Shown piece after piece: positions 1-64,000 of a stretch of 64,000 nt of DNA (its first letter is position 1; each line of letters opens with the position of its first letter). Origin of the DNA: Chroococcidiopsis thermalis PCC 7203 (GTDB lineage: Bacteria > Cyanobacteriota > Cyanobacteriia > Cyanobacteriales > Chroococcidiopsidaceae); NCBI RefSeq assembly GCF_000317125.1, contig NC_019695.1:5568336-5632335 (forward strand), written 5' to 3'. A program made the position numbers and the translations under genes. The notes under the pieces were generated by a model. It had not been told where the DNA came from. It saw only the letters and a list, made by a program, of their open reading frames with translations, and ran no database searches.

Positions 1-16
1 TAACAAGTCACTGACG

Positions 17-340
17 ATGTGTGTAGAAATTTTTGATGTGGATGGCAAGACTCCTCCTAATCGACACCGACGGGCAGTAGAAATGTTTTTTATCCTCAAA
101 GGCGAAGGACGAGCAATGTGTGATGGGAAAACGGTTTCTATCCAAGCCGGAGATAGCATTTTAGTCCCTGCTACGGGAACTCATATCATAGAAAATACTG
201 GTTCGACTCGGTTGTATGCCCTGTGTATCATGGTTCCAAACGAAGACTTTGCCGAACTAATCCGTAGCGGTACGCCTGTAGAGCTGGATGAGGAGGATAT
301 TTCCGTGTTGCGTCGCTTACCTGCACCAGTTTTATGTTAG
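17..340 (+). CDS. Small cupin-domain protein (possibly 5'-truncated by window edge)
   Basis: A single-domain cupin of about 107 residues. The first cupin motif is seen around residues 18-34 with one His and the Glu of the usual HxH...E set; the second His position carries Arg. The second motif (GDSILVP...GTH...N) is intact. The reading frame stays open to base 2 without a stop, so the true start may lie outside the window; ATG 17 is only the first in-frame ATG seen. The 3' end overlaps the next gene by 7 bases, which suggests translational coupling. A sensor or small-molecule-binding/isomerase role is possible, but the substrate cannot be read from the sequence. Confidence 0.75.
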   Translation: MCVEIFDVDGKTPPNRHRRAVEMFFILKGEGRAMCDGKTVSIQAGDSILVPATGTHIIENTGSTRLYALCIMVPNEDFAELIRSGTPVELDEEDISVLRRLPAPVLC

Positions 341-1974
341 CAGTGCGCCCGAAAAAAACTGTTTCGATGCTGACGCGCGATCGCGTGCGGTTGGATGCAG
401 ATGTCTACTATCCTGATGCTGAAGGTGAATTTCCCGTATTATTAATGCGTCAACCCTATGGTAGAGCGATCGCGTCTACTGTAGTCTATGCCCATCCAAC
501 TTGGTATGCTGCCCGTGGATATATTGTCGTAATCCAAGACGTGCGAGGGCGAGGCACATCAGAGGGAGAATTTAAGTTATTTGTCCATGAAATTGAAGAT
601 GGTGAAGATACGGTAAATTGGGCAGCAAATTTACCTGGTAGTAATGGCAAAGTTGGGATGTATGGCTTTTCTTATCAGGGAATGACGCAGTTGTATGCTG
701 CTGCTGCCAAGCCTCCTGCTTTAAAAACAATTTGCCCGGCGATGGTTGCCTATAACCTTTACAGCGACTGGGTATACGAGGGTGGGGCTTTTTGCTTGCA
801 AACGAATTTGGGCTGGGCAATTCAACTCGCTGCCGAATCCGCCAGGATACAGGGTGATGTTGCGGCACATTACACTCTCTACGCTGCGGCTCAAGATATA
901 TCTGTCTACGATCGCGTTCCTAGCTTAAACGAGTGCCTGCGTAAATTCGCGCCTAATGCCTTTTATCACGAGTGGTTGGAACATTCTCAAGATGATGACT
1001 ACTGGCAGGAAATTTCGCCTCAGTGCTACTTGCAACATGTCGATCTACCGATGTTTCATATTGGCGGCTGGTTTGATACTTACCTGCGCGGGACGCTGCG
1101 TTTGTACAAAGATATGGCAGAACGGAGTCAATATCGTCAGCAATTGCTCGTGGGACCTTGGGCGCATTTACCTTGGTCGCGCAAAGTCGGTGCAGTTGAT
1201 TACGGGCTGGAAGCTGTCAGTCCCGTAGATGAGATGCAAGTTCGTTGGTTCGATCTGTTTTTAAAGGGTTTGGATACAGGCTTAGAAGCAGAGTCACCAA
1301 TTCGTTGGTTTGAGATGGGAGCTAATATGTGGCACACTTTACCCATAATAAGCAAATCAAACCAGAAATCGTATTTTTTGTCAAGCACTGGATTGGCAAG
1401 TATTCGGGAAGACTCAGGGATGCTAAGCGAATCTTGTCCCGAATCCTATGCTTCAGATGTCTTCGTTCACGACCCTTGGCGACCCGTGCCAGCGTTGGGA
1501 GGTCATGCAGTCGTACCCGCAGGATCGTTTGAGCGATCGCAAATTGACTGTCGTACCGACGTTTTGACTTATACTACTGCACCCTTAGTGACAGATTTGC
1601 ATTTGGCGGGGGAAGTGATGGCAGAGATTTGGTGCAGTGCCGATACACCCAGTCATGACTTGTGTGCGGTGGTTTCTGAGGTACACCCGAATGGGAGTGT
1701 CTATAACCTGACTCAGGGTTACATTCACGTTCCGTCAGGGCAAGATCGACCTTTAAAAATGTCTCTGCAAGCGACATGTGTGTGTATTAGAAAGGGGAAT
1801 GCTTTGCGGTTGAGTTTGAGTGCGGCTTGTTTTCCGGCTTATCCGATGAATCCTGGTACGGGTTCGCCTTTGGGTAGCACGCGGTTGATGGATGCTCAAG
1901 TTGTGACTTTGAGGGTTGAGTGTGGTGGCGATCGCGCTTCTAGGTTGTTGTTGCCAGTTGTGGATCTTGGTTGA
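334..1974 (+). CDS. CocE/NonD family hydrolase (peptidase S15-like)
   Basis: 546-residue member of the X-Pro dipeptidyl-peptidase / cocaine-esterase family, which hydrolyses esters or amides. The alpha/beta hydrolase core fills roughly residues 5-310: nucleophile elbow G-F-S-Y-Q-G with Ser113, an acid in the H-I-G-G-W-F-D stretch, and a His in V-G-P-W-A-H. A C-terminal jelly-roll domain follows (about residues 330-546), ending with the typical beta-rich tail. Length matches the family. No signal peptide is visible, so a cytoplasmic enzyme is likely. It overlaps the upstream cupin gene, so the two are probably one transcription unit. The natural substrate is unknown. Confidence 0.9.
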   Translation: MLAVRPKKTVSMLTRDRVRLDADVYYPDAEGEFPVLLMRQPYGRAIASTVVYAHPTWYAARGYIVVIQDVRGRGTSEGEFKLFVHEIEDGEDTVNWAANLPGSNGKVGMYGFSYQGMTQLYAAAAKPPALKTICPAMVAYNLYSDWVYEGGAFCLQTNLGWAIQLAAESARIQGDVAAHYTLYAAAQDISVYDRVPSLNECLRKFAPNAFYHEWLEHSQDDDYWQEISPQCYLQHVDLPMFHIGGWFDTYLRGTLRLYKDMAERSQYRQQLLVGPWAHLPWSRKVGAVDYGLEAVSPVDEMQVRWFDLFLKGLDTGLEAESPIRWFEMGANMWHTLPIISKSNQKSYFLSSTGLASIREDSGMLSESCPESYASDVFVHDPWRPVPALGGHAVVPAGSFERSQIDCRTDVLTYTTAPLVTDLHLAGEVMAEIWCSADTPSHDLCAVVSEVHPNGSVYNLTQGYIHVPSGQDRPLKMSLQATCVCIRKGNALRLSLSAACFPAYPMNPGTGSPLGSTRLMDAQVVTLRVECGGDRASRLLLPVVDLG

Positions 1975-1980
1975 AATGTC

Positions 1981-2004
1981 ACGCAAAGACGCAAAGACGC
2001 AAAG
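1981..2004. repeat. Short tandem repeat, 8-bp unit ACGCAAAG x3
   Basis: Three perfect copies of ACGCAAAG directly after the CocE-like gene, followed by a fourth degenerate copy. Related runs are at about 24503-24532 (same strand) and about 4912-4940 (opposite orientation). These resemble the dispersed short repeats common in cyanobacterial spacers. Confidence 0.85.
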
Positions 2005-2221
2005 TAAGGGCGCAAAAGGTATTTTGGTTGTGATGCAAGGTTGTTAAAACCAAAGTCGTGTTTTTTGCATTTCTATTGTTACTTCTGGTTCAATATCCGT
2101 ACTCCCAAGGTAGCGGGTTGGGGGAGAGATGGGGCGATTTTTTGCATTGGTTGATAGCCATGATGCTGCTACTAAACAGATGTGGACAATTGAGTAAGTA
2201 ATGATGAGTTCCATGTTTCGT

Positions 2222-2476
2222 TTAGTCAGAGTGGTAGTAGCGTTGCTCGATCCAAATTCGCATTTCTGCCTCGGAACTGAGACTAGTAGATTTACGGGTT
2301 TTTGGATCGAATGCTTGCCAGTAAGCGTTACCATTACGGTCTTTTTTGCGCCAAACTTGTAATTCATGACTGCGAGTTAAAGCCTGAATTAATTTTTCAA
2401 TAATTGCCTTGAAACTCTCAATAAGCAATAAAGATATTTTTGTTTTTTGCGTAGGTAAAACTGAAGTTTTCATCAT
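2222..2476 (-). CDS. Small conserved-looking hypothetical protein
   Basis: The frame runs from 2509, but the ATG pair at 2476/2473 is the more likely start, giving about 84 residues. The C-terminal half has an aromatic, charged pattern (V-W-R-K-K-D-R-N-G-N-x-Y-W, then W-I-E-Q-R-Y-Y) that looks like a folded domain rather than a chance ORF. I associate this pattern from memory with small cyanobacterial proteins of unknown function. It is transcribed divergently from the MocR gene. A longer frame on the same strand (2044-2367) is treated as a shadow. Function unknown. Confidence 0.6.
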   Translation of the reverse strand: MMKTSVLPTQKTKISLLLIESFKAIIEKLIQALTRSHELQVWRKKDRNGNAYWQAFDPKTRKSTSLSSEAEMRIWIEQRYYHSD

Positions 2477-2625
2477 AATAAACCTGGCGATCGTATTTAT
2501 TTGCAGCAAAATTCACGGGCAATTTTCTATATTTTTGCCTTTTGACTTTTGCCTTTCGACTTGCTTACATATAGTTTTATCCACACCCGTTAAATCTGAT
2601 AAGGTACGGATTCAGATATTTTTAA

Positions 2626-2657
2626 TAGAACAGTTGACTCGATCTAAAACTGTTCTA
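2626..2657 (+). promoter_or_regulatory. 10-bp inverted repeat over a probable promoter of the MocR gene
   Basis: TAGAACAGTT at 2626-2635 is repeated inverted as AACTGTTCTA at 2648-2657 with a 12-base spacer. A -35-like TTGACT lies at 2634-2639, inside the repeat, and an A+T-rich -10-like stretch follows about 17 bases on. A second small inverted repeat (GATTC-4-GAATC) is at 2687-2700. These are the best candidates for an autoregulatory operator of the downstream MocR protein. The call is inference; no transcript start is known. Confidence 0.4.
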
Positions 2658-2751
2658 GGTAAATAAAGTCAAAGTGTACCATCACAGATTCAGATGAATC
2701 ATTTATCATATTCAAACAGGCTGAATTCTCATCTTTAAAAAGGATTGCATT

Positions 2752-4233
2752 GTGAGAATTCCTATTGAAAGACACTCATCTACGGCTGTTTATCTCCAGA
2801 TCTGCGATCGCATCCGTCATTTGATTGAAACTGGTGCATTGCGATCGGGGGATAAACTTCCTTCCATTCGCACCTTGTCTGCTAGTACGCGGGTAAATAA
2901 GCTTACCGTCATCGAGGCTTACAATGTCTTGGCAGCAGAAGGACTGGTAGAAGCCCGTCAAGGATCTGGCTACTTTGTCTGTCCGGCAAAAATCGATCGC
3001 GTCGAGTCAAAGCACCAATTTGCGCCACCCCAAGACACGATTGTTCTAGAACAACCCCCCCTACCACCACGAATTGAAGAATTCCAGGGCGGTTCGTCTT
3101 TCAATCTCTACATGAAATCGGTGCAAGCCCGTCAGCAACCAGGGACGATCGATCTTAGTAGCGGTTTTTCTTTAGCTTCTGGATTGGACGATTTACCGCG
3201 TGTTGCCCGACGCGCTGTGAAGCAAATATCGGGTAGTTTATTTAACTACGACTTACCTCAAGGACAGTTCGTACTACGGCAACAAATTGCGCGGCTATTG
3301 GTACAGCAGCACGGTTTAAATGTTACGGCAGACAATTTAATTATTACTAACGGTTCCAAACAAGGAATATTGTTAGCCGTACATCACTATGTCAAACCTG
3401 GTGATTGGGTGTTGGTTGAAAGCCCCACCTGGTACGGTATGCTATCCCTGCTGTACAACATGGGTGCAAGGGTCATTGGTATACCAATGACACCCGAAGG
3501 TATAAATTTGGAGTTGTTGGAAAAAAATCTTTATACTTACCGTCCCAAGCTGATATTTACCGTTAGCACTTTACACAATCCTACAGGTCTTACCACTTCC
3601 TTAGATCATCGCCGTCAATTGTTGGCATTAGCCGAAAAATATGATTGTGTCGTACTAGAAGATAATGCTTATGAAGGACTGAATTTTGAACCCGTGCCAG
3701 TGCCAATTAAAGCATTAGATACAAGCGATCGCGTCATCTACGCTGGTACGTTTTCTAAAACCATCATGCCAGGTATCCGCGTCGGCTATCTCGTTGTCAC
3801 TGGAGAAGATTATCAGCCTTTGGTAGAGCGTAAATTGCACTACGATATCCACGTATCTACAGTTTCCCAAGCTATTGTCAGCGAGTATTTAGCATCTGGA
3901 CATTATCGCCACCATTTAGCACATTTGCAAGCCGTCCATCTGCAAAGTCGCAATGCCATGCTAAATGCCATGCAGCGTCACTATCCTCCTGCTACTTATT
4001 GGACGATTCCCAAAGGTGGAACCTTCTTGTGGGTGCAAATGCCTGCCCACTTACCACTAGCAGAAATTTGTCAAAAAGCGTTAGCTAGAGGTGTATTCGT
4101 TGCCGAAGGAACGCCATTTTTCCCAGGCGGACAGCAAAGCTATCCTGCTTTGCGGTTGAATTTCACCCTTTTACCAGAACAAATCGAGCAAGGCATCGCC
4201 ATTCTAGGAGAAATCTTGCAGAAGTACGTTTAG
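2752..4233 (+). CDS. MocR-type GntR/aminotransferase fusion regulator
   Basis: 493 residues starting at GTG 2752. Residues 1-75 form a GntR winged helix (Y-L-Q-I-C-D-R-I...L-P-S-I-R-T-L...R-Q-G-S-G-Y-F-V). From about residue 115 the protein is a fold-type I aminotransferase, with the PLP lysine in T-F-S-K (Lys336) and the downstream arginine region near R-L-N-F. MocR proteins use bound PLP or an amino-acid adduct to control nearby genes; the PdxR subgroup controls vitamin B6 synthesis. Here a GNAT gene and a pdxJ-type gene follow on the same strand, so a B6-linked role is reasonable but inferred. Some family members are annotated as 2-aminoadipate aminotransferases. Confidence 0.9.
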   Translation: MRIPIERHSSTAVYLQICDRIRHLIETGALRSGDKLPSIRTLSASTRVNKLTVIEAYNVLAAEGLVEARQGSGYFVCPAKIDRVESKHQFAPPQDTIVLEQPPLPPRIEEFQGGSSFNLYMKSVQARQQPGTIDLSSGFSLASGLDDLPRVARRAVKQISGSLFNYDLPQGQFVLRQQIARLLVQQHGLNVTADNLIITNGSKQGILLAVHHYVKPGDWVLVESPTWYGMLSLLYNMGARVIGIPMTPEGINLELLEKNLYTYRPKLIFTVSTLHNPTGLTTSLDHRRQLLALAEKYDCVVLEDNAYEGLNFEPVPVPIKALDTSDRVIYAGTFSKTIMPGIRVGYLVVTGEDYQPLVERKLHYDIHVSTVSQAIVSEYLASGHYRHHLAHLQAVHLQSRNAMLNAMQRHYPPATYWTIPKGGTFLWVQMPAHLPLAEICQKALARGVFVAEGTPFFPGGQQSYPALRLNFTLLPEQIEQGIAILGEILQKYV

Positions 4234-4342
4234 TCAAAATCAAATGTAGAATGGGCAATCCCCACCTTACTAAAAATCGTTAGCAAGACAAATAAAACGT
4301 ACTATCAAGCTGTTGTAGAATTAGAATGAGATTATTAGCTCA

Positions 4343-4879
4343 ATGTTAGAATCTACTTCACCTAATTTCTCAGACGAATTATCAAATATTCAGAATATTC
4401 AAATTATTACTTACCAGTCTCAGTATCAAGCAGCAATTATCAAGCTCATTTTAAACATTCAACAACAAGAGTTTGGCTTGCCAATTACTCTTAAAGATCA
4501 ACGCGACTTACTAGACATTCCAAACTTCTACCAACAAGGTAACGGTAACTTTTGGATTGCCTTATACCGAGAAAAAGTTATTGGTACGATCGCAGCTATT
4601 GATATGGGCGATCGTCAATTAGCTTTAAGAAAAATGTTTGTCGATCCTAACTATCGCGGCAAGCACATCGGGGTTGGTCAAAATTTATTGCATACGTTGC
4701 TAAATTGGGCGCGAAATAAAAATATCTGCGATATTTATTTAGGAACAGTTGATGTTTTTCAAGCTGCTCATCGTTTCTATGAGAAAAATGGTTTTACAGC
4801 AATTAGTAGAAAGCAATTACCCGTAACTTTCCCTACAATGGCAGGCGATACAACCTTTTATCAATTGAAGCTAAAGTAA
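4343..4879 (+). CDS. GNAT family N-acetyltransferase
   Basis: 178 residues. The acetyl-CoA pyrophosphate-binding loop is clear as Y-R-G-K-H-I-G-V-G at about residues 108-116, preceded by the beta-strand K-M-F-V-D-P and followed by the A-x-R-F-Y-E-K-N-G-F motif near 145-155. These are hallmarks of GNAT acetyltransferases, which move an acetyl group from acetyl-CoA to an amine. The acceptor is unknown. It sits 109 bases after the MocR gene and 104 bases before the pdxJ-type gene on the same strand, so the three may be co-expressed. Confidence 0.85.
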   Translation: MLESTSPNFSDELSNIQNIQIITYQSQYQAAIIKLILNIQQQEFGLPITLKDQRDLLDIPNFYQQGNGNFWIALYREKVIGTIAAIDMGDRQLALRKMFVDPNYRGKHIGVGQNLLHTLLNWARNKNICDIYLGTVDVFQAAHRFYEKNGFTAISRKQLPVTFPTMAGDTTFYQLKLK

Positions 4880-4983
4880 TAATTTTTTTTCAGAATCTTC
4901 TTTGTGCTTTTCTTCGCGTCTTTGCGCCTCCGCGTAACATTATTTTGCTATAAGTTTATTGAAGCGATCGCGAGTAGAATTAG

Positions 4984-5712
4984 ATGACAAATCTCAGCGT
5001 TAATTTGAATAAGGTTGCTTTGTTGAGAAATACTCGAAATCTTGGCATACCAAGTGTTGTAAACGCAGCACAAATTTGCATTGATGCAGGCGCAAGTGGA
5101 ATTACCGTTCATCCTCGTCCCGACGAACGACATATCAAACCTTCAGATGTTTATGAGTTAGCAGAGATGTTATCAGTTGAGTTCAACATTGAAGGGAATC
5201 CTTTTCAACCTCCATTTATGGAGATAGTTCGTCAAGTAAACCCAACTCAATGCACTCTGGTTCCAGATGCACCAAATACATTCACTTCAGATTGCGGTTG
5301 GGATTTGGTGCGAGATAGGGAAAAGCTGATACCAATTATCAACGAATTAAAATCTTTAGGAATTCGCGTCAGTTTGTTTATGGATACCGATCCAAATCAA
5401 ATTCAAATTGCTAAAAAGATTGGTAGCGATCGCATTGAATTATATACAGAACCTTATGCTACAGCTTTTCGTCATGGTAATGTAGAATCAGTTTTTCAAC
5501 AATATGCTGCTGCCGCTAGACAAGCTCAGGCGATCGGTTTAGGTGTCAATGCCGGACACGATTTGAACCTACAAAACTTGGCAAAATTCTGCTCAATTCC
5601 CAATATACTTGAAGTCTCAATCGGTCATGCTCTGATAGCAGATGCATTGGACATGGGACTATCAACAGCAGTAAAAGAATATCTGAAAGTGCTGCCAGAG
5701 TCAAAAATTTGA
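4984..5712 (+). CDS. pdxJ: Pyridoxine 5'-phosphate synthase, variant subtype
   Basis: 242 residues, the full length of PdxJ, which condenses 1-deoxyxylulose 5-phosphate with 3-amino-2-oxopropyl phosphate to make pyridoxine 5'-phosphate. Retained: V-N-L at the start, G-I-T-V-H-x-R-x-D-E-R-H-I (catalytic His and binding Arg/His), N-I-E-G, V-N-A-G-H, and S-I-G-H-A-L-I. Different from the E. coli protein: Asp-His after V-N-I is Asn-Lys here, and the T-T-E-G-G loop is T-S-D-C-G-W. From memory these features match PdxJ of Bacteroidetes rather than the common proteobacterial form. The gene is followed at once by a strong hairpin. A second, housekeeping PdxJ may exist elsewhere in the genome. Confidence 0.88.
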   Translation: MTNLSVNLNKVALLRNTRNLGIPSVVNAAQICIDAGASGITVHPRPDERHIKPSDVYELAEMLSVEFNIEGNPFQPPFMEIVRQVNPTQCTLVPDAPNTFTSDCGWDLVRDREKLIPIINELKSLGIRVSLFMDTDPNQIQIAKKIGSDRIELYTEPYATAFRHGNVESVFQQYAAAARQAQAIGLGVNAGHDLNLQNLAKFCSIPNILEVSIGHALIADALDMGLSTAVKEYLKVLPESKI

Positions 5713-5750
5713 AAAAGTCAGACATCGGTTTTACCGATGTCTGACTTTTT
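5712..5750. terminator. Bidirectional hairpin terminator between convergent genes
   Basis: An 18-bp perfect stem (arms 5712-5729 and 5733-5750) with a 3-base TTT loop. It carries five A on one side and five T on the other, so it can terminate both the pdxJ transcript and the convergent gene. The right arm also encodes the last six codons of the minus-strand ORF, whose stop is at 5731-5733. Confidence 0.85.
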
Positions 5751-6087
5751 GTCGTTGAACAAATCTATCTTTCGAGCTATTAAACTTGGTCACGCTTTCT
5801 GCAAAAATAGCTTGATTTTCCAAAAATCTAGCTCGATTTGCCTCTTTCATAGCTAACAAGTGGCATTTTTCTTCCGCCAGTTCTAATACAGTTATTCTCC
5901 TGCTGGGGAAGTTACTAACAGTTTCCTTGGCAAATACTTCTGATTCAATTTCTAATTCACTCAAATCACTATCATTTATTGCCTCAATTCCCAACGCTTG
6001 CTGTACGATCGCTAAATTCTTCTGAATGACTTCTCCAATTGCCTTAATTTTTGTTAAGTCTATATCTTCTGGCATAGCGCACCCCAT
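5731..6087 (-). CDS. Hypothetical protein, charged and helical
   Basis: 118 residues from ATG 6087; ATG 6075 is an equally good start. No known domain recognised. The protein is rich in Glu, Ala, Leu and Lys, acidic in the middle and basic at the end, with a likely helix around residues 65-90. It has no membrane segment or signal peptide. It converges on pdxJ, and its last codons lie within the shared terminator stem. Function unknown. Confidence 0.5.
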   Translation of the reverse strand: MGCAMPEDIDLTKIKAIGEVIQKNLAIVQQALGIEAINDSDLSELEIESEVFAKETVSNFPSRRITVLELAEEKCHLLAMKEANRARFLENQAIFAESVTKFNSSKDRFVQRQKVRHR

Positions 6088-6316
6088 AACTTGACCAGAT
6101 TTTGTCCGTTCAACTTGTTAATACTCTTTGCTAAAACTACTAAACCATAAACCTAATACTATTGTTTGTTCGCTGACAGACAAGTTAATCTATCTAGCCA
6201 CAGAGATTTACATACAGCTTTAGAGCGAATTCTAATCGTTACCAAAGCTTTTTTTCACTGTGTTAAATAATACTTCGTTTAAATTCTTACAGGCGCACCA
6301 GGAGCGAGGAGCCAGG

Positions 6317-6445
6317 CTAATCAGATCTAGATTGCGAATAAAATTGACCAACAAATGCTAAGTATGCTGCCAAAGCATAGATTGCCCAGCGTAAGCCCTG
6401 GCTCTCGTTCGAGGCAGGTTGGTTGATATTAGTACCAATTACCAT
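6317..6445 (-). CDS. Candidate 42-residue single-span membrane protein
   Basis: A short frame with ATG at 6445 and TAG at 6317-6319. The product has a polar N-terminus (T-N-I-N-Q-P-A-S-N-E-S-Q) followed by one hydrophobic segment at about residues 18-35 (L-R-W-A-I-Y-A-L-A-A-Y-L-A-F-V-G), then a short polar tail. The organisation resembles the many small thylakoid or plasma membrane proteins of cyanobacteria, but I do not recognise a family. It is 312 bases from the start of the 5731-6087 gene on the same strand. Confidence 0.45.
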   Translation of the reverse strand: MVIGTNINQPASNESQGLRWAIYALAAYLAFVGQFYSQSRSD

Positions 6446-6573
6446 CTAATTTTTCACAATTGCGGCACAGAATCAGTCTCTTGCGATACCGCTATTTGTT
6501 AAACGCACAAGATATCGTGCTAGTCTATACAGAAGCTCGTTGTGGGTTTTAATGTTACTTCAACTGTAGACAA

Positions 6574-6735
6574 GTGGCTAAGGATTCAAAGCAGTGGATC
6601 ACCTTCAAAGTTTCGGAGCTAGAAATGCAAGCGCTCGAAACATATTGTCATCAAACTCAGAGAACAAAAACTGACTTGCTGCGGGCAATGATCCGCAAGC
6701 TACCTACATATTCTGAGGACAGTCAAACCGAGTGA
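6574..6735 (+). CDS. Small ribbon-helix-helix-like protein
   Basis: 53 residues starting at GTG 6574, with an in-frame TAA 24 bases upstream (6550-6552), so the frame cannot extend far. The pattern W-I-T-F-K-V-S (beta strand) followed by two amphipathic helices (E-L-E-M-Q-A-L-E-T-Y-C and T-K-T-D-L-L-R-A-M-I-R-K-L) matches the MetJ/Arc/CopG DNA-binding fold, usually dimeric repressors or antitoxins. No toxin gene is evident beside it; the convergent neighbour at 6763-7026 is an unknown acidic protein. Target unknown. Confidence 0.6.
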   Translation: MAKDSKQWITFKVSELEMQALETYCHQTQRTKTDLLRAMIRKLPTYSEDSQTE

Positions 6736-6762
6736 TTTACGGCGACGCGCCTATTTCACTCC

Positions 6763-7026
6763 CTAAGCGGCGTGCCAATGAGTTTTGGCTAGCCTGTCAT
6801 ACTTCACCATTAATTCCGCTAGCTGAGTAATTTCCGCACAATCAGCATCCTCGGTGACATCGTTATACAAACAGTAGTAACATTCATCGCCATAGGCTAT
6901 TTGCATCGTCCAGTCACCCCTGCTGACACTATAGATAACCGCACCAGTTTCTTCATCGTAATCGTCATATAGAAAACCATTGTTAGCCAAAAACTGCTCT
7001 AACGCGGCTATTTGAATTGGTGTCAT
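6763..7026 (-). CDS. Hypothetical acidic protein
   Basis: The frame opens at TTG 7062, but ATG 7026, with GGAG about 12 bases upstream, is a better start and gives 87 residues. The protein is acidic (many Asp and Glu) and has an aromatic core: Y-D-D-Y-D-E-E-T-G-A-V-I-Y-S-V-S, G-D-W-T-M-Q-I-A, then C-Y-Y-C-L-Y. No domain recognised. It converges on the small RHH-like gene, with 27 bases between the two stops. An antitoxin-partner or anti-regulator role cannot be excluded but has no direct support. Confidence 0.5.
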   Translation of the reverse strand: MTPIQIAALEQFLANNGFLYDDYDEETGAVIYSVSRGDWTMQIAYGDECYYCLYNDVTEDADCAEITQLAELMVKYDRLAKTHWHAA

Positions 7027-7507
7027 GTTGCTGCTGCGCTCCAATTCCGAGTTTATACTCAAGAACTTATAACTATTAACCTACAGGCGAATTCCAAAGA
7101 CGGCAATTCTCGATCTAGTTAGAGACACACACCCCATCATCAGTCCCTCACATCACTAGCCATGTTCAGAAGAATTATTCTGCTAGCTGTCTAGCGACAT
7201 AGTTTTATTCTTTTAGATAAATTTGAACTATAGGTTAAACCACTACTAAGAACAAGATACATTAAGATACGCTATAAGTGTTCCCGATTTCGAGCAGTAA
7301 CGAACATTGTTTACAAGTTCTTTAAATAACAGCGATTAATTGACCATGTTTATGAATTTTAGATTAAATCTTGCGCTCGGTTGTTCGTTTTTGCTAAGAG
7401 GCGAGAGGCAAGGGACAGTAGAAAAATAGCCAGTCTTAGGGGCGATCGCTAGCAACTTGCAAATCACAGCCCACCCTCTAGCGATCGCGATCGAGATTGC
7501 TATCAAT
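7027..7507. other. Gene-poor spacer
   Basis: About 480 bases upstream of the acidic protein gene and downstream of the queuosine-salvage gene. No ORF of convincing composition was seen. It holds two HIP1 octamer clusters near 7442-7450 and 7482-7492 and should contain the promoter of the 6763-7026 gene. Confidence 0.5.
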
Positions 7508-7549
7508 AGTTAATAAAATATCGTACGGAGTTAATAAAATATCGTACGG
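7508..7549. repeat. Perfect 21-bp tandem duplication at a stop codon
   Basis: The 21 bases at 7508-7528 are repeated exactly at 7529-7549. The second copy contains the stop codon (7531-7533) and last five codons of the minus-strand queuosine-salvage gene; the first copy is its duplicate just beyond the stop. It looks like a recent slippage or duplication event. Confidence 0.9.
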
Positions 7550-8496
7550 GTTCGGTGGCGCGGACGTGATTTGTATTCAGGTTGCTGTCCGCGATTCCAA
7601 AGGAAATAGTCTAATTTCAAGGCAGAAACTTTATGCTCTAAGCGGCGCAACTGTGCGACTATCAACTCCGCAGCGTGAATAGTACAGGCACGGATCTCAA
7701 TTTCTTCCTCAGTTCCCGCACCAATTAATTCTTCGGCATCGATTTTTGCAGCCAAACTTTGCTCGTATTGTAAAACATTATCGACACGCAAAACATGAGG
7801 AATGAGATTGTCAGCAAAAATTGTCAATCGTGGTAAGTCGTTGAAAAAACCAAAACTTTGATTTCCTAGTGCAATTGATAAATCGGCAGCAGTTAGTTGA
7901 GCGCGTTTGTAAAATGGAACTTCTACATTGTTATATGTTTGTATATCTTGAAAATGAGGCATTTTTGCCAACAATTCTACTAAACGCTCGGCTGATGAGT
8001 CAGCCGCATTGACTAATCCGACAAAATCTCCTTCATAGCGATCGAGTAGATGTCGTCCTAATTCATTCCAGGCTGAGGCAAATAACCCCATCAACTCTCG
8101 AATTGGTGGTTTAGTGAGATTTTGCTCGAAAATATTCGCACAATCTTCCGGCGTTAGGCGACAAAGTTCTCGCGCTCTAAAAGCTCCACGAGTTTCAAAC
8201 CGCTCTTTCAAACAGGTGGCAATGGTAAAGTATCCCGAAAGACGAGGACGTTTTTGTAGGTGGGGAAAGTAGCCAGAACCAAAGTTGATCGCATTGAGCG
8301 TGAGAATATAAGCGACTATTTCTCGCGGATCGCCAAGATAATGATAGCGGGGATCGAGTTTGGGCGAACTAGCCTGTTCTATGGGCAAAGAAGCAACATA
8401 GGCTGGAATACTTGACTCGTCAATGCGGACGTAATTTGCCCTAACAGCAACTTCTTGCGCGGCTGCACGGACTCGATCTAGTATACCTAAACTCAT
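7531..8496 (-). CDS. Queuosine salvage protein (DUF2419 / QNG1-like N-glycosylase)
   Basis: About 321 residues from ATG 8496 (GTG 8502 is also possible; GGAG lies just upstream). The family (queuosine 5'-phosphate N-glycosylase, human QNG1) releases the queuine base for tRNA modification. Supporting patterns are N-F-G-S-G-Y-F-P near residue 72, the A-R-E-L/L-T-P-E-D segment, the L-P-R-L-T-I-F-A-D-N-L-I-P-H-V-L-R segment, and the C-terminal E-I-E-I-R-A-C-T-I-H-A-A-E-L-I stretch. Length matches the family. Cyanobacteria can make or salvage queuosine, so the role fits. The last codons lie in a 21-bp tandem duplication. Confidence 0.82.
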   Translation of the reverse strand: MSLGILDRVRAAAQEVAVRANYVRIDESSIPAYVASLPIEQASSPKLDPRYHYLGDPREIVAYILTLNAINFGSGYFPHLQKRPRLSGYFTIATCLKERFETRGAFRARELCRLTPEDCANIFEQNLTKPPIRELMGLFASAWNELGRHLLDRYEGDFVGLVNAADSSAERLVELLAKMPHFQDIQTYNNVEVPFYKRAQLTAADLSIALGNQSFGFFNDLPRLTIFADNLIPHVLRVDNVLQYEQSLAAKIDAEELIGAGTEEEIEIRACTIHAAELIVAQLRRLEHKVSALKLDYFLWNRGQQPEYKSRPRHRTRTIFY

Positions 8497-8566
8497 CTCC
8501 ACTCCCCTAACTTCATAGCATCGGCATCTTACACCAATTAATTACAAGATGCACGGACGGCATTCC

Positions 8567-8944
8567 TCAAGTAAATCCCACAAGTTGTGGCGGAAATTCA
8601 AATTTGCCATTTGCGCCTCGTGCAAACTCGATTACCTTAATTACAGCATCTATGTTGAGCGAACCGTAAATATGAGGATATTGCTCCTCGGGTTCCGATT
8701 CTTCATATTTAATCTCAACTAGCACGCGCCGAGAATCGATCCAAAGCACGATTAATTCTTGATGCTGAAAGAAAAACTTATTGGCTACTTTCACAATTTG
8801 TGCTGGCGTAGAGCAGTGAATAAACCCTTCAGTATCGAGCGTGTCACCTCGATAGATTCCTTCTCTACGTGCTTGTTCCCATTGCGATCGCTGCGTGATG
8901 TGCAAGATAAGTTGTGGAGCAGTCGTATCTGCCTGAACTGACAT
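8567..8944 (-). CDS. DUF952 family protein
   Basis: 125 residues. The signature G-F-I-H-C-S-T-P-A-Q at about residues 40-49 and the L-V-L-W-I-D/L-V-E-I-K-Y-E strands are typical of DUF952, a small fold related to the ADP-ribosyltransferase/KptA group. It ends with Y-G-S-L-N-I-D-A-V-I-K-V-I-E-F, also typical. The enzymatic role is not established. It lies 70 bases upstream of the queuosine-salvage gene on the same strand and could be co-transcribed with it. Confidence 0.85.
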   Translation of the reverse strand: MSVQADTTAPQLILHITQRSQWEQARREGIYRGDTLDTEGFIHCSTPAQIVKVANKFFFQHQELIVLWIDSRRVLVEIKYEESEPEEQYPHIYGSLNIDAVIKVIEFARGANGKFEFPPQLVGFT

Positions 8945-9156
8945 GAACCTGAGCTGACTTTAAATTTACTATCGGCAATATTAATCCCTACTATTTATGA
9001 TAGTGTTACGTTGAGTCATATTTGGCATTTTTTTATTTTTTAGTAATGTTTTATGGCGATTTTTAATAGAAGATGAGATTTGTTTAAACTGAGCGGGGCG
9101 CGGTGTGTGAAAAGAAGTCACTGATTATTGATAAACTGATAACTGATAACTAATTT

Positions 9157-9978
9157 TTAGTACAAAACAAGAGTTAGTTGCTTGCGATAGCTCTTAGTTA
9201 AGGGATGGTCGTCTCCTAGTAAGCCAAAAATCGTTATCATCGCTTTGCGAGCGGCATCATTTTGATACTTGCGATCGCGCTCTACCATTGCTAATAAAAT
9301 AGATAGTGCTGATTCGTAATCCCCCTTAAGAGTCAATTGAGCTGCTTGCAAATATTGTTGGTCTAAATCTGTTTCTGGTCCCAACTGTGCTGCTTGATGC
9401 TGCCATTGCATCAACTCTCGCAGCGTTCGTACTTTAGCATCGTATTCTCGACTACCAGAAGGGACTGCTGCCAGCAATTTTTCTGCCGATTCCAAACTAC
9501 CAATTCCAATTAAAAACTCTGCGGCAGCGATCGCTAATTTGGGATTTTGAGGATAGAGTTCGATCAGTTCGCGGAAGCGTTGCTTAGCTGTTTCAATATT
9601 ACCAGCAGCGCGATCGAGTTGGATTGCTTCTATTTCGGTATCTAAAGTAGATTTTAAGCCGTATTGAGCTAGTAATTCCCGAATTTGTGCCTCTGGTAGC
9701 ACGCCGACAAATCCTGGCTGCATTTGTCCTTGGCTAAAAATTTTGACATCGGGAACCCCTTCCACGCGATACGCCTGCGCTAGTTCCGGGTTTTTGTCGA
9801 TATCGACTTTAGCCAGGGTAAAGTTATATTCTTCTACAAGTTTTTCGAGAATTGGTTTGAGAACCTGACAAGGACCGCACCATTGAGCAAAAAAATCGAC
9901 TAAAACGAGTTGTTGTTGCGATCGCTCGATAACCTCAGTGGCAAAATTATTTTGATTTGCTTCAATCGATCGTCCCAT
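9157..9978 (-). CDS. CnoX/YbbN-like thioredoxin-TPR chaperedoxin
   Basis: 273 residues. An N-terminal thioredoxin domain (about 1-108) carries the redox motif W-C-G-P-C (Cys34, Cys37) and the cis-Pro segment G-V-P-D. A helical TPR-like part follows (about 115-273). This is the layout of CnoX/YbbN, which protects oxidatively sensitive proteins and hands them to chaperones; unlike E. coli CnoX (SQHC), the active-site CxxC is kept here, as in other bacteria with redox-active versions. Heptamer repeats and a palindrome sit immediately upstream of the start (9987-10040). Confidence 0.9.
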   Translation of the reverse strand: MGRSIEANQNNFATEVIERSQQQLVLVDFFAQWCGPCQVLKPILEKLVEEYNFTLAKVDIDKNPELAQAYRVEGVPDVKIFSQGQMQPGFVGVLPEAQIRELLAQYGLKSTLDTEIEAIQLDRAAGNIETAKQRFRELIELYPQNPKLAIAAAEFLIGIGSLESAEKLLAAVPSGSREYDAKVRTLRELMQWQHQAAQLGPETDLDQQYLQAAQLTLKGDYESALSILLAMVERDRKYQNDAARKAMITIFGLLGDDHPLTKSYRKQLTLVLY

Positions 9979-9986
9979 ACGGTTGT

Positions 9987-10040
9987 CAGTTATCAGTTAT
10001 CAGTTATCAGTGTACAGACGTTATATGTAACGTCTGTACA
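9987..10040. repeat. CAGTTAT heptamer x3 followed by ACGT-type palindrome
   Basis: Three CAGTTAT units at 9987-10007 run into a 30-base palindrome at 10011-10040 (13-bp arms, 4-base centre). The palindrome belongs to the family with core AGACGTTA...TAACGTCT seen at 17416, 26617, 44055, 49900 and 58235. Confidence 0.9.
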
Positions 10041-10104
10041 AAGTTGTCAGAGAGTAGTTAACTGTCAACCGTTAACCGTTAACCAACAACTATCCATTAC
10101 CAAT

Positions 10105-10563
10105 TTAATCGCGACTAACTAACTTTTCTGTACCAGAGACAAAACTTTTCGCCCCTGGTTGCGCTTCTGGTTTACGAGTATACCACCATGCCCAAGCAAT
10201 TAAAACTGCTTGTAACGGCAGCCTCACCCAATACATAATCGGGCTATGTGGAATGCCTTCAATGACAATATCGCTGTGAGTTGCTAAATAAATGTTGGCG
10301 GGAAAGACAGCAATAAATAAAATAATCAGCCCCCAAGCCGCAGCAACGCTAATAAAGGGAATTAACAAACCAATGCCACCCAAAATTTCAAAAAAACCGC
10401 TGATATAAACTAGTTCGACGGGATTGGGCAGTTGAGGCGGAACAATCTTAGCGTATTCTAATGGTTTGAGAAAATGAGTCATTCCTACAATAATAATTGC
10501 TACAGCCAGAATGCCTCGAAAAATTTCTTTGCGTCGATTGGGCTGACTGGTACTTGAGTTCAT
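10105..10563 (-). CDS. DoxX-like integral membrane protein
   Basis: About 152 residues from ATG 10563; the frame extends to a TTG at 10581, but those extra codons come from a repeat. Four hydrophobic segments are visible: around F-R-G-I-L-A-V-A-I-I-I-V-G, V-Y-I-S-G-F-F-E-I-L-G-G-I-G-L, V-A-A-A-W-G-L-I-I-L-F-I-A-V-F, and P-L-Q-A-V-L-I-A-W-A-W-W. The G-x-x-H-F-x-x-P and P-A-N-I-Y motifs are typical of DoxX/DoxD-like proteins. Function in cyanobacteria is unknown; relatives take part in redox or sulfur metabolism. Confidence 0.8.
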   Translation of the reverse strand: MNSSTSQPNRRKEIFRGILAVAIIIVGMTHFLKPLEYAKIVPPQLPNPVELVYISGFFEILGGIGLLIPFISVAAAWGLIILFIAVFPANIYLATHSDIVIEGIPHSPIMYWVRLPLQAVLIAWAWWYTRKPEAQPGAKSFVSGTEKLVSRD

Positions 10564-10697
10564 AGAAAAGTCAAAAGTCAAAATTGTGACGAGCGGTTCT
10601 CTTCTGCCAGTTCTAATGATGATATGAGTGGAAACGCTTCTATCTAAAGACGTAATTTCTAAGTCTTCCTACACCTTACACCCCACACCTCACACCC

Positions 10698-11372
10698 TTA
10701 TTGCCAATAGGAAGTAACACGCTGTTGCCATTGTTGCCAATAAGATGCGATTGCTTCTGGTTCAAACCAAAAGATTTCTGCTGGCGCTTGAGGAATTGCG
10801 ATCGCAATTAAGGCGCGATTCAACTGAATTCCATAGTCGCGATAATAGTGATTGACTGCACCTAAATAAGCTACTAATTGCAAAGGATAATCAAATAGCC
10901 GTTCGAGGGTTCTTTTTGGTCGATCTGCTGTTTTCCATTCACAGACACAAGGTACACCTCGATAACTGGCAACGCAGTCTACAATTCCAGCATATTTCAA
11001 ATCTGAGTGAAAAACTGCCCCTTCAATTAATCTGACGACATCAATTTCTTCCAAGACTGGTGCGATACTCTCCCAGTAAGGACGGCTGGCTTCAGAACAA
11101 GATATATCTTCACCCTGCAAGTAACGCTGAATGTATTTGTGCGTTTGCGTACCGCGACGGCTGGCGGTGGAGGAGATTTGATTTGCAGTTTCTACACCAA
11201 CACGCTGTTTCCAGTTGAATAGTCTATCTCGATCTGCTTGAGGTTTTGTAGCGTTGAGGATGGTAGAGACGCTAGGAAGGCGATCGCCATTTGTACTTAA
11301 GTAATATTGCTTGCCATTCTCGCGCACGGATTTGGCATGAATGCTAGGTAACAGCTGAATCTCAGATGGCAT
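10698..11372 (-). CDS. PD-(D/E)XK superfamily nuclease
   Basis: 224 residues. The nuclease core is seen at residues 126-150: Y-A-G-I-V-D-C-V-A followed by C-E-W-K-T-A, the D...ExK triad, with a preceding R-G-T-Q-T-H helix and a later Q-L-V-A-Y helix. This order (P-S-V-S-T-I-L near residue 33, then R-G...H) matches the RecB-like exonucleases related to mitochondrial MGME1. Likely a DNA exonuclease in repair or recombination. It stands alone on its strand between spacer repeats. Confidence 0.8.
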   Translation of the reverse strand: MPSEIQLLPSIHAKSVRENGKQYYLSTNGDRLPSVSTILNATKPQADRDRLFNWKQRVGVETANQISSTASRRGTQTHKYIQRYLQGEDISCSEASRPYWESIAPVLEEIDVVRLIEGAVFHSDLKYAGIVDCVASYRGVPCVCEWKTADRPKRTLERLFDYPLQLVAYLGAVNHYYRDYGIQLNRALIAIAIPQAPAEIFWFEPEAIASYWQQWQQRVTSYWQ

Positions 11373-11431
11373 GAGTTAGATTATTTGCAGATCGATGCTG
11401 TTTCATTTTAATCGCCTTAATCGCTTTTCAA

Positions 11432-11827
11432 TTATCTCTGTGCTTGCTTTGCACCTGTAGGCAGAAATACGGCTGAATCGTAGTAGGTGCGGAAGGCTTG
11501 TACTAATCCATTGTCAATTTCAATAATGCTGACACCTCGATAATGTACGTCTTCACCATTGGATAAAGTCCCTTGCGATCGCCACTCCATAACCGCAGTG
11601 TTGCTATCTGCGGTGACATGGGTGAAATCAGAGTGGATGCGATCGAACACTGAGAGATACTTTTGCCAAAATCGCCGCACGCCATCCTTTCCCTTGAGTG
11701 GTTCTACCATTGCTATGTTAGTCGCTTCTGCATCCTCGGCAAACATTTCAACTAATGGTTCTACATCGCCACTAGCTTCGATTTGCTGTAGCGTCTGCAT
11801 AAAGCGATCGGCAATTTCACTCGTCAT
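11432..11827 (-). CDS. NTF2-like (SnoaL) family protein
   Basis: 131 residues with the compact cone-shaped NTF2 pattern: an N-terminal helix with L-V-E-M-F-A-E-D-A, L-K-G-K-D-G-V-R-R-F-W-Q-K-Y, then strands H-V-T-A-D-S-N-T-A-V-M-E-W-R, V-H-Y-R-G-V-S-I-I-E-I-D-N-G-L-V and F-R-T-Y-Y-D. Such proteins are small-molecule enzymes (isomerases, cyclases) or stress proteins. No catalytic assignment is possible. Confidence 0.8.
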   Translation of the reverse strand: MTSEIADRFMQTLQQIEASGDVEPLVEMFAEDAEATNIAMVEPLKGKDGVRRFWQKYLSVFDRIHSDFTHVTADSNTAVMEWRSQGTLSNGEDVHYRGVSIIEIDNGLVQAFRTYYDSAVFLPTGAKQAQR

Positions 11828-12088
11828 TTCGCTGAACTCCTATAACTTCCGTTCTAAAATTATTAATTTTTGTCAAGGTAGCTACCTCTATCTGTAGAGA
11901 CATCAGGAAGTCAAAAGTCAAAAGTCAAAAGTCAAAAGTCAAAACGACAAATTCTTCCCTTTTTGGGGATGATTAGGGGGAATCGAGATCTCGATGCTTC
12001 AATTGCGTAACTCTCGAGCGCAAAAAAACCTAGCTACTGCGTGAAGCTAGGCAAGTTAATTCTGTGATTTTATAGACAGAAAAAAGTA
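11828..12088. other. Spacer with AGTCAAA repeats and a terminator-like hairpin
   Basis: AGTCAAA is repeated five times at 11909-11943. A second hairpin (7-bp stem, 12022-12051) with seven T on the minus strand lies downstream of the Hsp20 terminator. No gene seen. Confidence 0.7.
12022..12051 (-). terminator. Secondary Rho-independent-like hairpin
   Basis: On the minus strand CCTAGCT and AGCTAGG form a 7-bp stem around a 9-base loop, followed by seven T. It sits just beyond the stronger Hsp20 terminator and may be a backup terminator. Confidence 0.5.
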
Positions 12089-12128
12089 CAATAAGGGAGT
12101 AAGAAGAAATTTTCTTACTCCCTTATTG
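12089..12128 (-). terminator. Terminator of the Hsp20 gene
   Basis: Perfect 17-bp stem (12089-12105 with 12112-12128), 6-base loop, and a run of six T on the minus strand. It begins one base beyond the Hsp20 stop codon. Confidence 0.8.
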
Positions 12129-12129
12129 C

Positions 12130-12573
12130 TTATCCCTCTAAATTAACTTTGACCACTTTATTTTTTTCTGCCGTAGTCTTAGGGAGAGTCAGATTCAAAA
12201 TTCCATCTTTATATTCTGCGGTAACGTTGGTGTTTTGAATCCGTGCTGGCAAAGGAAGGACACGCTGAAACTTACCGTAGTAAAATTCGCTGCGAGTCTT
12301 GCCGTTTTCTTCCTGCTTAGTTTCAGACTTGCGATCGCCACTAACGTAAACAGCAGCTTCTGTAACTTGCACGTCTAAGTCTTTAGCTTCCATCCCAGGT
12401 ACTTCCAGTTTGAGGTAGACGGCATCTTCAGTTTCAGAAATTTCTGCGGCTGGCATTTTAGCAATGTTACCATTCACGACAGAATTAGATGCAAATGAAT
12501 CTTCAAATAAGCGATCGATATGACGTTGCAGAGTATTCATTTCTTGCCAAGGATTCCAGCGAACAAATACCAT
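12130..12573 (-). CDS. Hsp20 / alpha-crystallin small heat-shock protein
   Basis: 147 residues. N-terminus M-V-F-V-R-W-N-P-W-Q-E-M is typical of class A bacterial Hsp20. The alpha-crystallin domain spans about 42-140 and includes L-E-V-P-G, Y-Y-G-K-F-Q-R-V-L-P-L-P, the A-E-Y-K-D-G-I-L-N-L-T-L-P-K signature, and a V-K-V-N-L tail. It works as an ATP-independent holdase and, in cyanobacteria, protects thylakoids. I saw no CIRCE element (TTAGCACTC-N9-GAGTGCTAA) upstream, so HrcA control is not supported. A strong terminator follows. Confidence 0.95.
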   Translation of the reverse strand: MVFVRWNPWQEMNTLQRHIDRLFEDSFASNSVVNGNIAKMPAAEISETEDAVYLKLEVPGMEAKDLDVQVTEAAVYVSGDRKSETKQEENGKTRSEFYYGKFQRVLPLPARIQNTNVTAEYKDGILNLTLPKTTAEKNKVVKVNLEG

Positions 12574-13465
12574 AACTACACCTTAATTGATTGCTTTAAG
12601 TTTGTTTTCCGTGTTCTTGCTTCTTATCTTACTGGTGTAGAAAGTTCGAGGAAATTCGGTTTTTATGAATGCTGAAATGATGATTACCGAACTGAAAATA
12701 TCAGTTGAAAGTTAGGTAAAAGTTTGTACGGATATCTGCAATATTAGGAGTGCGGGAAACCTAACCTAGTTCGACGCTTCGACTATCCCAGTTTCTGTTT
12801 TTCAATTATTTTTGGATTTCAAAACAACAACACCCAAGCATCTACTTGCTTAGCGATTTCCTCATGTTTGTAATCCTATCTGGGGTTGCACCGATCGCAA
12901 TTCCTGTTCCGAGAAAGGTTAGATTGTCGGTTACATTGCCCTCTGTTTTCAACTAGGAGGAAATATCAGCGTTCGAGTTGGGTGTTGCTGTCGGTCGGTC
13001 GGACAGATAGTAAAACAGCTTCTTTTACCTCTTAACTCAGTTGATCTATCGGACTTTTGGCTGTTTATCTGCCACAGAAGCTATGGAAAGCTTCTATTTG
13101 TAAGATACTACTAACAACTGGAAAAACACATTTCCTGCAACTAATCTTTACTAATTTCAGTTATCAGTTATCATTTATCATTTATCAGCAAGTGAGGGTG
13201 AAACGATGCTCGCCAACTTTCATCTCAGTTCCCAGTACGGGTAGGACGAGATAAAAACCGCAACCATGCGCTCGGTACAATACGGCGCGATCGAGATCGA
13301 TTCTACTCGCGTTTGTGCGTGCAGCGTGGCTCCACGGCTCATGCAATAATAACCAACTACCACACACTAGGCTGTTCAAACTGTTATTTCTGAGATTGTG
13401 GCAAAACGCAAACTCTTTTAAACTGCACTCTTATCGAGTATTTATTTGCGTTCTGGAAGCAATTC
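12574..13465. other. Long spacer between Hsp20 and argB
   Basis: About 890 bases without a convincing gene. It must hold the divergent promoters of hsp20 and argB. Short TTATCA-type repeats occur near 13159-13187. Frames at 13057-13254 (plus) and 13185-13379 (minus) exist, but their products show no recognisable domain. Confidence 0.5.
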
Positions 13466-14359
13466 ATGAGCAACGAGAGCGAGTACATTAGAGAACCTGA
13501 AGCCACGCGGGTAAGAATTCTCAGCGAAGCACTACCCTACATCCAAAAATTTGCCGGACGAATCGTCGTCGTCAAGTATGGCGGCGCAGCGATGAAAGAA
13601 AGCTCCCTGAAAGATAAAGTGATTCGCGATATCGTGTTTTTAACTTCTGTGGGAGTGCGCCTTGTCGTAGTTCACGGCGGGGGTCCAGAAATTAATAGTT
13701 GGTTAGATAAACTCGGCATTGAACCGCAATTCAAGCACGGACTGCGGGTAACGGATGCGCCGACAATGGACGTGGTAGAAATGGTGTTAGTTGGCAGGGT
13801 GAACAAGGAATTAGTTTCTCTGATCAACCGTGCTGGTGGTTCTGCAATTGGGCTATGCGGTAAAGATGCTAATTTAATCAAAGCCCGTCCTGAAGGTCGC
13901 GAGGGGATTGGCTTTGTCGGAGAAGTAACGAGTATGGACGTGCGGCTGTTGAATTCCCTACTCAAAGAAGGTTATATCCCGGTCGTATCCAGCGTAGCAG
14001 CAGACGAAAACGGACAGGCATACAACATTAATGCCGATACTGTAGCAGGAGAACTCGCCGCAGCCCTGGGAGCAGAAAAATTGATTTTACTGACAGATAC
14101 AGCCGGAATTCTCAAGGACTACAAAGATCCTTCAACACTACTACCTAGATTGGATATTCAAGAGGCGCGAGATTTAATCGCTGCTGGTGTTGTCGGCGGC
14201 GGGATGATTCCCAAAGTTAAATGCTGCGTGCGATCGCTCGCCCAAGGAGTGCGTGCTGCTCACATTATCGACGGTCGCATTCCTCACGCCCTTTTACTAG
14301 AAGTCTTCACCGACGTAGGGATCGGTTCGATGATCGTTGCTTCTGAGTATACTTACTAG
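13466..14359 (+). CDS. argB: Acetylglutamate kinase
   Basis: 297 residues, the usual length. It phosphorylates N-acetylglutamate in arginine synthesis and in cyanobacteria is the target of PII (GlnB). Visible motifs: V-V-K-Y-G-G-A-A-M near residue 35, [11 protein letters not shown] near 70, G-L-R-V-T-D near 92, N-I-N-A-D-T-V-A near 190, and L-L-T-D-T-A-G-I near 213. The N-terminal helix (residues 8-25, R-V[11 protein letters not shown]) is the extension of arginine-sensitive hexameric enzymes. The C-terminal hexapeptide region suggests the PII- and arginine-regulated form. Confidence 0.97.
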
Positions 14360-14383
14360 CCCCACATGTAACTTTCTCTTCTT

Positions 14384-14403
14384 CCCCCCTTATGCAAGGG
14401 GGG
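14384..14403. terminator. G/C hairpin after argB (repeat-derived)
   Basis: CCCCCCTT and AAGGGGGG pair around a 4-base loop 24 bases after the argB stop, followed by GAGGGGAGATCTTT. It is the same repeat type as the C/G-rich blocks at 53517-53632 inside the RluA-type gene. It could stop argB transcription. Confidence 0.55.
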
Positions 14404-14448
14404 TGAGGGGAGATCTTTAAGTTTTCACACAGCGAGATCGCCAATAGC

Positions 14449-14943
14449 CTATCTGTAAGGATCGAGTCCATTTGGGATTGGGGGAGCAGGTATAACTTCT
14501 ATAGTACGTATTCTTGGATACCCCACTTCATTTGGATAGCGATCGTGCGGATATCGGTCATACGAGCGATCGACATTGATAATCGTGATATTTTGGTCTC
14601 TGCTAGGAGCGGAATCGGGGTAGCGATCGAAGTAGCGATCGGCGGGTTTAGGAGTCATCCCCGTTGCTGGATTAACTGGAATAGGTGAGGGAATAGGACT
14701 ACCGTAGATGTAGGGGGCAGACTGTGGCTGGTTCCTGCGATAATAGTTGCCATCAGGATAGTTCCCACCACCATTGATAATAATTGTAGATTGTGCAGAT
14801 GCGGGTGTTGCATTGACTAATAGTATTCCCAATGGTAAGAGCGCAGCAGTTAAGCAAGCCACTCTACCCCATCTAACCCAGCTTGTATATATATGTAAAA
14901 TCTGTTTGCGTGGTATGTGTGGAACCTCGGTGATCTTTCTCAT
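14449..14943 (-). CDS. Secreted Pro/Tyr/Asp-rich protein of unknown function
   Basis: 164 residues. A signal peptide with a hydrophobic core (V-A-C-L-T-A-A-L-L-P-L-G-I-L-L-V) ends at A-S-A-Q near residue 51, so the mature protein is exported. The rest is low-complexity: Gly/Asn, then Tyr, Pro and repeated D-R-Y-P units (R-Y-F-D-R-Y-P, S-Y-D-R-Y-P-H-D-R-Y-P). No domain recognised. The long charged segment before the signal core suggests the true start could be further inside. A cell-surface or periplasmic role is inferred. Confidence 0.65.
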   Translation of the reverse strand: MRKITEVPHIPRKQILHIYTSWVRWGRVACLTAALLPLGILLVNATPASAQSTIIINGGGNYPDGNYYRRNQPQSAPYIYGSPIPSPIPVNPATGMTPKPADRYFDRYPDSAPSRDQNITIINVDRSYDRYPHDRYPNEVGYPRIRTIEVIPAPPIPNGLDPYR

Positions 14944-15127
14944 ATCCAGAACCTAAAATTTTGAGTAACGCTTAATACCCAAGCGCGATCGGCAGTCTAA
15001 ACACTCTGATGCTGCGTTGTTGTCTCTATGTTCCCGATATTTCAGCCCACTATCTAAAATTTTAGATAATTATGGCGGTTGATGTTGCGTAAAATTGTTA
15101 CTTAAGTCAGATGTCGTTAAGCTGCCC

Positions 15128-15694
15128 ATGAGTGACACAATCGAGAAAGAGAGATTCATGCAATCAAACGTGAGTTCCCAATCCCAAGAAATTGTCAAGA
15201 CTGAGTACAAAGCAGGGTTAGCAACTTTTGAGCGAGGACAATACCGCCAAGCCGTACAACACTTAGAAAAGGCTAGCGCCTTAGCTAACCGTAACAGTCG
15301 CCAGGGTGGTGAAGTGCAGCTATGGCTAGTCAACGCTTACGAAGCTGCTGGACAAAGACAAGAAGCGATCGCGCTATGCGAACAGCTCAAACGTCATCCT
15401 CACTATGAAATTAACAAGCAAGGACGGCGGTTGCTGTATATTCTGCAAGCACCGCAATTGCAACGCCCCGCCGAATGGATGACTCAAATCCCCGATCTGG
15501 GGGCAATATCAGATAATGAGTCGCAAATAAAACTGAGCATCAAGAGCGATAATCGCAAGCGATCGCCACAGTCAGAACCACCCCGCGAAATCGAAGACCT
15601 GAGCAAAATCAACACGAAAGACAATCGCTTTATCGTCGTTGCTCTATTCGCGATCGCTCTAACCCTTGGTGCATTGATTTGGTGGGGACTATAG
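15128..15694 (+). CDS. TPR protein with C-terminal membrane anchor
   Basis: About 188 residues from ATG 15128; the frame begins at TTG 15095. Residues 25-100 contain two TPR-like units (Y-K-A-G-L-A-T-F-E-R-G-Q-Y-R-Q-A, then Q-L-W-L-V-N-A-Y-E-A-A-G-Q-R-Q-E-A-I). A charged linker follows, then one C-terminal hydrophobic span (F-I-V-V-A-L-F-A-I-A-L-T-L-G-A-L-I-W-W), so it is tail-anchored with its TPRs in the cytoplasm. This looks like a common cyanobacterial protein of unknown function, probably a scaffold. Confidence 0.75.
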   Translation: MSDTIEKERFMQSNVSSQSQEIVKTEYKAGLATFERGQYRQAVQHLEKASALANRNSRQGGEVQLWLVNAYEAAGQRQEAIALCEQLKRHPHYEINKQGRRLLYILQAPQLQRPAEWMTQIPDLGAISDNESQIKLSIKSDNRKRSPQSEPPREIEDLSKINTKDNRFIVVALFAIALTLGALIWWGL

Positions 15695-15711
15695 AATGCT
15701 GGGTTAAAATG

Positions 15712-16464
15712 CTAATTATTTGGGGTAGGAAAGCTCTTTTTCGGAATGTCTTGAAGTTCTTCGTCTGCCAAGCCCGAAAAAGCCCATTCAATATTGGCGC
15801 ACAGTCCATCAAGATCGGGAAATAGCGTTGCTGAATTAACCTCCAAACGATCCAATTGAAAGCGAATGTGGGCAAACGCATTAGAGGGAATGATTATTTT
15901 TACTAGACGAGACGCATAGGATGAATCATTTTCTAAAGCAACAAACTTCTCTTGTTCTAAATTGAAATAATGAACGGTAAACCAACCAAACTGTGCCTGA
16001 ATGCGAGACGCAACCAATTTGCCTCTTAACAAATAAACTCTACTGATGCTGGTTGGATCTGCTTGCTTTGAGGGTACAGCATAATCATTAGCATCAGGAT
16101 AAAATAGCCACACTACGCCGGACTCGTTCTCAGCAGGTGGTTTACAGACGCAAAACCAAAGAGCCGCTAGGGGGTTAAGACTCCAATCTAGCAATCTCGT
16201 TGCTAGCCCGTGGTGCTGCATGATTGTCAGCCAGTCCCAATCATTATCGGGGTGCTGCTCAAGCAGAGGAAGACTTCTGAGCTTAAAAACTTCGAGCATT
16301 TCCCGTTCTGCTTGAAGAATAGGTAAGTAAGTTGTGAGGCGAGCAATTTTAGGTAATAGGCTCCGATCGCGTCGCTGACCACGGTAAACAGCGCGTCTTC
16401 CACGGTTAATATCCGAAAGACGCTCTACATATTCGGAGACAGTATGGATGGTGATTTCTTGCAT
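15712..16464 (-). CDS. FRG-domain protein
   Basis: 250 residues. The FRG domain fills about residues 20-125: Y-R-G-Q-R near 28, L-L-P-K-I-A-R near 36, and Q-H-H-G-L-A-T-R-L-L-D-W-S-x-N-P-L-A-A-L-W-F near 83-104. FRG-domain proteins are found in bacteria and phages; their biochemical activity is unsettled, though some occur in defence-related loci. Here no partner gene is adjacent: neighbours are a TPR protein (convergent) and a DUF3153 lipoprotein (divergent). It is best treated as an orphan FRG protein. Confidence 0.85.
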   Translation of the reverse strand: MQEITIHTVSEYVERLSDINRGRRAVYRGQRRDRSLLPKIARLTTYLPILQAEREMLEVFKLRSLPLLEQHPDNDWDWLTIMQHHGLATRLLDWSLNPLAALWFCVCKPPAENESGVVWLFYPDANDYAVPSKQADPTSISRVYLLRGKLVASRIQAQFGWFTVHYFNLEQEKFVALENDSSYASRLVKIIIPSNAFAHIRFQLDRLEVNSATLFPDLDGLCANIEWAFSGLADEELQDIPKKSFPTPNN

Positions 16465-16623
16465 AGATCCTTCCCTACGACTTCTAACTTCTGATGAGTG
16501 TCTTATGGATCGAGTAAAAATACTATGTCATCACGCGACAAGCAATGATGATATCAATAGTAAATAAGAGCGATAACTTTATTAAGTTGCGCCCTTCACG
16601 CCAGAGTATTCAGAGGGGGATCT

Positions 16624-17421
16624 GTGAAACTATCTATCTTGATGGCATCAGCTAGGAAAATTATCGGACAGCTGCGCTTATTAGGAATTGTGTTGTTGTC
16701 TTCCTTGATTCTTTCCGGCTGCGTCCAGTATCAAGTCGGGGTAAATTTTGACAGTCCCAACTATGGCGAAATCGTGCAGCACATCCAGCTAGACGAACGG
16801 CTGATGAGTTTGAGTGGTGATTCGGTAAAGACTTGGCTAGACAGCATCGAACGTCGCGTCAAGCAACTGCACGGAAAAGCCAAGCGGCGATCGGATCGAG
16901 AAGTCACGGTCACAATTCCGTTTAAAAATGGGGCGGACTTAGCAGAAAAATTTAATGCATTTTTCCACTACATTGACAAGGAAAATCCAAATAATTTAAC
17001 AGAAACGGACTTGCCACCAATAGACTCTCAATTGAGTTTGAAGCAAAATAATTTTTTATTGTTAGTGAGAAATCGGTTGAGTTTCGACTTAGACTTGCGA
17101 TCGCTCTCCCTAATTTCTACAAACACAAATCTCGCCATTAACCCCAGTTCGATCTTAGATTTTGAATTCAGCCTCAACGCCCCTTGGGGAGGACGCAGCA
17201 TCGAGAAGGCAGAAAACGCCATTCCCGCTAACAAACAGGGTAATCGGTTGATATGGCGGCTGCAACCAGGACAGATTAATCATATAGAAACTATTTTCTG
17301 GCTCCCCAGTCCCCTGGGAATTGGCACAATTTTCATTATTTTATTCATTGCGTTAGGGGTTTATTTACGCGATCGCACTGTGCCAACTTCAGGAGGGAGT
17401 AGGGAGCAGGGAGCAGTATAG
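16624..17421 (+). CDS. DUF3153-type lipoprotein
   Basis: 265 residues from GTG 16624. A lipoprotein signal with lipobox L-S-G-C ends at residue 33. The mature start V-Q-Y-Q-V-G-V-N-F-D-S-P-N-Y-G and the I-V-Q-H-I-Q-L element match cyanobacterial DUF3153 proteins. A hydrophobic span lies near the C-terminus (G-T-I-F-I-I-L-F-I-A-L-G-V-Y-L), giving an anchored periplasmic or lumenal protein. The last nine residues are read from short tandem repeats, and the stop lies inside a palindrome (17416-17447). Function unknown. Confidence 0.75.
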   Translation: MKLSILMASARKIIGQLRLLGIVLLSSLILSGCVQYQVGVNFDSPNYGEIVQHIQLDERLMSLSGDSVKTWLDSIERRVKQLHGKAKRRSDREVTVTIPFKNGADLAEKFNAFFHYIDKENPNNLTETDLPPIDSQLSLKQNNFLLLVRNRLSFDLDLRSLSLISTNTNLAINPSSILDFEFSLNAPWGGRSIEKAENAIPANKQGNRLIWRLQPGQINHIETIFWLPSPLGIGTIFIILFIALGVYLRDRTVPTSGGSREQGAV

Positions 17422-17447
17422 AGACGTTACGTTTAACGTCTCTATAC
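17416..17447. repeat. ACGT-type palindrome between DUF3153 gene and pdxH
   Basis: 14-bp arms (17416-17429 and 17434-17447) around a 4-base centre. It supplies the stop codon of the upstream gene and ends two bases before the pdxH stop, so it sits between convergent genes and may act as their terminator. Confidence 0.85.
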
Positions 17448-17448
17448 C

Positions 17449-18093
17449 CTAAGGAGACAACCGCTCGATTGTCCAACTACCGTTTTCTAATAAACGATAG
17501 CGGAGGCGATCGTGCAATCTACTCGGTCTACCTTGCCAAAACTCAATTGCGTTAGGAATGACGCGAAAACCTCCCCAGTACGGCGGACGGGGAATGTCTC
17601 GATTTTCATACTTGGTTTGCAATTCTTGCAAGCGCTGTTCTAAAGCTGCGCGACTTTCCACCACTTGACTTTGCTCGGAAGCCCAAGCTCCCAAGCGGCT
17701 ATTTAACGGACGGCTGCGATAATATTCATCTGACTCTTGGGCTGAAACTTGTTCTACCCGCCCTTCAATCCGCACTTGGCGTTCGAGTTCCGCCCACCAA
17801 AAAACTAGCGCTGCATGGGGATTGGTTGTTAGTTCTTGCCCTTTATGACTTTGATAATTGGTATAAAAAACGAAACCGCGTTCGTCAAAACCCTTGAGCA
17901 AGACAATTCGAGCCGAAGGTATAGCATCAGTCGTAGCAGTGGCTAAGGTCATAGCATTTGGTTCGGGAATTTGAGCTGATAGAGCGCGATCGAACCAAAT
18001 TTGAAATTGACGCAAAGGATTCGGATCGACATCAGTTTCCTGCAAACCTTCAAGTTGATAATCTATGCGAAGATCGGCAACATTAGGATTCAT
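17449..18093 (-). CDS. pdxH: Pyridoxamine/pyridoxine 5'-phosphate oxidase
   Basis: 214 residues from ATG 18093. The frame runs on to TTG 18138, but those extra codons are read from an ATTACCC-type repeat. The FMN enzyme oxidises PNP or PMP to PLP. Motifs: M-R-I-D-Y-like start (L-R-I-D-Y), [37 protein letters not shown], the R-P[13 protein letters not shown] segment, and the C-terminal [11 protein letters not shown]. It provides the step after the pdxJ-type gene at 4984 in the same window. Confidence 0.96.
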
Positions 18094-18286
18094 AGTTTTA
18101 GCGACTGTAATGGGTAATGGGTAATGGGTAGATCGCAAATGACCAATGACTAATGACTAATCCTGCCATACCTTAGTTTTAATAGGGGGTAGCTTACAAA
18201 TAACCAATGACCGATCTGCCTTCTCAAGCGTGTAACGACAAATTACAATTAGAGTTGAAGTACTAGACCATTGTGGTTAAAAATCT

Positions 18287-18406
18287 ATGACACCTTCTTT
18301 AATGAACTTCTTTTTCAGTTTGCTGGCAGGTTTGGCAATTGTGGTGATCCCAGTCACAGTTGGTTTGATTTTTATTAGCCAACAAGATAAGATTCAACGT
18401 TCGTAA
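18287..18406 (+). CDS. psbX: Photosystem II protein PsbX
   Basis: A 39-residue gene with ATG 18287 and TAA 18404-18406. It starts M-T-P-S-L and ends S-Q-Q-D-K-I-Q-R-S, with a single hydrophobic span between (L-L-A-G-L-A-I-V-V-I-P-V-T-V-G-L-I-F-I). These are the features of PsbX, a one-helix thylakoid subunit near cytochrome b559 that affects quinone turnover at QB. The ycf66 homologue lies 172 bases downstream on the same strand, an order I recall from other cyanobacteria, which supports the call. Confidence 0.95.
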   Translation: MTPSLMNFFFSLLAGLAIVVIPVTVGLIFISQQDKIQRS

Positions 18407-18429
18407 GAGGGAACAGGGAGCAGGGAGTA

Positions 18430-18465
18430 GGGAAAATTCGGAATTCAGAATTCGGAATTCGGAAT
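18430..18465. repeat. GGAATTC-type heptamer repeats
   Basis: A run of AATTCGG/AATTCAG heptamers between psbX and ycf66. The same unit occurs at about 28412-28455 and inside the ureF coding sequence at 28949-28983. Confidence 0.85.
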
Positions 18466-18578
18466 TAATGGAGAATTCCCTTACCCCTCACTCCTAACTC
18501 CCAATCCCTCATCTACCCAGCAACCTTTGACGATCTTCTAGTTGACTCGCTAGGCTAGACATACTTGAGAGAACGAAA

Positions 18579-19478
18579 ATGGTCAACTTCAACTTTAACT
18601 TTGCGAGTATTTCGGGCATTGTCTTAGCTGTAGCTGGGGCAGCGCTATATTTCCTCCGCAACTTTCGCCCTGGATTGGCGCGAGATCACGACATTTTTTT
18701 TGCTGCGATCGGTTTAGTCTGTGGTTTCGTCCTGATTTTTCAAGGTTGGCGGTATGACCCAATTATGCAATTCGGTCAACTGCTGCTGACAGGAGGAACA
18801 ATATTTTTTGCTGTAGAAAGCGTGAGGCTACGGAGCGTAGCTACAGAACAAGCTCGACGCAATACTCGAATTGTAGACGAAGAAAGACCCGTCAGCTCTG
18901 CATATCAATACGAAGCAGAGTTAGACGAATACGATCCTTTAGAGGAAGAACGCACGATCCCACGGCGGATTCGAGGGAGCAGAGATGGACGTTCCACGCG
19001 CACGGACGATTACGATCGCGAGTACGATCGCGAGGATGAAATCCCCCGACGCTATCGCCGCGATGAGGAAGAACCACCCCGCCGCTCGTCAAGCCGTAGC
19101 GGAACTGAAAGAATTGCACCTGCCGACCGAACTCGTACCAGCACCAGCAAGCGTCGTTCTCGTCCAGAATCTCGTCCCCTCCCGCCAGACACACAAGATG
19201 AAGATTGGAACGATTCAACTCAGGCAACTAGAGAAGATGACTGGGAAGAAAAAGTGACTCGTACCAGCAAGCCGCCTCGCTCCGGTAGTAACGGCTCCAG
19301 ACGTGTGGAACCAGCGGATACAGAAGTGTCATCTAGACCCAGAAAACGTCGTCCGCCTCAAAATTCAGTTTACGGTCAAGATGATGTCCAAGTTCCAGCT
19401 TCCGATTATGTCGATTACAAGCCAATCGAGCGGTTTGACGACGATCGCGACAATTCGACTAATTTTGACGAGCCATAG
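18579..19478 (+). CDS. ycf66: Ycf66 family protein
   Basis: 299 residues. The conserved N-terminal part (about 1-90) has three hydrophobic spans: I-S-G-I-V-L-A-V-A-G-A-A-L-Y-F-L, F-F-A-A-I-G-L-V-C-G-F-V-L-I-F-Q-G-W-R-Y-D-P, and Q-L-L-L-T-G-G-T-I-F-F-A-V-E-S. The Q-G-W-R-x-D-P-I motif is typical of Ycf66. The remaining 200 residues are a long, highly charged, disordered tail rich in Arg, Asp, Glu, Ser and Pro. Ycf66 is found in plastids and cyanobacteria; function is unknown, but its place next to psbX suggests a thylakoid link. Confidence 0.92.
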   Translation: MVNFNFNFASISGIVLAVAGAALYFLRNFRPGLARDHDIFFAAIGLVCGFVLIFQGWRYDPIMQFGQLLLTGGTIFFAVESVRLRSVATEQARRNTRIVDEERPVSSAYQYEAELDEYDPLEEERTIPRRIRGSRDGRSTRTDDYDREYDREDEIPRRYRRDEEEPPRRSSSRSGTERIAPADRTRTSTSKRRSRPESRPLPPDTQDEDWNDSTQATREDDWEEKVTRTSKPPRSGSNGSRRVEPADTEVSSRPRKRRPPQNSVYGQDDVQVPASDYVDYKPIERFDDDRDNSTNFDEP

Positions 19479-19503
19479 TTTCGCACGGATGGCGACAGCA
19501 TAG

Positions 19504-20064
19504 ATGAAAAAATCTACGCTGAGACGGTGGCTGAAGTGGCTGTGTTGGACGCTCACTATAAGTATCTTGAGTTTGGCGATCGCAGCCTGTAGTCCTAGCG
19601 ATCGCCAAGTTTGTTTGTCAGGCTTCCTGAATAGCCCTTATAGTGACGAACAACCAGCCTTGAGCGGTGATGGGCGTTGGTTGGCGTATGTCTCAAATCG
19701 CGATGGCAAGCACCGTTTACTGTTATACGATTTACAAGACCGCTGCCTCATTTCTCTACCGCGCATTCCCGCCGCAGCGATCGCAGAACATCCGAGCTTG
19801 AGTTATACGGGGCGCTATTTAACTTATTTAACTGGCGATCGCGGTAAACTTGTTTTGACACTATACGATCGCGCTACGCAACAAACGCAGATTGTCAGCC
19901 AGTGGTATCAGGCATGGGTGCGCAACCCCAGCATCAGTCCTGACGGGCGTTACATTGCCTTTGAAAGCAGTAAAAACGGGCAATGGGATATCGAAATTCT
20001 AGACCGAGGCGATCGCGTTGAGTTGGATATTCCAGATGGTACGATGACAGTTGTTAGGGAGTAG
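19504..20064 (+). CDS. TolB-like beta-propeller lipoprotein
   Basis: 186 residues. Lipoprotein signal with a basic start, hydrophobic core and lipobox A-I-A-A-C (Cys29). At least three PD40/TolB-type blades follow: L-S-G-D-G-R-W-L-A-Y-V-S-N-R-D-G, L-S-Y-T-G-R-Y-L-T-Y-L and I-S-P-D-G-R-Y-I-A-F-E-S-S-K-N-G-Q-W-D-I-E. Three to four blades are too few for a closed propeller alone, so it may dimerise or pair with the similar downstream protein. It starts 26 bases after ycf66 stops, so co-transcription is likely. Confidence 0.82.
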   Translation: MKKSTLRRWLKWLCWTLTISILSLAIAACSPSDRQVCLSGFLNSPYSDEQPALSGDGRWLAYVSNRDGKHRLLLYDLQDRCLISLPRIPAAAIAEHPSLSYTGRYLTYLTGDRGKLVLTLYDRATQQTQIVSQWYQAWVRNPSISPDGRYIAFESSKNGQWDIEILDRGDRVELDIPDGTMTVVRE

Positions 20065-20075
20065 GGAGCAGTTAT

Positions 20076-20110
20076 CAGTGACCAGTGACCAGTGACCAGT
20101 GACCAGTGAC
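20076..20110. repeat. CAGTGAC heptamer x5
   Basis: Five perfect CAGTGAC units directly after the first TolB-like gene and running into the second frame. Slippage here would change the reading of the downstream 5' extension. Confidence 0.9.
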
Positions 20111-20815
20111 CAGTTAGTTATTTTATCTCCTCAGCTCCCTTGTCCCCCTTGTCTCCCTTGTCTCCCTTGTCCCCCTTGTCTCCCTTGTCCCCCTTGTCTC
20201 CCTTGTCCCCCTTGTCTCCCTTGTCTCCCTTGTCTCCCTCGTCTCCCTCGTCCCCCTTGTCTCCCTTGTCTTCCTCGCTCCTTGTCTCCCTTGTCTATCT
20301 GTTTCTCTCTATTGATATTGCTCCTAGTTAGTTTCCTGAGTGGCTGTAGCGGCTCTCCCCATCTTTTAAGCTATCCCTTCGATCTAGGGGGACGCAGCCT
20401 CAACAGTCCTGCCGCAGAATTGTCTCCGCGCGTTGCAGGTGAATACGTAGTGTTTACATCCGATCGCTTCGGGCGACAAGATGTTTATTTATTTAATTTG
20501 AAAACGAGTAGTCTCGTAAATCTGCCAGGGTTAAACTCTGTTGATGCGATCGCCTCCGATCCCGACTTATCAGCCGATGGTCGCTACATTGTGTTTACTA
20601 GTAGTAGGCGAGGTCAAGTTGGTATTTTTCTCTACGATCGCGAAACTCGCCAATTAAGGAATTTGACGGCAAATTTAGCAGCAGAAGTGCGCCACCCTAC
20701 CATTAGCAACGATGGCAACAGGATTGCCTTTGAATCGAGCGCTAACGGTCAATGGGATATTTTAGTTTGCGATCGCGCTGGTAACTTGATTAACGTGCCG
20801 ATGAACCCGCAGTGA
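20099..20815 (+). CDS. Second TolB-like lipoprotein with repeat-derived 5' end
   Basis: The frame gives 238 residues, but the first 60 or so are a Pro/Cys/Leu low-complexity stretch read from a minisatellite. In-frame TTG codons at 20282 and 20291 come just before a normal lipoprotein signal (S-I-C-F-S-L-L-I-L-L-L-V-S-F-L-S-G-C), so the functional start is probably there. PD40 blades follow: V-F-T-S-D-R-F-G-R-Q-D-V-Y, L-S-A-D-G-R-Y-I-V-F-T-S-S-R-R-G and I-S-N-D-G-N-R-I-A-F-E-S-S-A-N-G-Q-W-D-I. It is a paralogue of the preceding gene. Confidence 0.7.
   Translation: MTSDQLVILSPQLPCPPCLPCLPCPPCLPCPPCLPCPPCLPCLPCLPRLPRPPCLPCLPRSLSPLSICFSLLILLLVSFLSGCSGSPHLLSYPFDLGGRSLNSPAAELSPRVAGEYVVFTSDRFGRQDVYLFNLKTSSLVNLPGLNSVDAIASDPDLSADGRYIVFTSSRRGQVGIFLYDRETRQLRNLTANLAAEVRHPTISNDGNRIAFESSANGQWDILVCDRAGNLINVPMNPQ
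20138..20300. repeat. 9-bp minisatellite TTGTCTCCC / TTGTCCCCC
   Basis: About 15-18 imperfect copies of a 9-base unit (TTGTCTCCC, TTGTCCCCC and CTCGTCTCC variants). Being a multiple of three, the unit keeps all frames open and writes P-C-L-P repeats into the 5' extension of the TolB-like gene. Confidence 0.85.
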
Positions 20816-20981
20816 ACGGTTGTCAGGGGAGAGTGAGGAGTGAGGAGTGAGGAGCGAGGAGTGAGGGGTAAGAGAGTGGTGCATGTTTTAATTGCGACTT
20901 GCGACTTGTCTTGCTCCCTCAGCAACCTTGCGCTCCCGCAACTCTTTTATCCCCTTATACCCCTTGTCTTCGAGAGTCCCC

Positions 20982-21998
20982 TCACTCCTCACTCCTCGCT
21001 CCTTCTTTCACAGCTTCAATCAGCGATCGCACTTCTGCCACGCCTTCGGAAGGCTCGAATTTGAGCGGGAATTTGCCGCGTCCGAGCATTCGCAATCCTA
21101 AAGGTCCTAAACTGAGTAAGCCCCTAAGATCTCGCAGGTAATTTGATACAACGTGCAACCCAAACTTACGCTCGTCGATCCAGCCACCTTCTTTGACTAA
21201 CTCGACTAAAACTTTACGGTGGCGGATGGAACGGCTATCGGCAGCATCTTTTAATGGTAAGATTTCCTGCTTGATCTGACTGATGCGATCCATCGGTGCA
21301 ACATCCATTGGACAAACAGTGTTGCAGTAATAACAACGAGTGCAGCCCCAAACGCCTTGGGTTCCTTGGTTATACTTTTCTAACCGAGTTGCGGTTTCAG
21401 CATCGCGAGTATCTGCTACCATGCGGTATGCTTTGGCTAAAGCATGAGGACCGACAAAATCGGGATTGATTTCGCGAGCATTGCATTCAGAATAACAAGC
21501 ACCACACATAATACAGTTACCCGTTCGATCTAATTGCGATCGCTCTGCTGGTGATTGCAAAAACTCCCGTTCTGGGATTTTTCTTGCCCCCGTGCTGACA
21601 TAGGGATCGACTGCCTCTAGATGATTCCAAAAACTCTTCATATCTACTACCAGATCTTTGATGACTGGCATATTCCCCAAAGGAGAGATAATGATTTCTG
21701 GTGTCTTAACATCTCTATTCCTGCTCTCACCCGTGCTTAATTGCAGTCGGCTGACTTCGCTACCAATATTTTCTTTACAGGCTAGAGCCGAGCGACCATT
21801 AATTCGCATTCCACAACTACCACAAATAGTATTGCGACAATTTTTACGAAATGCTAAGCTACCATCTTGCTCCCACTTAATCTGATTTAAGCAGTCCAAG
21901 ATTGTATTTCCTGGTTCTACCTCTAGCTGATAAGACTGAACGCGAGGCGCGGAATTTTCTGATTGTCGGATGATTTTAAATAGAACTTGCATTGCCAT
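20982..21998 (-). CDS. sdhB: Succinate dehydrogenase/fumarate reductase iron-sulfur subunit
   Basis: 338 residues from ATG 21998 (the frame opens at TTG 22001). The N-terminal ferredoxin domain has a [2Fe-2S] set C-R-N-T-I-C-G-S-C...C. The C-terminal part has two cluster motifs, C-I-M-C-G-A-C-Y-S-E-C and C-T-R-C-Y-Y-C-N-T-V-C-P. It passes electrons from the flavoprotein SdhA to the quinone pool in the thylakoid or plasma membrane. The tail of about 90 residues past the last cluster is longer than in E. coli SdhB. No sdhA is adjacent, as is common in cyanobacteria. The last codons lie in ACTCCTC repeats. Confidence 0.93.
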   Translation of the reverse strand: MAMQVLFKIIRQSENSAPRVQSYQLEVEPGNTILDCLNQIKWEQDGSLAFRKNCRNTICGSCGMRINGRSALACKENIGSEVSRLQLSTGESRNRDVKTPEIIISPLGNMPVIKDLVVDMKSFWNHLEAVDPYVSTGARKIPEREFLQSPAERSQLDRTGNCIMCGACYSECNAREINPDFVGPHALAKAYRMVADTRDAETATRLEKYNQGTQGVWGCTRCYYCNTVCPMDVAPMDRISQIKQEILPLKDAADSRSIRHRKVLVELVKEGGWIDERKFGLHVVSNYLRDLRGLLSLGPLGLRMLGRGKFPLKFEPSEGVAEVRSLIEAVKEGARSEE

Positions 21999-23038
21999 CA
22001 ACTAAATTTTGTACATAGGAGCGATCGCGCTGATAAATCGTTGTTAACGCTACTTGACATTTAATCCATCCTTTCAAAGGAGATTTTGCTGTCTGGTTAG
22101 TTAAATTACTGCTCTGTAGTCGATCGCGCTGGAACTGCTTCTAGTCTAGAACGATCGACCTAAATCTGGTGGAATTTATCTAGCCCCAGGGTCAAGTTTC
22201 AGGTTTGTCAACCCCTTTTTTAAAAAAATATATTTTCCCTCTTTGTGGGCGCATGAGTCGCTGGTGCTAAAGAAATGAAGCTAGAGCAATTTCGTACTCG
22301 TAAAGGTCAGGGATTTTAGATTGATACCAATTTTATCTGCTCTGACAACAGATCCGATTCCCTGACCTCTTTAATGATTTGGGGGCTAGGCAGATCTCTT
22401 TTCTCGCCATAAATCAGTAGAAAGGGATGACCTCTTTCCTCCGATTTTACCTGTCTCGATCGAAATTTTTTTGGTTCTTTGCTGTGAAAGCTAAGCGCTT
22501 GCAACCATTTTTGGGAGTTAGATTCTGCTATGCCTAACCAAATTGTCCCCTTATGGCTAGCGTTTAGTTCAGTCTGCTACAGAAATGGGAAAAATTATTG
22601 ATGTTTGTTGCATTTCCCAGTTAGAGTCCGAGGAGTGTCTGCTTGACTAAAAAACTTCGATGTTAGCGATCGAAGATTGTATATTTGGTAAGGTTGGTTA
22701 AAAAATTAAGATTAAATTTGCAAAGTTGAATTTAAAATGGGTAGTATCTAATTATGGAAAAAATTTTTGGAGAACAGGAGAGATTTGGACATACTTCTTC
22801 TATAAAATAAGAGATTAGCTACTTGGCAATTAGCCAGAGCAGTCGGCGATCGAAGATCGCATGTCAGTGGCAAATAAACAGCCTACAACTGACAAAGTGT
22901 AACTGATGGCTGAAAAAATCGCACAAACAATGTGCGACTAGCAAAGAGCAACTTGACGATAGACAAAAAGCAAACAGCTCAGTCAATATCTGTCAAGCAA
23001 ACTTTACCCACTTTGGAGAACGTAAGGATATTTGGAGC
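21999..23038. other. 1-kb spacer with candidate structured RNA region
   Basis: No convincing gene. A 10-bp stem pairs 22304-22313 with 22359-22368 and encloses a smaller stem near 22335-22353. A 62-codon minus-strand frame covers part of it (22316-22504) but resembles nothing known. The region also holds the promoter and leader of the cyAbrB gene and several HIP1-like sites. Confidence 0.45.
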
Positions 23039-23452
23039 GTGAGTACTGAAACTGCAACCCATCCATTAACTGGAAAAGCATTGCTGCAAAAGGTAAAAGA
23101 ACTTTCTAACTTACCTAGACGAGAAAGAGCAAAAGCCTGTGGCTATTATACGGTCACAAAAAACAGCCAAACTCGCGTCAATTTAACCGATTTTTATGAT
23201 GCCTTACTCGCAGCAAGGGGCATTCCTCTGAGTCCTGAAGGACCAAAAGATGGTCGCGGACGGGAACCAACCTATCGCGTCAGCGTACACAAAAACGGTC
23301 AAATTGTAATTGGTGCTACTTACACCGAAGCAATGGGCTTAAAGCCAGGTGATGAATTTGAGATTAAATTAGGTTACAAACACATTCACCTAATTCAACT
23401 CGATAGCGATAAAAGTAGAGACGATAACTTAGACGATGAAGACGACGAATAA
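23039..23452 (+). CDS. cyAbrB family transcriptional regulator
   Basis: 137 residues from GTG 23039, with GGAG nearby. The N-terminal half (P-L-T-G-K-A-L-L-Q-K-V-K-E-L-S...C-G-Y-Y-T-V-T-K) and the C-terminal AbrB-type swapped-hairpin domain (Y-R-V-S-V-H-K-N-G-Q-I-V-I-G...G-L-K-P-G-D-E-F-E-I-K-L) define the cyanobacteria-specific cyAbrB group, abundant nucleoid-associated regulators of carbon/nitrogen balance. The acidic tail (D-D-E-D-D-E) is notable. The second cyAbrB paralogue is 9.6 kb away at 32635. Confidence 0.93.
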   Translation: MSTETATHPLTGKALLQKVKELSNLPRRERAKACGYYTVTKNSQTRVNLTDFYDALLAARGIPLSPEGPKDGRGREPTYRVSVHKNGQIVIGATYTEAMGLKPGDEFEIKLGYKHIHLIQLDSDKSRDDNLDDEDDE

Positions 23453-23567
23453 AAATGGTCGTTGGTCAATTATCATTGGTTAGCCACCAGCAATCAATGG
23501 CAAGTGACCGATGACAAATTTTATCTGAGGCGTGCTAATCGCGGATCGTAGTAACTGCCAAATCTTA

Positions 23568-24398
23568 ATGTCATTCCAGACAATTGCACCTGTATCGATG
23601 ATACAGGTGACAGAATTTTTTCTAGTATGGACTGCTTGCTGGCTACCATTAGCAATTGGCTGCGCGATCGCAATTAAATGGCGACCGTCTCAACCAATTA
23701 CAAGTGGACAAAAATTACCACTGCTTGCCTCACTTTACGCGATCGCGCCCTTGATTTTATGGCAAGCCAGCCAGATTTTGGCAGTACCTTTTACCGATTG
23801 GGGCTTCACCTGGAATTGGCATCTGTTAATTTCTAGTGGTGGGGGTTTTGTAATTGGCGCGATCGGTATTACTAGTTTATTTGCCGGACAAATAGCTCTT
23901 GGTTGGGTGAAATGGCAGCAATCCGAACCAAAAAAATCTAGACAAATTGCATCAGTTGTGCTGCTAACTTTACTATTAGCAGTGTGGATTAGCGGCACGG
24001 AAGAATTAATTTTTCGCGGCTTCGTTTTCACTCAACTAAAACACGACTTTTATTTAGGCTGGGCAGCTGCGATTTCCAGTCTAATTTTTGCTTTGTTACA
24101 TCTAGTTTGGGAGCAAAAAGAAACATTGCCACAATTACCCGGACTGTGGTTAATGGGTATGGTGTTGGTGCTTGCCCGTTGGGTAGACAATGGAAGTTTG
24201 GGCTTAGCTTGGGGACTCCATGCGGGTTGGGTATGGGCGATCGCGTGTTTGGATACCTTACAAGTCGTAGATTATACGGGTAATGCAGCAGAATGGGTCA
24301 CGGGGAAATATGGCAAGCCTTTGGCTGGTGTTGTAGGGTTACTATTTTTACTTGCAACAGGCACGCTTATTTGGTTATACAGAGTTTTTTACGCTTAA
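23568..24398 (+). CDS. CPBP family intramembrane protease
   Basis: 276 residues from ATG 23568 (GTG 23532 and ATG 23598 are alternatives). Around seven hydrophobic spans. The catalytic signature G-T-E-E-L-I-F-R-G-F-V-F is seen in the middle (E-E-x-x-x-R), followed by L-L-H-L-V-W and the third motif G-L-A-W-G-L-H-A-G-W. These are the three conserved blocks of CAAX-prenyl-protease/bacteriocin-processing (Abi) glutamic endopeptidases. Cyanobacterial members are mostly uncharacterised. It follows the cyAbrB gene by 115 bases. Confidence 0.88.
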   Translation: MSFQTIAPVSMIQVTEFFLVWTACWLPLAIGCAIAIKWRPSQPITSGQKLPLLASLYAIAPLILWQASQILAVPFTDWGFTWNWHLLISSGGGFVIGAIGITSLFAGQIALGWVKWQQSEPKKSRQIASVVLLTLLLAVWISGTEELIFRGFVFTQLKHDFYLGWAAAISSLIFALLHLVWEQKETLPQLPGLWLMGMVLVLARWVDNGSLGLAWGLHAGWVWAIACLDTLQVVDYTGNAAEWVTGKYGKPLAGVVGLLFLLATGTLIWLYRVFYA

Positions 24399-24563
24399 AT
24401 AAAAGCGCGATCGCGCCAGGATGTTAAAACATGCAGAAGCTCGGGAAATGCTGCAAAGCGATCGTTAATACTATCATGTAGTATCCAACGTTCAAATTTT
24501 TATGTCACGCAAAGGCGCAAAGGCGCAAAGTGGCTTCTCGTAGAGTAGGCGTGAAGAAGATCG

Positions 24564-25811
24564 CTAAAGGTGTTTAGCTGTGATAATTGTAACTGGATTC
24601 AGAGGAGCAAAGCGGGTGAGTTGCGCTATGGGTACGGAACGGGAGAGTTGGACTTGCAATAATTGATATTCCCAGCTATTTTGATGCTTGAACCAGTCTA
24701 GAGCTGTACTGAGGTGTTCTAGGGTAGCAAGAGCAATGACTAAAACTCCGCCAGAAGATAAGCAGGAACAGGTTTCTAGAATAGAGGTTAAGTTACCACT
24801 GCTACCACCGATAAAAACGCGATCGCATCTAGGAAGATCCTGTAAGATTTCTGGAGCAGTACCGTAGATTGACATAACGTTTTTGACTCCGAATCGTTGG
24901 CAGTTTTGAGCAATTAACGTGCTACCAGCTGCCGTTTTTTCAATTGCGTAAATTTTACTAGTAGGAAATAAGCGAGCAATTTCAATCGAAACCGAACCAG
25001 TTCCCGCCCCAATATCCCATACAATTTGTTCGGGTTGCAGCGCCAGTTCGCCTAAAATCAACAGGCGTACTTCTCGTTTTGTCATCAATCCTGGGCGATC
25101 GCTAAAACTGAGAAATAAACGATCTGGTATCCCTAGTTGCGGTAAGTTGGCTAAGTTCAGTTGCAGTTCTGACTCGGATTGGCGGAGTAAGACAACAATA
25201 TTTAAAGGTGCAAAAGACAGATTGTCTGTAGAAACGTTACAGTTAATCTCTCGACATACTTCGTCCTCGCTACCCAAATTTTCGCATACCCAAAGTTTGT
25301 ATCGAGCGAGTAAATCTAGCGATACTAATAGACGAGCGATCGCATGAGGGTTATTTGTGTTATCCGTCAATACGGCAATCTTCTCTACCCCTTGCTGCAA
25401 CGCCTGAATTAATTCATCTAGCGATCGCCCGTGAGCGCTGATCGCTCTAGCATCTTGCCAGGGAACTTTGAGCCGATTAAATGCTAACTGGATTGAGCTG
25501 AGGTGGGGATGAAAAGTTAGGTGTTCTGGTGGGAGTTCCGCGAGTAGCAATCGCCCTAAACCAAAAAATAACGGATCGCCCGATACTAAAATTACAATAC
25601 CATCTTTCCCATCTGCTAAATAACGGCGAATTTGAGCGATCGCTTCGATGAAATCTCCTAGTATCAGGCGTGGTGCTGGGTGGTGTGGGAAGTAATTTAA
25701 ATGGCGATCGCTCCCTACAAGTAATTTTGCCTTCACAACCAATTGACGTAGTGAATCAACTAGTCCCTCAGTTCCATCTAATCCAATGCCAATTACGTGT
25801 ATTGGTGTCAT
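24564..25811 (-). CDS. cobL: Precorrin-6Y C5,15-methyltransferase (decarboxylating), CbiE-CbiT fusion
   Basis: 415 residues. The N-terminal CbiE domain (about 1-210) is a tetrapyrrole methylase: V-I-G-I-G-L-D-G, L-V-G-S-D-R-H-L, V-I-L-V-S-G-D-P-L-F-F-G-L-G, S-I-Q-L-A-F. The C-terminal CbiT domain (about 230-415) is a class I methyltransferase with V-W-D-I-G-A-G-T-G-S-V-S-I-E. The enzyme methylates C5 and C15 and decarboxylates the acetate side chain in cobalamin synthesis. cobH follows upstream on the same strand 92 bases away, giving a small cob cluster. Confidence 0.95.
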   Translation of the reverse strand: MTPIHVIGIGLDGTEGLVDSLRQLVVKAKLLVGSDRHLNYFPHHPAPRLILGDFIEAIAQIRRYLADGKDGIVILVSGDPLFFGLGRLLLAELPPEHLTFHPHLSSIQLAFNRLKVPWQDARAISAHGRSLDELIQALQQGVEKIAVLTDNTNNPHAIARLLVSLDLLARYKLWVCENLGSEDEVCREINCNVSTDNLSFAPLNIVVLLRQSESELQLNLANLPQLGIPDRLFLSFSDRPGLMTKREVRLLILGELALQPEQIVWDIGAGTGSVSIEIARLFPTSKIYAIEKTAAGSTLIAQNCQRFGVKNVMSIYGTAPEILQDLPRCDRVFIGGSSGNLTSILETCSCLSSGGVLVIALATLEHLSTALDWFKHQNSWEYQLLQVQLSRSVPIAQLTRFAPLNPVTIITAKHL

Positions 25812-25903
25812 TTAATAATTATCAGTTGACAGCGATCGGCGATCGGTAGAAAGTGGTGCGTGGCGTGGGAAATACTGACGACTTACGACTGACGATTTAC
25901 GAC

Positions 25904-26524
25904 TTACGACTCCCGTTCTAATGCCAACATAATTAAAGCATTTAAGATCGCAGCAGCGATGGAGGAACCTCCTTTGCGTCCTTCTACACGAATTTGATTG
26001 ACTGGGGAGCGAGCTAATGCAGCCTTAGATTCAACTACTGAGATAAAACCTACTGGCGCACCAATTACCAAAGCTGGTAGCGTACTGGCGCTTTCTAATT
26101 CTTGACATAAAGCTAAAAGCGCTGTGGGAGCATTACCGATCGCAAAAATTGCTGTAGGAAACTTTTCATAAGACTTGATTAATCCTGTTTCCGTGCGGGT
26201 TTTGCCTGGAAGAGCTACTTCAACTCCTTCTACAGCACTAATGAGTGGATTATCAAAAGTTTTTCTGAGCAAATTCACTACACCCTGTTTCACCATTCCT
26301 ACATCAGTAATAATCGGCACGCGATCGCGAACTGCCTGAATTCCTGCTTCAATGGCGTTGGGACTAAAACAAATCAAATGCTGAAACTCAAAATCAGCCG
26401 TACTATGAATTACCCGTCTGACGATCGCATACTCAGCCGGACTAAATTTATCTTTATACGTGCCAATTTCGCGATCGATAACCGCAAAACTCTGCGTCAT
26501 GATGGGATGGATAGGGAAGTTCAC
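25904..26524 (-). CDS. cobH: Precorrin-8X methylmutase
   Basis: 206 residues from GTG 26524 (ATG 26500 is an alternative). CobH/CbiC moves the C11 methyl to C12 to form hydrogenobyrinate or cobyrinate. Motifs: S-F-A-V-I-D-R-E-I-G, the E-Y-A-I-V-R-R-V-I-H-S-T-A-D-F-E segment with the catalytic His, P-I-I-T-D-V-G-M-V, A-I-G-N-A-P-T-A-L, V-I-G-A-P-V-G-F-I-S-V-V-E-S-K, and G-R-K-G-G-S-S-I-A-A-A. Same strand as cobL and probably the first gene of the pair. Confidence 0.95.
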   Translation of the reverse strand: MNFPIHPIMTQSFAVIDREIGTYKDKFSPAEYAIVRRVIHSTADFEFQHLICFSPNAIEAGIQAVRDRVPIITDVGMVKQGVVNLLRKTFDNPLISAVEGVEVALPGKTRTETGLIKSYEKFPTAIFAIGNAPTALLALCQELESASTLPALVIGAPVGFISVVESKAALARSPVNQIRVEGRKGGSSIAAAILNALIMLALERES

Positions 26525-26552
26525 ACTTGTCAGCTATCAGTTATCAGTTATC

Positions 26553-26676
26553 GTAGGGGCGGGTTTAGCCAATAGATTAACAGTTAAAACAGTAGATCGG
26601 GAGTCAAAACCCGCCCGTACAGACGTTACTTTGTAGAGACGTTACATGTAACGTCTCTACAAAGTAACGTCTGTAC
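26553..26676. repeat. Composite palindromic element with a perfect 60-bp palindrome
   Basis: Outer part: GTAGGGGCGGGTTT at 26553-26566 faces AAACCCGCCCGTAC at 26607-26620 across 40 bases. Inner part: 26617-26676 is a perfect 60-base palindrome built from two nested ACGT-type units. The same composite order occurs at 49821-49937. It lies in the divergent spacer between cobH and holA. Confidence 0.92.
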
Positions 26677-26825
26677 AAAACTAGTTCCACCATAAAACAA
26701 GTTTACTCCACTGAAACCATACTTCTAATTTGATTTGGTCAATGTGCGACGATCGAGATGCTAGAGTATGCCAATTATCGTGCATCGATTTGTAGTGACC
26801 AATGACTAATGACTAATGACGAATT

Positions 26826-27818
26826 ATGCCAATCTACTTCTACTGGGGTGAAGATGAGTTTTCGTTACAACAAGCAGTTAATGGCTTGCGCGATCGCTGC
26901 CTCGATCCAAATTGGATGAGTTTTAACTACACGCAAATTCCGCCTACACAATCAGATGCTCTAATTCAGGGATTCAATCAAGCGATGACACCACCATTTG
27001 GGATGGGTAGTCGTCTTGTTTGGCTGGTGGATACCACTGTTTGTCAAAATTGTTCGGATGACTTATTGGCTGAACTAAAACGCACCCTACCAGCTATTCC
27101 CGAGACTTCAATTTTGTTACTGACAAGTCGCAATAAACCGGATGGCAGGCTGAAATCGACTAAACTTTTCCAAGAACATGCCGAAGTGCAGGAATTTGCG
27201 CTGATTCCACCGTGGAAAACAGATTTACTGCTTCAGCAGGTACGACAAGCCGCTCAAAGTTTGGGGGTGAAGCTCACTCCCAGTGCAGTAGAAGCGATCG
27301 TTGAATCTGTAGGAAATGATACGCGACTGCTTTATAACGAACTGGAAAAGCTCAAACTCTATGCAGGTGAGAATTCTCCACCCATAGGCGAGAGTATTGT
27401 AGCAGACTTGGTTAAATTCAATACTCAAAATAGCTTAAAGCTAGCAGAAGCAATTCGTCAGGGAGATACAAACAAAACTTTGATTCTCATCGGGCAGTTG
27501 ATCGGTCGCAACGAACCCGTACTCAAAATCGTGGCAACGTTGATCGGACAGTTTCGGACTTGGCTATGGGTAAAGCTAATGTTAGAACGAGGCGAAAACT
27601 CGGAACAACAGATCGCTCAAGCAGCAGAAATTAGCAATCCTAAACGAGTATTTATTCTCAAGCGAGAAGTGATGCAGATTTCTACACAGCAACTGATCGC
27701 TGCTTTACCCGTCTTGCTGGAATTAGAAGTGAGCTTGAAACAAGGTGCAGAACAAATAACGACGTTGCAAACAAAAGCGATCGCCCTTTGCCAGATTTTT
27801 TCATCATCTAACAGCTAG
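26826..27818 (+). CDS. holA: DNA polymerase III subunit delta
   Basis: 330 residues, normal for HolA. N-terminus P-I-Y-F-Y-W-G-E-D-E-F matches the delta domain I start (Y-x-x-x-G-x-D/E), and further features are the G-M-G-S-R-L-V-W-L segment, R-N-K-P-D-G-R, L-L-Y-N-E-L-E-K-L and the C-terminal helical collar (G-R-N-E-P-V-L-K-I-V-A-T-L-I-G-Q-F-R). It opens the beta clamp as part of the clamp loader. It is transcribed away from cobH. Low similarity between species is usual for this subunit. Confidence 0.93.
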   Translation: MPIYFYWGEDEFSLQQAVNGLRDRCLDPNWMSFNYTQIPPTQSDALIQGFNQAMTPPFGMGSRLVWLVDTTVCQNCSDDLLAELKRTLPAIPETSILLLTSRNKPDGRLKSTKLFQEHAEVQEFALIPPWKTDLLLQQVRQAAQSLGVKLTPSAVEAIVESVGNDTRLLYNELEKLKLYAGENSPPIGESIVADLVKFNTQNSLKLAEAIRQGDTNKTLILIGQLIGRNEPVLKIVATLIGQFRTWLWVKLMLERGENSEQQIAQAAEISNPKRVFILKREVMQISTQQLIAALPVLLELEVSLKQGAEQITTLQTKAIALCQIFSSSNS

Positions 27819-27970
27819 CTGTAAGCTGGAATAAAGCGCAGTGAGAAATGGCTGGAACTTCTAACTCTGAAAATGATTCAAAAGAACTGATGCCTCCGGT
27901 ATGACATTTTCTGCCAACATAAAATATGACTAAATTTTGCTATCTCTATTTACTGACCAACTTCAACCGG

Positions 27971-28411
27971 ATGTTATCGCGATCGCTGCTGATTGGGGCA
28001 ATTAGCGCGTTGAGTGTAGTTGCTGGACTACCCGATCTGCACAATTTCAGCAATCTCAACTTCAGCACTGCTGCATCTGCTCAAGACTTCAGCGAAGCAG
28101 AAGTTAACAATTATGCTAGGGCTGTTTTGGAGGCAGAACCAGTCCGCCAAACGGCTTTAACCGATCTCAAACAAAGTATGGGTTCTGAAGAGTTACCCCG
28201 CATTGCGTGCGATCGCGAAGATAGCATCTCTAACCTACCAGATAACGCTCGCAGTATTGCCAAAGGCTATTGCTCGCAGTATGAATCAATTGTGAAAAAA
28301 TACTTTAGTTCTTTTGAAGAATTTAATCAAATTACCAAAACAGTCCAAAATAATCCCGATTTAAGACAGCGAATTCAAGATGAAATGCTGCGATTACAAG
28401 GTAGCCCTTAA
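27971..28411 (+). CDS. DUF4168 secreted protein
   Basis: 146 residues from ATG 27971, where a signal peptide begins (M-L-S-R-S-L-L-I-G-A-I-S-A-L-S-V-V-A-G); ATG 27926 would put 15 residues in front of it. Cleavage is probably after A-S-A near mature Q-D-F-S. The mature part is the helical DUF4168 domain (V-N-N-Y-A-R-A-V-L, then Y-E-S-I-V-K-K-Y-F-S...F-N-Q-I-T-K-T-V-Q-N-N-P-D-L-R-Q-R-I). It also carries two Cys residues that could form a disulfide in the periplasm. Function unknown. Confidence 0.82.
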   Translation: MLSRSLLIGAISALSVVAGLPDLHNFSNLNFSTAASAQDFSEAEVNNYARAVLEAEPVRQTALTDLKQSMGSEELPRIACDREDSISNLPDNARSIAKGYCSQYESIVKKYFSSFEEFNQITKTVQNNPDLRQRIQDEMLRLQGSP

Positions 28412-28514
28412 CGAATTCGGAATTCGGAATTCGGAATTTGGAATTCGGAATTCGTAAGTAGAGAATTAACTGCTCCCTGCTCCCTGCTCCCTACTCCCTG
28501 ATAACTGATAACTG
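28409..28514. repeat. Three adjoining heptamer arrays before ureE
   Basis: GGAATTC-type units (about 28412-28455), then TGCTCCC units (about 28470-28500), then CTGATAA units (about 28498-28514). The last array provides the translation start region of ureE, the ATG itself being in the sequence ACTGATG. Confidence 0.85.
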
Positions 28515-28949
28515 ATGTTAACTATAACCGATCGCTTACCAGCTATTAACAGTGCTGTCAATGCTTTTACCTTGGTGCTGACGGCGGAGGAACGTACGAA
28601 AAGCCGCCATCGCTTTGAAACTGAGGAAGGAGAAACGGTATTTCTACGTTTACCCAGAGGAACGGTATTGCGGGATGGAGATATGTTGCGATCGGATAAT
28701 GGCGAATATTTGATTTTAGTCAAGGCAAAATCAGAACTAGTCTTGACGGTCACAGCAGCTACATCTTTAGATTTACTGAGGGCTGCATATCATTTGGGTA
28801 ATCGTCACGTACCCTTAGAAATTGGTACTAACTATCTTCGCTTATCTCCCGATCCAGTATTGCAAGCAATGTTAGAACATCTGGGAGTCATCGTAATAGA
28901 AGAAAACGCTCCATTTCAGCCTGAAGTTGGCGCGTATGGACACCATTAG
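28515..28949 (+). CDS. ureE: Urease accessory protein UreE
   Basis: 144 residues. UreE delivers nickel to apo-urease. The N-terminal peptide-binding domain (about 1-70) includes [12 protein letters not shown]. The metal domain holds [17 protein letters not shown], where the conserved His pair sits, and L-E-H-L-G-V-x-V. The C-terminal His tail is short (Y-G-H-H), so Ni binding should rely on the central site. Its stop overlaps the repeat that begins the ureF N-terminus. The structural urease genes are not in the window. Confidence 0.95.
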
Positions 28950-29646
28950 GAATTCGGAATGCGGAATTTGGAATTCGGAATTAGCACTATTAAGTTTGCT
29001 GCAATTGGCGAGTCCGGCTTTACCAGTAGGGGCTTATAGTTATTCTGAGGGTATAGAAACGCTGGTAGAATGGGGGGCGATCGCAGATGCTCAAAGTTTG
29101 CAACATTGGTTAGAACGGGAATTGCATTTTGGCGCAATTCGGATTGAAGCGGCGATGACGATCAGAGCATATAATGCTGTTTTGGCAAGCAATTTAACAA
29201 ATTTAAATTATTGGAATAGTTGGCTATCGGCGGCGCGGGAAACGGAAGAGTTGCGTAATTCTAGTTGGCAAATGGGGCGATCGCTGGTGCGGTTGTTGTT
29301 GGAACTCCAGCCACAGTTAGAATCTATATTTAATGCAGTAGGTCATTCAGTGAATTATGCGATCGCCTTTGGAGTGGCTGCGCATTGCTGGCAAATTTCC
29401 CCAGAAACTGCTGTTTTAGGTTATTTACATAGTTGGGCGACAAATTTAGTTACTGCTGGGATTAAACTGATTCCCCTCGGACAAACTGCCGGACAACAGA
29501 TTTTAATTAATTTACAAGCTCATATAGTTGATGCAGCTGCTCGGATTTCAGTCTTAACTGATGACGAATTGAGTAGTTGTAGCTGGGGTTTATCGCTGGC
29601 TAGTATGGCACACGAAACTCAATATACGCGCTTATTTCGGAGTTAA
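28936..29646 (+). CDS. ureF: Urease accessory protein UreF
   Basis: 236 residues from ATG 28936, overlapping ureE by 14 bases (TTG 28927 is also in frame). UreF binds UreH/UreD and UreG in the activation complex. Motifs: [45 protein letters not shown], and the C-terminal [15 protein letters not shown]. Residues about 5-16 are read from five GGAATTC-type heptamers (28949-28983), an insertion just before the conserved part. No ureG follows. Confidence 0.93.
28949..28983. repeat. Five heptamers inside the ureF N-terminus
   Basis: GGAATTC, GGAATGC, GGAATTT, GGAATTC, GGAATTA in tandem, 35 bases. The ureE stop codon shares its last base with the first unit. The array is read as coding sequence of ureF. 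Confidence 0.9.
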
Positions 29647-29659
29647 TCGAAGAATTAAT

Positions 29660-30496
29660 ATGAGCGATCGCGATCGAATCTATGAGAGGGTAGCACGACA
29701 TTATAACGATACAGGTTTTGAGTTTGAATCAGCACGTTTGTCGCAACATTTTCCAATTGAGTTTGCTATTACTTCTCGTTATCTAAATCGATGGATATCT
29801 GACAATGCAACTGTTGCTGATATTGGTGTTGGTGTCGGTCATTATGCAGAATTGTTGGCAAGCCGAGGCTGTTGTATCTACTTAGTTGACATCTCGCAAC
29901 GCCTACTCGACGCTACCTATACCAGGCTTAAAGCTATTGGGCTGCACGAAAGAATACTGGGAATGCATTGCACTTCGGCAACTCAGTTAGACTGTTTAAA
30001 TGTAGAATTCGATGCAGTACTTTTGCTGGGTCCTCTCTATCATTTATGTTCTATTGAAGAAAGACAACAACCTGTTAAGGCAGCAGCTAAAATCCTAAAA
30101 CCAGAAGGTTTGCTATTCGCAGCTGGGATTAACCGCCTAACATACTTTAGAGAACTATTTCGTACCGCACCCGAACTCGTATTAACCCGTAAAGACTTCC
30201 ATCAGCAGTTATTACAAGATGGTAATATCGATCCTACACACGCACCACCGCTTGGCTATGGTCATCTGACGACGAGCGAAGAGTTTCACCAGTTATTTAA
30301 ATCTGATTTTCAGACTGTCACTTTAACAGGGGTAGAATCTTTTGCTAGCCCTTGGCAGAACTCCTTTAACAATCTTGCGCCAGCAGCAGCAGAAGCCTGG
30401 TTAGATTTAATCGAGACGACGGGAACTACCGCAGAAGGACTAGGAATGACAGATCATTTTCTCTATGTCGGCAGGAAGAAAGCAGAAAATTCATAA
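29660..30496 (+). CDS. Class I SAM-dependent methyltransferase
   Basis: 278 residues. SAM-binding motif I is V-A-D-I-G-V-G-V-G-H-Y at about residues 52-62; motif II region I-Y-L-V-D-I-S-Q-R-L; motif IV F-D-A-V-L-L-L-G-P-L-Y-H-L; and the A-A-K-I-L-K-P-E-G-L-L-F helix-strand. These identify a Rossmann-fold methyltransferase of the UbiE/type-11 kind. It starts 14 bases after ureF, so is likely in the same transcript, but no link to urease is known. Substrate unknown. Confidence 0.88.
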   Translation: MSDRDRIYERVARHYNDTGFEFESARLSQHFPIEFAITSRYLNRWISDNATVADIGVGVGHYAELLASRGCCIYLVDISQRLLDATYTRLKAIGLHERILGMHCTSATQLDCLNVEFDAVLLLGPLYHLCSIEERQQPVKAAAKILKPEGLLFAAGINRLTYFRELFRTAPELVLTRKDFHQQLLQDGNIDPTHAPPLGYGHLTTSEEFHQLFKSDFQTVTLTGVESFASPWQNSFNNLAPAAAEAWLDLIETTGTTAEGLGMTDHFLYVGRKKAENS

Positions 30497-31474
30497 TAAG
30501 AAATGAAAAATAGCGATCGCCCCAATTCCTGATCCCAGCCACAAGAGAAAACAATACCGCGTCAGTTGTAAGGCTTGCCGAACTTTTTCTCTAGTAATGG
30601 GATAAATCGGTTCTCCCAGTAAAGGCTTTTGCTTGGCTACTCCTCGATACCAATTCGTTCCTCCTAGTTGTACGCCTAAGACAGCTGCATAAGCGCATTC
30701 ACTCCAACCTGAATTAGGACTGGGATCTTTAATTGCATCTCGCTGACACATTTGCCATACATACAAAGGCTTAAGCGATCGCAATGCGAGAGATAAAACT
30801 GTCAAACGACAAGGCAACCACGTCAATCGGTCTTCCAATTTAGCGCTAAATCTACCTAAATGAGTGTATGGTGCTTCTCGATAACCTACCATCGAATCAA
30901 GAGTACTTGCTGCTTTGTATGCCAAGGGCAGAAACGCCACATTTGTATATGGTATGAAGGCAGAGGCGATCGCGTAAAATAAGGGAGCCATCACCCCGTC
31001 AGTGGCATTTTCCGCTACTGTTTCTAAGACTGCTCTCAAAATTTCTAGTGCTGAGAGTTCTTGCGTATCTCTACCAACATAAAGACTTAATTTCGCTCTG
31101 GCTTGTACTAAATCGCCAGCTGCCAAAGGTTGCAAGACATCTTCTGCTGCTGTTCTGAGACTGCGAAGTGCAAAACAACTGGCTAATAAAATGCTATCTG
31201 TCACTAGACCCAATAATGGATGTACTTGGCTAGCAGCATAAACCAATAACCAGCTAACAGCACCACTGCCAAGAATTAATCCTAATCCTAAAACCACACC
31301 CGCCCAGTAGAGCGATCGCTCGGATTTCAAATATTTGAATGCGAAATAATTAAACTGAGCAATTAGCCATCCCATCACCCGCACCGGATGTGGAAAACCC
31401 CAAGGATCGCCAATTAAGTAGTCTAAAACTGCGGCGATGAGAAGAGGGCTGGGGGAACTGGGGACAAAATTCAA
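30491..31474 (-). CDS. cobD: Adenosylcobinamide-phosphate synthase
   Basis: 327 residues. CobD/CbiB is a membrane enzyme that attaches aminopropanol (phosphate) to adenosylcobyric acid. Motifs: L-D-Y-L-I-G-D-P-W-G-F-P-H-P-V-R-V-M-G, N-A-T-D-G-V-M-A-P-L-F-Y, Y-K-A-A-S-T-L-D-S-M-V-G-Y, and P-S-P-N-S-G-W-S-E-C-A-Y-A-A. Four or more hydrophobic spans. The only start codon before the conserved part is TTG 31474, and it lies inside AAAATTC repeats, so the native start may have been displaced. The 3' end overlaps the convergent methyltransferase by 6 bases. Confidence 0.94.
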   Translation of the reverse strand: MNFVPSSPSPLLIAAVLDYLIGDPWGFPHPVRVMGWLIAQFNYFAFKYLKSERSLYWAGVVLGLGLILGSGAVSWLLVYAASQVHPLLGLVTDSILLASCFALRSLRTAAEDVLQPLAAGDLVQARAKLSLYVGRDTQELSALEILRAVLETVAENATDGVMAPLFYAIASAFIPYTNVAFLPLAYKAASTLDSMVGYREAPYTHLGRFSAKLEDRLTWLPCRLTVLSLALRSLKPLYVWQMCQRDAIKDPSPNSGWSECAYAAVLGVQLGGTNWYRGVAKQKPLLGEPIYPITREKVRQALQLTRYCFLLWLGSGIGAIAIFHFLL

Positions 31475-31580
31475 AATTCAAAATTCAAAATTGGGACAAG
31501 GAAGACAAGGGAGACAAGGGGCTTCAGGTGCAACTACCAACTACCAATTACCAACTACCAACTACCAATTACCCACATCA
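31466..31580. repeat. Mixed short tandem repeats between cobD and the Rrf2 gene
   Basis: AAAATTC units (about 31470-31492), GACAAGG-type units (about 31495-31518) and AACTACC/AATTACC units (about 31533-31571). The first array overlaps the start of cobD. Confidence 0.85.
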
Positions 31581-31603
31581 TACTCATTCCTCGCTTCTCA
31601 CTC

Positions 31604-32047
31604 CTAAACCACAAAATTTGTTTCTTCTCCTTGAGCGGCTTGCCAACTACGGGCATCGTAGTAGAGATCGGCAAGAGTAATACTATACAATGCTTCTCTC
31701 ATTTTTTGATGCAATCGTTGCCAGAGCGTAAAAGTGACCCAATCTTCTGCTTGTCCTGGTTCTGGTTGATGGTGGGGCAAAGGTTCGATAGTTTCTCCGA
31801 CAGCAGCGAGAATTTCACCTAATGAAATTGCCGCAGGCGATCGCGCTAATTTGTATCCTCCTTGAACTCCCCGCACCGATGTTACTAATCCTGCTCGTCG
31901 CATTTCAATCAGTAATTTCTCTAAATAAGGAGCAGGAATTTCTTGCCGAGCGGCAATTGCTTTAACTGCTACCGGAGTGTAATTTGGTTGCAGGCTCAGA
32001 TCGAGCAATGCTTTAACGCTGTAGTGACCCCTAGTTGTCAGTTTCAT
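31604..32047 (-). CDS. Rrf2 family transcriptional regulator without cluster cysteines
   Basis: 147 residues. The winged helix is typical of Rrf2/IscR: M-K-L-T-T-R-G-H-Y-S-V-K-A-L-L-D-L-S, I-P-A-P-Y-L-E-K-L-L-I-E-M-R-R-A-G-L-V-x-S-V-R-G-V-Q-G-G-Y-K-L-A-R. IscR-type proteins ligate an Fe-S cluster with three cysteines near residues 90-110; this protein contains no cysteine at all. The region there is instead rich in Pro/His/Glu (P-L-P-H-H-Q-P-E-P-G). It therefore senses something else or uses another cofactor. Targets unknown. Confidence 0.9.
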   Translation of the reverse strand: MKLTTRGHYSVKALLDLSLQPNYTPVAVKAIAARQEIPAPYLEKLLIEMRRAGLVTSVRGVQGGYKLARSPAAISLGEILAAVGETIEPLPHHQPEPGQAEDWVTFTLWQRLHQKMREALYSITLADLYYDARSWQAAQGEETNFVV

Positions 32048-32634
32048 TTCTCAGTTATCATTTCTCAGTTATCAGTTATCAGTGAGTGATGAGTCATTAA
32101 TTGCGACTTGCAACTTGCGGCTTGGAGACTTTTGACTTTTGGCTTTTGACTTTTGACTTCTATCGCCCACTCTTTTTATATTTAGAGAAAATTACTTTAC
32201 ACATTGATGCGTGCAGCAAAAATCACGTAGTTGTCTTTTGGGGGAGAGCAATTTTTCAGTTTAATTACCTACTGAGGGTAGATAAATAGACGAAGTCACT
32301 CGTTCCCGAACGAATAAATTTTCCCGAAGATGACGATCGCGATCGCTACCACACAACCAACAGTACTTCAGTCAGTTTTTGCCGATGCTATTTCCTGGGG
32401 ATGATTCGATTGGATCGGGGATTGACAAAGTTCGGACAGTTATTAGGATGATTCATACTATTTTCAATCAAAAAAAATTTCAAAATTAAGATCGAAAAGC
32501 TGAAAGAATTACTATAATCAGTGTATTATAGTTAGCTAAGCTGATATAAAGCTAAATTAAACTAAATCATAGCTTCAGTTAGCTGACAATCAAAACTGTA
32601 AACCACCTGCTCCAGTTAAAACAGAACTAAGTTG
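32048..32634. other. Spacer upstream of the second cyAbrB gene
   Basis: About 590 bases. Contains TTATCAGTT and TTTTGAC repeats near 32048-32160, then unique A+T-rich DNA. A -10-like TATAAT-type stretch occurs within about 32508-32530. No gene seen; the frame at 32101-32289 is read through repeats. Confidence 0.5.
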
Positions 32635-33036
32635 ATGAATAAAAAGAAAAAGATCGAGCCTCTAGCCGGAGAAGCACTGCTCAAGAAAGTCAAAGAGCTA
32701 GATAGCCTGAGTAAAGAAGAAAAGGCAAAGGAATGCGGCTACTACACGACTACCAAAAATGGTGTAGAGCGTGTCAATATGATGAAGTTTCTCAACGCGC
32801 TAATAGATGCGGAAGGCATTGAATTAGATAGTACTTCCAACTCAAATGGGCGTGGCGGACGTAGTGCCAGCTACCGCATTAGCGTTCAATCGAACGGTAA
32901 TTTGCTAATTGGTTCGGCATATACGAAGCAAATGGGTCTACAACAAGGAGATGAATTTGTCATCACTCTAGGGAAAAAACACATTCATCTCAAGCAAATA
33001 GATGGAGCAAAAGAAGACGTAGAGGCTACAGCTTGA
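32635..33036 (+). CDS. Second cyAbrB family transcriptional regulator
   Basis: 133 residues from ATG 32635. Same two-part build as the 23039 gene: P-L-A-G-E-A-L-L-K-K-V-K-E-L, C-G-Y-Y-T-T-T-K-N-G, then the AbrB-like domain Y-R-I-S-V-Q-S-N-G-N-L-L-I-G...G-D-E-F-V-I-T-L-G-K-K-H-I-H-L. The two proteins differ clearly in the middle (this one has a Ser/Asn/Gly-rich loop), so they look like members of the two ancient cyAbrB clades that cyanobacteria usually keep as a pair. Confidence 0.93.
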   Translation: MNKKKKIEPLAGEALLKKVKELDSLSKEEKAKECGYYTTTKNGVERVNMMKFLNALIDAEGIELDSTSNSNGRGGRSASYRISVQSNGNLLIGSAYTKQMGLQQGDEFVITLGKKHIHLKQIDGAKEDVEATA

Positions 33037-33435
33037 GATTTAGGGGACGCGATCGCATCCAAATCGATCTGCTATTTCGTCAGACTTCAAGCTCAATTTT
33101 ATCAGCAGCAAACAGTACCTCAAGTTTTGCTAGAAAAGCGCTTTTTGAGAGTTGCAGAGTTAGTTTTTCACCCGAAAGTAAAGCTAGCGGGTGAAAAACT
33201 AAGCTGTTCGACTTGTAAGAGTGCGATAACTTTATTGAGTTACTTAGGCGGGTACTTATCGAGATCCCATTGGAGAAACGCAGCTTAACAAACTTGCCAC
33301 CAGAGGCAAGCAATTTATTGTTAAGGTTTCCTGACTAGAACTGATAAAGCCCGCCACTATATTTTCGATCGCAAGTTCAATTTGCGATTGACAGGACGTT
33401 GACGATTAAATCTACTACTCGCTAGCCACTAGCCA
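33037..33435. other. Spacer between cyAbrB and the CLC gene, with a 15-bp hairpin
   Basis: A perfect 15-bp stem pairs 33160-33174 with 33188-33202 around a 13-base loop. There is no U-run, so it may be a processing or attenuation structure. No supported gene in the region. Confidence 0.5.
33160..33202. repeat. Perfect 15-bp inverted repeat
   Basis: TTAGTTTTTCACCCG and its exact reverse complement, 13-base loop. Located about 125 bases after the cyAbrB stop and 230 bases beyond the convergent CLC gene stop. Confidence 0.8.
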
Positions 33436-35325
33436 CTACTCACTTTTTGGCAACGCTAATTCTTCTACAGGTAGTGAAACTTTGAGATAAGGATGAAGCG
33501 CTTTGCGAGTTGTTGCTAGTTTACAAGTTAAAGCAATTTGTTCCCGTTCGAGCAAGCCTAAAACTTGTTCTGGCTGATCTCGATCGACAATTGGTAACTG
33601 ATGTAACCCCCTGGCTCCCATTCGAGATAGAGCCTCAGATAAAGGTTCATCCGTGTAAGCATAAAGTAAATCGGTCGTGCAAATATCGACCAATTGAGCA
33701 TCAGCATTTTCCCAAGTTGCGATCGCCCGATTAATATCTTCTAAAGTCACAATTCCTAGTAGTTGCAGTTCGGGATTGACCACCAAAGCACTACGACAAT
33801 GAGCGTTAGTCATGGATAAACCTGCTTGAGAGACAGACATAGAATCTGGCAACATGAGAGGCGATTCGTAAATTGCTTCTCTTACCAATATTTGCTGCAC
33901 AATTTCTCGATCTTCGTCCCCAACTAAATTCAAATTCAACTGTTGTAAATTGGCGCTAGATTCAGGAGTTACGCTTTTTTTCAGCCGTTCTACTAACCAG
34001 ACACTTAAGCCAACCGCCGCCATTAACGGTAAAACAATGCGATAGTCGCGCGTCAATTCAAACAATAATAGAATTGCTGTTAAAGGAGCTTTAGCACTTC
34101 CAGCTAGTACAGCTGCCATTCCCACCATCGCGTAAGCTGGCGGACCAGCCATATACATGCCAATTTGTGGTAGCAGTGCCGCTAAAATTTTGCCATATGC
34201 TGCTCCCAACGAAGCACCGAGAAACATAGCTGGAGCAAAAACCCCGCCAACCAAACCGCTGCCCATACTAATCGCCGTGGTTACTAGCTTCAGCACCAGC
34301 AGAATTAACAATAGCAGCAAAGAAAACTCAACATCCTGAAGCATAGCTTCTATGGTTTCGTATCCAATGCCTAAAATCTGCGGATAGAGCAACGCCACCA
34401 AGCCGACACAAGCACCACCAATCACCGGATGCATTGGCAAGGGAACGCGACCCAGCCAAGCAAAACCTTTAACTTGTCCGCGAAAACAGGCTCGTCCCCA
34501 AAGGAGTAATTGAGTGTAGGCGATTGAAATAATGCTAGCAGCTATTCCCAAGCCGACATAGAGCGGTAACTCTAAGGGGCTGCGAACCTCGTATACAGGT
34601 AAAGCAAAAGCTGGCTGTCCTCCCAAACCAATTTGGGCAACCAGCGCCGATACAACCGCTGCTAGCAAGACGACGCTGACAGCCGAATTCGCAAATGTCG
34701 TTCCCAACACCACTTCTAGAGCAAAAAATACTCCCGCAATGGGAGCATTGAAACCCGCTGCCAAACCTGCTGCTGCCCCTGCACCTAAAAGTAGACGCTG
34801 GCGTTCTTGCGAGACTTGTAGAACGTGAGCGAGTAACACGCCAAAATTAGCTCCAATTTCGACGCTGGGACCTTCAGGACCGAGCGAAGCACCACTACCC
34901 AAAGATACAGAAGCAGCTACCATCTTGGTTACAGGCTGAAGCCGCTGCAAAATAGCATGTCGCGTGGCACTACCAGAAGCCGCAGCAATTAAAGAAGACA
35001 GCCCAGGACCGAAATCTTGCCTGCGCGTCAGCATCAATCCGACAATGAATCCGCCCAGAGTTGGAACCAGAGCAATTGTCCACGCACCCCAAGCGGAGAG
35101 CGTCCCCATCAAATTAACAAAAGCAACGTAGTGAACGAGTTCGATTAAATAGTGAAATGTCACCACACCCATACCCGTACCGCCGCCAATCAAGACCGCT
35201 AGAAGTAAGACAACGGCTTCTGGAGAAGGCTGAAAGCGATTGAGAATGTGGGCAATAGGGTTAGAAGGAGCAGCAAGCCCGCCAGATTGTGGCTGACTCA
35301 CCTCAGACAGGGAACGATCGGTCAT
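33436..35325 (-). CDS. CLC family chloride channel/antiporter with CBS pair
   Basis: 629 residues: CLC membrane domain (about 30-455) plus two CBS domains (about 480-610). Selectivity motifs: A-S-G-S-A (in place of G-S-G-I-P), G-P-E-G-P with gating Glu151, and G-V-F-A-P. The position of the internal proton glutamate of E. coli ClcA (second Glu of I-I-E-E-M) is Val here (A-L-E-V-V, Val205), aligned by eye. The CBS pair may bind adenine nucleotides to gate transport. Whether it works as a channel or exchanger cannot be decided from sequence. Confidence 0.93.
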   Translation of the reverse strand: MTDRSLSEVSQPQSGGLAAPSNPIAHILNRFQPSPEAVVLLLAVLIGGGTGMGVVTFHYLIELVHYVAFVNLMGTLSAWGAWTIALVPTLGGFIVGLMLTRRQDFGPGLSSLIAAASGSATRHAILQRLQPVTKMVAASVSLGSGASLGPEGPSVEIGANFGVLLAHVLQVSQERQRLLLGAGAAAGLAAGFNAPIAGVFFALEVVLGTTFANSAVSVVLLAAVVSALVAQIGLGGQPAFALPVYEVRSPLELPLYVGLGIAASIISIAYTQLLLWGRACFRGQVKGFAWLGRVPLPMHPVIGGACVGLVALLYPQILGIGYETIEAMLQDVEFSLLLLLILLVLKLVTTAISMGSGLVGGVFAPAMFLGASLGAAYGKILAALLPQIGMYMAGPPAYAMVGMAAVLAGSAKAPLTAILLLFELTRDYRIVLPLMAAVGLSVWLVERLKKSVTPESSANLQQLNLNLVGDEDREIVQQILVREAIYESPLMLPDSMSVSQAGLSMTNAHCRSALVVNPELQLLGIVTLEDINRAIATWENADAQLVDICTTDLLYAYTDEPLSEALSRMGARGLHQLPIVDRDQPEQVLGLLEREQIALTCKLATTRKALHPYLKVSLPVEELALPKSE

Positions 35326-35995
35326 TTAGAGATAAAAAACGAAAAATAAAGTTAAATTTTTTTCACAATCTACTATTACTCATTCTCAGCGATTTTTCTG
35401 AAGCCAGACAAGTAGATAGTTGCGATCGTTTAAGAAGCTTTGCTAAGCAAGTGCGATCGCGCTCGAAAAAGAGTTATAAGAGTGCTTAAATGTAGGTTGG
35501 GAGCTAATTAGCAATCCCTAATCCGCTCGCGTTCGTCATAGGCAACCGCAAATGACAAATGACTAGAGTAAAGTGAGTAGTGAGTAGTGGCGATATGAGT
35601 TGGTAGCAACGAGAGCTGGTGGCTAGCCACTCACAAATGACAAATGACAACAAACACCATCTAGCTTGTAGCTTAACTATTTTCAGTATGCATATAAAAT
35701 CAGACGATATATTGAATTAGCGTTTAAGATAGAAAAAATAAAAATTTATAGATTCACGTAATCGAACGCTCTAGGCGTGAAGAAACTCGTAAAGCCCCGA
35801 ATACTCTCAAAGATAGGGGCTAATATCAGAGCGGCTGGTATATACTTCTACCAGTTTTGTCAAAAAGATTTGGCAGGAGCTGCCTATTGCCGTGGTTTGC
35901 ATCCGCCAGTCCTCGTTATCTCTTGTGAACAAAAGCTAAATTTTTAGTTTGGTTCGATCGCGATCGCTTTATTAGTTGGAATTAGCAGTTTTACA
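35326..35995. other. Spacer with hairpin-rich segment
   Basis: About 670 bases. Repeats of the AAATGAC type near 35545-35650. From about 35790 to 35900 there are several short stems (GCCCC...GGGGC near 35794-35820; CTGGTA...TACCAG near 35838-35859 followed by TTTTG; GGCAG-3-CTGCC near 35873-35885). This could be a structured leader of the next gene or a small RNA, but nothing matches a known class. Confidence 0.35.
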
Positions 35996-36001
35996 TTGCT
36001 T

Positions 36002-36430
36002 ATGCCAACAATTTCTCACGCTCCCCAGGTTCGACGCATTAGGTTATCGCTGATGAACACTCACACTGGAAACCACTCTCTCACTTGCCCGATTTGTCAA
36101 CGTACCGAACAGCTCAAGCCAATCAAAGGCAATCGTGGGCTTTTTACCTGTCCTAATTGTCAAGAAAAATTAGTTGTCAGTTGGAGCGGTCATTACGTGC
36201 GCGATCCCCAATGCTTAAAACAAGTTATGGTAGCGCACGCGCTGCGTCGTCAAAGCCGACCTTGGGCAAGAATCATCCGCGACCTTGGTTCGCTCAAACG
36301 TCCTGTAGCAGTCTTAACGGCGGGTAGTATCTTTTTGTTAGGGATTAGTATCTTCAGTCTAGATAGCCTCAACAAACAACAATCTCCCTGGGACAGATTG
36401 GTAGAAGATGTGAAGGAAATAGCAAATTGA
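36002..36430 (+). CDS. Zinc-ribbon protein with C-terminal membrane span
   Basis: 142 residues from ATG 36002 (TTG 35996 and ATG 36053 are alternatives). A zinc ribbon is formed by C-P-I-C...C-P-N-C (about residues 28-31 and 48-51). The segment W-S-G-H-Y-V-R-D-P follows. A hydrophobic span (V-A-V-L-T-A-G-S-I-F-L-L-G-I-S-I-F) lies near residue 105-122. No family recognised. Possibly a membrane-anchored nucleic-acid or protein-binding factor. Confidence 0.6.
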   Translation: MPTISHAPQVRRIRLSLMNTHTGNHSLTCPICQRTEQLKPIKGNRGLFTCPNCQEKLVVSWSGHYVRDPQCLKQVMVAHALRRQSRPWARIIRDLGSLKRPVAVLTAGSIFLLGISIFSLDSLNKQQSPWDRLVEDVKEIAN

Positions 36431-36534
36431 GTCAGTTATCGGCGAACAGGGTGTGGGTAATTGGTAATTGGTAATTGGTAATTGGTAATTGCCCCTCTGC
36501 TCCTCTGCTCCCTGCTCGATCGCTCGTGCGCTCC

Positions 36535-38136
36535 CTACTCCCTTGTAACTAACATCCAGCCAGAGGCTTGACCGAGGGATTCGATCGCTGGTAGCTTTAA
36601 ACGTTCTAGGGTAGGGCGATCTAGAAGTAAATATGGATGTGGTTGCTGCCACTGTTGTTGCAGTTGGTTGAAGTTACTACTAATGACGCGGCGATCGCTG
36701 TAAAAATCTAAGGAAGGACGATTATAGGCGAAGGAAGTGTAGATTTCTCGGTTTGGAGGTGTGCGAGCTTGAATGAGAGCAGCTACGGGTTTGACTTGGT
36801 AGGCTTCTGCTAGTTCCCAAACCCAGTGGCGAGAGGTGACGAAGAGTAACAGGGCAACGTACATGCCCCAAATAAGTACGGCGATAAATTGTCTATCTCC
36901 CCTCACAGCTAACCAAGCACTGAAAGTCATCGTGCCTGCTACTGCTGCCAAAATCCACTGTAGTTCCCAGTCGGGATCGGTATTCCAAGGACTGTAGTAG
37001 AAACTGGCTGCCCACGTCGCCACCGCTAGTAAAGTTAAAAATGCGATCGCGTAGCGGGGATATTTAGCTGGATAGGGTTGCTGCCAAAACTGAGCCAATT
37101 GCACTCCTACAGCCAAAGCGATCGCGGGGTAAACTGGTAAAACATACCAGGGCAGTTTAGTCCCCATTAAGGAGATTGCTAGCAAGTAACCTCCGCCCCA
37201 AACCAAGATCAGTTTTGCCCAACTCCAGTTGCGATGATTCCAGGTATAAAGCAGACCGCTAGGTAAAAAGATTAACCAGGGAAAGCAGTATTTGAGAATT
37301 TCAAGCAAATAAAACCAGGGGGGATGTTGGTGGTTTTCTACCGCTTGCCAAATCCGGCTGAGGGACTGATCGACGACAGCGCGATCGGTAAACTGATGTC
37401 CGTATTGCCACCACTGAGCAGCATACCACGCCGCTACAGGCAAGCTCCCGATCGCGATTCCACCCCATAAATACCAACTACCTAACAAGCGGGGCGTATC
37501 CCAAAAGAGAAATAACAGGGCGATCGCTCCGAGTAACAACCCTACCATACCCTTAGTCAGTCCAATCAGTCCTAAACCGATGCCTACGCCCAAGCAGTAG
37601 CGCAGATTGCGACGCGATCGCAACAAACACCAAACTGTAAATAGAAAAAAACTGACGATCGCACCATCTAGCATTGCTAGCCTGCCGTGACGTAGCACGG
37701 GTAGCATGACTAGGTAAACTAAAGCCGAGAAAATTGCTGGCTGGCGATAGTGAAAGATTTCTCGTCCAATACTGTATAAAATTGGTATACCAAGCGCGGT
37801 TAGTAATGCCCCTGGTAAACGAGATGTCCACTCATTGACTCCACCAATTGTATAGGCGAGAGCTATGAGCCAATGCATGAGGGGCGGTTTATTTAAATAA
37901 GGTTCGCCGCCTATAGTTTTTGGGTGCAGCCAGTTTGCAGGCGATCGCCATATTTCTCTTGCGACTTGCGCTACCGTACCTTCGTCCCAGTCTCGCAACG
38001 GTAAGTCACCCAAGTTTTTAGTATATAGAAGTAGTGCTGCCAAGAGCAGTCCCCCAATCCATAACCAATCGGCTCGGCTATGCAGCTGAGATTTCCAATG
38101 CTTAGCATTATCCCCAGTCAAAATCCAACGACGCAT
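36535..38136 (-). CDS. GT39-type membrane glycosyltransferase (ArnT/PMT-like)
   Basis: 533 residues with about 10-12 hydrophobic spans. The catalytic acidic motif D-W-D-E-G sits at residues 49-53 in the first loop, followed by the P-Y-L-N-K-P-P-L-M-H-W motif typical of the PMT/ArnT group. Spans, then a soluble C-terminal region with W-V-W-E-L-A and S-F-A-Y-N-R-P-S-L-D-F-Y-S-D-R-R-V. Such enzymes use polyprenyl-phosphate sugars to glycosylate lipids or proteins on the outer face of the membrane. Acceptor unknown. Confidence 0.9.
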   Translation of the reverse strand: MRRWILTGDNAKHWKSQLHSRADWLWIGGLLLAALLLYTKNLGDLPLRDWDEGTVAQVAREIWRSPANWLHPKTIGGEPYLNKPPLMHWLIALAYTIGGVNEWTSRLPGALLTALGIPILYSIGREIFHYRQPAIFSALVYLVMLPVLRHGRLAMLDGAIVSFFLFTVWCLLRSRRNLRYCLGVGIGLGLIGLTKGMVGLLLGAIALLFLFWDTPRLLGSWYLWGGIAIGSLPVAAWYAAQWWQYGHQFTDRAVVDQSLSRIWQAVENHQHPPWFYLLEILKYCFPWLIFLPSGLLYTWNHRNWSWAKLILVWGGGYLLAISLMGTKLPWYVLPVYPAIALAVGVQLAQFWQQPYPAKYPRYAIAFLTLLAVATWAASFYYSPWNTDPDWELQWILAAVAGTMTFSAWLAVRGDRQFIAVLIWGMYVALLLFVTSRHWVWELAEAYQVKPVAALIQARTPPNREIYTSFAYNRPSLDFYSDRRVISSNFNQLQQQWQQPHPYLLLDRPTLERLKLPAIESLGQASGWMLVTRE

Positions 38137-38331
38137 CTAAGTTTTAATACTCAAGGCTAGGTGTCGAGTAGTGAATTAACGTTCCACTTTGTAGCTGTTT
38201 GGCTTGTCTCAGGTGTCAGCAGGGAACGAGTACAATTTACCACTTCTTTCTATTCTTGCCACAATGACGCGATCGCCCAAATTTTGAAACTATCCTAGAT
38301 GCTCCACGGGCTGCACTGACAAGGCGATCGC

Positions 38332-39282
38332 TTACCATTCTTGATATAGCTTTTGGGCGTTAAACATAATTTCTTCGTTTGGCAAGCGAATTTTTGGTTT
38401 TTGCCTGGGATATAAATTCTCGATTGTTTCTGTATCCTGCCGAATCACTTCATCTACTGCTTTGAGTAGCGAATTCTTTAACAAGGTTTTTAAAACTAAA
38501 TTCTGAATCTTGGCAAAAACTAAAACAAATGTCTTAGTACGATTTTCTGTTTCAGGATATAAAGAATGAATTTGAATGAATTGACCAGCAGGAATTGAAG
38601 CAACAAATGAGGTTAAACAAGGAAAGGAATATTCAAATTGATTGACAAAGATTTTAGGAACAGTGAGTAAAACTGGATTACTAGCAATCTCTCCTAGCGT
38701 GTTACTGTCTCTAGTAACTTTCTGGAGGAGTTTTGTACTGTAGCCATTCTCCTGGTATTCATCGACCTCAATCGCTTTAATTCTAAATATTTCTCGATGC
38801 GTGCCATTTTGGTGATTGTAGTCGTAATTAATTAATAGATTGCTTAAAAAATCACCTTGAATGCTTTTACTTCCAGCAATCCCAACAAATTCAAAACCAG
38901 GGGTAATTCTTTCAATTAAGTCGGGAATGGGAATTTTTGGTTCGCATCCTCCATACGTCCAGATATTATCGCCGATCGCAGTCAAATCTAATTTTTCTAA
39001 CAATGGTTGAGTTACTGTTTCCGCTCGATATAAGCGTCCTTGCGTGTCAAATTCTAAAGCGTGAAACGGACAAGTAATGGTATCTCGCTCTCGACAAATC
39101 CAGCCATCGGAGAGAGGGGCTTGCATATGAGGGCAAACATTATCTAAGCCGAAGACTTCACCTTGTTGATTTTGCCACAGTACGTAATCTCGACCGTTAA
39201 GAGTAATTTTATGGGGTTTATTAACTCCCAACATCGAGCGATGAGCAATCAACCAAGGCGCACCAGGGAGAATAGGATGCAT
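38332..39282 (-). CDS. Rieske-type aromatic-ring-hydroxylating oxygenase
   Basis: 316 residues. Rieske [2Fe-2S] ligands: Cys50, His52, Cys71, His74 (C-P-H...C-P-F-H). Mononuclear iron site: N-Y-D-Y-N-H-Q-N-G-T-H with Asp154, His157, His162, the D-x2-H-x4-H pattern. The A-P-W-L-I-A-H start resembles cyanobacterial Rieske oxygenases related to chlorophyll or aromatic oxygenases. It should use an external ferredoxin. It is divergent from the TetR gene, and two operator-like sites lie between them, so repression by that TetR is likely. Substrate unknown. Confidence 0.88.
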   Translation of the reverse strand: MHPILPGAPWLIAHRSMLGVNKPHKITLNGRDYVLWQNQQGEVFGLDNVCPHMQAPLSDGWICRERDTITCPFHALEFDTQGRLYRAETVTQPLLEKLDLTAIGDNIWTYGGCEPKIPIPDLIERITPGFEFVGIAGSKSIQGDFLSNLLINYDYNHQNGTHREIFRIKAIEVDEYQENGYSTKLLQKVTRDSNTLGEIASNPVLLTVPKIFVNQFEYSFPCLTSFVASIPAGQFIQIHSLYPETENRTKTFVLVFAKIQNLVLKTLLKNSLLKAVDEVIRQDTETIENLYPRQKPKIRLPNEEIMFNAQKLYQEW

Positions 39283-39314
39283 AGACTGACCTACAAATTG
39301 ACCTAAAATATATG

Positions 39315-39327
39315 ACGGTTTATTCGT
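39315..39327. promoter_or_regulatory. Operator-like site 1 (Rieske promoter side)
   Basis: ACGGTTTATTCGT shares 9 of 13 positions with site 2 at 39344. On the minus strand it lies between a -35-like TTGAAA and a -10-like CATATA/TATATT that would serve the Rieske gene. Confidence 0.45.
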
Positions 39328-39343
39328 ATTTTTTCAAAATATG

Positions 39344-39356
39344 ACGAATCGTTCGT
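39344..39356. promoter_or_regulatory. Operator-like palindrome 2 (TetR start side)
   Basis: ACGAA-TCG-TTCGT, a 13-base palindrome with perfect 5-base arms. It overlaps the first in-frame ATG (39341) of the TetR gene, which is one reason to prefer the start at 39395. Starts are 29 bases apart between the two sites. Confidence 0.55.
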
Positions 39357-39394
39357 GTTTGTCAAGCAAGGGTGGTGAGTCACCTACAAAATCT

Positions 39395-40147
39395 ATGCGT
39401 CGTTCACCGAAGCAACAACGAGGTAAGCAAAGGGTAGAAAAAATTTTGGATGCTGCGGCTGAGGTATTTGCTGAGGTAGGTTATGATGCCGCTACAACCC
39501 ATGCGATCGCAACACGGGCAAATACAGCCGTTGGCTCGCTTTACCAGTTTTTCCCTGATAAAGCAGCTATCTTTCGCGCCCTAGAAATTCGTCATGTAGA
39601 ACGAGTGCGGGCAATGTGGGCTAAACTCGACAAACCTAGCATCATTCAGTTACCTCTAAGACAAATGATTCAACAGCTAGTAGCCGCTGTTGCCAAACTA
39701 TTCGAGCAACCGACATCTCGCGTTGTTTTCGTGCAATTTTTCACCGCACCAGAAATATTTCAAACAATTGACGAGAGTTTGACTCAAGAGGCGATCGCAT
39801 TTATGGCTAGTTTATTGAAACAGCGCCATCCTACCTTAAGCGACGAGAGAGCTAGCTTATTAGCCGAAGTCTGCGTTCATTGCAGCAATACGTTAATTCT
39901 AATTGCTCTACGCAGCAGCGAAACTCACAGCCAGCAGCTCATCCAACAGATAGAAGATTTACTCGTATCCTACCTCAGTCCTCATGTCGGTGATGAGGTA
40001 TTGCAGAGTGAGGTAATGAAAGTAATGATATGTCCTCACTGCCAATCCGAGCGACTCTCTAAAAACGGGCATCGCCACGGGAAGCAGCGTTATTTGTGTA
40101 AAGATTGTGGCAAGCAGTTTCCAGCATGGAAAGGAGCATTGCCATGA
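39395..40147 (+). CDS. TetR family regulator fused to an IS1-type zinc ribbon
   Basis: 250 residues from ATG 39395 (268 from ATG 39341). The TetR DNA-binding domain is clear: I-L-D-A-A-A-E-V-F-A-E-V-G-Y-D-A-A-T-T, then I-A-T-R-A-N-T-A-V-G-S-L-Y-Q-F-F-P-D-K. A ligand domain follows. The last 40 codons (40025 onward) give C-P-H-C...K-N-G-x-x-x-G-K-Q-R-Y-L-C-K-D-C-G-K-Q-F, the N-terminal zinc ribbon of IS1-family InsA. After Q-F the IS homology stops. The neighbouring divergent Rieske gene is the likely target. Either an IS fragment entered the gene end or the ribbon was recruited. Confidence 0.85.
   Translation: MRRSPKQQRGKQRVEKILDAAAEVFAEVGYDAATTHAIATRANTAVGSLYQFFPDKAAIFRALEIRHVERVRAMWAKLDKPSIIQLPLRQMIQQLVAAVAKLFEQPTSRVVFVQFFTAPEIFQTIDESLTQEAIAFMASLLKQRHPTLSDERASLLAEVCVHCSNTLILIALRSSETHSQQLIQQIEDLLVSYLSPHVGDEVLQSEVMKVMICPHCQSERLSKNGHRHGKQRYLCKDCGKQFPAWKGALP
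40025..40147 (+). mobile_element. IS1-family InsA 5' fragment at the end of the TetR gene
   Basis: Starts at an ATG in frame with TetR and codes a complete four-cysteine ribbon, then ends after P-A-W-K-G-A-L-P. In intact IS1-type elements the homology would continue past Q-F into the rest of InsA. No terminal inverted repeats or second ORF were seen, so only a remnant or captured domain is present. Confidence 0.55.
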
Positions 40148-40221
40148 TTCAGTTTTCACCAAAGCTCTAAATTACCAGCTCCGTTTACATTTGTAGGCTG
40201 CCAAACTAGCGTCAACTTCAG

Positions 40222-40776
40222 CTACTCTTCGTATTGTGTCATTACTTTTCGGTACTGTTGTGCAGTCAGTGCCATCTCCGCTAAGATTTCGCGTTGCTCC
40301 TGCACGATGCTTTGTGCCTCTGCCGCTGCCCGTTGTGCCTCTTGCTCTATACGACGGGCTTCAGCAGCCTGCTGTCGCGCCTCTTCCGCAGCACGTCGCG
40401 CCTCTTCCGCAGCACGTCGCGCCTCTTCCGCAGCACGTCGCGCCTCTTCCGCAGCACGTCGCGCCTCTTCCGCAGCACGTCGCGCCTCTTCCGCAGCACG
40501 TCGCAACTCTTCTGCAACACGTCGCAACTCTTCAGCCTCCTGCCGCATTTCCTCGTTTGTCTGCCGCATCTCCTCCGCGAATTCTCGGCTCTCCTCAGAA
40601 GTCTGACGGTCTTTCTCTGACTGAATGCGCTGTTCTTCAGCAGCAGATTGGCGCAATGCAGCTTGCTTCTGCTGCTCGGCACTTGCCTCTCGCTTTATTT
40701 CCGACTCGCGCCGAGCTTGTTCGGCGTTTTGCCGTTGCCGTTCCGTTTTCTGACGCTGTGGCTCGCTTTCTGGCAT
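40222..40776 (-). CDS. Heptad-repeat coiled-coil protein
   Basis: 184 residues, almost all Arg, Glu, Ala and Gln, forming one long alpha-helical coiled coil. Residues about 91-132 are six exact copies of R-R-A-A-E-E-A, encoded by a perfect 21-bp tandem array. No signal peptide or membrane span. The gene start (M-P-E-S-E-P-Q-R-Q-K-T) and the different C-terminal end (V-M-T-Q-Y-E-E) look like a real protein. Three plus-strand frames over the same region are artefacts of the repeat. Role unknown; a structural or filament-forming scaffold is possible. Confidence 0.7.
   Translation of the reverse strand: MPESEPQRQKTERQRQNAEQARRESEIKREASAEQQKQAALRQSAAEEQRIQSEKDRQTSEESREFAEEMRQTNEEMRQEAEELRRVAEELRRAAEEARRAAEEARRAAEEARRAAEEARRAAEEARRAAEEARQQAAEARRIEQEAQRAAAEAQSIVQEQREILAEMALTAQQYRKVMTQYEE
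40377..40523. repeat. 21-bp tandem array, six perfect copies plus one degenerate
   Basis: Perfect copies at 40377-40502 (6 x 21) and a seventh, diverged copy at 40503-40523. One unit codes one heptad of the coiled coil on the minus strand. Perfect identity points to recent expansion or continuing gene conversion. Confidence 0.93.
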
Positions 40777-41052
40777 TGTTCTTTTCTCCGTCTAGTTAGT
40801 CAAGCCGCAAGGTTAAACTAACAATCGAGTTGACATCACGAGCAGATGCAAACAACTAGAGTATATCTATATTTTTCATGTAAGGAATCTACCCAACGCG
40901 ATTGTCCATGCTACTCCGATCGCATCTCATCAGCAAAAACTTTCACGAAAAGTATCCTTCAATACAGCAAATAAATCATTATTCCCGCGCTTCCCTTCCT
41001 TGTAAATCCTCAGATACAGTAACAGTACAACTCGCGTGGAGAAGATTCAACC

Positions 41053-42480
41053 ATGCTATGTGTAGACGAACTATTAACGCTGGAGTTGTTTCAACAGCTT
41101 TCCCAAGAGCAGATTCACTGGGTTTGCGATCGCGCTCAAGAAATGGAGCTATCTAGCGGCGAAGTCTTTGTCAAACAGGGAGATCCGCCACGCGGCTTTT
41201 ATGTCATGCTATCAGGCCGGGTGAGCATTACCCGCATCAGCGAAGGGATTGAAATGCCGATCGGGCAGCACCAAGCACCCGCTTTTTTTGGTGAAATTCA
41301 AGTCTTAACCGATGAACTAGTCCCCGTGACATTACGCGCCCTTTCTGATTGTCGGCTCTACGAAATCTCAGGCGATGACTTTCGTACCCTCCTACATAGT
41401 TGCCGAGGCTTCGAGCGCTTAATATTTCAAGCCGTACAGAAACGATTGCGCGGTTTAGAGTCTTTTATTCAAAACCGCGAGAAAATGGCAGCTCTAGGCA
41501 CGCTAGCGGCTGGCTTAGCACACGAACTCAACAATCCGGCGGCGGCTGTAATTCGCGCCTTGCAAGATATCACCCCAGCACTGCTCGAACTCCAACGGAT
41601 GAACTTTGTTTACGGACAGCGCCAAGTAGAGGCAGAACATACAGAAAAATGGCTCAAAGTGCGTGATGATGGTTGGGATGCGGTTGTCAACCGTCGCCTG
41701 AACCCCATTGAATTTAGCGATCGCGAGGAACAATTGCTTGAGTGGTTAGAAAACTATGGCGTAGAAGATGCTTGGAAACTCGCCGAACCATTAGCAGCTG
41801 GAAATGTAGATATAGAGACTTTAACCGAGCTGATGGAGCGCTGGAAGGACGATCCGACAGAATTAAAAGATATGGGGTTGCGCTGGCTGGCGCTGTCTTT
41901 TGAGGTTATGTGTACGGTTTCGAGTGGCTTGCGGGGAGCGCAGCGAATTTCTCAGCTCGTCCAGTCGATGAAATCTTATTCTTACATGGATCGCGGCGCG
42001 CAACAAATTGTTGACGTTCACGATGGAATTGAAGATACATTGCAATTATTTGCTTACAAATTCAAGCAAGGAATTGAAATTCAGCGGAATTACGATCGCT
42101 CTTTGCCTAAAATTCTCGCTTTCGGTAGCGAGTTAAATCAAGTTTGGACGAACTTAATTGATAATGCAGTTGATGCGGTATCTTCGATAAGCTTTGCTAA
42201 CGCGGGGAAAGGAGTCATTGAATTAGCTACCGCTCAAAATGGCGATTATATCCAGGTACAAATTGCCGATTCTGGTGCTGGGATTCCTGTAGAAATTCAA
42301 TCGCGTATTTTCGAGCCTTTCTATACGACAAAGCCTGTAGGTTCTGGTTCGGGTTTAGGTTTAGATGCAGTACGGCGGATTGTCGAGAACCGTCACCAAG
42401 GAACAATTACATTTACATCGCAGCCTGGTAAGACTTGTTTTACAATTTGTCTGCCAATTGCTACACACAGTTATCAGTGA
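41053..42480 (+). CDS. Cyclic-nucleotide-binding-domain sensor histidine kinase
   Basis: 475 residues. A cNMP-binding/CRP-like domain (about 5-130: G-E-V-F-V-K-Q-G-D-P-P-R-G-F-Y-V-M-L-S-G-R-V, F-F-G-E-I) is followed by the kinase H-box L-A-A-G-L-A-H-E-L-N-N-P with His157, an unusual insert of about 120 residues, then the ATPase: N-L-I-D-N-A-V-D-A-V, D-S-G-A-G-I, F-E-P-F-Y-T-T-K, G-S-G-L-G-L. No membrane span, so it is cytoplasmic. The insert contains W-L-K-V-R-D-D-G-W and W-K-D-D-P-T-E-L. No response regulator is adjacent. Confidence 0.92.
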   Translation: MLCVDELLTLELFQQLSQEQIHWVCDRAQEMELSSGEVFVKQGDPPRGFYVMLSGRVSITRISEGIEMPIGQHQAPAFFGEIQVLTDELVPVTLRALSDCRLYEISGDDFRTLLHSCRGFERLIFQAVQKRLRGLESFIQNREKMAALGTLAAGLAHELNNPAAAVIRALQDITPALLELQRMNFVYGQRQVEAEHTEKWLKVRDDGWDAVVNRRLNPIEFSDREEQLLEWLENYGVEDAWKLAEPLAAGNVDIETLTELMERWKDDPTELKDMGLRWLALSFEVMCTVSSGLRGAQRISQLVQSMKSYSYMDRGAQQIVDVHDGIEDTLQLFAYKFKQGIEIQRNYDRSLPKILAFGSELNQVWTNLIDNAVDAVSSISFANAGKGVIELATAQNGDYIQVQIADSGAGIPVEIQSRIFEPFYTTKPVGSGSGLGLDAVRRIVENRHQGTITFTSQPGKTCFTICLPIATHSYQ

Positions 42481-42495
42481 ACAGTTACTTTTTAT

Positions 42496-43023
42496 CTACT
42501 CCTCGATCGCGTAGATTGCCGGCAATTGGCGATATTTTTCGTCCATATCTATACCGTAACCGACAATAAAGCGATCGGGAATTTCAATTCCTAAATAATC
42601 GATTTCAACTTGAACTTTGCGGCGTGAGGGTTTATCGAGTAAGGCACAAAGTTTGAGCGAGGATGGATTATCAGCTTTCAATATTTCTATTGCTTTTGAG
42701 GTTGACAACCCAGTATCGACAATATCTTCAACTAAAATGACATCCTTGTTGTTAATAACACCTTCAGTTAAACCCATTAACATCTTGACTTCACCCGAAC
42801 TAGTGGTAGAACAACCATAGCTAGATAAACGGATCAGTTCGACATTACAAATTGGAGTTTGCATCTGCCGGATCAAATCGGCGAGAAAGATAAAAGAGCC
42901 TTTCAAAACACCAATGACAATTGGAAACCTATTCTGATAATCTCGATCTAAATCCCGTGCTAATCGCTGCACTGTTGTTGCTATTTCTGACTGAGAAATA
43001 AGTGGAACGAGTTTTTCATCCAT
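42496..43023 (-). CDS. hpt: Hypoxanthine phosphoribosyltransferase
   Basis: 175 residues. The PRPP-binding motif V-I-L-V-E-D-I-V-D-T-G-L-S-T-S-K is present (about 100-115), with the G-V-L-K-G-S-F-I-F loop near residue 40 and the D-R-F-I-V-G-Y-G-I-D-M-D-E-K-Y-R-Q-L-P C-terminal signature. It converts hypoxanthine (and guanine) to nucleotides. It starts 7 bases after the add stop codon on the same strand, forming a tight purine-salvage operon. Confidence 0.96.
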   Translation of the reverse strand: MDEKLVPLISQSEIATTVQRLARDLDRDYQNRFPIVIGVLKGSFIFLADLIRQMQTPICNVELIRLSSYGCSTTSSGEVKMLMGLTEGVINNKDVILVEDIVDTGLSTSKAIEILKADNPSSLKLCALLDKPSRRKVQVEIDYLGIEIPDRFIVGYGIDMDEKYRQLPAIYAIEE

Positions 43024-43030
43024 AGTTATT

Positions 43031-44098
<1,068 letters not shown>

Positions 44099-45535
44099 TT
44101 ATTCAGATGTACCGAAGCGCAATGTCATAAAGACAAATCGAATTATGAAAACTGCGGCTAAAATCCAAGTTGCGATCGTAACTTCGTGGGCTTTGCCTTG
44201 CAGTGCTTTGGCAATTGGATAGGTGATAAAACCAACTGACAACCCAGTGGCAATTGAGTAAGCAAGAGGCATAAACAAAATCGTCAAAAATGCCGGAACA
44301 GCTTCAGCTACATCACCCCAACGAATATCTGATACACCTGTCATCATTAACACGCCTGTAATGACTAGGGCTGGTGTAGTAGCGTAGGCGGGAATTGCCT
44401 CGAATAAAGGAACTAAGAAGATCGCCAGGATAAATAATACGCCTACAATCGCAGCTGTGAAGCCCGTGCGCCCCCCTTCCGATACGCCTGCGGCTGATTC
44501 TGCATATGTAGTGACTGTAGACGTACCGATCAGCGCCCCAGCAGTTGTTCCTACTGCATCGGCAAACAGTGCTTGATTGACTCGCGGTAGTTTTCCATCC
44601 TCTTTAATGTACCCTGCCTTCATGCCGACTCCAGACAGAGTACCAACGGTGTCAAAAATATCGACGAATAAAAATACTAAAAGTATGGCGATAAAGTCGA
44701 GAAAGTTGTTAGCAGTCAATCGCGATAAACCGAAAATGCCTTGTCCGATCAGATCTGTCGGTAGGGTAGGGATCTGAAAAATTCCTTTGGGCGGGGGTGT
44801 AACACCTACAATCCAACCGAGTAAGGCGGTGGCGAGTACCCCCCAGAGTAATGCCCCCTTAACGCGGCGTACTAAAAAAGCTGTAGTAATAATAATTCCG
44901 GCAACAGCTAGTAGAGTATTAGGTTCTCTGAAGCTACCCAGGGTTGTTTTTGTCACTTCGCTGGCGATAATTAGCCCAGCACCTCCAGTTTTTGGATCGC
45001 CAGATATCCCAATATAGGCAATAAATAAACCGATCCCTACTGATGTTGCTGTTTTCAGCGACATGGGAATGGCATTGACAATTTGACTGCGAACGTTGGT
45101 AAGGGTGAGGGCAATAAAAATCAATCCTTCGGCAAATACAGCCGCTAGTGCCAAACGCCAATCGATTTTTAGGGTTAAAACGACAGAATAAGCAAAAAAG
45201 GCGTTTAATCCCATGCCAGGGGCGAGGGCAAAGGGATAGTTGGCAACAAATGCCATTACCAGCGTTCCAATTGCAGCTGAGACTGCGGTAGCAAAGACTT
45301 GTTCGGCGAATAAATCTTTTGGCTGCTGTAGAAAAATCGCATCCGACAAAATTAAGGGATTGACGACGAGGATGTATGCCATCGTCATAAAAGTTGTCAA
45401 TCCTGCCAGAGTCTCGATCCGAAAGTTAGTTCTATACAGGTCAAATTGAAAAAAACGAGCGATCGCTGCTTGCCAACCCGTATACTGTGGCGTAGGTGGT
45501 TGCTGTAGTTCTAATCGATCTGTATCGCTGCTCAT
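44099..45535 (-). CDS. NCS2 (AzgA-type) purine permease
   Basis: 478 residues with 12-14 hydrophobic spans. Typical AzgA/PurP signatures: T-F-M-T-M-A-Y-I-L-V-V-N-P near residue 48, A-P-G-M-G-L-N-A-F-F-A-Y near 126, F-V-D-I-F-D-T-V-G-T-L near 297, and G-T-S-T-V-T-T-Y-A-E-S-A-A-G-V near 345. The last two are substrate-site motifs of adenine/guanine/hypoxanthine transporters. It heads the purine-salvage unit with add and hpt downstream. No purine riboswitch was recognised upstream. Confidence 0.94.
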   Translation of the reverse strand: MSSDTDRLELQQPPTPQYTGWQAAIARFFQFDLYRTNFRIETLAGLTTFMTMAYILVVNPLILSDAIFLQQPKDLFAEQVFATAVSAAIGTLVMAFVANYPFALAPGMGLNAFFAYSVVLTLKIDWRLALAAVFAEGLIFIALTLTNVRSQIVNAIPMSLKTATSVGIGLFIAYIGISGDPKTGGAGLIIASEVTKTTLGSFREPNTLLAVAGIIITTAFLVRRVKGALLWGVLATALLGWIVGVTPPPKGIFQIPTLPTDLIGQGIFGLSRLTANNFLDFIAILLVFLFVDIFDTVGTLSGVGMKAGYIKEDGKLPRVNQALFADAVGTTAGALIGTSTVTTYAESAAGVSEGGRTGFTAAIVGVLFILAIFLVPLFEAIPAYATTPALVITGVLMMTGVSDIRWGDVAEAVPAFLTILFMPLAYSIATGLSVGFITYPIAKALQGKAHEVTIATWILAAVFIIRFVFMTLRFGTSE

Positions 45536-45908
45536 TCTTTGGCTGTCTCCACCAAGTTATCTTTGCTTATCAATTTTGAGGAAGTTCTCAGCAAGCGTCA
45601 GTCAGGCTTGTTACTCTAACGACATAAAAGCTGTCTTTTGCACCTAAATTTAGTGACTACTGGGTGCATACTGTATGTCGTTGTTCGATCGGTTTTTTGT
45701 GTCAAAAAACACCAACTCTAAACTTGATAAGAAAAGTTAACTGGCGCTGGCTAAAGCTGACTATTGCAGTTAGAGCGCCAGAGACTCGAATGTGGCTCAA
45801 ATTAACCTTCCACCTCAGATACCATTAACAAATCTCAATGTTTCATGGGAATACTCCCTAAGATAGAGATTGTTTGAAGCGATACACATCTTTGACAACA
45901 GTATTGGA
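45536..45908. other. Spacer upstream of the permease
   Basis: About 370 bases between the permease start and the stop of the ABC ATPase gene. A small perfect hairpin (8-bp arms at 45692-45699 and 45703-45710, 3-base loop) is present. No gene and no recognisable purine riboswitch. Confidence 0.5.
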
Positions 45909-46694
45909 TTATTTTCCTAAATATGCCTCTAGCACTTGAGGATGTTGTTGCATTTCCTCTGGGCTACCATGAGCTAAGTTACGCCCCTCTGCCATCACCC
46001 AAACGCGATCGCACAGGGACATAATCACATCCATATTGTGTTCGATAATCAAAAATGTCATACCTTCGCGGTTCCAAGTTAAAATGCGATCGCAAATTTG
46101 TTCGATCAACTTGGGATTTACCCCCGCCGCAGGTTCGTCTAACAAAATTAACTTGGGTTGCGTCATTAACGCCCTTGCCATTTCCAATAACTTGCGCTGT
46201 CCTCCCGATAGCGCCCCCGCATACTCGTGCGCCATATGCGCCAAGCCCACCGATTCTAGCAGAGCCATCGCCTGTTCTCGCAGGATTTGCTGTTCTTTGG
46301 CGATCGCCCAAGGTTGAAATTGCAGCCGCCAAAAGTTCTCTCCGTCTTGCTTTTGCGCCCCTAGCATCATATTTTCTAGTACTGTCAGCCGCGAAAGCGT
46401 CCGTGCGACTTGAAACGTGCGTACCATACCCTGTAAGGCAATTTGATAGGTTCTCAATTGCTGCACGGGTGCGCCGTCAAAAATTACCCAGCCGCGATCG
46501 GGGCGAATAAAATTTGACAGTAAGTTAAACAGAGTTGTCTTACCCGCACCATTGGGACCAATTAACCCCGTAATACTTCCTTTCGCTACTTCTAAATCGG
46601 CATTATCCACAGCCTTAATCCCGCCAAAACTTTTGGTAAGACCGCTAGCTGATAATAGTGGCATTGGTTGGGATTGTAGATCTTTGGATTCCAT
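45909..46694 (-). CDS. livG: Branched-chain-type amino acid ABC transporter ATPase (LivG-like)
   Basis: 261 residues from ATG 46694. The frame extends to 46778, but those codons come from ATGACCA repeats and overlap livM. Walker A: G-P-N-G-A-G-K-T-T; Q-loop region F-Q-V-A-R-T; signature L-S-G-G-Q-R-K-L-L-E-M-A-R-A-L; Walker B: L-I-L-L-D-E-P-A-A-G-V-N-P; H-loop I-I-E-H-N-M-D. The A-A-G-V-N-P variant after Walker B is typical of LivG/NatA. It powers uptake of neutral amino acids. The partner ATPase, second permease and binding protein are not in the window. Confidence 0.92.
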   Translation of the reverse strand: MESKDLQSQPMPLLSASGLTKSFGGIKAVDNADLEVAKGSITGLIGPNGAGKTTLFNLLSNFIRPDRGWVIFDGAPVQQLRTYQIALQGMVRTFQVARTLSRLTVLENMMLGAQKQDGENFWRLQFQPWAIAKEQQILREQAMALLESVGLAHMAHEYAGALSGGQRKLLEMARALMTQPKLILLDEPAAGVNPKLIEQICDRILTWNREGMTFLIIEHNMDVIMSLCDRVWVMAEGRNLAHGSPEEMQQHPQVLEAYLGK

Positions 46695-46767
46695 TGATAA
46701 TGATTGGTAATGGGTAATGGGTTGTTGGTTGGTCTTAGACAAATGACCAATGACCAATGACCAATGA

Positions 46768-47955
46768 CTACTTTCCAAGTGTCAATTCTTCTTTCTTACC
46801 TAATATTCCTTGCGGTCGCCAAATCATCAGTATCATCAGTAGTAAGCCGATAACCATAATCCGAAACGCACTCAGGCGCACGTCATCGAGGGGTACGATT
46901 TTGGGCAAGATAAAACGGGTGGCGCTGTCGTAAGCAAAGAAAACAACTGCGCCGAGGATCGTACCGAAATTGTTACCCGCACCACCTAAGATCACCATAA
47001 TCCAAGCATCGAAAGTTGTCTGCGGCTGGAAATCGTTCGGATAAATTGAAGTTTGCTGCCATGCATACAAAGCACCAGAAATCCCAGCGATCGCCCCGCC
47101 TAACATTAAAGCTTGCAATTTATACCAAAAGACGTTTTTTCCTAAAGCGCGGGCAACTTCCTCATCTTCGCGAATTGCTTTTAATACCCTTCCCCAGGGC
47201 GATCGCGCTAGCACTTCTAACCGCCATACGACAAAAGCTAGCACCAACACCGAGATCAGCATCAATCCCGATTTTTCGTAGTTGGTGAAGTTGTATAGTC
47301 CAATAGCTCCCGCCGCATAGGGGACAAAAATCAACAGCGTCGCCACTATGCCGACAATTGCCCGAAAGACTAGTGGTAAATAACGAGTCACAAACGACTT
47401 TTGACTTTTAACTTTTGACTTTTGACTTCCGATCGCCCATTTCCAAAGTTTCCAGTAACACGCAACCACAACTAATGTGAGTAGCCCTACCATTATCCAT
47501 TTCATCACCGTGTCGGGGTTAAAATCTGTTAAGGGTAGAGGATATCCCTGCAATCCAAAAGCCCCAGGTGTGGGAGTATTAGGAGTTGGTAAATCTTGAT
47601 TGTTGACCACCAAGCGAATGAGTTCCGATACCCCAATCGTGACAATTGCTAAGTAGTCTTCCCGCAACCTTAGTGTTGATAAACCAATTAACCATCCTAA
47701 GAGAGCGGCTACTAAAGCTCCAGCTAGCGTTGCTACGATTAAGGGTACGCCATACATGCTTAACAATACAGTCGTGTATGCTCCCAAAGTCATGAAAGCA
47801 ACCAGACCAAAGTTAATTAACCCCGTTAAACCCCACTGCAAGTTTAACCCCAAGCTGAACAGGGCAAAAATTGCTGTAGAAACTGTCAGAAACAAGATAT
47901 AGGCAACCCAACCGATAATTGTTGGATCGTTCATCAGGGCGTTTAAATCTAACAT
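46768..47955 (-). CDS. livM: Branched-chain-type amino acid ABC permease (LivM-like)
   Basis: 395 residues from ATG 47955 (GTG 47979 also in frame), about ten hydrophobic spans. LivM features: G-L-N-L-Q-W-G-L-T-G-L-I-N-F-G near residue 40, the L-R-E-D-Y-L-A-I-V-T-I-G segment, S-P-W-G-R-V-L-K-A-I-R-E-D-E, and G-G-A-G-N-N-F-G-T-I-L-G near the end. Between two spans, residues about 176-188 (Q-K-S-K-V-K-S-Q-K-S) are read from AAAAGTC repeats and are not part of the normal protein. The cyanobacterial NatD permease is the closest named relative. Confidence 0.93.
   Translation of the reverse strand: MLDLNALMNDPTIIGWVAYILFLTVSTAIFALFSLGLNLQWGLTGLINFGLVAFMTLGAYTTVLLSMYGVPLIVATLAGALVAALLGWLIGLSTLRLREDYLAIVTIGVSELIRLVVNNQDLPTPNTPTPGAFGLQGYPLPLTDFNPDTVMKWIMVGLLTLVVVACYWKLWKWAIGSQKSKVKSQKSFVTRYLPLVFRAIVGIVATLLIFVPYAAGAIGLYNFTNYEKSGLMLISVLVLAFVVWRLEVLARSPWGRVLKAIREDEEVARALGKNVFWYKLQALMLGGAIAGISGALYAWQQTSIYPNDFQPQTTFDAWIMVILGGAGNNFGTILGAVVFFAYDSATRFILPKIVPLDDVRLSAFRIMVIGLLLMILMIWRPQGILGKKEELTLGK
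47396..47430. repeat. AAAAGTC-type heptamers inside livM
   Basis: About four to five ACTTTTG/ACTTTTA units in tandem, in frame within the livM coding sequence, in a loop between two membrane spans. The same unit is found outside genes at 11909-11943 and about 56101-56125. Confidence 0.9.
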
Positions 47956-48224
47956 AAGCGTTGCTAAACCCGTCGCCACACTAGGGGATATATGCTTTTG
48001 TGCTAAAAGATTTTAACCCAACAAGGATAGAAGTCAGTAGCGATCGCATCTTTATCTCACCGAGACTGTTTTCTGCAACAGCTACGAGAAATCAAACTAA
48101 AGGGATACACAGCAAGCCCGTCCTCTAGTCAACACTAAAAACTATATAAGACTGCAAAACGCAAGCAACAGCTTCCTTTAAACTAAGACTTGTTATCAGC
48201 GCAAACAGTAAGTAGAGAATTGTT

Positions 48225-49811
48225 ATGGATGCTGCGGCACTTTGGCAACGCTATCAAGACTGGCTCTATTATCACGCCGGACTCGGATTTTACGTAGATA
48301 TCAGTCGGATGCGCTTTGACGATGCATTTGTAGAGGGGTTGCAGCCCAAGTTAGAGAAAGCATTTCAAGATATGGCGGCTTTAGAAGGGGGAGCGATCGC
48401 CAATCCTGACGAAAATCGGATGGTAGGACATTACTGGCTGCGCGATCCCGATCTGGCTCCAACTCCAGAAATTAAACAAGAGATTGTTGAATCTGTAGAC
48501 CAAATTGAAACCTTTGCCCGAAAAATTCATAGCGGAGCAATTCATCCACCCCAAGCACCCCGCTACACTGATATTATCTCTATTGGTATTGGCGGCTCGG
48601 CACTCGGTCCCGAATTTGTCGCTGAAGCTTTAGCTCCTGATTTTCCTCCCCTGGCGATTCACTTCATTGATAACACCGATCCGGCGGGGATCGATCGCGT
48701 GTTAACGCGGGTGAGAAATCGTCTCACCAGCACTTTAGTTATCGTCATTTCCAAATCTGGAGGCACGCCAGAACCGCGTAACGGCACGATTGAACTCAAA
48801 GCAGCCTATGCAGGTCACAATTTAGACTTTACCAAACACGCGATCGCCATCACGACTCCCGATAGCAAACTCGATCGGCAAGCAAAATCAGAAGGCTGGC
48901 TAGCCACTTTCCCCATGTTTGACTGGGTGGGGGGACGCACTTCAGAACTGTCCGCCGTCGGCTTGCTACCAGCCGCTTTGCAGGGTATCGACATCCGCGC
49001 GATGCTGGCTGGCGCAAAAGAAATAGATGTAGCAACCCGCGTTACCGATCTCAAAACCAATCCCGCCGCCCTACTTGCCCTCAGTTGGTATTACTCTGGG
49101 AACGGACGCGGTGAAAAAGATATGGTGGTGCTGCCCTATAAAGACAGCCTCTTACTATTTTCCCGTTACTTGCAGCAATTGGTCATGGAATCTCTGGGTA
49201 AAGAAAAAGACCTCGACGGTAACATCGTCCACCAAGGAATCGCCGTCTATGGTAACAAAGGTTCGACCGACCAACATGCCTACGTTCAGCAATTGCGCGA
49301 AGGCGTACCCAACTTCTTTGCTACCTTTATCGAAGTCTTGGAAGACCGTTCGGGCTCCTCGCCAGACATCGATCCAGGCGCAACTGCTGGAGATTATCTC
49401 TCTGGCTTCCTCCAAGGAACCCGCCAAGCCTTGTATGAAAAACAGCGCGATTCCATTACCATTACCATTCCCCAAGTCAACCCCCACACAGTAGGCGCAT
49501 TAATTGCCCTTTACGAACGAGCTGTAGGTTTCTATGGTTCGCTAGTCAATATTAACGCCTACCACCAACCAGGCGTAGAAGCAGGGAAAAAAGCAGCCGC
49601 CGTGGTGTTAGATTTGCAAAAACAAGTCTTGCAAGTCCTGCAAGAGGCTAAAACTCCTTTATCTCTGGCACAAATTGCCGAGAAAGCCGCAGCCACAGAC
49701 CAAATTGAGGCAATTTATAAAATTCTGCGCCATCTGCAAGCAAATCGGAGAGGGGTGGCAATGCAAGGCGATCCCGCCCACCCTGAGAGTTTGACGTTTT
49801 CTTTAAGTTAA
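48225..49811 (+). CDS. pgi: Glucose-6-phosphate isomerase
   Basis: 528 residues. It interconverts glucose-6-phosphate and fructose-6-phosphate. Motifs: [13 protein letters not shown] near residue 120, [17 protein letters not shown] near 178, W-V-G-G-R-T-S near 238, [11 protein letters not shown] near 345 and a C-terminal lysine region (V-E-A-G-K-K-A-A). The C-terminal 60 residues after the catalytic Lys (L-A-Q-I-A-E-K-A...Y-K-I-L-R-H-L) form a small winged-helix-like extension typical of cyanobacterial Pgi. Confidence 0.96.
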
Positions 49812-49820
49812 TCGGGATTC

Positions 49821-49937
49821 GTAGGGGCGGGTTTAGCAACTAGATTGACAACCTCAACCGTAAATCTCGGTTCAAAACCCGCCCGTACAGGATTCGGGAG
49901 AATTGTAGAGACGTTACGTGTAACGTCTCTACAATTC
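49821..49937. repeat. Composite palindromic element after pgi
   Basis: Outer arms GTAGGGGCGGGTTT (49821-49834) and AAACCCGCCCGTAC (49875-49888), then an ACGT-type palindrome at 49900-49937 with 19-base arms and a single central mismatch. Same order as 26553-26676. Confidence 0.9.
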
Positions 49938-50035
49938 ATTACCACATTTGGTTACATTCTGTTGCTAGCGCAACACTTTTTTACAGAAAACTGGGTTAGA
50001 TTAGGAGCGAACCACTTAGTCTAAACGGATCTGGT

Positions 50036-50500
50036 ATGGCTGCTCATCGGGGTATTGAGATCTATCCGCTAGCTTCAATTCAAGGGGGAATGGCTCAGTT
50101 TTATACTCCCCAGTCCAGCCACGAGACAATGTTGGTACAGATTCCGCCGCACACGATTGACGATCTCTTCGTTCACAAATCTCAGACAGACCAGATTTTA
50201 GTTGTTAGAGGGCGTTTAGCCCTCGTGACTTTAGAAAATAAGCAGTATCGCTACACTCCATTGAGCGATCGCCTGCCTCAAGTTGTTAAAATTCCCCCAG
50301 GCGTGCTACACGGTGCAATAAATCTAGATTCCGAACCATGCACGATCGTTAACGCCGTTCTGCGCCATCGTCCGACGCAACCGCGAGATTATATTCCTCG
50401 TCCCCGTCCTTTTCCCTACAATCTCGCGATCGCGGGAGCTAAACTAGCAGAGATGGAGGCTGTAATTATTCAGCAAGCCTTGGGTAGTGTGGGAGTATGA
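50036..50500 (+). CDS. RmlC-like cupin protein
   Basis: 154 residues. Core strands I-P-P-H-T-I-D-D-L-F-V-H, D-Q-I-L-V-V-R-G-R-L-A-L-V-T, V-V-K-I-P-P-G-V-L-H-G-A-I-N and C-T-I-V-N-A-V-L-R-H form a double-stranded beta helix. The metal or catalytic His are in H-K-S-Q-T-D-Q and V-L-H-G. The tail P-R-D-Y-I-P-R-P-R-P-F-P-Y-N-L resembles dTDP-sugar epimerase-related cupins, but the epimerase signature is not complete. It is followed by a hydrolase gene 4 bases on. Function unknown. Confidence 0.75.
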   Translation: MAAHRGIEIYPLASIQGGMAQFYTPQSSHETMLVQIPPHTIDDLFVHKSQTDQILVVRGRLALVTLENKQYRYTPLSDRLPQVVKIPPGVLHGAINLDSEPCTIVNAVLRHRPTQPRDYIPRPRPFPYNLAIAGAKLAEMEAVIIQQALGSVGV

Positions 50501-50504
50501 CTGA

Positions 50505-51383
50505 TTGGTAGATCCGGCATTTCTTTTATTCGTGCAGCACGGCTGGGCAGATGATAACCGTGCCATGATGCTACTGGCGCGTCGGTTGGTCACAGATACA
50601 ATTCCAGTTTTTGCGCCGAGTTTGGGTTACGTTCAAACTTGGGTGAGAATTGAGCCTTTGATTCAGGCAGTGGAAAAGCTGGCTAGCGAACAGATTGCCA
50701 AATATCCAGACGTACCGCTGAAGATTATCGGTCATTCGATGGGTGGTTTGATCTGGTTGGAGCTGTTGCACCGCCATCCCGAGTGGTGGTCTAGAATTCA
50801 CTCGTTGGTTTTGATTGCATCGCCAGTCGGTGGTGCAGATGTGGCACGGGCGATCGATCCTTTAAATTGGGGAATTGGGATTGCTGGCGATCTGGGAAAA
50901 AATCGTAAGCCAATTGCAGCCGCGATCGCCTCTATAATTCCCACATTAGTTATTGCTGGCGATATTGATGGCGGTAGCGATGGCACGGTTCCAGTAGAAT
51001 CGACAAAGTTTCAAAATGCTCGGTTTATCTGCTTGCCAGGGCTAGCTCATGCCGTCTTGCGAAATTATCCTACGGTTGCCACCATCATTCAAGACTTTTG
51101 GATGGATGCTAATGTTGGTGAGGCGATCGTCTATGACGATATCGTACAACGGTTGCAGGCAGTACCAGGCATGACAGACGGTCATCGCCGCGATTTTAGT
51201 AAAGCCCAAATTGCGATCGCACTGCCAAATGGTGCTACTATTCGCACTTGCAAGAACTTATTTGGGATTGATTGTGTCTTTGTTGCCTCTCCTACCGGAG
51301 AATGTTTGTATGCAGGCTTTGTTGGTTGGTTGCACGCACCAGATTTACAAAAAGCTCTAGAAGATATTCAGCAAGCATATTAA
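50505..51383 (+). CDS. Alpha/beta hydrolase
   Basis: 292 residues from TTG 50505, four bases after the cupin stop; the only ATG nearby runs into a stop. The nucleophile elbow G-H-S-M-G-G is at about residues 84-89, preceded by F-V-Q-H-G-W (oxyanion region), with an Asp in D-I-D-G-G-S-D-G-T-V and His in G-L-A-H-A-V. The C-terminal 90 residues (W-M-D-A-N-V-G-E-A-I-V and on) form an extra domain not part of the hydrolase core. Substrate unknown. Probably co-transcribed with the cupin and the MMADHC-like gene. Confidence 0.85.
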   Translation: MVDPAFLLFVQHGWADDNRAMMLLARRLVTDTIPVFAPSLGYVQTWVRIEPLIQAVEKLASEQIAKYPDVPLKIIGHSMGGLIWLELLHRHPEWWSRIHSLVLIASPVGGADVARAIDPLNWGIGIAGDLGKNRKPIAAAIASIIPTLVIAGDIDGGSDGTVPVESTKFQNARFICLPGLAHAVLRNYPTVATIIQDFWMDANVGEAIVYDDIVQRLQAVPGMTDGHRRDFSKAQIAIALPNGATIRTCKNLFGIDCVFVASPTGECLYAGFVGWLHAPDLQKALEDIQQAY

Positions 51384-51391
51384 TTGATTAA

Positions 51392-51940
51392 ATGCTGCAA
51401 TACTCAGTTCACCCAGCTCCTAGATTCATTCGCACTCATTTAAATCGGCTTTTACCGAGTTGGTCGTTGCCAGTTTTATCTGTGGTTGTAGTTTTACAAC
51501 TGTGTCAATTTGCTTTCTTGGAACGGACAGTTGAGACAGAAATCTATAAGAACGAATTTCGGCAACAATTTCTAGAATTTGGCAGCCAAATCATTGCCCA
51601 ACTGGGAACAATGGGATACTTAGCAGATATGTTCGACCCGCGCACTGGTTTCCCTATGACTTCTCCTCCCGGTCAAGTGCGGTTGAGCGATGTGAAAGTT
51701 GTCGGCGCTACCCTGGGCTATACAATCGATCGTAGCGGTCAGTGTGCCGCGATCGTCCATCCAACTTGGGGAAAAGCAGTTTATCCTTCTACGCTTGTCT
51801 CATCTGCCCAACCAGATGTAGTTGCAGAAATCGTGGCTAACATAGCAGCTAATAGCACGCACTACGATATTCAACCCGTAGCAGGATCGAGCGATCCAAC
51901 CGTAGAGGGGCAATCTTTTCCAAATATAAAGTCAGTATAA
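51392..51940 (+). CDS. MMADHC-like protein (methylmalonic aciduria type D family)
   Basis: 182 residues. From memory of the cyanobacterial family, the start M-L-Q-Y-S-V-H-P-A-P-R-F-I-R-x-H-L, the V-V-V-L-Q-L-C-Q-F strand, F-D-P-R-T-G-F-P-M-x-S-P-P-G-Q, G-Y-x-I-D-R-S-G-Q-C and H-P-x-W-G-K-A-V-Y-P-S-T-L identify it as a relative of human MMADHC, which with MMACHC routes cobalamin to its enzymes. The fold is a degraded nitroreductase. A cobalamin role in this organism is inferred; cobalamin synthesis genes are present at 24.5-31.5 kb. It starts 8 bases after the hydrolase. Confidence 0.65.
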   Translation: MLQYSVHPAPRFIRTHLNRLLPSWSLPVLSVVVVLQLCQFAFLERTVETEIYKNEFRQQFLEFGSQIIAQLGTMGYLADMFDPRTGFPMTSPPGQVRLSDVKVVGATLGYTIDRSGQCAAIVHPTWGKAVYPSTLVSSAQPDVVAEIVANIAANSTHYDIQPVAGSSDPTVEGQSFPNIKSV

Positions 51941-51958
51941 GAGAGCCAATATAAGAGC

Positions 51959-52795
51959 GTGCATCTGCGATCGCAGCTTGAGAAAAAATTTATGAAAGCA
52001 TCCACACAAGGTTCTGGTAAAGAAATTGTACTGCCTTTGGCAACACTATTTGCTATCTTGGCGACTCTCAGCGTTAACGTCTTGTCAAATTTCTTTCCAG
52101 TTCGAGGATTAAATATTGGTGAAATTGCCAATACCATCCTTCAAGGCGTGCAAATTACGCCAGCAAATTATGCCTTTGCTATTTGGGGATTAATTTATCT
52201 CGGATTAATTGCCTATGGCGTTTATCAGTTTCTTCCAGCACAGCGCCAAAATTCAACTCTGCATCGAGTTGATGTCTTACTAATTATTGCTTGTCTAGCT
52301 CAAATTGCTTGGGTATATCTCTTCACGCTACAGCTATTTTGGCTTTCAGTAATAGCAATGCTAGCAATTCTAATTTCCTTAATTGGAGCTTACTTGCAAT
52401 TAGAAATTGGCAAAAGAGTATCGCGAGAATTCAAATGGCTGGTACACGTACCATTTAGTATTTATTTAGGTTGGATTTCTGTAGCAACGATTGTTAATAT
52501 TGCCTCTGCTCTGTATATTTCTAATTGGGATGGTTGGGGCATAAGCTCTCTAGGATGGACTGTCATTATGCTACTTATTGGTGCAGCGATCGCCTCTGTA
52601 GTTGCAATTCAACGGGCAGATATTGCCTTTACGTTGGTATTTGTTTGGGCGTATGTGGCGATCGCAGTTCGTCATTTATCTCTCAATAATCCTGTCATTT
52701 CAATAACCGCAGTAGTAGCAGCGATCGTACTTGCAGTTTTGCTAGTGTACGGCACAATACAGCGGAAGAATTTAAAAGTGAGTCGTAATGAATAA
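51959..52795 (+). CDS. TspO/MBR-related membrane protein
   Basis: 278 residues from GTG 51959 (ATG 51992 is an alternative). About seven hydrophobic spans. The block I-T-P-A-N-Y-A-F-A-I-W-G-L-I-Y near residue 62 and W-x-x-S-I-A-N... style spans match the large, tryptophan-rich TspO relatives found in cyanobacteria and algae, which are longer than the five-helix TspO. TspO binds tetrapyrroles or cholesterol; for this long type the ligand is unknown. It begins 18 bases after the MMADHC-like gene. Confidence 0.75.
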   Translation: MHLRSQLEKKFMKASTQGSGKEIVLPLATLFAILATLSVNVLSNFFPVRGLNIGEIANTILQGVQITPANYAFAIWGLIYLGLIAYGVYQFLPAQRQNSTLHRVDVLLIIACLAQIAWVYLFTLQLFWLSVIAMLAILISLIGAYLQLEIGKRVSREFKWLVHVPFSIYLGWISVATIVNIASALYISNWDGWGISSLGWTVIMLLIGAAIASVVAIQRADIAFTLVFVWAYVAIAVRHLSLNNPVISITAVVAAIVLAVLLVYGTIQRKNLKVSRNE

Positions 52796-52866
52796 TTGGT
52801 CATTAGTTGATGACGGCAGGTATTTTCACCCTCCACGCACCACACACCACTCATCACTGATAACTA

Positions 52867-54624
52867 TCAAAACGGAGTCTCTACTTGTAGAGAAATACTT
52901 TTCCCTAAGTGGGGATGCTCGAAACAAAGTTCTCTCGCGTGTAAGCATAAACGCTCTACTTGGGCGCGACAACCGTACAATCGATCGCCCAAAATGGGTA
53001 TTCCTAAACCTCTAGGATCGGCAGCATGAACCCTAAGCTGATGCGTTCGTCCTGTTAACGGAAAAAACTGAATTCGCGTGGAATTCTCCAATTTTGTGAT
53101 GACTTGGAATTCCGTTAAGCTAGGTTTTCCCCGTGCATCAATTTTCTGATAAGGGCGATCGCTAGGATCGCCCCAAAGTGGCAGTTGAATCGTACCGCTT
53201 TCTTGCGTCACGCATCCGGCAAGTACCGCTTCATAAACTTTACGCACTCGCCGCTGTTGAAATTGCTGGCTCAGATGACGATAAGAGGCGCGATCGCGAG
53301 TCAGTAGCAAAATACCTGACGTTTCTAGATCGAGGCGATGTGGAGCTGCGATCGCCATGCCATCGGGCAGTAAGTGACGTAAACGAGACACGACGCTATC
53401 ATAGCGATCGCTACAACGACCGGGAACGGAGAGCAGTCCTGGCGGTTTATTCACAGCAATCAGCCACTCGTCTTCATAAAGAATAGATTTCTTAGTTTGG
53501 ATGCACAGATTTTGGAGATCCCCCTTAGTCCCCCTTAAAAAGGGGGAAACAAAATCGTTCTTAGCCCCCTTTATTAAGGGGGGTTGGGGGGATCTGATTG
53601 CCCCCCTTTGTAAGGGGGGTTGGGGGGATCTCTGCTGTAAACCTGACAATAAAAACCCCATCAACGGCTGACAGCGTTCCGTACAGGCTCCATAGAACTC
53701 CCCCTGCACTTTTTCGCCATTAGTCGAAGGCGATCCCCACCAAAACTCCGCCATTGCCAGTGGCTTCAAGTTATGAGTTGCCGCATAATGCAACAACTTT
53801 GGCGCACAACAAGCCCCAGTTCCAGTAGGTAGCGAACCCGCCATCAACTGCTGTAGTGGTAGAGACTCCCCTGCGAAATTGCTCAACCTATAGCTAGCGT
53901 GCATCAGTGCTTGCAGCTGCCTAGATAAACTTTTCCGCTGTTGTTTCAACTCGTGCGTTCTTTTATCTGCTTGCTCGATCGCCTGTTGGAGCGGTTGTAA
54001 CAGACAATCTCGTTGACGCTTAAACAGCTTGCGATCGATCCCATCCTGACGACTTTGTTCGTCTAGTTGTGCTAATGCCTCTACTAAAGTATGACCCGTG
54101 AGGGTATTTTGGCATACCTGGCGCTGAAATTGTCGCTGTTGCTTGCGATCGCGATGTAGGATTGTCAGTTGCTGCCAGCGCGTTTCAAAATCCTGCACTA
54201 ACGTTGCATACTTTTGTTGCTCTGGGATTTGTTGCAAGGCAATTAGCTCTTGTTTCATTGCTGCTAACATATCCAGGGTACGGGCTTCTTCTAAAGCCAG
54301 CTCTTTGCCCTCGATCGCCCCCACCCAACCTGCAACCGTGCTACAACCATGCAAAAGCCCAGAAAATGCTTTCAGCACTCGCCGTTCCCCAGCAGCAGTC
54401 TCGACGAGCAACACGCCATACATTTTCCCCTCATGGGAATACCGCGCGTTAGTAGCAAGCTGTTGCATCAACCCAATTGCGATCGCTTCTACAAAAGGAG
54501 TGCGGGGTAGTCTTAGTAGTTTACCCGCGTGAGGACAATAACCCTCATACCAATAACTGACAGGTGAGTCACCAACAACGCACTCTGAGCTAATAAAATC
54601 TGTTAGTAAATAAAGGGTCATCAT
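52867..54624 (-). CDS. RluA-type pseudouridine synthase with long N-terminal extension
   Basis: 585 residues from ATG 54624 (or 54621); the frame to 54801 is read through repeats. The catalytic domain (about residues 350-585) has V-N-K-P-P-G-L-L-S-V-P-G, the R-L-D motif A-P-H-R-L-D-L-E-T-S-G with the catalytic Asp, R-K-V-Y-E-A-V-L and G-R-T-H-Q-L-R-V-H. The N-terminal 290 residues contain a coiled coil (about 130-220) and a Cys-rich stretch G-A-C-C-A-P...Y-G-A-C-T-E-R-C, as in long RluA relatives. Between the parts, about 40 residues are read from C/G-rich repeats at 53513-53640. Confidence 0.88.
   Translation of the reverse strand: MMTLYLLTDFISSECVVGDSPVSYWYEGYCPHAGKLLRLPRTPFVEAIAIGLMQQLATNARYSHEGKMYGVLLVETAAGERRVLKAFSGLLHGCSTVAGWVGAIEGKELALEEARTLDMLAAMKQELIALQQIPEQQKYATLVQDFETRWQQLTILHRDRKQQRQFQRQVCQNTLTGHTLVEALAQLDEQSRQDGIDRKLFKRQRDCLLQPLQQAIEQADKRTHELKQQRKSLSRQLQALMHASYRLSNFAGESLPLQQLMAGSLPTGTGACCAPKLLHYAATHNLKPLAMAEFWWGSPSTNGEKVQGEFYGACTERCQPLMGFLLSGLQQRSPQPPLQRGAIRSPQPPLIKGAKNDFVSPFLRGTKGDLQNLCIQTKKSILYEDEWLIAVNKPPGLLSVPGRCSDRYDSVVSRLRHLLPDGMAIAAPHRLDLETSGILLLTRDRASYRHLSQQFQQRRVRKVYEAVLAGCVTQESGTIQLPLWGDPSDRPYQKIDARGKPSLTEFQVITKLENSTRIQFFPLTGRTHQLRVHAADPRGLGIPILGDRLYGCRAQVERLCLHARELCFEHPHLGKSISLQVETPF
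53513..53640. repeat. C/G-rich repeat cluster inside the RluA-type gene
   Basis: Three blocks of the type GATCCCCC...CCCCCTT-(N)-AAGGGGG, each able to form a hairpin. They are in frame and code S-P-Q-P-P-L-type segments between the N-terminal and catalytic domains. A single block lies after argB (14384). Confidence 0.9.
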
Positions 54625-54700
54625 TTTGGTAGTTGGTAATTGGTAGTTGATGGTTGCCTGATAACTGATATCGCGATTCTCATTATGATGCGATACATTC

Positions 54701-54728
54701 GTAGGGGCGCACAGCTGTGCGCCCCTAC
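54701..54728. repeat. Perfect 28-bp palindrome
   Basis: GTAGGGGCGCACAG and its exact reverse complement. It sits in the divergent spacer between the RluA-type gene and the cytochrome b gene and shares the GTAGGGGCG end with the composite elements at 26553 and 49821. Confidence 0.93.
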
Positions 54729-54776
54729 AGATCTTGTATTTCATCCAATTGAAAAAGGCTCTAACTGATAACTGAT

Positions 54777-55361
54777 ATGAAATTTCCGTCTCGACTCCCA
54801 AGACAAGCGATCGCCGCCAAAATTTTTCATTGGGTAAATATTGTTAGTTTATTCATTATGCTGACCAGCGGACTGCAAATCTACAATGCTAACCCCGTAT
54901 TTGGCGGGCGTGCTGGCTGGCATATTCCACCAATTTTTGCCCTTGGAGGGTGGCTGGCTGGTGGTAGACACTGGCATTTTGCTGCAATGTGGCTGTTTTC
55001 GCTCAACTTGGTGTTTTATGGGGTTTATATCCTCGTTTCCCGTCGTTGGAAACATCGATTTGTCAGCGATAAAGACATCAAAGCACTGAAATTGAGTCAA
55101 AACCAAAAGCGTCGTGCTTATGCATGGCATCGGATCGCTTACACGGCGATCGTTCCCATTTTATTACTTGCCATATTTAGCGGCTTGGGTATGTACAAAC
55201 CCGCTCAATTCCCCTGGATTGTCGATTGTTTTGGCGATTGGCAAGCATTGCGAATCGTTCACTTCGCTACCGTCCCAATCGTGATTATCTTTGCCACAAT
55301 CCACGCCTTACTAGGACGAAAAGTCGGAGGCGATCGCCTTTTGGAATCGATGTTTTGGTAA
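54777..55361 (+). CDS. Di-heme-type cytochrome b membrane protein
   Basis: 194 residues with four hydrophobic spans: I-V-S-L-F-I-M-L-T-S-G-L-Q-I, M-W-L-F-S-L-N-L-V-F-Y-G-V-Y-I-L, A-Y-T-A-I-V-P-I-L-L-L-A-I-F-S-G-L and F-A-T-V-P-I-V-I-I-F-A-T-I-H-A-L-L. His residues in K-I-F-H-W, R-H-W-H-F, A-W-H-R and V-H-F-A-T/I-H-A-L are placed as heme ligands in the cytochrome b561/Ni-Fe hydrogenase cytochrome group. It probably anchors and serves the molybdoenzyme encoded next (16-base gap). CTGATAA repeats form its ribosome-binding region. Confidence 0.88.
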   Translation: MKFPSRLPRQAIAAKIFHWVNIVSLFIMLTSGLQIYNANPVFGGRAGWHIPPIFALGGWLAGGRHWHFAAMWLFSLNLVFYGVYILVSRRWKHRFVSDKDIKALKLSQNQKRRAYAWHRIAYTAIVPILLLAIFSGLGMYKPAQFPWIVDCFGDWQALRIVHFATVPIVIIFATIHALLGRKVGGDRLLESMFW

Positions 55362-55377
55362 GCTTATCTATAACAAT

Positions 55378-56100
55378 ATGAATCAGATTCAAATCCCTCG
55401 CCAAAGACTATTACGTCGTCACTTTCTAAAACTTTCTGGGCTTTCCAGCGTCAGTTTATTATTAGGTGGATGTGGCACGCCTTTATTTGAAGATATAGTC
55501 GGTAAAGTCTCCGAACCATTGAACCAAAAAGTTGAAACTTTAATTTTCAATCCTGAAAAACTCGCACCAGAATTTCCAGTCAGCGAGATCGAACCAGAAG
55601 CATTAATTGTTAACTCATTTAACTTTACTCCAAAAATCGATCCAACCAAATTTCGTCTGGTTGTCGATGGTGCAGTCAATAAATTCCTCAGCCTCAGCAT
55701 GATAGAAATTCAGCAAATGCCCCTTGCCTCAATGGTGATTCGTCACGTCTGCGTGGAAGGGTGGGCGGCGATCGTGCAGTGGGGTGGAGTTCGATTGCGG
55801 GATATTATTAATCTTGCCCAACCTAAACCCGAGGCAAAATACGTTTACTTTAAATCCGCTGACGGCTACTACGAAAGCTGGGATTTAGCATCGTGTCTGC
55901 ACCCACAAACGTTGATGGCATATCAGAAAAACGGGCAACCTTTACCAATAGATAACGGTGCGCCTTTACGTCTCGCCTCGCCAATTAAATTAGGTTACAA
56001 GCAAAGTAAATGGGTCACTAACATCATCCTTAGCGATCGCCTCCTACCCGTCAAAGGCTACTGGGAAGACCAAGGCTATGAATGGTATGCAGGATTGTAA
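55378..56100 (+). CDS. Sulfite oxidase-like molybdopterin oxidoreductase, Tat/lipoprotein
   Basis: 240 residues. Twin-arginine motif R-R-H-F-L-K near residue 13 is followed by a hydrophobic core and a lipobox-like L-G-G-C, so it is exported folded and may be lipid-anchored. The molybdopterin domain has the Mo-ligand Cys in R-H-V-C-V-E-G-W (about residue 122) and downstream D-N-G-A-P-L-R-L and K-Q-S-K-W-V. This is the MsrP/YedY class; with the cytochrome b gene before it, the pair resembles MsrPQ, which repairs oxidised methionines. The substrate is not proven. Confidence 0.9.
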   Translation: MNQIQIPRQRLLRRHFLKLSGLSSVSLLLGGCGTPLFEDIVGKVSEPLNQKVETLIFNPEKLAPEFPVSEIEPEALIVNSFNFTPKIDPTKFRLVVDGAVNKFLSLSMIEIQQMPLASMVIRHVCVEGWAAIVQWGGVRLRDIINLAQPKPEAKYVYFKSADGYYESWDLASCLHPQTLMAYQKNGQPLPIDNGAPLRLASPIKLGYKQSKWVTNIILSDRLLPVKGYWEDQGYEWYAGL

Positions 56101-56193
56101 AAAGTCAAAAGTCAAAAGTTAAAAGTTAAAATTTACAACGACCAATTACCAATTACTGAGATTTTGCAGCAATCTCAACTTGTGTCCAGACCC

Positions 56194-56304
56194 GCCCAGA
56201 AATTAATTTCTGGGCTAATAGCACAAGTCTACTGAAGTAGACTAAAAACTAGTTACAGTCGGATTTATCCGACTTAAGCTATGAGACTGGGATTTGAATC
56301 CCAG
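56194..56304. repeat. Four-hairpin dispersed element
   Basis: Four separate hairpins in 111 bases: a perfect 22-base palindrome (56194-56215), an 8-bp stem (56226-56243), a 7-bp stem (56257-56274) and an 8-bp stem (56287-56304). This looks like a known type of cyanobacterial non-coding repeat (MITE-like), recognised only from its form. AAAAGTC repeats precede it at about 56101-56125. Confidence 0.75.
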
Positions 56305-56378
56305 GCGGACGTTGCAACAACTGCAAGATCTTAGATTACCAATGACCAATTACCAAATCCAAGAGTAAAATCTATGGG

Positions 56379-58817
56379 ATGCAATTCAGCACCTTAATGA
56401 TGAATATTCCTAACTGTACCTGGCAGCGCCCTATCGGTCTGGGCTGGGATAAGCCCTATACTGTCCGTACCGCAAGTAATTTAGATGATGGTCCCTGGCA
56501 CGGTATGCCTTTAGGGGGCTTTGGTGCGGGTTGTATCGGTCGGTCTTCTAGGGGTGATTTTAACGTGTGGCAGGTGGACGGCGGCGAGCATATTTTTCAG
56601 CCGATGCCTGCTTGTCAGTTTAGCGTGTTTGAAAGCGTGTCTGAACGGAGTGCATCTCGTCAGGCTTACGCTTTGTGTACGGAAGCACCTGACGATGGAT
56701 TGCAGAATTGGCAGTGGTATCCATCTAGGGGCGAACAACACGCCCATACAGGCACGTATCATGCGTTGTATCCTCGTAGCTGGTTTGTGTATGAGGGTGT
56801 GTTTCAATCTCAGTTAACCTGCGAACAGTTTTCGCCAATTTGGGCAAATAACTATCAAGAAAGCAGCTATCCAGTGGGTGTATTTGTCTGGACTGCCCAT
56901 AATCCTACTAATGCCCCTATGACTCTGAGTATTATGCTGTCCTGGCAGAATATGACGGGGTGGTTTACCAATGCCAGTAAATCTTCAGAAGTAAAAATTA
57001 GAGATGATGGTAGCCCAGTGTATGAATATAAATCGCGCTGGGGAGAAAGCCAGGGAAATTTTAATCGGTTGGTGGAATCCGAGTATGTGGGATGCGTATT
57101 AGGGCGAGATAATAGCGAGGATGTAGAGGAAGGAGACGGGCAGTGGTGTATTGCTACGGCAAAACAGCCAGGTGTAGAAGTCTTTCATCACACCCGTTGG
57201 AATCCTGTCGGTACGGGAGAAGATATATGGACAAGTTTTGCCCAATCAGGTGCTTTACCCAATATACAAGATGAGACACCAGCTATAGAGGGAGAACAAA
57301 TTGCAGGTGCGATCGCCATTCGTTTTACACTTCAACCAGGAGAAACTCGCACGATTCCCTTTGTCTTAACTTGGGATTTTCCCGTTACGGAATTTGCTGC
57401 TGGGGTCAAATATTATCGTCGCCATACAGATTTTTTCGATCGCACGGGTAAAAATGCTTGGGCGATCGCGCGTACAGCCTTACAAGCATACCAGTCTTGG
57501 CAATCTCAAATTCAAGCTTGGCAGCAACCAATTTTAGATAAAACCGATCTGCCCAATTGGTTCAAAATGGCATTGTTTAACGAACTTTACGATCTTACCA
57601 GTGGTGGGACGCTGTGGAGTGCGGCGACAGAGCGCGATCCGATCGGTCAGTTTGCCATTTTAGAATGTATTGATTATCGCTGGTACGAAAGCCTTGACGT
57701 GCGGCTTTACGGTTCGTTTGCTCTATTAATCTTATTTCCAGAGTTAGAAAAGGCTGTGATGCGTGCTTTTGCACGGGCTATTCCTGCTAGTGACAATCAT
57801 CGTCGCCTCATTGGATATTACCTTACCATCGGGGCAGAAATGCCCCTCGCGCCGCGTAAAGTTGCTGGTGCAACACCTCACGATTTAGGCGCACCCAACG
57901 AACACGTTTGGGAAAAGACAAATTACACGGCATATCAAGATTGCAATTTGTGGAAGGATTTACCCAGCGATTTTGTCTTGCAGGTATATCGAGACTATTT
58001 ACTGACAGGTGCAACTGATGTAGAGTTTTTAGCATCATGTTGGGAGGCGATCGTTCAAGCCCTCAACTATTTGAAAACTTTCGATAAAGATGGCGATGGA
58101 ATTCCTGAAAATTCTGGTGCGCCAGATCAAACTTTTGATGATTGGAAGTTGCAGGGTGTTAGTGCTTATTGTGGGGGATTGTGGTTGGCGGCTTTAGAAG
58201 CGGCGATCGCCATTGGTAAAATTTTACTCAACAATGTAGAGAGGTTACATGTAACGTCTCTACATGTAACCTCTCTACAAGAAACGATCGACACTTATCA
58301 ATCTTGGTTATCGCGATCGCGTCCTATCTACCAAGAAAAACTTTGGAACGGACAATATTATCGCTTGGATAGCAATAGCGGTTCTGATGTCGTAATGGCA
58401 GATCAACTCTGCGGACAATTTTACGCTCGTTTATTAAAACTACCTGACATTGTACCGCAAGAATGTGCTTTATCTGCACTCAAAACTATATACGATGCTT
58501 GCTTTTTGAAATTTCATCAGGGAAAATTTGGGGCGGCGAATGGTTTAAAACCGAATGGTTCTCCTGAAAATCCTAATGCTACCCATCCATTAGAAGTATG
58601 GACGGGAATTAATTTTGGATTGGCGGCTTTTCTCTTGCAAATGGGAATGAAAGCTGAGGCACTACAATTAACAGAAACAGTTGTCAATCAAATTTATGAA
58701 AATGGTTTGCAATTCCGTACTCCAGAGGCAATTACATCTGTTGGTACTTTTCGGGCAAGCTATTATTTGCGCGCAATGGCAATTTGGGCAATTTATGGCG
58801 TGTGGTTTGAGTTTTAG
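56379..58817 (+). CDS. GH116 beta-glucosidase (GBA2-like glucosylceramidase family)
   Basis: 812 residues, family length. The N-terminal beta domain contains G-G-F-G-A-G-C-I-G-R-S-S-R-G-D-F and W-Q-V-D-G-G-E-H. The (alpha/alpha)6 domain carries the expected nucleophile in Y-E-S-L-D-V-R (Glu437) and an acid/base Asp in D-Q-T-F-D-D-W (583-589). Related enzymes hydrolyse glucosylceramide or other beta-glucosides. Residues about 620-633 (E-R-L-H-V-T-S-L-H-V-T-S-L) are read from a palindromic repeat inserted in frame. No signal peptide, so it is cytoplasmic. Substrate in this organism unknown. Confidence 0.92.
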   Translation: MQFSTLMMNIPNCTWQRPIGLGWDKPYTVRTASNLDDGPWHGMPLGGFGAGCIGRSSRGDFNVWQVDGGEHIFQPMPACQFSVFESVSERSASRQAYALCTEAPDDGLQNWQWYPSRGEQHAHTGTYHALYPRSWFVYEGVFQSQLTCEQFSPIWANNYQESSYPVGVFVWTAHNPTNAPMTLSIMLSWQNMTGWFTNASKSSEVKIRDDGSPVYEYKSRWGESQGNFNRLVESEYVGCVLGRDNSEDVEEGDGQWCIATAKQPGVEVFHHTRWNPVGTGEDIWTSFAQSGALPNIQDETPAIEGEQIAGAIAIRFTLQPGETRTIPFVLTWDFPVTEFAAGVKYYRRHTDFFDRTGKNAWAIARTALQAYQSWQSQIQAWQQPILDKTDLPNWFKMALFNELYDLTSGGTLWSAATERDPIGQFAILECIDYRWYESLDVRLYGSFALLILFPELEKAVMRAFARAIPASDNHRRLIGYYLTIGAEMPLAPRKVAGATPHDLGAPNEHVWEKTNYTAYQDCNLWKDLPSDFVLQVYRDYLLTGATDVEFLASCWEAIVQALNYLKTFDKDGDGIPENSGAPDQTFDDWKLQGVSAYCGGLWLAALEAAIAIGKILLNNVERLHVTSLHVTSLQETIDTYQSWLSRSRPIYQEKLWNGQYYRLDSNSGSDVVMADQLCGQFYARLLKLPDIVPQECALSALKTIYDACFLKFHQGKFGAANGLKPNGSPENPNATHPLEVWTGINFGLAAFLLQMGMKAEALQLTETVVNQIYENGLQFRTPEAITSVGTFRASYYLRAMAIWAIYGVWFEF
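58235..58279. repeat. Palindrome inserted in frame in the GH116 gene
   Basis: 19-bp perfect arms (58235-58253 and 58261-58279) with a 7-base centre; 45 bases in total, a multiple of three. It belongs to the ACGT-type palindrome family. It adds about 15 codons between two helices of the catalytic domain. Confidence 0.92.
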
Positions 58818-58846
58818 TTATCTAGAAGTTGCTAGTTTTGCTTGTG

Positions 58847-59464
58847 TCAATCGCTTGAATTTATTTGATGTTTTCTTAGCAAATGCTTTTTATCAGTAGT
58901 TGTTGCTGCACGTCCCTGTTGCTTTAACAGCTGAATGGAATACAAGGTAGCAATAACTTGAATCGTTCCCATTGTGATAAATAAAGTATTGAAAGACAAC
59001 CAATTAACAATCACTCCCCCAAGCACTACAGCAAGACCAGTCATGACTTTTGATTGTCCGTCAGCCAAGCCCCAAATTTGCCCTGCCTTTCCTCTATCTT
59101 CATATTGTGCATATAAAGCATTCCAGGTAGGAGTTGCTAAAGCAGAAGCTATTCCCAACCCTACTTGAACGACAAACAAACTTAGTTGAGAAGATACGAA
59201 TAGATAGCAAAATGTGAAAATGGCATTTAAAGCATAGCCAATTATCATGAGTTTGGCTTTGCTTATATTGCGGTCTGATAGCCTTCCAACTAGGATGGTA
59301 AAAATTCCTGTAGCAACTAGATATGTAGCCCAAATTCCGCTAATATCAAGAATATTACCTCCAATTTTTTGAGTGAATAAACCAAAAATCGGAGCAAACA
59401 TTCCTTCGCCTAAGTACCAAATATTACTACTGTAAAGTAGGATTTTGAGATTTTTTTGTAGCAT
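58847..59464 (-). CDS. Half-size MFS-type transporter
   Basis: 205 residues from ATG 59464. Six hydrophobic spans and a G-R-L-S-D-R-N motif after the second span, which is the MFS loop 2-3 signature (G-x-L-x-D-R). A full MFS protein has 12 spans, so this corresponds to one half. The C-terminus ends in a charged tail without sign of abrupt truncation. Six-span MFS-type proteins exist in nature, so it may work as a dimer, or it may be a decayed gene. It follows the SET gene on the same strand (37-base gap). Confidence 0.75.
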   Translation of the reverse strand: MLQKNLKILLYSSNIWYLGEGMFAPIFGLFTQKIGGNILDISGIWATYLVATGIFTILVGRLSDRNISKAKLMIIGYALNAIFTFCYLFVSSQLSLFVVQVGLGIASALATPTWNALYAQYEDRGKAGQIWGLADGQSKVMTGLAVVLGGVIVNWLSFNTLFITMGTIQVIATLYSIQLLKQQGRAATTTDKKHLLRKHQINSSD

Positions 59465-59501
59465 AGAAAACACAACAATGACTTAATGAACTGGATATAT
59501 T

Positions 59502-60110
59502 CTATGCAGTTATTAGTCTATGTTGACGGTCGTAGTAGGTATCAAGTACGGAATCAAGCCGTTCTTCTCCAGCAGCAACGGCATTCACTTTGTCTACAAA
59601 TTTACTTGAAATAAACTTTCTTAATGGCTGTTCGACGCAATTGAAATAGGGCATGACTTCAGCAACTTGTCTATCCCATTCTGGATATAGTAACAAAAAA
59701 TCATCAGGCATAACTTTAGTTTTGGTGATACCTGGCTCTGGAAGGCATTCAAAAGGTTTGTCTAAATTAAAACAAGCATAGTGATCGGTTAATTCTTCAC
59801 CAGGATAAATGTCTCTAGGAGCTATTTCAAAGTCATAAGCTGTAGAAATACAGTTGGCATAAAAACTATGATTGATATATCTACCAATGTCCCAACATAG
59901 TATATAGTTACCGTCTCTTCCTCGAAAAGAATATTTGAATACGTGCTCTTGTTGAAGTCGGTCTAGAGACAATATATATCCCTCGTCGAATTGCTGATCT
60001 AATTCATCCAATACCCACACTATCGTTCCTTGAGGAATAAATTTAGTAGCAAATACACCGTAACCAATAATTTCATTAACAAGACGTAATTCTGTGTCTG
60101 GATGAATCAT
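59502..60110 (-). CDS. SET-domain protein
   Basis: 202 residues. SET motifs: G-Y-G-V-F-A-T-K-F-I-P-Q-G-T-I-V near residue 16, the catalytic/SAM core G-R-Y-I-N-H-S near 76-82 (N-H-S), and D-I-Y-P-G-E-E-L-T-D-H-Y near 100, where the conserved Glu-Glu-Leu and Tyr sit. SET proteins methylate lysine residues; bacterial ones are less common and their targets are mostly unknown. The gene is upstream of the half-size MFS gene and likely co-transcribed. Confidence 0.88.
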   Translation of the reverse strand: MIHPDTELRLVNEIIGYGVFATKFIPQGTIVWVLDELDQQFDEGYILSLDRLQQEHVFKYSFRGRDGNYILCWDIGRYINHSFYANCISTAYDFEIAPRDIYPGEELTDHYACFNLDKPFECLPEPGITKTKVMPDDFLLLYPEWDRQVAEVMPYFNCVEQPLRKFISSKFVDKVNAVAAGEERLDSVLDTYYDRQHRLITA

Positions 60111-60541
60111 AAAGTTTTAATGTATAGCAATGCGTAATTTTTTATCATAATTATTTTCGCAGTATACGCAATTTAAGCTTTTTTTAATATTTCTACACAG
60201 TAACAATATAAATGTTAGGAGTTATACCCCTGGTTATATATAATATCTAACTCAATTTAACAGCGATTAGTTGTAATTACAGCTATTTCAAAGCAACATT
60301 TAAAACCTAGTATATTATAGCTATCTTAAATAATTCACGAACAGTAAACAGCTTTCTCACATTTGTAGAGCAAATATTCGTAGAGCGATCGTTACCAAAT
60401 ATACAGTTACAGCTTGACCTTCAGGAAATTTCCCATAAATGATGTGACTGAGAGCGATCGCCATTTCTGAATAAACATCTCTAGCGCTGCCGCTGTAGAA
60501 GTATATGCCAAAAAAAGTAGGCGATCGCTCCCCGCCCAAAT
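60111..60541. other. Spacer between SET and carbonic anhydrase genes
   Basis: About 430 bases, A+T-rich in the first half. A frame with a TTG start at 60357-60539 has no recognisable domain and is not called. No RNA gene seen. Confidence 0.5.
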
Positions 60542-61273
60542 TTAAGTTATTAGAGTAACTGCTCCAGTATCTAGGTCATAACGACCACCTACAATTTTTA
60601 ACTTCCTCTCTTCGATCAGTTGAGTTAGTATTGAAGAACTCTCTTGTAGTAAGTTAACTTGATACCGAATATTAGCTACAACAGCATCATTAACTGCATC
60701 ATTTGATTGAGATTTTATTCCATTTAATGCTGGTTTGATATCCTCAACAAAAGTGCCAATTCTACCAGGAAGCGCATCGCTTTTGAGTGCTGCTTGTACT
60801 GCACCACATCTTTCATGTCCTAAAACTATAATCAGTTGAGAACCTAGCACCGATGTAGCAAATTCTAGGCTACCTGTAGCTGTAGGGCTGACAACATTCC
60901 CAGCAAGCCGAACGACAAACAAATCTCCTAGCCCTTGATCGAAAACAATTTCTGCTGGAACTCGCGAATCCGCACAGCCTAAAACAGAAGCAAAAGGATA
61001 TTGAGCTGTGGCAATCTCCTGCAAACGCAATCGCGATTGATTAGGAGTACGCCGCTTCTCTTTCATAAACCGTTGGTTGCCCTCCAGCAATCTCTTGAGA
61101 GCATTATCTGGACTGACGGGTTGTGGTTTTTCTTTCGTGTCTGTTTGTTGTGCCACCGCAGGTTGTGTACCCCACGAACTACTAACAACACTAGTAGCAG
61201 CTATGCTAGCTCCTCCTACACCTACCAATTTGAGCAAATTACGTCGTCCAACAAATCCATTTTTTCGAGTCAT
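60542..61273 (-). CDS. Tat-exported beta-class carbonic anhydrase
   Basis: 243 residues from ATG 61273 (GTG 61276 also in frame). A Tat signal (R-R-N-L-L-K-L-V-G, then hydrophobic core, A-V-A-Q cleavage near residue 43) sends it out of the cytoplasm. Zinc ligands and catalytic pair are in C-A-D-S-R (Cys101, Asp103, Arg105) and H-E-R-C-G (His154, Cys157), numbered from 61276. It interconverts CO2 and bicarbonate in the periplasm or lumen and resembles EcaB-type enzymes. It could recapture leaking CO2; this role is inferred. Confidence 0.94.
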   Translation of the reverse strand: MTRKNGFVGRRNLLKLVGVGGASIAATSVVSSSWGTQPAVAQQTDTKEKPQPVSPDNALKRLLEGNQRFMKEKRRTPNQSRLRLQEIATAQYPFASVLGCADSRVPAEIVFDQGLGDLFVVRLAGNVVSPTATGSLEFATSVLGSQLIIVLGHERCGAVQAALKSDALPGRIGTFVEDIKPALNGIKSQSNDAVNDAVVANIRYQVNLLQESSSILTQLIEERKLKIVGGRYDLDTGAVTLIT

Positions 61274-62144
61274 CACCGCACCTCAATCAAAATTATTTGC
61301 TGATTTCTACCGGATAAAACAGGAAAAATCAGCACAGTAAACTTCTATGTTTGCTGCGTTTGTAGCCGCACGACCTAATTTCGCTTTGACGTGGAAATCT
61401 GCAAAATTAAAATAAACTAACTTGCAAAGAATCTAGCAAACAACAGACCCAACGATTAGGAAATTTACCAAATTATGGATGCAAAAAATTAATCTTTACT
61501 ATAAAGCTCTTCTATGGTAGATATAGAGAAGTACCAAGAAAAACTACCAAAATTCATTTTCAGCGAAGTTATATAGCAATCCTATTTGATTCATGAATGT
61601 GGAGCAGGCTTCTAGCCTACCGCAGGCTAGAAGCCTGCTTTACAAATCATTTAGAACTGCTCATAAGCTTCTGGTTTGGTTATTGAAGAAATTTCAGTAT
61701 GGGTTCTGAATCGTATACTGCGATCGCAACTTTTTTTGTTCTCGGCACAAAAAGCTTTTTGCTGTACTCAACACGACTTTCTTAAACAGAAGAATTGACA
61801 TAAATTCCAATTATTTTTTACCAGTTGACCTCTCCGGTAAATTAAAATTCACGCCCCTCACCTTACTGGCATTGACGACCCTGGAGCCAAGCGCAACTGA
61901 ATGCCGATACGAGAACTAGCAAAGATGACACGTCAGATGCTTGGCGCTGCATGGTAGGGCTGGGACTACAACTAAATCAATGCCCCTCTAGCTCGGATTT
62001 ACCGCCTCTCACCTCTTACCTCTCACCCCTCGCCTTCTGCCTTAAATCTAAAATCTTTGAATTCACTCCCATAGCTAGGATTGATTGTTACCATTAGCGA
62101 TCTAAAATGACACTGATTAGTAGCAGTTACAAGCAATTGATTCT
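61274..62144. other. Long spacer upstream of carbonic anhydrase and psbQ
   Basis: About 870 bases with divergent promoters. Holds a 16-bp perfect hairpin (61603-61639). The stretch 61850-62000 is G+C-richer and may be decayed coding DNA, but no frame is convincing. Confidence 0.5.
61603..61639. repeat. 16-bp perfect hairpin, AGCAGGCTTCTAGCCT type
   Basis: Arms 61603-61618 and 61624-61639, 5-base loop. Looks like another dispersed cyanobacterial hairpin repeat; a single copy is seen here. Confidence 0.85.
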
Positions 62145-62600
62145 ATGTTGCGCCATCGATCGTTCTTATCCCTTATTTTGGTAATTTTGGCAACATTTCT
62201 CATCGGCTGTAGTAGTCCCAGCACTGCCACAGTACCCCCGACCTACAGCTCGGCTCAAATTCAGCAGATCCAGCAGTACATTCCCGATATCCAAAGCTTG
62301 CGCGATCGCGCCAGCAGAGAAATCCCGTCTTTAGTACAAAGAAAAGATTGGATCGATGTCGGTAATTTCGTCCACGGACCTTTAGGAGAACTGCGGTTGA
62401 CTATGAACTACATGACGCGCAATCTGCTGCCGCAAGATCAATCTAAAGCAAAGCAGATTACGCGAAACTTCTTTAACGACCTAGTAGCGGTCGATCAAGC
62501 TGCTCAACAAGGCGATGCGAAAAAAGTCTTGCTCAACGCCAGAGAAGCCATAGCAGACATCGACAACTTTCTTCAGTTGCTTCCTCAAACAGCAGAGTAG
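62145..62600 (+). CDS. psbQ: Photosystem II lumenal lipoprotein PsbQ (CyanoQ)
   Basis: 151 residues. Lipoprotein signal with lipobox L-I-G-C (Cys22). The mature part is a four-helix bundle pattern with the family signature W-I-D-V-G-N-F-V-H-G-P-L-G-E-L-R near residue 69 and N-Y-M-T-R-N-L-L-P. CyanoQ binds the lumenal face of CP47 and stabilises the oxygen-evolving complex. It stands as a single gene, separate from psbX at 18287. Confidence 0.94.
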   Translation: MLRHRSFLSLILVILATFLIGCSSPSTATVPPTYSSAQIQQIQQYIPDIQSLRDRASREIPSLVQRKDWIDVGNFVHGPLGELRLTMNYMTRNLLPQDQSKAKQITRNFFNDLVAVDQAAQQGDAKKVLLNAREAIADIDNFLQLLPQTAE

Positions 62601-62712
62601 GGAGTCGGGAGTCGGGGAAAGGGAGACAAGGAAGACAAGGGGGAATTACAATCTATAATTCCAAATCTAAAACCCAAAATTTCCCTTATCCCTTACTCCT
62701 AACCGCTCAAAT

Positions 62713-63855
62713 ATGACTCAAGTAGTAATTATCGGGTGCGGTATAGTGGGGGCAGCGATCGCCTACGAACTGAGCCAAGTTCCAGGGTTACAGGTTGCTG
62801 TCCTCGATCGCCAATTGCCAGCGCAAGCAGCAACAAAAGCGGCTTTGGGCGTTTTGATGGGTGTCATCAGCCATAAAACTAAGGGTAGGGCGTGGCAGTT
62901 GCGACAGGCAAGTATCCAACGCTATGAAACCCTCATTCCAGAATTAGAAGCACTCACAGGGCATCACATCCCCTTTAATCGGCAGGGAATTTTGATGTTG
63001 TGCGTGGCAGCAGAACTCGGTTCTTGGGAGAAACTCGTCGCGACTCGCGCCTCTCAAGGCTTAGCTTTAGAAATTTGGGATGGGGCAAAAGTCAAGTCTT
63101 ATTGTCCGCAAATTAACTGCAATCCCTCGACTTGGGCAATTTACTCGCCCCAAGATCGGCAAGTCGATCCGGTGAGTTTAACTTTAGCTCTAGTTGAAGG
63201 AGCAAAACGCAACGGTGTCAAATTTTACTTTGGAACACAGATAGAGGAATCTAATTTCAGTTCTAGTTATGCTAAAGGTGGTTTGCCCGACGATCGCCGC
63301 ATCAGACAAATAACAATTTCTGGAGAGCGATCGCATTTGAATGTTGATTGGCTAGTTGTATCGGCTGGCTTAGGCTCGTTACCATCTCTGTCAACAGAAA
63401 CTTCACCCCCGCTAAAATTTGACATCGTACCCGTACTAGGTCAAGCTATTCACCTCAAGCTCGATCGCCCTCTGGGTAACACAGATTTTCAACCCGTCAT
63501 CACGGGTAACGACGTGCATATTGTCCCTCTAAATGGGGGTCAACAAGCCACTGAATATTGGGTAGGAGCAACGGTGGAATTTCCTGCCATTGGACGAGAA
63601 ATCGAGGCAGCACCAGCCTTGTTAGAGGCAGTCATGCAACAGGCGATCGCTTTTTGTCCCGCTCTGGCGACAGCCAATACGATCGCAACCTGGTCTGGTT
63701 TGCGTCCCCGTCCTGAAGGTCGTTCCGCCCCCATAATTGACTACCTGTCAGGATTTAGCAATATCCTCTTAGCGACAGGACACTATCGCAACGGTGTTTT
63801 ACTCGCACCCGCTACCGCACAAGCGATCCGCAAAATGATATTATCTTCTGGTTAA
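62713..63855 (+). CDS. FAD-dependent amino-acid-oxidase-type oxidoreductase
   Basis: 380 residues. The dinucleotide-binding start V-V-I-I-G-C-G-I-V-G-A-A-I-A-Y-E-L, then V-A-V-L-D-R, define the DAO/DadA superfamily. Other features: Q-A-A-T-K-A-A-L-G-V-L near residue 38, P-Q-D-R-Q-V-D-P-V-S-L near 150, W-S-G-L-R-P-R-P-E-G-R-S-A-P-I-I near 330 and A-T-G-H-Y-R-N-G-V-L-L-A-P near 355. The last two blocks are close to those of glycine oxidase (ThiO), but thiamine function is not certain. Substrate: probably an amine or amino acid. Confidence 0.85.
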   Translation: MTQVVIIGCGIVGAAIAYELSQVPGLQVAVLDRQLPAQAATKAALGVLMGVISHKTKGRAWQLRQASIQRYETLIPELEALTGHHIPFNRQGILMLCVAAELGSWEKLVATRASQGLALEIWDGAKVKSYCPQINCNPSTWAIYSPQDRQVDPVSLTLALVEGAKRNGVKFYFGTQIEESNFSSSYAKGGLPDDRRIRQITISGERSHLNVDWLVVSAGLGSLPSLSTETSPPLKFDIVPVLGQAIHLKLDRPLGNTDFQPVITGNDVHIVPLNGGQQATEYWVGATVEFPAIGREIEAAPALLEAVMQQAIAFCPALATANTIATWSGLRPRPEGRSAPIIDYLSGFSNILLATGHYRNGVLLAPATAQAIRKMILSSG

Positions 63856-63858
63856 GAG

Positions 63859-63930
63859 TGGTTGTTGGTTGTTGGTTGTTGGTTGTTGGTTGCTATCAAC
63901 CATTACCCATTACCCATTACCCATTACCAA
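63859..63930. repeat. GTTGTTG/GTTGGTT and ATTACCC heptamer arrays
   Basis: Four to five GGTTGTT units (about 63859-63890) followed by about four ATTACCC units (about 63901-63928), just before the partial gene at the window end. Confidence 0.88.
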
Positions 63931-63939
63931 TAAAGTATC

Positions 63940-64000
63940 GTGTCTATTACAGAACATCAAATTAATGTTGGTTCCCTAGAATGGTTTTACCGCGAGGTTG
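63940..64000 (+). CDS. Start of an alpha/beta hydrolase-like gene (cut by window end)
   Basis: GTG 63940 opens a frame that stays open to the window end and reads V-S-I-T-E-H-Q-I-N-V-G-S-L-E-W-F-Y-R-E-V. The W-F-Y-R-E style N-terminus resembles alpha/beta hydrolases of the haloalkane dehalogenase-like group. Only 20 codons are visible, so the family call is weak. Confidence 0.45.
   Translation, partial: MSITEHQINVGSLEWFYREV

Follow-up and report, generated by a model that had tools for sequence, protein, structure and literature searches.

Is a transposase-like zinc ribbon at the end of a regulator gene a passive scar, or is it a working part of the protein? The question is raised by one locus in the window, by which we mean the whole 64-kb stretch of DNA analysed here. 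An earlier note on this DNA had described a normal TetR domain followed in frame by a four-cysteine ribbon of IS1 InsA type, and had offered two accounts of it, namely the gain of a second DNA-binding module or the fusion of an insertion-sequence fragment to the gene end. The features discussed below are these.

38332-39282, minus strand: Rieske [2Fe-2S] non-heme oxygenase gene, 316 aa, divergent, predicted target
39315-39327, no strand: operator 1, ACGGTTTATTCGT, imperfectly palindromic, lying just downstream of where Rieske transcription is expected to begin
39336-39341, minus strand: TATTTT, the -10 box that a promoter scan predicts for the divergent Rieske gene, with a spacer of 18 nt
39341-40147, plus strand: gene of the TetR-family regulator, 268 aa if begun at the ATG at 39341 (alternative start at 39395), with a zinc ribbon of IS1 InsA type at the C-terminus
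39344-39356, no strand: operator 2, ACGAATCGTTCGT, arms ACGAA/TTCGT, in the divergent-promoter spacer and covering codons 2-6 of the TetR frame
39360-39365, minus strand: TTGACA, the -35 box predicted by the promoter scan for the divergent Rieske gene
39443-39583, plus strand: TetR_N DNA-binding domain, residues 35-81 (Pfam PF00440, 59 bits, cut-off 24)
39653-39976, plus strand: TetR_C_15 ligand/dimerisation domain, residues 105-212 (Pfam PF17918, 84.8 bits, cut-off 26.8)
40031-40120, plus strand: four-cysteine zinc ribbon of InsA type, predicted three-stranded, residues 231-260 (NF050000/NF048018)

A TetR regulator with an InsA-type zinc ribbon

The open reading frame at 39341-40147 is continuous over its 268 aa, and a TetR_N domain above its curated cut-off together with a helical TetR C-terminal domain (TetR_C_15, likewise above cut-off) places the protein in the TetR family. 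The cysteines C231, C234, C253 and C256 are found exactly where they had been reported, and the matched ribbon domain ends at residue 260, eight residues short of the end of the protein. The assignment of this ribbon to IS1 InsA stands in part: the NCBIfam models NF050000 (IS1/IS1595 zinc-binding domain, residues 231-260) and NF048018 score 55.1 and 56.5 bits against cut-offs of 28 and 27, respectively, but the Pfam model of the InsA N-terminus, PF03811, reaches 18.2 bits, below its curated cut-off of 26.1, and the helix-turn-helix (HTH) that follows the ribbon in InsA is absent. The frame stops after the ribbon, without the catalytic domain of an IS1 transposase, and a tblastn search (E<=0.5) of the 1.2 kb downstream of the stop codon found no remnant of the HTH. 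The window gene encodes a TetR regulator that carries an InsA-type ribbon; it is real and conserved, and by all signs in its sequence it is functional.

An AlphaFold2 model of the 250-aa form that starts at 39395 (49-row alignment, mean pLDDT 92) has helices to residue 206 and three strands within residues 221-243. Confidence falls to a block mean of 68 at residues 201-210, between the helical part and the strands, and block means for the ribbon (residues 211-240 of this form) are 87-93. In the model of a longer relative, L104 (mean pLDDT 84.5, 29 rows), three extra helices follow the ribbon. Among the best 50 of 948 fold matches in the PDB, 2oer and KstR come first, with FasR and butyrolactone-receptor-like TetRs lower; the best 60 of 93 sequence matches are to similar TetRs, and in these the best aligned stretch never passes window residue 212. 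The window protein shares TetR_N and TetR_C domains and palindromic operators with the 2OER/KstR/FasR type (TetR_C_15), but unlike the window protein, no description among the matches listed includes a C-terminal zinc ribbon.

The cyanobacterial clade and its tails

Orthologues were sought in 60 related genomes, in 386 genomes of the phylum and in a named genome collection, and they are present in many cyanobacterial genera. The sweep of the phylum returned at least 15 of the 386 genomes at E<=1e-45 (a lower bound, because at most six candidates per genome were scored), and the relatives from the named collection are the best 80 of 531 tblastn matches to a query alignment whose ribbon columns favour ribbon-bearing members. 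Before classification 17 loci were set aside by hand, comprising copies of named loci, a second record of the window gene, non-TetR hits, fragments and L015, which is a full ribbon-bearing relative; proteins of less than 200 aa were dropped. This left 116 classified proteins, of which 115 (all but L032) entered a tree built on the TetR columns only, by a quick method without bootstrap.

Every sampled ribbon-bearing row falls within a single cyanobacterial clade of 97 rows on this tree (SH-aLRT 99), made up of 68 members with the ribbon only, 19 with the ribbon and an InsA-like HTH, six with a winged-HTH-like tail and four without a tail, and none of the 18 tail-less paralogues on the tree falls inside it. 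The ribbon is present in 87 of 97 clade members. That label required the four cysteines; the remaining 10 rows proved on inspection to lack the ribbon wholly, and no degraded ribbon was seen among the 97. Were the ribbon a scar, orthologues in close relatives had been expected to end before it; instead it is widely kept, and the tail-less members are few (L025, L107, L129 and L130). As they occupy scattered positions within the clade, we read them, on the tree, as losses of the tail.

The nearest group to the window trio (the window species and two congeners) consists of L104 and L038, two copies within one genome (support 86). These sister rows carry ribbon and HTH, whereas the window lineage has the ribbon half alone. 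Ribbon-only and ribbon-plus-HTH rows are interleaved on the TetR tree, and the HTH would therefore have been lost several times or, less simply, gained; the tree alone is compatible with both. At the C-terminal place of this lineage one finds the ribbon, the ribbon with HTH, or a winged-HTH-like domain with an SRRTLQR motif (L111, L112, L114, L116, L122 and L125). The last occurs at two places of the tree and falls under every Pfam cut-off where scanned; weak hits to the tails of five such proteins include HTH_DeoR, HTH_11, HxlR and SarA/Rot. Two further rows deserve mention. L075, whose source record is titled Candidatus Gracilibacteria, clusters with a row from Hydrococcus and has probably been misbinned. 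A congener holds an additional TetR-ribbon/Rieske pair (L041, G002:C2) that is apparently broken, with its TetR frame interrupted and its Rieske match in two pieces.

All 87 ribbons share a 26-residue CxxC-18-CxxC core in which an N, a G and two Q are invariant, and the residues after it are few and variable. Over the 30 ribbon codons, the window trio differs by 22 synonymous and 0 nonsynonymous pairwise changes, summed over three pairs and as such not independent events. In 13 small groups the dN/dS of the ribbon (Nei-Gojobori) is 0 to 0.13, within the range of TetR_N, and that of the linker is 0.12 to 0.52 in the 12 groups where it is defined; the ribbon has the lower value in 11 of the 12, the exception being L074/87/123 (0.129 vs 0.118). 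Judged by these codon comparisons, the ribbon is under purifying selection; it is nearly unchanged in many cyanobacteria and is therefore a working part rather than a scar.

Candidate operators, divergent promoter and partner genes

The two related 13-base sites that had been noticed between the TetR gene and the divergent Rieske gene are both present, 29 bp apart. When the window was scanned on both strands with a matrix from the orthologues, they ranked first and second (38.9 and 15.0 bits; next 4.7), and a pattern fitting both matches the 6.69-Mb genome without mismatch at the two operators and nowhere else, matrix and pattern alike being derived from sequences that include the two window sites. 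On these scans, the two sites are more than chance. A wider regulon was considered and rejected: there is no other perfect site genome-wide, and matches with up to three mismatches number 77, against 163 for a reversed-pattern control.

Operator 2 is found in 94 of the 97 clade members, 84 by matrix scan and 10 of the remaining 13 after correction of the stretch searched; the exceptions are L096, which is cut by a contig end, and L124 and L102, which have no good site. Its 3' edge, TTTGTCAAG, is the -35 box on the opposite strand. This box is TTGACA or TTGACG in 92 of the 94, and 88 of the 94 have TAnnnT after a further 18 nt; the promoter scan of the window found 3 promoters against 0.3 expected, two of which share the same minus-strand TTGACA. 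With the -35 and -10 boxes conserved around it, operator 2 would fill the promoter spacer, and operator 1 would lie at the expected start site. As such, the paired operators first described as shared with the Rieske gene now appear as conserved candidate sites on a predicted divergent promoter.

Operator 1 was counted when it scored above the 95th percentile of background, so that about 1 in 20 may be chance. At 26-40 bp from operator 2 it is present in all 67 of 67 ribbon-only members, 10/16 with ribbon and HTH (one further such member is at a contig edge), 2/6 with the winged-HTH-like tail and 3/4 without a tail, a difference among tail classes that is confounded by kinship. Spacings in ribbon-only members are mostly 27, 31 and 32 bp, which places lineages about half a helical turn apart. 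A ribbon that bridges two bound dimers at a fixed phase was likewise rejected, as a spacing of 26 to 40 bp is too variable. All four tail-less clade members retain operator 2, and a palindrome followed by GTCAA stands at the same place, by eye, in 12 of 19 ribbon-less related TetRs (the clade matrix rises above background in only 2 of the 19). Operator recognition would so go with the TetR domain, and the ribbon would not be needed for it, since operator 2 occurs in tail-less members and similar palindromes occur in tail-less paralogues.

The overlap of operator 2 with the first ATG had been taken to point to 39395 as the real start. Starts could be scored in 84 of the 97 clade members (11 were unscorable and 2 lacked an operator according to the start-scoring script). 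In 39 of these the ATG within the operator is open and no in-frame ATG lies downstream of the operator; in another 39 the operator either contains no ATG or contains one whose frame is closed, and an in-frame ATG lies downstream; in 6, including the window and its two congeners, both starts are open. Since operators that cover the start codon are common in this family, the overlap does not discriminate between the two starts. Position 39395 is a possible start for the window gene because the sister rows L104 and L038 can start only downstream.

The protein at 38332-39282 combines a Rieske domain (PF00355, 64.1 bits, cut-off 20.3) with an oxygenase C-terminal domain (PF19112 VanA_C, 26.4 bits, cut-off 23.5), as is proper to a Rieske non-heme oxygenase. 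Of the 80 clade loci in the second and third sets, 72 have a Rieske match beside the TetR gene, always upstream on the opposite strand (two matches, L103 and L122, are partial and one, L125, is 1.7 kb away), and a Rieske gene also adjoins most members of the first set. Six of the eight loci without a match were inspected (L096 and L127 fall outside that inspection), and the nearest upstream minus-strand gene encodes a cytochrome P450 in L126, L130 and L124 (with two small genes between in L124), a FAD-type aromatic-ring hydroxylase in L102, a FAD-binding oxidoreductase-like protein in L112 and HpnH in L104. The Rieske protein of the window trio clusters with partners from a different TetR subgroup (100) and its TetR groups elsewhere (98), in trees both built by a quick method without bootstrap; regulator and partner seem to have been re-paired at least once. 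The window genome has one further Rieske relative (42%). At 40222-40776 (minus strand) there is a 184-aa frame, rich in Ala, Glu and Arg and by eye probably a coiled coil; it is built on a tandem repeat of 21 bp (7.6 copies at 40374-40533, 97% matches).

The reading that we prefer, with a probability of roughly 0.6, is that the window gene encodes a one-component repressor that acts locally, on the divergent oxygenase gene and on itself. Its TetR lineage would be an old one in cyanobacteria, in whose ancestor InsA, the DNA-binding part of an IS1 transposase, was joined to the C-terminus. TetR dimers would bind through TetR_N to operator 2, between the -35 and -10 boxes, and to operator 1, at the transcription start, and would there block RNA polymerase and repress both the oxygenase gene and tetR itself, until released by a hydrophobic or aromatic ligand, plausibly a substrate of the oxygenase. 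The zinc ribbon would contribute further DNA contacts, with flanking sequence or without specificity, and so make this binding stronger or set its orientation.

Role, origin and reuse of the ribbon

We infer, then, that the ribbon may serve as an auxiliary DNA-binding tail, and DNA contact is favoured because folds of DNA-binding type share its place and because its surface is basic and InsA-like. A point against ribbon-assisted specific binding is that the window lacks the HTH half needed for InsA specificity; in IS1, zinc finger and HTH are reportedly both necessary for specific DNA binding (PMC12428005).

It is also conceivable, if unlikely, that the ribbon acts through proteins rather than DNA, mediating oligomerisation or contact with a partner such as RNA polymerase or a second TetR dimer. 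Zinc ribbons frequently mediate protein contacts, the ribbon is here alone without the HTH of InsA, and the linker is under less constraint. Against this, the last 43 residues of the window protein carry a net charge of +7, the TetR ribbons have KNG-R-GKQ-Y residues in common with IS1-type proteins, and in IS1 the finger reportedly takes part in DNA binding (PMC12428005). Rather more doubtful is a zinc- or redox-sensing switch, in which oxidation or loss of zinc would alter TetR binding and tune oxygenase expression. The CxxC pairs, the further cysteine present in 49 of the 87 ribbons and the predominance of redox enzymes among the partner genes would suit such a switch, but the extra cysteine is an arginine in the window, and in six members this place is taken by a winged-HTH-like domain that lacks these cysteines, a better fit to a role in DNA binding.

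With respect to origin, residues 219-298 of the sister row L104 match positions 1-81 of the 199 in the IS1 transposase model NF033558 (E 2.6e-25; 89.5 bits, below the whole-protein cut-off of 100), and the match stops short of the catalytic part. Sister rows thus retain an InsA-like module that ends before the catalytic part, and IS1 InsA is therefore the likely source of the ribbon. In a tree of 45 modules over 82 columns, the 19 from TetR proteins cluster as a single group (97/97), apart from 26 others, namely five GntR modules, one further protein (L183) and 20 frames labelled IS1 by eye, with no family test, for being none of TetR, GntR or L183; four of the 29 fetched module loci were omitted (L142 and L143 as TetR copies, L166 and L170 as broken). 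Within the sampled rows, the TetR lineage probably captured the module once. The likeness to InsA, the DNA-binding part of InsAB', lies in the zinc ribbon and, in the sister proteins, in an InsA-like HTH in the same order; the regulators differ in that they lack the catalytic domain and carry the module, in the window just its ribbon, behind a TetR protein. The alternative of a generic zinc ribbon, similar to that of InsA but without transposon ancestry, would account for the weak Pfam scores of several further ribbon families on the window protein, and the direction of transfer, from transposon to regulator, is itself inferred; yet an InsA-like HTH directly follows the ribbon in 19 relatives, one of which gives the transposase match above, and the top-scoring frames of 80 related genomes, regulators aside, are IS1-like, with about 50% identity, so that we consider this very improbable.

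Last, a functionless IS1 fragment fused to the gene end can be dismissed: the module is clearly InsA-like, four clade members have no tail and the residues after the ribbon vary, but the four cysteines are kept over many genera, nonsynonymous changes are nil in the window trio, the sampled rows point to a single old origin, and in the window genome (6.69 Mb, 3 contigs) the next-best ribbon match has an E of 2.5e-4 in a frame with a stop, the whole module being matched at one further place only (E<=1e-6), weaker than about 1e-11. Taken as a whole, the earlier interpretation keeps its paired operators and a TetR protein that appears to have gained a transposase-derived, InsA-type DNA-binding module; the passive fragment falls to conservation, purifying selection and the single old origin, and the argument about the start finds no support.

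The ribbon is also found on other proteins. GntR/FCD regulators with a C-terminal InsA-like ribbon and HTH are encoded at L184:4174-5139 (plus strand) and L185:4694-5704 (minus strand), with further ones in L144, L145, L146, L149 and L150, and all seven come from genomes of the window's own family. In L184, PF00392 and PF07729 score above cut-off and PF12759 and PF03811 just below, and the gene adjoins, by eye, amidase-, dihydropyrimidinase- and racemase-like genes. Common to these and to the TetR proteins is a one-component regulator followed by ribbon and HTH; the host family is unrelated, the module falls outside the TetR group and the neighbours are amidase-/dihydropyrimidinase-like. A separate capture of the InsA module by GntR is likely, and only likely because the 82 columns place the GntR modules weakly among the IS1 ones.

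Frames of 426-508 aa in L034, L173, L177, L180, L181 and L182 have an IS1-type ribbon near the N-terminus together with an NYN (nuclease-like) domain, confirmed by Pfam in L034 and alike by eye in the other five. Acidic low-complexity proteins that start VTDHLEPYRRMVR or similar (L033, L171, L172, L174, L175, L176, L178 and L179) bear an InsA-type ribbon near the C-terminus. In L183, ribbon and HTH occur alongside a cysteine pattern that we take to be a SWIM-like motif, without a match in the Pfam scan.

In these cyanobacteria, then, the IS1-type ribbon occurs on at least four other kinds of non-transposase protein, and by these comparisons the window gene is one of several instances in which the DNA-binding domain of an insertion sequence has been reused. 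Tentatively, and at a little short of even odds, we suggest that cyanobacteria use IS1 InsA as a plug-in second DNA-binding domain, captured once by TetR and separately by GntR/FCD regulators, exchanged in places for a winged-HTH-like domain and trimmed in others to the ribbon only. If true, such a regulator would grip DNA at two points, the TetR or GntR site and the tail. Transposase domains recruited as transcription factors have mostly been described in eukaryotes. The architecture is unusual, and among titles and abstract openings of open-licence papers we found no TetR or GntR regulator described as carrying a ribbon of InsA type. Annotation can miss the tail, the sole full-length relative with an annotated feature in a plasmid collection being named merely a TetR family regulator. 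The clade offers a bacterial natural series on one TetR lineage with a conserved operator (no tail, ribbon, ribbon with HTH, winged-HTH-like tail), in which the contribution of a second DNA-binding module would be directly measurable.
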